Part shown: one piece after another, positions 1 to 21,848 of the stretch
How the letters are laid out: every line of letters starts with the position of its first letter
Numbering within the stretch: the first letter of the stretch is position 1
Virus record (IMG/VR): IMGVR_UViG_3300013126_003222
Location: 1-21,848 of that record
Source of the DNA: a virus
Strand: one strand, 5' to 3'
Length of the DNA: 21,848 nucleotides
Made by a program: the position numbers and the translations under genes
The notes under the pieces: generated by a model
Seen by the model: the letters and a program-made list of their open reading frames with translations, nothing else
Told to the model about the DNA's origin: nothing
Databases searched by the model: none

Positions 1-2241
1 CTTGGGCGGAAAGTAAGACGGGTCTCCGACATTGATCGACGCGGAAAATCTTGCATCTTGTAAGTATTCAACGCCATCACGCTTAAATTGAGTCGCACCA
101 GCTACAACGATTGAATACGCATATCCTTCCCTCGTAGGCACAGACCCGCTCTCAAGGTTGCCATTTGTCGCATTATCAGTGCCTACCTGAATTGTAAATC
201 TATCGAAAAGAGCCCACTTCTTTGAAGATGCAGTTTCGTCTATCGTGAACCCGCTCGTTTCATTGAGACCTGACGGCACAATGTAGAGCGCACTGATCAT
301 CGGAATTTCGACTCTTTCGAGGTTGAATGTTGTTGCGTTGCTTGGAGCGACAACCAATACTCCAAGCCTTCGTATCTTCACGCCCTCGCCCTGGTTTGGG
401 ACTGAAAAAATGATTGGATACGATCCATCTCTTTTTCCAGCATCGAAGTACGTCTGAGGCGGATTTGAGTGATCAGATAAAAGCGTAAACGAAGTCCCAA
501 CGACTTGACTTATAACGCCATCCTTTTCAATTTCAAGAACAGGGTAGAACGTATCGTTTTTCCCTGCGGTGGATGTCGGATCTGCCGTATTTGGGTTTGT
601 ATCTGGAAGACCTGCTCTTGACCAACAGTAAATACGATAGTCATAAGACGGAGCATCGCCAAAGACTGGATACTCTGTGCAGTAAGTTAGTAGATCCGCT
701 GTGAAGAATGTTTTTTGCTGATTCGCAGAATTTGATGACGTGGAAAAGGCGGATCCATCATCGCTCCAGAAGTCTACGCCGAGCGACCACCTTACGCCTC
801 CAGAGCCAGCCGCAACATACATATTCGACAAAGTTTTCGCGTCGTCAAATTTACCCTGTTTCCCTTGTAGCTCAAGATAAAATGGGTGGGTGAGGCTTGC
901 AACATGCCAGATGCCGTATGGTGTCATGGCAACTGTCAAATCCCGGGACCCATCCGCATAGCCCTTTGCTATGCGAGAAATAACAACATCGTGATATTTC
1001 ACGTAGTCGATTTGTGTGTCCGAGACATATAGCCCAATTTCTATCTTCGCCACAGTCCCGGTGTCGAGGAGATAGCTGTCGTGGTATCTCTCGTCGCCAG
1101 CCATCAATCTCGCAGTGAAACCAGAGGACGGATCTCCGTTTACTCCAATAGCCTCGACGGTGAGGCTGTCAACATTATAGCCATCGAAGAACCACGTCGC
1201 TCCCTCTTTGTGTATTCTGTTTGTTGACGAAAAGTAAACATTCCCGTCTCCATAAGTGCAGAGCCAACGGTAATCAATCATCGAGGATAATGTTCTTCGG
1301 TCAAGCGAAAAAGTTTCGCCGTCAAGAGACCAGCAAAGCATTGTGTATGCAGCGCCTGAAACAAACTCTTCGTTCCTCGTAAATCTACCGCATAAAAATA
1401 TTTTCCCGTTGTGGTGGAAAGCATTGCCAACCAAGAACGAAGACAAATCAGATGGAACTGCAACGAAGTAGTCGCTCCAATTAACTTTCGAGTCATCCAC
1501 AGTTATTTCAACTATCCCCTTTACGCCGACAACGCTTCCATCATATTGAGAGAAGTAGATGTAGACATAATCGCCCATTCTGGCAGCGGCGCTATAGTGG
1601 GTAAGATAAATGTCTTCTTCTTTGTCGTTCGTCTTAATTTCGATTGGGTTGAACCATCTTCCAGGGGTTTCGTTTGAGTCATAAGTCGTGCCTTTTACGA
1701 ACGCTGCCCTGTAGGCTCCGTTGTCGATGAATACAAAGACGACCTCATCCTCTCCAACGGCGTGAGCCGCACCTTGGAGAATGAATGAATGCGCGTCAAC
1801 AGATGTGATGTAGTATTCTGTCGTGCCTGCCTCGAGCAGGGATGGGGAATATTCTGCAATCCACCAATGCTCATCCTCTTCATTGTAGAAATATATTTTG
1901 TTGCCATATATGGCAGGGCGGGATGACTGGCTTGAAGCAAGCGCGTCATCGTCGGAAAAGCCAGCCATTTTAGCGACCACAGGAGATGATCCTTCGACCA
2001 TCATTTCTATACTCCCAGATGGGGCTACGCAAACAGTAACGAGCTTGCCAATCTCCTCGTTATACACTGATGCCTCTGGAAGGGGATACGCAGTTTCGCC
2101 AAGCGGCTTTGCGTAGCCAGGAACTCCGTCATCGACGAACCCGTCAAAGAATATCCTGGATTTATAAAGAGTTATTCTTTGTGAGTTTTTGACAACCGTA
2201 GACTCTACTGCGGTTTGATAAGCTAACGTAGACTGTCTCAT
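1..2241 (-). CDS. Large beta-rich tail protein, likely tail-tip or receptor-binding protein (3' end outside window)
   Basis: The frame is open from the ATG at 2241 to the first base of the window, giving 747 codons with no stop, so the C-terminus lies outside. The start is supported by TAGG about 9 nt upstream, which overlaps the stop of the preceding gene; the gap is 9 bp. The protein begins MRQSTLAYQTAVESTVVKNS. No signal peptide or membrane segment is seen. Residues about 90-400 repeat short strands of the type GNKIYFYNE, GDYVYIYFS, NGKIFLCGRF and DGNVYFSS, each followed by aromatic turns (for example DEHWWIAEY, GATWFFDG), which resembles the blades of a beta-propeller such as Kelch. The rest is also beta-rich. 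Its place after the tape measure and a small tail protein fits a tail-tip, fibre or receptor-binding role. I recognise no named family, so function is inferred from position and fold type. Confidence 0.72.
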   Translation of the reverse strand, partial: MRQSTLAYQTAVESTVVKNSQRITLYKSRIFFDGFVDDGVPGYAKPLGETAYPLPEASVYNEEIGKLVTVCVAPSGSIEMMVEGSSPVVAKMAGFSDDDALASSQSSRPAIYGNKIYFYNEEDEHWWIAEYSPSLLEAGTTEYYITSVDAHSFILQGAAHAVGEDEVVFVFIDNGAYRAAFVKGTTYDSNETPGRWFNPIEIKTNDKEEDIYLTHYSAAARMGDYVYIYFSQYDGSVVGVKGIVEITVDDSKVNWSDYFVAVPSDLSSFLVGNAFHHNGKIFLCGRFTRNEEFVSGAAYTMLCWSLDGETFSLDRRTLSSMIDYRWLCTYGDGNVYFSSTNRIHKEGATWFFDGYNVDSLTVEAIGVNGDPSSGFTARLMAGDERYHDSYLLDTGTVAKIEIGLYVSDTQIDYVKYHDVVISRIAKGYADGSRDLTVAMTPYGIWHVASLTHPFYLELQGKQGKFDDAKTLSNMYVAAGSGGVRWSLGVDFWSDDGSAFSTSSNSANQQKTFFTADLLTYCTEYPVFGDAPSYDYRIYCWSRAGLPDTNPNTADPTSTAGKNDTFYPVLEIEKDGVISQVVGTSFTLLSDHSNPPQTYFDAGKRDGSYPIIFSVPNQGEGVKIRRLGVLVVAPSNATTFNLERVEIPMISALYIVPSGLNETSGFTIDETASSKKWALFDRFTIQVGTDNATNGNLESGSVPTREGYAYSIVVAGATQFKRDGVEYLQDARFSASINVGDPSYFPPK

Positions 2242-2250
2242 TTGCGAAAC

Positions 2251-2676
2251 CTATTCTGGAATAATATGGAACATAACATCGACGAGATACGATGAATTGA
2301 CTCCATCGAGAAGGACGCCAAGAAGTATGGGCTCGAACTTTGGAGCGAAAACGACATTGTGAACTTCTCCATAGTGGTCTGTCATCTCAAGGATATTCGA
2401 AGGAGATCCATTTGGATTGTTCAAGGAAAAGAAATACTTTAAGTCGTCATAGGTTCCGTAGTCGGTATCCTGCGGCACCAGCCTAGCTCGAATTTTCATT
2501 GAGCGTAGCTGGAAAACTGCACCAGCCGCAATATCGAGCTTCCCGTTTACGGTTTTCGTTACTGAGCCAGCCTTCTCTATGACTGGGCGATAGGAGTCTT
2601 GAACAACGACAAACCTCTTTGCCGTTTGGTAAAGAGGGTGGTCGTCAGAAAGAACTATGTACGGGTATACTGCCAT
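2251..2676 (-). CDS. Small putative minor tail protein
   Basis: This 141-residue protein begins MAVYPYIVLSDDHPLYQTAK. Its ATG overlaps the tape-measure stop codon (TAATG), so translation is probably coupled; GGAG also lies about 10 nt upstream, inside the tape-measure C-terminus. The sequence is mostly predicted beta-strand with no signal peptide, cysteine motif or membrane segment, and ends with strand-like stretches (VVFAPKFEPILLGVLLDG, YLVDVMFHIIPE). In long-tailed phages the gene directly after the tape measure usually encodes a distal tail or lambda gpM-like minor tail protein, and the size (gpM is about 110 residues) and beta content are compatible. I see no diagnostic motif, so the assignment rests on position. 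Confidence 0.7.
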   Translation of the reverse strand: MAVYPYIVLSDDHPLYQTAKRFVVVQDSYRPVIEKAGSVTKTVNGKLDIAAGAVFQLRSMKIRARLVPQDTDYGTYDDLKYFFSLNNPNGSPSNILEMTDHYGEVHNVVFAPKFEPILLGVLLDGVNSSYLVDVMFHIIPE

Positions 2677-5600
2677 TACTTCAACTCTCCAGTCACTGTG
2701 TCGATGATGAACTGCTCTATTCTATCATTTCCAAGGTAGACATTTACTGCAATCTGCTTGGGGCTTCCAGAAGAAGAGTTATCGAACGGAATAAACGGCC
2801 TGGCGTAATCCTCTGCGAATGAAGCAGATGAAGACCCGCCGCGCCACGATGGGATTATCTTTCCGTTCGTGTCTGGAATGAAGATTTCCTCTCCAATCTC
2901 GTTGACAACAAGCCTTTCGCCAGCAAGAACATTTCCGCCGGTCGCCCTGTTATTTCTTCCGCCGCCCGGAGTGTACTCATAAGGATTGTAGTCATCGTCG
3001 TCTGGATGCGAAGAGGCAGCAGCCGCATTTTGTGCAACAAGAGTTAGTGACTCTGCTAACAATCTGAGCTGATCGTCCGCTACCATCATCTTCTGCGAAA
3101 GTGTCTGCCAGCCATCCGCCAAAGTCCTTTGAGACGCCTGGTTCAATGTCATCGCAAGCTGCATTTGCTGCATGGTTCTTTGATTTGCGGCCTGGACCTT
3201 GGTGTATTCAATCTGCGCTCTTGTAGCCTCTTTCTGCAATGCGGTTTGCTGTTTGTAGTGTTCGCGCTGGAACTTGATTTCCTGTTCTTCCATTCCTTTG
3301 CGAGCCACGAACAGTTCCTTTTGTTTCTCAAGCGACTCGAGCTGCATTTTTTGCGACTCGGCAAACTGCCTTCTCTGGATTTCAAATCTTTTGTCTTCCA
3401 GCTTCCAAAGTTCCTGCTGTCTGCCTTTCTGTTTATCTACCTGCTGCTCATCGAGATTGTGCATGATGGTGTCTCTATCCATGCCTCTCTCGGCTTTCTT
3501 CCGCTCCCTGCCAGTCATAAACCTGACTTCTTCATTGAAGTCGTCTGTTTTCCATTGCCAATTTAACGCGCGCACATTATCGTTGTGCGCCCAATCTTCC
3601 TTCGCCCAACCTCTCTGTACATGGGATTGATAAACGTTCATGCCCATGTTTTCTGAAAAGTTGCGAGAGTTCATTTCAATCTGGCGATCTTGGAAATCGA
3701 ATTGCCATTCTTGATAGGCATTCGACAGATTGCGCCCCTTGTCCTGGAGCTTCCAGGACTTCATTGTGTAGGCGTAATCCAAGTCCTGCGCCTTTTGGGA
3801 GCGGTAAAGATTTTCGAGCTGGAATTGCTCTGCCTGGCGATTCATGTAGAGCTGCGCACCCTGGATGCCTCCAACCTGCGTGATCGTCCCAGTGGCAGTT
3901 TGGATGGGAGCATCGAGAGTTTGCCCGCCGATCATCGAATTGATCAGGTCAGACGAAAACTGCCCATTCTTTTGCCAGCCCTGCCCAAAGAACTTGATCG
4001 CATTTTGGTCTGCGGTAACAATGCCTCCGAACGGGGAAGCAGACTGCAAAGAAGTTTGCCCCCAGTCCATGCCGGTCATTTTTCCGTTCATTCCGATGTC
4101 GGTTGCGCCAATCATAGAAAGGTACGAGGAATCATACCGCTGACCATCAATCGTTGGCAGGTTCAGCGAGCCATAATTCACGCCTTGCAATCCCATAGCA
4201 GTCCAGGCTTCCTGATCTCCGCTCATGGCGCGATTCATAAACATTGCCGCGCCGCCTTTGTTCTTTTCTTGGAGCCCGGAAAACTGCTTTGTGATGCTTG
4301 AGGCGAGGTCAGCGTCGCCGTAGAAATTTGCTTCGCCCGAAAGATTGAGGAGTATGTTCTCCCACTTCTGGTCAGACCTCGCAATTCCAGAAACATCAAG
4401 GTTTGCTTCGTGGATTTGTTGATCCGTGAGACTTCCCCAATTCTCAGGATTTATCATCTTTCCAGACGCGCTAAATCGTTTCAGGGATGACGGAGAAAGT
4501 GAAGAATACGCATTTCTGTAACCGACAAATTCTTGAGTCTGGTAAGCAGACCAGTCTGACATATAGTCATGCTTCTTTATCTGGTCTACAAACGACACCT
4601 GGTCTTTTGCGTCAATACCAAGCCCTTCTGCCGCTTTCGGAGAAAGACTATTCAGGACGCCGACAATTGCCTGGAATCTGTCTACCTGTTCTTTAGACAG
4701 ATAACCAGCATCACCTGCATTTTTATTCTGCGCTTCACTTAGCCACGCGCCATAGGCTTCCGAGCGAGACATTTGGGAAGTCATCGAGGCGTTATATTTT
4801 TCGTAGCCTCCTCCTTCTTGCTTTTTGTATCTTTCGCCCGTTTTATCGTTGACTATTTCTCCGTCTTTTTCGATGAAACCGTCCTTAAGGGTTTTTGTGC
4901 TTCCACCTCCACGTCCACCAACATGAACGACATCGTAAAAGTCTTTGTCGGAAAGATTTGCGCCTTCCCATCCGCCGGTCACAACATTCAGTCTCTCCTG
5001 GCTGTAAGCAATTGAACGGTTTCCAACACTAGCAAACACAGCGCCAGCCTGCATATTTCTGCCGCCCATCTGGAAATCTTCAGCAATGGAGGTTAGCGCG
5101 TTTCTTTCTCCAATTATTCTGGTGTCCCATCCGTATTTTTGGGACATCGCTCCCATAGTTCCAGCAACTTCCGAACTCCAAACAGGATTATTCGCCTGGA
5201 TTTGTTCCTGCATTACTCTTGCGTTATCTGATGCGGAATAATTAAAATACGAATCTCCGCCTACTAAATAGTTCGAACCAAGACTGCGAGATCCTTTTCC
5301 AGTTCTTGAAACATTTTCTGCAAGAAGTTGGTACTTTCTTGTCTCTTGGATTTTGTCCCAGGATGTCTCGCTTCCAAATATAGACCCAACTGCAAGCTCG
5401 CCAGCTCCTACGTAATCTATGAATGACGCATCTCCTCTTCCAACTCTTGCTCCAAGTCCGACAGGATCTTGTGTTCTTTCGTATCCAGCTCCAAGAACAT
5501 TCGCGGCAATAGTCAGCCCGGCAACTCCAATTGCTGCGCCACCGGTTGTAAGTCCGCTCGACGCAGTTCCTTGCAGCGCATTGAACTTTCCTGTTCTCTT

Positions 5601-8600
5601 GTCAACGCCTGGCATTTCGTTCAAGAAGAAATCTGCATACGCCGCAGACGCCAAGCCAGCCCCGGTAAGATTTGCAGCGATACCAAGATTTTTATTCTCA
5701 GCGAGGAACGTCTGAATACCGAGCATTCCGTTTGAGTTAGAGCCGTTTACTGCTCTGATATTTTCAAGCACCATTCCTTGGTCTATCGGCGCTTTTCCGA
5801 TGCCCAATATATTGTATTGCGACGCGGCATGGCTCTGACGCATCTTCAAGTTTTCTTCGTAACCTTCACCAAATCCGCCGGTTGCGAAGCCGAGAATTGA
5901 GCGGGCATACATAAGACCGAAGCCGCCAATGATTTTTCTTGCAGCTCCTCCAATGCTATTTTCTCTGCTTGCGTAGCTTCTCGAAAGCTCTTCTTCGTCG
6001 ATTGCTCCAAGTCTTTCACTATGCTTATCAGAGTCTTCGACCGCCTTCATGTATTTCTTGTATGTGTCGAAGTCTACATATCCACCAGCGGCTTGCTCTT
6101 GCATTTCTTGGAACGCAGAAGTCTTTTGCTGATTTGCAACCTGAAGATTGAATGAGGCAAATGCTTTCTTTTGCTCGAACTCAGCCTTTTCTTTTTCGAT
6201 TTCAAGAGAGCGAATTGCGCCTTTGTCTCCGCTCTCCTTCGCTTTGTTCAATTCGTTTATTCTCGACGTGTACTCTTCTGTTGTTTTAGACAGGCGTTCA
6301 AGCGCCTGGCTCGTCATGTCGAGCTTCTCTGATGGCTTTGAGTCCTTAAGCGCGGCAGCCCCGAGAGACTTGTCGGCAACCACAGCTTCGGCAACTTTTC
6401 CAAGTTCCATTTGCTCCTGGGACATATATTCATGCCCAAAGCCTTTGAGGGCTTTCATGGAGCCAAGAGTCTGCCTAAGTACTCCGCGCTTCGATGGATC
6501 TTGTAATACCTTCTCCATCTTCGAGGAAAAGTCTTTTGACTGCGCTCCAGTTCCAACAATGTCCAGGTCGCGCAGTTCTGCGTACAGATTCGCAACATCG
6601 GGATCGCCCTGCATTTCGAGAGCCTGTCGAGCAACAATTTCGTTGAAGCCTTTTTCGCCAGCGCGAAGACCGAGTCCAGCAGTGCCCATATCCTTCAATC
6701 TACTGCTCAGTTCTTCGTCCTTGTAACTTCCGTGCAAAAGATCCATCTGCTCTTTTACTCTCGCGTCGGCTGGATCAACTTTTGCGGCAGCAGTAAAAGC
6801 AAACGCTCTTCTTCTTTGTTCTTCAAGGACTTTCGCCTGTCTTAATGGACCCGCGTATTTTGCTCGGAGCTTAGTGGCTTGCTCCGGCGTAAGAGATCTA
6901 ATAGCTCCAGAAATTCCATTTCCAAGCCCGTCATATTCAACTCCCATCGCTTGAAGCTCATTTGCCATTTCAACTTGCGCTGAAATAACATAGTCTTTAG
7001 TAGTCCGATACGTGGCGTCGAACTCATTAAGAGCCTTTAGTGCTTCAGATCTGGAAACAAATCCGCTATTGTTCTTTCGACGCGGCATTTGACTTGATGG
7101 GTCTGGTAGTCCAGTCGATGTTTCTCCAGACGGTTGCTTCTGTGGGGAAGTACCGCCAGTGGAGGCTGTTGACAATTTCGGAAGTCCTCTCGACGCAATC
7201 TTTTTCGCATTATCGCGTCTTGCGATTTCTGCATTTCTTTCATCATCAGACATCGCGGAGATTTTTTGAAGCTCTTTTGTGGCAGCCTCTCTTATATCGT
7301 CTGGAGCGTCAATACTATCTTCCCACTCCGCCAGCTCACCATGAGTCATATTCGCCATATCAAGATATTTGATTGTCGAAACTTGTGCGAGTTGACTCAG
7401 TAAAGACGCGGATTCCTCAGACTCTGAGTTTTGAACAGGCGCAACGACATTATCCGGCTGGGCGGATGGTTGTTCTTGCGACAGCGAAACCTGTCCGCTC
7501 TCTCTGTCAACGGCGGCAAATGGCAGCAGTGGGGTGGCTTCGCTGCCTGAACTAATAAGAGATGCAACGTTTGACGCGGCCCTATCCCTTGGCGTAATTC
7601 CTATTTTGCGAAACACATTGCTGGTTGACGAATTCTCTGTATAAGGGACAACAGACATTTCGCTTGCGGTTGGCGCTCTAGAGTCGTCGAGATACTGAAA
7701 ACCTCTCTCTCCCTGGTCTTGAACGCCAATAGCAGTCCAATCTTCCATCAAGCGCTGCGCTTCGCCGGCGTTTCCGCCAGAGATCGCAGAGGCAAGACCT
7801 CCTGCTACCTGAAGCGCAACGGGGTCTTTTACGTTCTTTCCGATGGCGCGCCCAACAAGTCCACTAAAGAGTGGAGTCCGAGCCATTGCAATATTCTTTT
7901 CGTCGATTGAACCTTCTGCGCGATAGTGCTTTGTAATTCTTCGAGTCAGAACATCGACGTAGTTCTCAGGCGTAGTTGCCTCGAGTTCGGATTTGATTTC
8001 CGCCGCGTCGTCTTGACCCATTCCAAACAAAGCAGAAAGAGTGTCTGGACTATTGAGATAATGTCCACTTGGATGAATTGCGGTGAAATCTCTTGCGGCT
8101 TGAGTCATGAATGTCTGCAAGCCGCGCTTTGTATTTACAGCGTCAAACTCTGGCTTCGATGCCCCTTCGAGGAAGACGCGGTTTGTCGGACGAGGGCCGT
8201 TTTCGCCATCTTTCCTCGGAGTCGAATATCCAAAATACACTTTATCGGAATCTTCACGCGCTGAAAGGTTGGCGCTGGAAACCGCAGCGGCAAGTGCTGG
8301 CTCGCCATACTCAGAAAGGTCGAGCCCTGATTGGTAATTGCTTTCAAAGTTTGTGTCAGAAACCGTCCCAAACAAAACCGATTGAGCCGCGCTGAATGTC
8401 TGCCCCTCTCCATAAGCCTTTCCGATTGGAGCTTCTGGATGTGATTTTTGCTCTGCCGCCTTGAGCATATCCTTATATGTCGAGACGAGCAATTTTCTGT
8501 TATTCTTTGTGTATGGATCAACACCCTTCTCTGCCTGGGAAAATAAATCGCCAGCAGATCCAACGTAGGCGTTGAATTGATTTGCCGTTTCCATGTTCGG

Positions 8601-11600
8601 GTATTTAGAAAGCTCTTTCCTTCTGATGCTTTCAGGCGTGTCAAATTGAACTCCATACATCGGAGAGTTGAACATCTTATTGGCATACTTGATGACGCCA
8701 AGCCCAAACACCGTGTCCGAGTCCATGTCGCCTTGTTGTTGCGCCATAGCGCCAGAGCCAGACAGAATTCTGTTTCCAGACCTTATCCAGTCCGTTTGCA
8801 TTCTCGCCCATCGTTCAGGGCCAACTCTGGCGGCAATCTCGTGCATTGGAATATTTTCACCGACAGTAAGACCGCTCTCGCCCCTTGCAGCGCCGGGGTC
8901 TCTTTGTTGAATAACACCAAAGCGTTCAAGCATCAAATCCTGGGCAACCTGTTGAAACCCAAGACCATTCTCCGATGCGATGCGCCCTGCCATACTATTC
9001 AATATCTGGCTTCCAATACTTACTTCCGAAGACTCAAGAGCGTGAAATGGAGCAACGCTTCCGCGAAAGCCAGACGCAACTTCTTTCTCTTCGATTTGCT
9101 TGATGAGGTTTTTCCGCATCCCAAAAACATGCATATACATCGCGTTATTGGGTTTTTCATCTGAGGCTCCAAGAAGCTGCCCGGTATTTGACGAGACATC
9201 TTCAGGGTATAGCTGTTCCTTCGAAGTGGAGCTCACGCTCGATCTGTAATAACTCCCAAGCCCGCCAACGTCAAGACCTTCCATGTCAAGGAACTGTTCA
9301 TTTGCAACAACGTTTGGATTCATGAACAAACGCTTTCCGATTCTCGGCTGCGTTGTCAGATCGTCTTTGTCGTACCCTAAAACCTCGGATACTTTTTCCG
9401 CATAAGCCTTTCCCTCAATGTCTGTTGGAATATTACTTAAAGCAAGTGCCTGATCATCCGTCACCTCGCGTTCAAATGGCGACTTGGATTCAATGCCTTT
9501 TCTCCTGTCTCCTTCAAACGCAAGATAACTCATAAGATTAACGGCAGCCTCTTGATGACGGGTAAGGCTTCCTCCCTGAGAAGGATGGACGCCCATCGAC
9601 CTGGCAAGTTCCGGGGAAAGATTTGACATCGCTTCCTGGAATATCCCTGATGCTGAGTGGCGAGACGTGTCATTGTCCATCACGTTAGGAAGACCAAAGT
9701 TCCCGACAAACCCTCCAAGGTGGGTGAATTCCAAAATCGGCGTTGTTCCGTCAGTTTCTTTTTTGCCATACGAAAAACGCTCGCTAATGAATTTGTTGGC
9801 GTCTTCTTCTGTCTTTCCTTCCTCGACCCACTTGCGCCTGATTTCACTTTGACGCATATCCCATTCGGACTGCGAGAATGGGCCAACGTCTACCTTATGA
9901 GGCTTTATCCATCCAGCTTCGTACAAGCGAAGGTTTCTCTCATTCGCTTCGTCGTTGTGCAGGTCAGATATGATTGTTTCCTGAACAATTCTTGACGCAA
10001 GACCACGACGACCAACAATTGTCGGATCGTGGCGCGCGGCAATATCAGCCACTCTTTCAAGGTTGAGGGCAACTGGCTCATTCGGCATTCCGCTTCCGCC
10101 CCTGAACTGGCGAGCTATCTCTTTCTGAACGTCAACAGCCATCGCATAATTGCTTGTGCCCTCTTGCTTTTTTACCCAATCATCTACGAGGGACGACTGC
10201 TGTTCGTTTGACAACGCCTTAAACAAGGCGAGGTCAAGAGCGGGAGTTTTCGCCTCGGCAGTCATAAGGTTGAGCGCTACGTCTCTTCCGCCAACGTTTA
10301 CCATGTTGACTGATCCAGTCAAGGCTTCAAGCCATTTACTGCCCTCGCCTCTATTACGAGCAGAGCCGGTAACTGATCCTTTTTGAGAAATGAGAACTCT
10401 GTCATTTCCACCAGACACAACAGGAATCCCAAACTTTCTCGAGAGGGATTTCGCAAGGGACTTTGTAGACTCAGCGCCTTCATCGGCGTGTTTTGCCCAT
10501 TGTTTTGTCTTTGGATTCCAGTACTTCGGAATCATCATCGTTCTTCCGCCTTCAGCAGAGAAGAACGGGTTTTCTCCTTTTTGCGTTGTCATTTGCATGG
10601 ACTTTCCGCCAACGCTGACTTCCCCGAGAGAGATAACTCTTGACCCAAAACCGTGTTGTCCTTCATCTTCGGCTTTCGAGAAGTCAAATGACGTGTCTTT
10701 TGAGAGGAGAGTTTCTGGCGTAAATGTCTCAAATGGCAATCGAGCTTTTAGAACAGCGTCATCCCTGCCATATGCATCAACAGCAGTTCGTGACGGATCG
10801 TAAAAACGATACGCAGCGCCAGGCAAATTCGTCGCCGTGAAAAGAATCCTCTCCACCTCAACGTCTTCTCTTTCGCCTCCAAACCCAAGAACGTTTGATT
10901 TTGCATAGTGCGGCTTTGCTTCGCCTTCAATTATCGGCTGCGACTTGACTCTTTCGTAAGTGAGCTTTCCGTCTTTAGTTCTCTTTGAGGCAAGCGGAAA
11001 CGCAAGAGCAGCTCCGCCCCTTTCGAGAGATGGCTTATAAATGCTCCCCTTTGCTCCGGCGGGAAGAATAACGCCATAAGTCGTTGCTCCGGCAGCGTCG
11101 TCCTGGAAGAGTCTTCCGCGCCCCATGAGCGGCTGAAGATTCCCCTGTTTGTCTGGAAACGCAACCGACTGGGCAATTTTGAAAAATTGCTCGGATTGCT
11201 TGGCGTTTTTCGCGTCACGCTCTCCGAGAATAGTCTCGAAAATCGCTCTTCTTACGTCCGGTATTTTGAATCTGTCTGCGTTGACGTGAACCATAATCCT
11301 GTTCACAAGCGAATCTTGCGCCTCTTTTGGAGACGTTCTTGAGATGTTTGAGCCAGATGCCTTATCTTCACCGGATATGTTCGAAGTGATCGTGCTGAAC
11401 TCCTCGGATGGAGTTGTTTTGTTCTCCTTTGCTTTTTGGAAAGCCGAGATAATGCCAGATGCGAGAGATTGAGTACCACTGAAAAGATCAACGTCAATCT
11501 TTTCCTTTTTGATGACTCTTCCATCTTTGACTACTTCCGGCACGTCAGTTCCAACAACGCTTGCGTTGAAAGGAACCCCGCCAATCGGAGAATCGACACC

Positions 11601-11837
11601 CTTGCCCTGGATCGTTCCCACAATGGGAACAGCTCCAAGGTTGGACGATGTGAGATTTAAGTTTACACCAATGGTAAGGGGAGGTTGATTGTTTTTATAC
11701 GGATATACAGTAATTTCACTGAAATCGGGAGACCATGCGAGATCGAACTGATGTCCTTCCCCATCATCAGTATTCATATAAGACTTAAGCTCGTTGAGCC
11801 ATTCCTGCTTTTGGAGTTTTACACTTTTTCTCGCCAT
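2676..11837 (-). CDS. Giant tape-measure protein with an N-terminal region resembling a two-barrel RNA polymerase
   Basis: This 3053-residue protein fills about 42% of the window. The ATG at 11837 is preceded by AAGGA with 10 nt spacing and lies 15 bp after the frameshifted chaperone. The C-terminal half is a tape measure: helical Q/E/K/R-rich segments (about 1600-1960 and 2690-2930) with spaced Trp/Phe/Tyr, Gly/Ala-rich hydrophobic segments (about 1962-1991, 2050-2072, 2096-2119), and the motif GG...AGE..VVNEIGEEIFIP...GKIIP at 2967-2996, typical of tape-measure C-termini. The N-terminal ~1400 residues look globular and contain K412-x7-K420-G, V975-x-x-R-D-P981 and G1036-D-M-D-S-D1041, which match in type and order the beta-like lysines and the beta'-like metal-binding aspartates of two-barrel RNA polymerases. 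A Pro/Ser/Gln-rich linker (1433-1592) divides the halves. At about 0.15 nm per residue the whole chain would span about 460 nm, the C-terminal part alone about 220 nm. The tape-measure call is firm; the polymerase call is an inference from motifs. Confidence 0.9.
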   Translation of the reverse strand: MARKSVKLQKQEWLNELKSYMNTDDGEGHQFDLAWSPDFSEITVYPYKNNQPPLTIGVNLNLTSSNLGAVPIVGTIQGKGVDSPIGGVPFNASVVGTDVPEVVKDGRVIKKEKIDVDLFSGTQSLASGIISAFQKAKENKTTPSEEFSTITSNISGEDKASGSNISRTSPKEAQDSLVNRIMVHVNADRFKIPDVRRAIFETILGERDAKNAKQSEQFFKIAQSVAFPDKQGNLQPLMGRGRLFQDDAAGATTYGVILPAGAKGSIYKPSLERGGAALAFPLASKRTKDGKLTYERVKSQPIIEGEAKPHYAKSNVLGFGGEREDVEVERILFTATNLPGAAYRFYDPSRTAVDAYGRDDAVLKARLPFETFTPETLLSKDTSFDFSKAEDEGQHGFGSRVISLGEVSVGGKSMQMTTQKGENPFFSAEGGRTMMIPKYWNPKTKQWAKHADEGAESTKSLAKSLSRKFGIPVVSGGNDRVLISQKGSVTGSARNRGEGSKWLEALTGSVNMVNVGGRDVALNLMTAEAKTPALDLALFKALSNEQQSSLVDDWVKKQEGTSNYAMAVDVQKEIARQFRGGSGMPNEPVALNLERVADIAARHDPTIVGRRGLASRIVQETIISDLHNDEANERNLRLYEAGWIKPHKVDVGPFSQSEWDMRQSEIRRKWVEEGKTEEDANKFISERFSYGKKETDGTTPILEFTHLGGFVGNFGLPNVMDNDTSRHSASGIFQEAMSNLSPELARSMGVHPSQGGSLTRHQEAAVNLMSYLAFEGDRRKGIESKSPFEREVTDDQALALSNIPTDIEGKAYAEKVSEVLGYDKDDLTTQPRIGKRLFMNPNVVANEQFLDMEGLDVGGLGSYYRSSVSSTSKEQLYPEDVSSNTGQLLGASDEKPNNAMYMHVFGMRKNLIKQIEEKEVASGFRGSVAPFHALESSEVSIGSQILNSMAGRIASENGLGFQQVAQDLMLERFGVIQQRDPGAARGESGLTVGENIPMHEIAARVGPERWARMQTDWIRSGNRILSGSGAMAQQQGDMDSDTVFGLGVIKYANKMFNSPMYGVQFDTPESIRRKELSKYPNMETANQFNAYVGSAGDLFSQAEKGVDPYTKNNRKLLVSTYKDMLKAAEQKSHPEAPIGKAYGEGQTFSAAQSVLFGTVSDTNFESNYQSGLDLSEYGEPALAAAVSSANLSAREDSDKVYFGYSTPRKDGENGPRPTNRVFLEGASKPEFDAVNTKRGLQTFMTQAARDFTAIHPSGHYLNSPDTLSALFGMGQDDAAEIKSELEATTPENYVDVLTRRITKHYRAEGSIDEKNIAMARTPLFSGLVGRAIGKNVKDPVALQVAGGLASAISGGNAGEAQRLMEDWTAIGVQDQGERGFQYLDDSRAPTASEMSVVPYTENSSTSNVFRKIGITPRDRAASNVASLISSGSEATPLLPFAAVDRESGQVSLSQEQPSAQPDNVVAPVQNSESEESASLLSQLAQVSTIKYLDMANMTHGELAEWEDSIDAPDDIREAATKELQKISAMSDDERNAEIARRDNAKKIASRGLPKLSTASTGGTSPQKQPSGETSTGLPDPSSQMPRRKNNSGFVSRSEALKALNEFDATYRTTKDYVISAQVEMANELQAMGVEYDGLGNGISGAIRSLTPEQATKLRAKYAGPLRQAKVLEEQRRRAFAFTAAAKVDPADARVKEQMDLLHGSYKDEELSSRLKDMGTAGLGLRAGEKGFNEIVARQALEMQGDPDVANLYAELRDLDIVGTGAQSKDFSSKMEKVLQDPSKRGVLRQTLGSMKALKGFGHEYMSQEQMELGKVAEAVVADKSLGAAALKDSKPSEKLDMTSQALERLSKTTEEYTSRINELNKAKESGDKGAIRSLEIEKEKAEFEQKKAFASFNLQVANQQKTSAFQEMQEQAAGGYVDFDTYKKYMKAVEDSDKHSERLGAIDEEELSRSYASRENSIGGAARKIIGGFGLMYARSILGFATGGFGEGYEENLKMRQSHAASQYNILGIGKAPIDQGMVLENIRAVNGSNSNGMLGIQTFLAENKNLGIAANLTGAGLASAAYADFFLNEMPGVDKRTGKFNALQGTASSGLTTGGAAIGVAGLTIAANVLGAGYERTQDPVGLGARVGRGDASFIDYVGAGELAVGSIFGSETSWDKIQETRKYQLLAENVSRTGKGSRSLGSNYLVGGDSYFNYSASDNARVMQEQIQANNPVWSSEVAGTMGAMSQKYGWDTRIIGERNALTSIAEDFQMGGRNMQAGAVFASVGNRSIAYSQERLNVVTGGWEGANLSDKDFYDVVHVGGRGGGSTKTLKDGFIEKDGEIVNDKTGERYKKQEGGGYEKYNASMTSQMSRSEAYGAWLSEAQNKNAGDAGYLSKEQVDRFQAIVGVLNSLSPKAAEGLGIDAKDQVSFVDQIKKHDYMSDWSAYQTQEFVGYRNAYSSLSPSSLKRFSASGKMINPENWGSLTDQQIHEANLDVSGIARSDQKWENILLNLSGEANFYGDADLASSITKQFSGLQEKNKGGAAMFMNRAMSGDQEAWTAMGLQGVNYGSLNLPTIDGQRYDSSYLSMIGATDIGMNGKMTGMDWGQTSLQSASPFGGIVTADQNAIKFFGQGWQKNGQFSSDLINSMIGGQTLDAPIQTATGTITQVGGIQGAQLYMNRQAEQFQLENLYRSQKAQDLDYAYTMKSWKLQDKGRNLSNAYQEWQFDFQDRQIEMNSRNFSENMGMNVYQSHVQRGWAKEDWAHNDNVRALNWQWKTDDFNEEVRFMTGRERKKAERGMDRDTIMHNLDEQQVDKQKGRQQELWKLEDKRFEIQRRQFAESQKMQLESLEKQKELFVARKGMEEQEIKFQREHYKQQTALQKEATRAQIEYTKVQAANQRTMQQMQLAMTLNQASQRTLADGWQTLSQKMMVADDQLRLLAESLTLVAQNAAAASSHPDDDDYNPYEYTPGGGRNNRATGGNVLAGERLVVNEIGEEIFIPDTNGKIIPSWRGGSSSASFAEDYARPFIPFDNSSSGSPKQIAVNVYLGNDRIEQFIIDTVTGELK
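2850..2939 (-). other. Conserved tape-measure C-terminal motif (residues 2967-2996)
   Basis: The stretch begins GG, continues NVLAGERLVVNEIGEEIFIP and ends with DTNGKIIP. It follows the common tape-measure pattern GG.v..G...lVgE.G.E.fiP...G.I.P found near the C-terminus of siphophage tape measures. It is the strongest single piece of evidence for the tape-measure identity of this protein. Confidence 0.8.
7062..7541 (-). other. Low-complexity linker region between the two halves of the tape measure
   Basis: Residues 1433-1475 and 1552-1592 are rich in Pro, Ser, Gln, Thr and Gly (for example QEQPSAQPDNVVAPVQNSES and GGTSPQKQPSGETSTG). A short charged helical stretch lies between them (about 1500-1550). 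Such segments are usually disordered. This one sits exactly between the globular N-terminal region and the long helical tape region, so it is the natural domain boundary and a possible proteolytic processing site. No specific protease site is identified. Confidence 0.6.
8715..8729 (-). other. Motif in tape measure: candidate RNA polymerase metal-binding loop (D1037-M-D1039-S-D1041)
   Basis: Translation of the minus strand gives QQQGDMDSDTVFGLGV at residues 1033-1048. The D-x-D-x-D triad holding catalytic Mg2+ defines two-barrel RNA polymerases: NADFDGD in cellular beta' and GDLDGD followed by a Y-F-V strand in RDR/QDE-1 proteins. Here G-D-b-D is kept (b = M), the usual Gly is Ser, the third Asp is present, and a hydrophobic strand follows (TVFGLGV). 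It lies about 617 residues after the candidate lysines, the same order as fused beta-beta' polymerases. Confidence 0.55.
8895..8915 (-). other. Motif in tape measure: candidate strand of beta'-like barrel (V975-x-x-R-D-P981)
   Basis: Residues 975-991 read VIQQRDPGAARGESGLT. Two-barrel polymerases carry a V-x-x-R-[NSDH]-P strand shortly before the metal-binding loop, as in NRAPTLHR of bacterial beta' and the R-N-P/R-H-P stretch of eukaryotic RDR/QDE-1 proteins. Here it precedes the D-M-D-S-D motif by about 55 residues, close to the spacing I recall for the RDR family. This is pattern resemblance only. Confidence 0.4.
10575..10604 (-). other. Motif in tape measure: candidate beta-like catalytic lysines (K412, K420, G421)
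   Basis: Residues 406-421 read EVSVGGKSMQMTTQKG. In bacterial RNA polymerase beta the catalytic double-psi barrel carries VGDKMAGRHGNKG, with two lysines eight residues apart and a glycine after the second. The spacing, the preceding V-x-V-G-[GD]-K strand and the K-G pair all agree here; the residues between do not. The match is short and rich in common residues, so on its own it is weak. Another K-G pair lies at 486-487 (LISQKG) and could be the true site instead. Confidence 0.4.
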
Positions 11838-11852
11838 TTTCCAGACATCCTT

Positions 11853-12541
11853 TTAGCCTTGAGGCATAACATTGTTTTGGTCCTGTATTCGAAGCATCAT
11901 CTCTTTTGAGTTTCTTGCAACTTCCAAAAGCTCAATGATGATTGCAGGCTGATCGTAGAAACCACCGTCTACGATCTTCATTCCAAATTTTTCTAATGTC
12001 TCTAAGGCTGTAAGGATGTCTGGTTTTACTGGCACTTTGTTGCTTGCGCCAAGCCGAAGCTCGTTCAGGTAGCCATAATAATCCTGGACCTGCTGCTCGA
12101 TTTCTTCAACTATCCCCCTTCGCCAGCTTTTCCCGCAGGTCCCCACTGCGGATTGGCGACGCGGCAAATCTCGGAAATCTCGTTGGCAACGAACGGGGGG
12201 AGTTGCCCCCACGCAATGAAGAATTCTTTTGTTCCCATCGGCTTGCTGTTCTCGAACTTGAAAAGCGGCGAGCCGTCCGCGGCTTCGATGTCGCAAGCGA
12301 TCATTGTGAGACGCACTTCCTCGCGCTTGACATCCTCGACGGTGATGCTGGAGTCCAGGACAACTGCGGTATCGGTGTATTCGCGGCGGGTTGGGTTTTT
12401 GTACTGAGCCATTGATTCTTCGTCGCCCTGGGTGGCGGCGCGGAAAGAAACCCAGGTGCCGGGTTCTCCTTCGCCAAACTTTGCGTCCGACTTTTCGAGA
12501 CGTTTTCGAGTGATCACTGGTACAGGTAGCTTGAATGGCAT
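11853..12541 (-). CDS. Tail assembly chaperone, long -1 frameshift form (lambda gpGT-like)
   Basis: The long product reads 138 residues in the short-form frame through GPAGK, slips -1 on G GGA AAA (12128-12134) and continues for 91 residues, starting SWRRGIVEEIEQQVQDYYGY and ending QDQNNVMPQG before TAA at 11853, for 229 residues in all. The extension has no ATG, GTG or TTG start near its beginning, so it cannot easily be a separate gene, while its amino-acid makeup (helical, acidic) looks like real coding sequence. In lambda the gpG:gpGT ratio matters and the T part binds the tail tube protein. Its stop lies 15 bp before the tape-measure start. The location join is 12541..12128 then 12128..11853 in the -1 frame. 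Confidence 0.85.
12110..12541 (-). CDS. Tail assembly chaperone, short form (lambda gpG-like)
   Basis: This 143-residue protein begins MPFKLPVPVITRKRLEKSD. The ATG at 12541 is chosen because AGGAG lies 8 nt upstream; the frame stays open further upstream, but that part translates only the hairpin before the gene. It sits between the tail tube and tape-measure genes, the place of the gpG/gpGT pair in lambda and most long-tailed phages. These chaperones bind the tape measure and recruit tube subunits, and are absent from the mature virion. Sequence similarity to gpG is not obvious, as is usual. Codons are rich in C/G-ending forms, as in the tail tube gene, suggesting high expression. The reading frame ends at TAG (12110-12112) five codons after a GGGAAAA slippery heptamer. 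Confidence 0.85.
   Translation of the reverse strand: MPFKLPVPVITRKRLEKSDAKFGEGEPGTWVSFRAATQGDEESMAQYKNPTRREYTDTAVVLDSSITVEDVKREEVRLTMIACDIEAADGSPLFKFENSKPMGTKEFFIAWGQLPPFVANEISEICRVANPQWGPAGKAGEGG
12128..12134 (-). other. Programmed -1 ribosomal frameshift slippery heptamer G GGA AAA
   Basis: Read in the chaperone frame the codons are GCG GGA AAA GCT, so the heptamer fits the X-XXY-YYZ rule with X = G, Y = A, Z = A. It differs from lambda's GGGAAAG only in the last base. The zero-frame stop is six codons downstream. A second run, A GGG GGA, directly before the stop is less able to slip because the first base is A. Confidence 0.85.
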
Positions 12542-12561
12542 TTCGCTTTCTCCTATATAGA

Positions 12562-12596
12562 AATGTGGGTGCCGACTTTTTGCCGACACCCACATT
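12562..12596 (-). terminator. 15-bp hairpin between tail tube and chaperone genes; attenuator or processing site
   Basis: The arms AATGTGGGTG and CACCCACATT (12562-12571 and 12587-12596) pair perfectly. The inner five positions pair only in the minus-strand RNA, where two would-be mismatches become G-U pairs; the loop is AAAAA. The RNA continues UUUCUAUAUAGGAG, a weak U-tract that runs straight into the chaperone SD. It could be a leaky terminator lowering chaperone and tape-measure expression relative to the tail tube, or an RNase site. A TATAAT (12594-12599) overlaps its upstream arm with no good -35. Confidence 0.55.
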
Positions 12597-12618
12597 ATAC
12601 AACAAGAACCGATTGAAA

Positions 12619-13674
12619 TTAGACGGGCCAGACGTAGGAAGCGGTTTTATTGCGCAGGGTGAAGATCGCGTAATTGGTTGCTTCGAGCGCGACGCCAGTG
12701 AAGCGCAGCATGACGGCGTTGTTTCCGGCGAGCTGAATGCCGCCTTGCTGAGTCATCATCACGCTGTCCGCGGCGACAGTGAGCGAGTAAGGCTCGGTTT
12801 CTGACGGCATGTCCATCGAGGAGACAGTCTTGACCTCGAACGATGAAGTGTAAGGCTTGCCGGACCAGGTAGTCCCAGTTGCTCCGCCAGCGTGAACTTT
12901 GCGGTACAAGGTTGGATCCTGCCATTTGCAGGTAATGTCGTACATCAGGCGGCGCTGGATGATGGTCACATCTTCGATGTACGGATCGCCATAGACGCGC
13001 TCAGTGCGCATGTCAAGGGGGACGTTCTGGAATCCAACCTGCGCAGACACAACGGGAAGTTCCGAGCCGTCGATCTTCAGGTAGCCGCCGGTTTGACAGG
13101 CAACGGGAGCGGACTGCCAATCTTCCATCGTGTTTGCGTAAGTCCACAAATGCGGGTCGGGATCGAAGGTGTATTTGCGCCCGACAACATCGAAGCGCAT
13201 CGTTAGCGGGGCGTCATTCGGGAGGACGAGCGATCCACCGACGATCTTGCAGTCCTCGTAACGTTCGCCAAGATCAGTGTCGGCATCGTTATCCTTGCGC
13301 GGGACGACTTTCCGGAAGCCCATGTAGGGGACGTAGGTCGAGTCGGATGACGACAGCTTGAATGCGTGATCGTACACATCCAGATTGTAGGGGTCGGCGG
13401 CGCTGGTGACTGAGCCAAGAAGCCCGTAGAGCAACCAGCCGAAAGTGCTTTGCAGGCGCGGCTGGAGAGTTGCGCCACCGGCTACGACAAGCCCGGCTTT
13501 GTACGGGAAAGTGGGGACTGCGATGCCGCCGATTTCAGGCGGACCTTCGCGCACGTCATCAACGGGAGCGAGATCGACCATCGTCGCGCGATGGCGATAC
13601 CAGGTAGTCGGGTTTGCACCTTTTGCGCTTTGAGCGCCGAACGAAAAAACACCTGCTTGAGCTGAAACTGCCAA
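12619..13674 (-). CDS. Major tail tube protein
   Basis: The likely start is TTG at 13674, because GGAGG lies 8 nt upstream; the protein begins MAVSAQAGVFSFGAQSAKG and has 351 residues. A GTG start at 13701 would add nine residues but lacks an SD. The sequence is beta-rich, with many G-, T- and S-containing strands (for example GGSLVLPNDAPLTMRFDVVGRKY) and no membrane segment. A protein of this size and fold directly before the chaperone frameshift pair matches the long-tailed-phage tail tube, which stacks as hexamers around the tape measure. No sheath gene is visible beside it, which points to a non-contractile tail. Codon choice is C/G-ending, consistent with high expression. The family-level match is inferred from position, size and strand pattern. 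Confidence 0.78.
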   Translation of the reverse strand: MAVSAQAGVFSFGAQSAKGANPTTWYRHRATMVDLAPVDDVREGPPEIGGIAVPTFPYKAGLVVAGGATLQPRLQSTFGWLLYGLLGSVTSAADPYNLDVYDHAFKLSSSDSTYVPYMGFRKVVPRKDNDADTDLGERYEDCKIVGGSLVLPNDAPLTMRFDVVGRKYTFDPDPHLWTYANTMEDWQSAPVACQTGGYLKIDGSELPVVSAQVGFQNVPLDMRTERVYGDPYIEDVTIIQRRLMYDITCKWQDPTLYRKVHAGGATGTTWSGKPYTSSFEVKTVSSMDMPSETEPYSLTVAADSVMMTQQGGIQLAGNNAVMLRFTGVALEATNYAIFTLRNKTASYVWPV

Positions 13675-13694
13675 AATAATATCCTCCGCACAGA

Positions 13695-13717
13695 AAGACA
13701 CTATGTCTTACAGTGTC
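13695..13717 (-). promoter_or_regulatory. Two mutually exclusive small hairpins upstream of the tail tube SD
   Basis: AAGACA-TAG-TGTCTT (13695-13709) forms a 6-bp stem, and GACACT...AGTGTC (13697-13717) forms another 6-bp stem that shares the same bases, so only one can exist at a time. Both lie 8-10 nt before the GGAGG site (13683-13687). They could influence ribosome access or RNA stability, but stems this short can arise by chance. Confidence 0.25.
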
Positions 13718-13728
13718 GTTCGTGCCAT

Positions 13729-13760
13729 AAAAAATAAAAAGAAAATTACGGACGCTCCGT
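13729..13760 (-). terminator. Candidate intrinsic terminator at the end of the second connector gene
   Basis: In the minus-strand RNA, ACGGA-GCG-UCCGU (13748-13760) forms a GC-rich 5-bp stem that includes the stop codon region. It is followed directly by AAUUUUCUUUUUAUUUUUU, a long U-rich tract (to about 13729). This is the best stem-plus-U-tract in the window. The stem is short, so termination may be partial; the next gene, the tail tube, starts about 55 nt downstream. Confidence 0.45.
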
Positions 13761-14288
13761 CATCATCATCCAAAACACTTTCCCTCGGAAGATGTACTGA
13801 TTAGGCGGGCCGCCCGATTGAAAAAACGTGTTTGACGGGCAATAAATCTTGATGGCAGATTCGTCAAAGTCATCGCGGAGCCCACTGAGTGGGGTCGATT
13901 CGATGAGGGACATCAACCTGCCAAGCGTTGCATAGGAAGCCTCGAAAGCCTCCTCTTCCGACAAAAGGGTAGTAATGTGAAAGCACTCAATGACTGCCGT
14001 ACCTCTTCTCCACCAAAGTTGTCCGCCACCTACTTCCCTTGCCGGAAAGTCCTGGGCGACATTCTCCATGTCCTCGATAGATACAATACCATCGCGCCAG
14101 GCAGGGTTTTCGTGATCGCCTCCGATGATTCCGATGGAAGTGACATTTTGAACCTTTGAAGTCTGCAAAAGCCCAATTTTTACGATTTTGGCGCGCGATG
14201 GATCGTTTACTGCGACGTTGGTAATGAGCCCGTCCTTCAGGTGGGGCAACATTCTTTGAAGAAGAAGATTTACGATTTGCGTTTCCAT
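13746..14288 (-). CDS. Head-tail connector / tail terminator-like neck protein
   Basis: This 180-residue protein begins METQIVNLLLQRMLPHLKDG. Its ATG directly follows the stop of the upstream gene (TAAATG), so it is probably translationally coupled; there is no clear SD. The N-terminal amphipathic helix (about 1-20) is followed by mixed alpha/beta sequence with LWWRRGTAVIECFHITT and a second helix EEEAFEASYATLGRLMSLIES. Position between an adaptor-like protein and the tail tube, the size, and the order helix-strand-helix-strand are typical of neck or tail terminator proteins (HK97 gp10 or lambda gpU class), which cap the tail tube and join it to the head. I see no diagnostic motif, so the exact neck role is not resolved. 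Confidence 0.65.
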   Translation of the reverse strand: METQIVNLLLQRMLPHLKDGLITNVAVNDPSRAKIVKIGLLQTSKVQNVTSIGIIGGDHENPAWRDGIVSIEDMENVAQDFPAREVGGGQLWWRRGTAVIECFHITTLLSEEEAFEASYATLGRLMSLIESTPLSGLRDDFDESAIKIYCPSNTFFQSGGPPNQYIFRGKVFWMMMTERP

Positions 14289-14978
14289 TTATTTTGACGT
14301 GATTCCTTTTGTCATTTGCGGGATTCGCTTCATTTCAGTTTCAAACATTGTCATAAAAGCCTTCGCCATTTCGTAGGTCGGATTATCTTCCGGGTTTCCA
14401 GAATCGACTTTGGTGTTGTACTGGCGAAGAACTGCCGATCCAGACGCTCTTTGCAGCATACAGTAGGCTGTTGCATAGAACACCACCGCGTTTGTCAGGA
14501 CTGCCGGGCACGAAAGCGGAACGTCATCAATCAATGGGTGATAGGCGTCTACGACAGGCTTTTCCCAAAGCGCGGAATAATAGATCTTCACGCCTTCTTC
14601 CGCTTCGGATGTAAGAGTGATTTTTCCGTATGGGTAAGTGATGAAGCCCTGACCCGGTTCATTTCCAACCATAAACCTAACTCTCTCGATGAGAGTTTGA
14701 GTTTTTCGATCCAGGACGGCCTCAATTTCGATGAGGTCGTCCGGGATGTCGATTTCAGTAACTGCCGTTTCGATTTCGAAAACAGATGGCTTCCAGATCC
14801 TTTGGCTGGTCGCGTCCAGGGCCGCCTCGATGCCAGAGAGGAGAACCGACTCGTTCGTCTGCGTCCCATGAATGGGAAGAGCGAGAGTGGGGGACGACGC
14901 GCCTTCCTCGTAAACCAACTGGTCGCTGAGGAGGTCAATAACGCGAGCCTTAACTTCGCCTACAGTAATGAAAGCCAT
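14289..14978 (-). CDS. Head-tail adaptor (connector) protein
   Basis: This 229-residue protein begins MAFITVGEVKARVIDLLSDQ. GGAG lies 7 nt before the ATG, and the gene begins 15 bp after the capsid stop. The N-terminal helix opening TVGEVKARVIDLL, the middle VTEIDIPDDLIEIEAVL segment and the C-terminal helices are of the type seen in phage adaptor proteins that bind beneath the portal ring (HK97 gp6 / SPP1 gp15 class), which are usually encoded right after the major capsid gene. The position is right and no other adaptor candidate exists. Assignment is by context and helical pattern; no specific family signature is seen. Confidence 0.65.
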   Translation of the reverse strand: MAFITVGEVKARVIDLLSDQLVYEEGASSPTLALPIHGTQTNESVLLSGIEAALDATSQRIWKPSVFEIETAVTEIDIPDDLIEIEAVLDRKTQTLIERVRFMVGNEPGQGFITYPYGKITLTSEAEEGVKIYYSALWEKPVVDAYHPLIDDVPLSCPAVLTNAVVFYATAYCMLQRASGSAVLRQYNTKVDSGNPEDNPTYEMAKAFMTMFETEMKRIPQMTKGITSK

Positions 14979-14993
14979 CTATCTTCTCCGTGT

Positions 14994-16391
14994 TTAGTAC
15001 AAGTCGTCAGGGGTGATGATGCCACCAGCCTTGGGCAGGGAGACAGCAGTAAAGTGAGCCTCGAAGAGGTTCGGTTCCCAAATATTCCAGCCCAGGTTCG
15101 CGTCCCACACAAAACGGTAAACAGACTCGAAGTCGTCAACGGGTTTCGGTTCGTAGAACTCAACCGGCTTGTTGACGCTGCCCATGATCGCGCCGCGGGA
15201 GCCGAGCACCAGGTTGAAACCGATGTGCATGGCTTTGGTGACGTAGGCGTACACGCCGGAGGTGATCGCAACCTTGTAGTCCTTCATGATCGGACGGTCA
15301 AAAGACAGGCGGTTGTTGGTGTGATCGACAGCCACAACGCGCCGAACGATGGTCTTCCCTGACAGGAAGTTCACACCATCGGCTACGCCATAGGCGCTGG
15401 TTTTCAGGGTGTGGATCGACACGATGTCGCCAACCTCAAATTCGCTATCCGCGAAATCGGAACACTGGATGTAGTGGACAACATCCTTCTGACCCACGTA
15501 CCAAACATCATCGACGGCGACGGTAGCAGGGTCGGGAGCGCCATCACCGGCAGTGATGGCAGCAGTCACATTGACCTGCTTTTTGATCTTGCCAGCGTTG
15601 TACAGAATGCTGGAGTTTGTGCCGTAGTTGTCGGACGGATTGACCTGGAAGCGGACGTTCTTGTACAGACCGACCTCGTACTTGAGGGGGTTCTGATACA
15701 TCTGAGCATCACGCCACAGAGCGGCTTCGTTGCCAGTGGCAGAATAGAGGGACTGCTGGAAGTCGTAGTACGCGCCGGGAGGCACGATCACGAGTTTCGC
15801 ATTTTGCGCATCGCCGGGGATGACGGGGCTGCCAGTCGCGCCAATGCGCAGGTTCCACGCATTCACCATTTCGAGGTTGAAGGTGTCGCCGGGTCCGAGT
15901 TCGGCAAAGCTGGTCTTTCCGTTTGCGTAAGTCCAGAAGGTCTTGGGCCCTGCCAGGAACGCATTGCGGGAGAGGATTTCCATCTTGCGGCGGACGTTGT
16001 TGCCGAGAACGGCGCGAAGCAGGGGACGCCAATCGCGCCCACCGCTCATCTTCCACTGCGAGAAGTAGCTGGACGACTTGTGAACCTGCACCTTGTCGCC
16101 GTAGCGCTTCACAGTGATTTTGCGGGAACGGCTGTCGAGACCGTTCGGCTGCTCGATGTAATTCGAGGTGAACGAGATTTCGTCGTTGTCGACATCGCCT
16201 TCGAGCAGGTCAAAGAACTCGCTGGTCTGTGCGCCGGTGACAGCCGAGCGATCAGTCCAGTCGACAAGGGGGCTGAAAATGGTCGGTCCTTGCTGGAAGT
16301 TCATCACAACTTCCGGCACCTTGTCATCCCATTTGTTTTGGTCGATGACCGCAACGGGATTCATGTTGTAATAGTCAAAAAGATCAGCCAT
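14994..16391 (-). CDS. Major capsid protein
   Basis: This 465-residue protein begins MADLFDYYNMNPVAVIDQNK. AGGAG lies 8 nt before the ATG. The pattern KITVKRYGDKVQVHKSS...NNVRRKMEILSRNAFLAG (about 91-148) followed by the strand NAKLVIVPPGAYYDFQQSL (198-215) resembles the HK97-fold capsids of the N4 gp56 type, with an extended strand, a long spine helix and then the axial domain. Residues about 272-385 look like an inserted beta-rich domain (VDDVWYVG..., DSEFEVGDIVSIHTL, NNRLSFDRP), possibly on the capsid surface. It follows a scaffold gene and precedes the connectors, as expected. Codons are strongly C/G-ending (CGC, CTG, AAC, GAC) compared with its neighbours, fitting the most abundant virion protein. 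No cleaved N-terminal delta domain is apparent. Confidence 0.82.
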   Translation of the reverse strand: MADLFDYYNMNPVAVIDQNKWDDKVPEVVMNFQQGPTIFSPLVDWTDRSAVTGAQTSEFFDLLEGDVDNDEISFTSNYIEQPNGLDSRSRKITVKRYGDKVQVHKSSSYFSQWKMSGGRDWRPLLRAVLGNNVRRKMEILSRNAFLAGPKTFWTYANGKTSFAELGPGDTFNLEMVNAWNLRIGATGSPVIPGDAQNAKLVIVPPGAYYDFQQSLYSATGNEAALWRDAQMYQNPLKYEVGLYKNVRFQVNPSDNYGTNSSILYNAGKIKKQVNVTAAITAGDGAPDPATVAVDDVWYVGQKDVVHYIQCSDFADSEFEVGDIVSIHTLKTSAYGVADGVNFLSGKTIVRRVVAVDHTNNRLSFDRPIMKDYKVAITSGVYAYVTKAMHIGFNLVLGSRGAIMGSVNKPVEFYEPKPVDDFESVYRFVWDANLGWNIWEPNLFEAHFTAVSLPKAGGIITPDDLY

Positions 16392-16438
16392 GATAATTAC
16401 TCCTGAAAACTAAAAATAATTTTGGAAAAGTAGGCTCT

Positions 16439-17134
16439 TTACGAAGCCTCCTTCTTTGACAATTCGAGATACTCGCCGTATAGCTTCTGGTATTCTGCGC
16501 CATTTCCGCGCATTGCGGCTTGCTGCGCTTCGTGGAGCTTCATTTGTGAGCTGGTTACGCTTTGTTTCTTGCCAGCAGGCTCTCCGGCGGATCCGCCCTC
16601 AGCGTGCTGCTTACGAGCTTCGCCTGAAATCTTTTCAAGGCTTGCGGAAAAAAGACCGAGCGCACCTTCAAGCTCTTCAAGCGGCTTCTGCGGAAGGAGT
16701 CCCTGGCTCTCGAACGTGGACAAATGAGGAAATTTCTCCATGATCAATGACTTGCGCTTGATGTCGGCTTCAAGGGTTCCAACAAGCCCTTCCTTCTCGG
16801 AAAGCGTTTTTGCGACAGTTTCTTTTTCGGCTTGAAGACCATCAAACTGCGACTTCAAAGTCGTGTACTCAGTCACTTTCGCTTTGAGGTTGTCCTGCTC
16901 GGTTTGCAAAGTCCTCTGCAAGCCGGCGTACTTGGCTTTCCATTCGCTTTCAGTCGTGGAGAGCTTTGCAACTGCGGTCTCGTACAACGCCTTGTAGTCC
17001 TCGCCGCCACCAGATGACCCAGAGTTGCCAGCGGCTCCAGACCCACCTTCACCGGCACCGCCACCAGCACCTTCGCCAGCACCAGCACCGCCAGCGCCAC
17101 TTTGATCGAGCATTTTGAAACGTTTCACTAACAT
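16439..17134 (-). CDS. Capsid scaffolding protein
   Basis: This 231-residue protein begins MLVKRFKMLDQSGAGG. AGGAG lies about 10 nt before the ATG. Residues 13-44 are almost only Gly, Ala, Ser and Glu, a flexible tract. Residues about 46-135 form a long coiled coil (for example TEQDNLKAKVTEYTTLKSQF and LQAEKETVAKTLSEKEGLVG). The C-terminus has a helix with AMRGNGAEYQKLYGEYLELS, of the kind that docks to the capsid shell in other scaffolds. Placement between portal and major capsid protein is standard for an internal scaffold that guides procapsid assembly and leaves afterward. No protease motif (Ser/His) is visible in it or nearby, so scaffold exit may not need a phage-encoded protease in this block. 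Confidence 0.82.
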   Translation of the reverse strand: MLVKRFKMLDQSGAGGAGAGEGAGGGAGEGGSGAAGNSGSSGGGEDYKALYETAVAKLSTTESEWKAKYAGLQRTLQTEQDNLKAKVTEYTTLKSQFDGLQAEKETVAKTLSEKEGLVGTLEADIKRKSLIMEKFPHLSTFESQGLLPQKPLEELEGALGLFSASLEKISGEARKQHAEGGSAGEPAGKKQSVTSSQMKLHEAQQAAMRGNGAEYQKLYGEYLELSKKEAS

Positions 17135-17159
17135 ATCTTTTTTTCTCCTGGCTATTTTT

Positions 17160-17211
17160 TACGGCTTGTAGGAGAGCCACTCCTGGGCCGTACATAGACG
17201 CATTTCTGCGT
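17160..17211 (-). promoter_or_regulatory. Two-hairpin RNA element before the scaffold gene, able to mask its SD
   Basis: The minus-strand RNA first forms ACGCA-GAAA-UGCGU (17198-17211), closed by a GNRA tetraloop. After 5 nt a nested stem forms: UACGGC...GCCGUA (17187-17192 with 17160-17165) enclosing AGGAG-UGGCU-CUCCU (17180-17184 with 17170-17174). The same CUCCU arm can instead pair with the true scaffold SD, AGGAG at 17145-17149, even slightly better (UCUCCU with AGGAGA). This gives two exclusive states, one with the SD free and one with it masked. There is no U-tract, so it is not an intrinsic terminator. Confidence 0.5.
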
Positions 17212-17219
17212 TGGTTGTT

Positions 17220-18848
17220 TTATTCATCGGAGCTTTTCGCGCTCACCGAAGCTCCGTCAGGCGGTTTCTTTGCGCCAGACTTGTAGTCGGAGTTCCGAAT
17301 TTTGTTGTCTACCTGGCCGGACTTTCCGCCAAAGCCGGGCTTTCCATCTTTGCCGCCGAGAGGATTGTCTTTCGCCGTCGCCTCTGCGATCTTCTTCTTT
17401 TCCTCGACCATTCTCTCGAACTCGGTATCCGGATCGTCTATGTCGTCGGTCAAAGACATTAGGTGGCGCTTACTGCCAATTTCAGATGAAGCACGAAGGG
17501 AAATTTCGTTTATCAACGTTTCCCTGTCTCTCGGAAGCATTGGAGCCCATTTCGTGATGAAGCTGAGTTGCGCATCTTCTTTCGTTATCCCATCGAGCTT
17601 TTTCTCTGCCATCATCTTGATCAAAATCTCAATGAACACAGAAAGACCGGCAGACCAGTTTGCGCGCTCCATTTCGACGTGGCTTACGAGCGGCCACATT
17701 CTTGTATTAAGGGTAAGGCTCGATCTTTGCGAACCCTGATCCTCTCCATCAGCCACAGCGGGATGATCGACTTCGCGCCGATACATTGTTTCAAGCCTGT
17801 CTGCGAACTTCAACATTGGCTCGGACGCAGACTTTACAGAGACAGCCCACAAGTCCGGCTTGTCGGCTTCACTGAGACCAGTCGATGATCCAAGATCGAG
17901 TATTCTCTTTCCGTCTGCGAGAGCGACATATTTCGGCGTCGATGTCATATTTCGGCCAGCAGTAATCGTGTGGGAGTCCTCTGATACGGCATCACCGATG
18001 TCTGTGTCTCTCAGATTCATCTCCTTTATCACGCCTTTGACAAATTCAGTAATAAGGGATTCGCCAATAAATCTACCCTCGCGGATATGAGGAATGTAAA
18101 CCATCGGAACAACGCCGAAGGGGTTTTTCCCTTCCAGCTTCTCGCCATTCTTCTCTATCACGCGCCCATTGATTGCAATTCTGTATTTTGTTGGCGTCCA
18201 CCATTCCGTATAGTAGTAAATCGTCGAATCTTCGCTCACCAGGTCGGGGAAATATGAACGAGCCTCGAGGTAGTCGATTTCACGAACAATCCATCCTTCA
18301 CGAAGTCTGAAGTAATTTGCTCCATCAGGAACGCCAACAAACTCATCGGGATCCGGAGCGGTAATTTCTATTTCGCCATCTTCCCCGAGGTCGGGCCTCC
18401 ATTTTGCGGCAAGGACGGATCCGCCGAGATATTGCGAGATGATTCCGTTTGAAATGAAGGTTGACGTAAGGTTGCTTCTGGACATGACCTTCATGACTTT
18501 CTCTATAACTTCCTTGCCCCTCTTCTTCTTTTCTTTTTCGCCGGACGGAATAAATGACACTGGAAGATTTTTCATCTTCATCGAGTCAACGTTTAGCCCG
18601 AAAAGAACAGCAGTATGCTTTCTGCAAGTCTGTTTGAGCGGATTGATTTTGATTGGATACTTTTCTGCCGTCTGCGCCCCCTGCTTTATTTCCTCGTTCA
18701 AGGGATCTCCGCGATACCAACGTCTCAAATCTTCATAATACGTCTTTTGAGAATACCACGAGACATACGGAAATCCCCGCTCAAGCTGTAGTGAGTAGGG
18801 GCCTGCCGCGATTGTGCCGAGAGTTTTTTGAAAAAAGGATTTTAGCAT
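17220..18848 (-). CDS. Portal protein
   Basis: This 542-residue protein begins MLKSFFQKTLGTIAAGPYSL. The region SWYSQKTYYEDLRRWYRGD (about 30-48) and INPLKQTCRKHTAVLFGLN (about 68-86) match the usual portal opening, where the chain enters the wing domain. A middle part with beta-strands (for example FVGVPDGANYFRLREGWIV) is followed by a long helical segment and the GESLITEFVKGVIKEMNLRD region. The C-terminal ~45 residues are Gly/Lys/Ser-rich and probably disordered. Portals form the dodecameric DNA entry ring, dock the terminase and anchor the neck. Gene order (terminase-phosphoesterase-portal-scaffold-capsid) supports the call. The ATG has no recognisable SD (GCGTCTATTTAA precedes it), unlike most genes here, so its translation may be weaker, which suits a 12-copy protein. 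Confidence 0.85.
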   Translation of the reverse strand: MLKSFFQKTLGTIAAGPYSLQLERGFPYVSWYSQKTYYEDLRRWYRGDPLNEEIKQGAQTAEKYPIKINPLKQTCRKHTAVLFGLNVDSMKMKNLPVSFIPSGEKEKKKRGKEVIEKVMKVMSRSNLTSTFISNGIISQYLGGSVLAAKWRPDLGEDGEIEITAPDPDEFVGVPDGANYFRLREGWIVREIDYLEARSYFPDLVSEDSTIYYYTEWWTPTKYRIAINGRVIEKNGEKLEGKNPFGVVPMVYIPHIREGRFIGESLITEFVKGVIKEMNLRDTDIGDAVSEDSHTITAGRNMTSTPKYVALADGKRILDLGSSTGLSEADKPDLWAVSVKSASEPMLKFADRLETMYRREVDHPAVADGEDQGSQRSSLTLNTRMWPLVSHVEMERANWSAGLSVFIEILIKMMAEKKLDGITKEDAQLSFITKWAPMLPRDRETLINEISLRASSEIGSKRHLMSLTDDIDDPDTEFERMVEEKKKIAEATAKDNPLGGKDGKPGFGGKSGQVDNKIRNSDYKSGAKKPPDGASVSAKSSDE

Positions 18849-18966
18849 TTAAATAGACGCAAACAAAAAAGGTTGAATTTTCCAATTTTTATCTACGCTA
18901 TCTTGTTCAGGAAAGCAGCCTGAACTCGCATATATTACCACAATTTCTCAGAGTCTGAGAAATTGT
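18849..18966 (-). promoter_or_regulatory. 118-bp structured non-coding gap before the portal gene
   Basis: Two perfect inverted repeats lie here: ACAATTTCTCAG-3 nt-CTGAGAAATTGT (18940-18966), a 12-bp stem that abuts the phosphoesterase stop codon, and GTTCAGG-7 nt-CCTGAAC (18905-18925). Neither is followed by a U-tract on the minus strand, so classical termination is doubtful. AT-rich blocks (TAATATATG, GATAAAAATTGG, CCTTTTTTG) follow. They could hold a promoter, but I see no pair of good -35 and -10 boxes. The last bases, TGCGTCTATTTAA, repeat in the gap after the portal. Confidence 0.5.
18940..18966 (-). repeat. Perfect 12-bp inverted repeat with 3-nt loop
   Basis: The two arms are exact reverse complements with AGT (plus strand) between them, and the repeat begins one base after the phosphoesterase stop. 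It is AT-rich (8 of 12 pairs). It could be an RNA processing hairpin that separates terminase-phosphoesterase mRNA from portal mRNA, or a dyad bound by a protein dimer. Confidence 0.75.
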
Positions 18967-20241
18967 CTATCCGATTGCGTTTATATTTGAAATTAATCCT
19001 TCTGTCTTATGGTACAAAAACGCTTCTGCGGAACGCTTTCCGCCGATAAATCCCTTCCCGAAGTGCCACACGTCTGCGCCAGTCATGGACATAAGGTACC
19101 TGAAAACGATCCCGTTTATCGTTTCAGTCTTGAACTGGAGCGCCTTTGTTTTGTGGTAGTGCCCAAGATGCCATTCTCTATGCTGAGTTTCAGCCCACAT
19201 GGATGGCTCTTCAAGCGGCATCATCCCGGCGAGTCTATCCAGACTCATTTCGCCGTGATTAAATCCAATCATTGACGTTCCGAATTTGTAGTACCTTGTT
19301 GCCTTTGGGCGATTATCTACCTTGACGTACTTCGACCTGCTGTAGAATGCGGCAATAACTTCACCCATATAAAACGTTCTCGTTGCGTCGTGATTCCCTG
19401 GCATAATCAAAACGTCAACAGGAGCAACTTTTTCGCAAGTCTCGATCATTTTTCTGGCGAGATTTGTCCCGAACCTAAATGTTCTTGTCCATCTATCCTC
19501 TTCTTGCTGAGGAGTTCCCTTTGTCGTAGTTCCGCTTGCGTTATCTGAATTGAAAAAATCATTCCCAAGCGGAAGTAGTATTTTCGATATTCTTTCCTTC
19601 CCTGCTCTTTGAAGCAGCTTTGACAACGCATTTGACACCATTTGCTCCGCGACGCTCATGCTGTAATCGTGCGCGCTTTCCTCTGACCACGTTAACTTCC
19701 CGAAGTGAATATCCGGAAAATCAATCTCCAGCATCATTTCACCTTTGCGCCCTACGGACACCGGCTTAGGGAGCGACTTGTACGCGCGCGAAAAATCTCT
19801 CAGAAGATCGTCTTTTATTCTTTGCGCATCAATCTCAAAAGTCTTCCTTCTCAAAAAGGCCTTTACGTTATAAAGAGTCTTTGTGATCAACTTCCCGCTG
19901 TCTTTCACACTTCCGTAAATTACCATCCCATTCCTGACTTCCCATTCAACCTGCCTGTCTTTTCGATAACCCTGATTTGTTCCGCTTGTCCAGTTCTCGA
20001 CAATCCACACGCCTGTGTCTATCTGGCACGAGAAAATAAGATCGTCAAGAGACATGATCGGCCTGTCAAATACAGCCGACACAACAGCTTTACCATTTGG
20101 CTTTTCAGCAAATGAAACCGCTCCTGGTTCCGTTTGCTTTCTTCCGTAATGCTTGCAGGACTTACACTCGTACCTTGCGCCATGCGAAATTGTATTCTTT
20201 GAGCCACACTTGTCGCACTGGTATTTATTTCCGTCTAGCAT
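18967..20241 (-). CDS. Zinc-ribbon metallophosphoesterase (calcineurin-like)
   Basis: The ATG at 20241 is preferred, because AGGAG lies 8 nt upstream; the frame also allows TTG at 20268 overlapping the terminase stop, without an SD. The protein then has 424 residues and begins MLDGNKYQCDKCGSKN. Cys9, Cys12, Cys26 and Cys29 form a zinc ribbon. The catalytic core shows all main calcineurin-like motifs in order: D177-I-H179, G226-N-D228, G282-N-H-D285, H329 (FNHGE) and G360-H-Y-H363, which bind two metal ions. Such enzymes cut phosphodiesters or phosphomonoesters, and SbcD/Mre11 nucleases belong here. About 130 residues between ribbon and core are of unknown fold. It lies 23 bp after the terminase gene, so a role in DNA end processing during packaging is possible, but the substrate cannot be read from sequence. 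Confidence 0.9.
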   Translation of the reverse strand: MLDGNKYQCDKCGSKNTISHGARYECKSCKHYGRKQTEPGAVSFAEKPNGKAVVSAVFDRPIMSLDDLIFSCQIDTGVWIVENWTSGTNQGYRKDRQVEWEVRNGMVIYGSVKDSGKLITKTLYNVKAFLRRKTFEIDAQRIKDDLLRDFSRAYKSLPKPVSVGRKGEMMLEIDFPDIHFGKLTWSEESAHDYSMSVAEQMVSNALSKLLQRAGKERISKILLPLGNDFFNSDNASGTTTKGTPQQEEDRWTRTFRFGTNLARKMIETCEKVAPVDVLIMPGNHDATRTFYMGEVIAAFYSRSKYVKVDNRPKATRYYKFGTSMIGFNHGEMSLDRLAGMMPLEEPSMWAETQHREWHLGHYHKTKALQFKTETINGIVFRYLMSMTGADVWHFGKGFIGGKRSAEAFLYHKTEGLISNINAIG

Positions 20242-20264
20242 AGCGGATTCTCCTTTGTCCTCTA

Positions 20265-21848
20265 TCAACGACTACGTTCCTTGGCGGACGAATACCTGGA
20301 CGAATGTACGAACGGGACTCTAATTCTCCCAGTCCTGCGTAGGAATAAAGCATTCTCAAAAGTGAAAGCAGGATTGGTATCATCTTGGTCGCCACGATTG
20401 ACGCCATAAGTGCTTTTGACCTGGAAGCCAAAGATTGACGAAGCCGCAACGAGGTCTTGCGGAAATTTCGAATTGGTTGTTTTGTCTTCAAATGGATCAT
20501 AATTTGTAAGTTGAGCAGATAGTCCTGTGGCTATCGAAGGCCATTTCACGGAAGTGCTTTCAATTAGCAGTTTGAGCGACAAAAGATATGTGTACCTTTT
20601 CATTCCAGAAAAATCAAATCCAAGTATTCTGTTTACGGAATATCCTTTATTCGCAACAAGTTGCAAGGTTGCAAGTTCAGCGGTGTGCTTTTGCGTGGAC
20701 GTATTGTCTACGCCGCACTTCATCGGTCTGTATTTCACTATCCAGTTTACCATCATGGATAAGAATGGGGTTATGCTTCCATTTCCAGAACCCCACCACA
20801 TTGCTTGCAGAAATGATAGTTTTGGCGCGTCCGTTATGTCCCACAGAAGCCAAACCGGAGAATTTCTTTTTGGCGCGTTGTCTGTTCCAGGATCCCCAAC
20901 CATCCAGTAGAGCCTTCCGTCTTCTGGCGGAGCCTCGAAGTGGTAGTACCCAATTCGAGGCGATGACTTGGCGACGTATCCAGTAAGGCCTTTTGCGGCT
21001 CCTTCCAATATTTTTTCAGACAAAATCTCATCTTCGCACTTGATGACATCAGCCTTTGGAAAGTACGTGCCTCTACCTTCGGGCCTCTTGCCAGTCGTGT
21101 ACCTTTCTCTTTCAGACTCTGGAATAAGAGACAACATGCGCTTCAGTTGTTTTTCTGTAACATTCTGATTGTCTTTTGTCTCTATTTCGAGTGCGAGTCC
21201 ATTTTCTTCGTCGGAGGCAGCCAGGTCGTACATTTCCCAAAGGTCGGGATTCTCCCACGGATTTGACAAGATCGACATCCTGCCCATGTACGATCTTCCT
21301 TCTGCGGTATTGCCAGTAAGGCGCGTCGATAATGTAGAAATGATTTCCGAGAGCCCTTCGATGCGCCCTCCTTCATCAACGTTGATCCAGTCGCCTCTCC
21401 ACGAAAAGATGTTTGAGGCATCGCCTTTCTCTCCAAGAGACATAAACTCCTGAGTTGACTTTACGATCCTCACGCCGCTTTCAGTCTGGACTCCGTATCT
21501 CCAGACTATGAGTGGATACGGCTTGCTTGGCGCGGCAAACAAAAAATCTTCCGCGGGAGTTCCTGCTATGTTCTCAAGAATTAGGTCATACATCAGCTTC
21601 GATTGCCAGGCTTCTCGGGCAATGTTAAGGAACTTGAAGCCCGGCGTCATCAGCGAGTGATACATGCCAGACAGCCCCGCAGCAAGTGTTTTCCCAGTTC
21701 CAATCCCAGCCACGACAACTACAAACGTCTGCATCGCCATGCAGAACGAATTTTGCCATTTTCCTTTTTCGGTAAAGTTGTAATCAAGCTGAAAAGGCCT
21801 GTCAACGCCAGGCCTGGAAAGCAGATATGAAAACAGGATATTTGGATC
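20265..21848 (-). CDS. Terminase large subunit (5' end outside window)
   Basis: The frame is open to the right edge: 36 codons lie upstream of the first internal ATG (21740), including RPFQLDYNFTEKGKWQNSF, so the true start lies beyond the window; 527 residues are visible. ATPase motifs are Walker A G-I-G-T-G-K-T (visible residues 48-54), Walker B WINVDE (Asp158-Glu159) and the coupling motif near SNPWEN. The C-terminal nuclease of RNase H fold shows its acidic residues at GDPG (Asp319), GVDNT (Asp381) and PQDLVAA (Asp465). The enzyme pumps DNA through the portal and cuts concatemers. The C-terminal tail is basic and charged (RSRYSSAKERSR type). Whether packaging is headful or by cos cutting cannot be decided here. 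The small subunit is not visible and probably lies to the right. Confidence 0.93.
   Translation of the reverse strand, partial: DPNILFSYLLSRPGVDRPFQLDYNFTEKGKWQNSFCMAMQTFVVVVAGIGTGKTLAAGLSGMYHSLMTPGFKFLNIAREAWQSKLMYDLILENIAGTPAEDFLFAAPSKPYPLIVWRYGVQTESGVRIVKSTQEFMSLGEKGDASNIFSWRGDWINVDEGGRIEGLSEIISTLSTRLTGNTAEGRSYMGRMSILSNPWENPDLWEMYDLAASDEENGLALEIETKDNQNVTEKQLKRMLSLIPESERERYTTGKRPEGRGTYFPKADVIKCEDEILSEKILEGAAKGLTGYVAKSSPRIGYYHFEAPPEDGRLYWMVGDPGTDNAPKRNSPVWLLWDITDAPKLSFLQAMWWGSGNGSITPFLSMMVNWIVKYRPMKCGVDNTSTQKHTAELATLQLVANKGYSVNRILGFDFSGMKRYTYLLSLKLLIESTSVKWPSIATGLSAQLTNYDPFEDKTTNSKFPQDLVAASSIFGFQVKSTYGVNRGDQDDTNPAFTFENALFLRRTGRIRVPFVHSSRYSSAKERSR

Follow-up and report, generated by a model that had tools for sequence, protein, structure and literature searches.

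The 85 nt that separate the portal gene of this phage from its scaffold gene (17135-17219, exactly the intergenic gap) were found to fold, on the coding strand, into two hairpins. These are followed by an A-rich single strand that carries a strong scaffold Shine-Dalgarno (SD) sequence. The reading preferred here, tentatively and as one that may well prove wrong, is that of a static two-hairpin intercistronic spacer. Downstream of the portal stop codon the hairpins would act as passive structure, setting scaffold initiation apart from the ribosomes that terminate on the portal gene and leaving the A-rich stretch open for the 30S subunit to land on; the ratio of portal to scaffold output would be fixed mainly by start-site strength and not by a conformational switch. 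Such a switch had been proposed in the first-pass annotation, in which CUCCU has two alternative partners, an upstream decoy AGGAG and the scaffold SD. As the main reading it was rejected on the loss of the decoy stem in the nearest relative, the energies of the two states and the comparison of SD pairing with shuffled leaders.

Gene order and fold of the portal-scaffold gap

The window (the whole stretch of DNA that was analysed, 21,848 bases) is the entire virus record, and the minus strand is the coding strand for the structural genes. These were assigned as follows:

20265-21740, minus strand, TerL slot (by position and matching gene order in relatives)
18967-20268, minus strand, exonuclease-like gene
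17220-18848, minus strand, portal gene, SPP1 gp6-like (phrog_64, E 2.6e-24; PF05133, E 6.9e-15)
16439-17134, minus strand, scaffold gene (between portal and MCP, with homologues in the corresponding slot of relatives)
14994-16391, minus strand, MCP gene (by position and matching gene order in relatives)
14289-14978, minus strand, SU10-type adaptor gene (match below the Pfam cut-off)
12619-13701, minus strand, tail tube gene

No family match was obtained for TerL, scaffold or MCP in PHROGs or Pfam. The tail tube ORF as called begins with a GTG at 13701 behind a weak SD (-1.4 kcal/mol); the T-rich gap upstream of it (13702-13745, minus strand) contains a very short ATG ORF, and the true start of the gene is uncertain. 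The tail tube gene is separated from the next gene by a 10-bp hairpin, AAUGUGGGUG/CACCCACAUU (12562-12596, minus strand), and the 161-aa ORF listed from 12595 begins inside this hairpin because its real start is probably the ATG at 12541, behind UAUAGGAG.

The features of the gap were read from the sequence and, for the stems, from the predicted fold:

17198-17211, minus strand, hairpin 1, ACGCA-GAAA-UGCGU with a GNRA loop, 8 nt past the portal stop codon
17160-17192, minus strand, hairpin 2, with the outer stem UACGGC/GCCGUA (17187-17192 with 17160-17165)
17170-17184, minus strand, inner 'decoy' stem AGGAG/CUCCU of hairpin 2 (17184-17180 with 17174-17170)
17155-17160, minus strand, A run immediately 3' of the outer stem of hairpin 2 (AAAAA also in the nearest relative, L018)
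17145-17149, minus strand, scaffold SD AGGAG, 10 nt before the ATG (anti-SD duplex -7.4 kcal/mol)
17159-17203, minus strand, 14-codon ORF (MRLCTAQEWLSYKP), judged not to be a gene

The three stems described in the first-pass annotation, the GNRA-capped hairpin and the exact 6-bp outer stem among them, were thus all recovered on the minus strand. The longest stem in the fold is 6 bp. Hairpin 2 ends 25 nt before the scaffold ATG, and the ribosome-binding site lies downstream of it.

The gap has an MFE of -20.7 kcal/mol, against means near -13.5 kcal/mol for dinucleotide shuffles of the minus strand, and shuffles at least as stable were obtained 3 times in 200 (z -2.59), 5 in 500 (z -2.82) and 7 in 500 (z -2.44). 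The folding-energy comparison proposed earlier therefore came out in favour of structure (z -2.4 to -2.8), and the fold beats chance at about 1-2% when counted as one test. The further claim that the gap holds more structure than expected by chance stands against shuffled sequence, but the strength of that structure is ordinary. Among same-strand gaps of 60-130 nt, delimited by mechanically called ORFs and drawn from the window and the relatives retrieved (60 shuffles each, some near-duplicate contigs included), z was -2 or lower in 34 of 68 and -2.4 or lower in 30 of 68; structured gaps are therefore common in these phages. The gap MFE is also unremarkable against the remaining genome, 549 of 1451 sliding 85-nt windows, mostly of coding DNA, folding as well.

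No match was found across the window with Rfam (release 15) at the family gathering cut-offs. An intrinsic terminator was considered for the gap and rejected: hairpin 2 is followed by A and not by U, and a scan of the coding (minus) strand of the gap returned no terminator-like site and no sigma-70-like site.

Relatives and conservation of the stems

IMG/VR and GTDB contigs were scanned using queries and alignments of TerL, MCP and portal, and loci L002-L123 were retrieved, many of which share contigs. Named phages gave no match by tblastn of the portal, TerL and MCP or by blastn of the junction; the portal used as a single query against viral contigs yielded no confirmed relative, and the exact hairpin pattern was found in none of the viral contigs searched. 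Among these loci 55 portal ends were distinct, and 42 had a recognisable scaffold gene. A direct portal-scaffold gap of 85-93 nt was present in three of these 42: L018 (87 nt), L019 (88 nt) and L024 (93 nt). In the remaining relatives the genes overlap or nearly touch, or additional genes lie between portal and scaffold. The commonest added gene noticed was a conserved 73-aa ORF, seen in 51 of the searched loci and missing from the window, L018, L019 and L024; between portal and scaffold this gene (MAAxVxAxDRxxHSAxGxGRFPI..ALKLRGxx) occupies L010:4063-4284, L013:3858-4079, L003:3743-3964 and L005:4322-4543.

That the gap holds a remnant of this 73-aa gene, or that the 14-codon ORF is real, is scarcely credible. 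By eye, the peptide QEWLSYK is similar to the QAWLEDKK terminus of the 73-aa gene product, and the gene is missing from the window, L018, L019 and L024; tblastn of the 73-aa gene against the gap, however, returned no match at E 1, and the remnant was rejected. The 14-codon ORF (MRLCTAQEWLSYKP) has no counterpart in the gap of the sister phage L018, nor in the frames of L019 and L024, and was rejected as a gene.

The nearest relative is L018, whose MCP is 70% identical, and it was the one close relative found in the IMG/VR and GTDB collections searched. A 30-row MCP tree pairs the window with L018 as sisters (100/100) and places L019 and L024 in other groups, its backbone being without resolution. 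Because of this placement, homology of the element is arguable for the window and L018 only, and the L019 hairpins may be independent. Two different portal relatives (L118 and L126) were noted on separate contigs of one Magnetococcales MAG, the second contig stopping 108 nt past the portal; one of 48 genomes of the class of this host-like MAG carried a portal relative, namely the MAG itself. The MAG is a possible hint of the host group, and its contigs may be mis-binned phage DNA.

In a plain MAFFT alignment of the window with L018, made on sequence only, hairpin 2 is in register and gap-free. Five of the six outer-stem pairs are kept, three of them through changes on both sides, but the inner AGGAG/CUCCU stem keeps only two of five pairs, three being broken. 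The covariation check suggested for 17160-17192 thus bore out the outer stem, with three double changes, and went against the decoy stem. Hairpin 1 keeps three of five pairs in the fixed alignment; its core CGCA/UGCG is common to both phages if the alignment gap is shifted by hand. By eye, the loop and inner-stem sequences differ between the two, and there is no conserved loop. When dinucleotide shuffles of L018 were re-aligned, at least five outer pairs were reached in 15 of 600, and at least three double changes as well in 6 of 600. If substitution is taken as unconstrained, with identity at the observed 61.5%, the corresponding probabilities are 0.13 and 0.0024; the first is not small, and the weight of the outer stem rests on the double changes, which are those between two sequences, the window and L018.

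The presence of hairpin 1 and the outer stem at a fixed place was scored in other leaders by a registered test (base-pair probabilities at the window's positions with a slack of 6 nt, a test chosen after the L018 and L019 folds had been seen). The score of the L018 leader was reached by 1 of 400 shuffles (17 of 400 when the SD region was included) and that of L019 by 0 of 400 (1 of 400), whereas L024, with its 93-nt gap, failed (313 of 400; 298 of 400). For the full gap, fold z was -2.82 in the window, -1.69 in L018, -2.14 in L019 and -2.30 in L024. The gaps of L047 (132 nt, z -0.69) and L004 (73 nt, followed by a different gene, z -0.76) are unstructured. As a structured intercistronic element, then, the gap shows a fold beyond shuffles at a fixed place, though not in L024, and compensatory changes between two sequences.

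These comparisons bear on three readings. Chance or weakly constrained spacer structure, of the sort present in many intergenic gaps, would fit the 34 of 68 comparable gaps that reach z -2, the different layout of L024 and the unstructured L047 and L004 gaps; it accounts poorly for the compensatory outer stem of L018 (6 of 600 shuffles) and for the registered layout in both L018 and L019, and it is considered rather unlikely. A processing or stability element, in which the hairpins would protect ends or mark a cut so that scaffold-MCP mRNA outlasts portal mRNA, is unlikely too. The gap is located between low-copy and high-copy genes with A/U-rich single strand beside its stems, the hairpins are kept in L018 and L019, and half of the long same-strand gaps are structured, as expected of segment borders. 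Against such an element, a long duplex of the RNase III type is missing, the longest stem being 6 bp, and the coding strand of the gap carries no terminator-like site. For the static spacer, too, these data are not uniformly favourable, since most relatives lack the element and L024 fails the registered test.

Pairing of the scaffold SD

With the CUCCU-SD pair enforced, the predicted energy of the window is -16.2 kcal/mol, 4.5 kcal/mol above the ground state of -20.7 kcal/mol. The window thus offers no pair of mutually exclusive folds similar in energy of which one hides the SD, and the switching arms are neither conserved nor covarying, the decoy/anti-SD stem being held at two of five pairs in L018. 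The complementarity of UCUCCU to the SD is exact over 6 nt, a length reached by 33 of 1000 shuffled leaders, but this is a consequence of the decoy being a copy of the SD. Relative to shuffles, the leader-SD duplex energy ranked at 32/1000 in the window, 171/1000 in L018, 732/1000 in L019 and 230/1000 in L024; the standout value of the window is a by-product of the same copying, and the energies of the other three phages are ordinary.

A different exclusive state was predicted for L018. In its MFE fold (-20.5 kcal/mol) the 3' arm of the hairpin 2 outer stem pairs with the SD, and the state with hairpin 2 intact lies at -19.1 kcal/mol, 1.4 kcal/mol away; according to the folding model, L018 is poised between two folds, through another arm than that of the window. 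In L019 a CCUUUUU just past hairpin 2 is predicted to pair with the SD without disturbing hairpin 2, and in L024 the local SD pairing is similar to that of L019; no exclusive SD-pairing state of the L018 kind was found in either.

A probability of unpaired GGAG as low as the native one, or lower, was obtained with 154 of 200 shuffled leaders for the window, 18 of 200 for L018, 150 of 200 for L019 and 91 of 200 for L024. By this model there is no clear excess of SD sequestration in any of the four phages, L018 coming nearest. The same figures weigh against insulation of the SD by a static spacer, the SD not being predicted to be more open than behind shuffled leaders, and once 40 nt of coding sequence were added the window SD was mostly paired (probability unpaired 0.13).

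What survives of the original proposal is structured RNA immediately ahead of the scaffold SD, with an outer stem kept by compensatory change in L018. The two-state switch itself is now given very little credence: the near-isoenergetic exclusive state of L018 and the exact 6-nt complementarity speak for it, and it is opposed by the loss of the decoy stem in L018, the 4.5 kcal/mol cost of the alternative state, SD pairing that is not clearly above that of shuffled leaders in any of the four phages, and the ordinary SD duplex energies of L018, L019 and L024. Very improbable as well, taken as one joint reading, is autogenous control in which scaffold or coat protein would hold or melt hairpin 2, so that its 3' side would cover or release the scaffold SD, through a lineage-specific arm (the inner one used in the window and the outer one in L018).

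Start-site strength, known systems and the neighbouring portal leader

Tailed phages build with about twelve portal subunits and hundreds of scaffold subunits, encoded by neighbouring genes, and this jump in copy number had been offered as an argument for a switch. In the window the anti-SD duplex energy is +1.2 kcal/mol at the portal start, -7.4 kcal/mol at the scaffold start and -6.9 kcal/mol at the MCP start. Across the relatives, with some rows from the same contig and the portal start chosen by the analyst as the in-frame start lying closest to that expected, portal starts were weaker than -2 kcal/mol in 6 of 10 (window included), the other four having some SD (-4.2 to -8.7 kcal/mol). Scaffold starts ranged from -4.0 to -9.3 kcal/mol in all 12 rows (-7.3 or stronger in 11), and MCP starts were -6.4 kcal/mol or stronger in 12 of 12. 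Because the portal start has no SD and the scaffold and MCP SDs are strong, the copy-number jump needs no switch; we infer that static start strength can be enough for it, and this is the simpler explanation.

Hairpins close to translation starts are well documented in phage mRNAs, and the gap is filed with them as a structured intercistronic spacer. In T4 genes e, soc and 49 the SD or start codon lies within a helix (PMC3014915); these share with the gap a phage mRNA structure at a translation start, but the SD of the gap is outside both hairpins in the ground state. The split ribosome-binding sites of T4 genes 25 and 38 have a hairpin between SD and AUG that aids translation (PMC3014915), whereas the hairpin of the gap, likewise near a phage start codon, precedes the SD. 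In SPP1, whose portal family (PF05133) is also that of the window phage, most non-coding segments longer than 45 bp contain promoters or terminators, and five segments separate genes that share a transcription unit (PMC6316719); compared with the spacers so described, the gap has neither a terminator-like nor a sigma-70-like site on its coding strand. The Lactococcus abiD1 leader has a secondary-structure motif at the translation start that is bound by a regulator, with activation by phage Orf1 (PMC2661086). It is alike in having structure at that place and differs in that the gene is one of host resistance and its activator a phage protein. The operator of T4 gene 43 (DNA polymerase) is a hairpin that precedes the start codon by some tens of nt; the ribosome-binding site follows it, and its loop, largely conserved, is bound by the gene product (PMC3014915). 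It resembles the gap in the order of hairpin and ribosome-binding site, but the loops and inner stem of the gap are not conserved.

By analogy with the gene 43 layout, hairpin 2 might be a putative operator on which scaffold or coat protein represses scaffold translation, a quite improbable reading. Hairpin 2 does stop 25 nt before the ATG, with the ribosome-binding site after it, and the scaffold protein of phage P22 is autoregulated; an operator would, however, be expected to keep its recognised loop bases, and the loop and inner stem differ between the window and L018. The literature searched, one P22 paper included, yielded nothing recognisably on the topic of scaffold autoregulation.

The exonuclease-portal gap next door (18849-18966, minus strand) folds far more strongly than the portal-scaffold gap (z -6.46, 0 of 500 shuffles). 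A 12-bp perfect hairpin comes right after the upstream gene, and a second, long terminator-like hairpin stops a few bases short of the SD-less portal ATG. The same order of elements, with other stem sequences, was observed in L051:3310-3500, and a hairpin plus U run right before the portal ATG in L024:925-1112, L020:840-1029 and L055:2496-2685. In several divergent relatives, portal starts behind a terminator-like hairpin have no SD or a poor one, and another terminator-like hairpin stands farther upstream. Promoter-like sequences begin 84 nt (TTGACA-17-TATTAT, L024) and 98 nt (TTGACT-17-TACAAT, L055) before the ATG. By sequence, this looks like a promoter-leader-terminator arrangement ahead of the late operon and suggests an attenuated or antiterminated late leader.

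On the question of portal versus scaffold dosage, the sequence favours a simple answer, that of start-site strength together with a structured spacer, and the attractive decoy switch does not pass its first comparison between relatives. The portal leader is the more striking RNA, and attention is redirected to it, since its terminator-like hairpin adjoins an SD-less start in several lineages.
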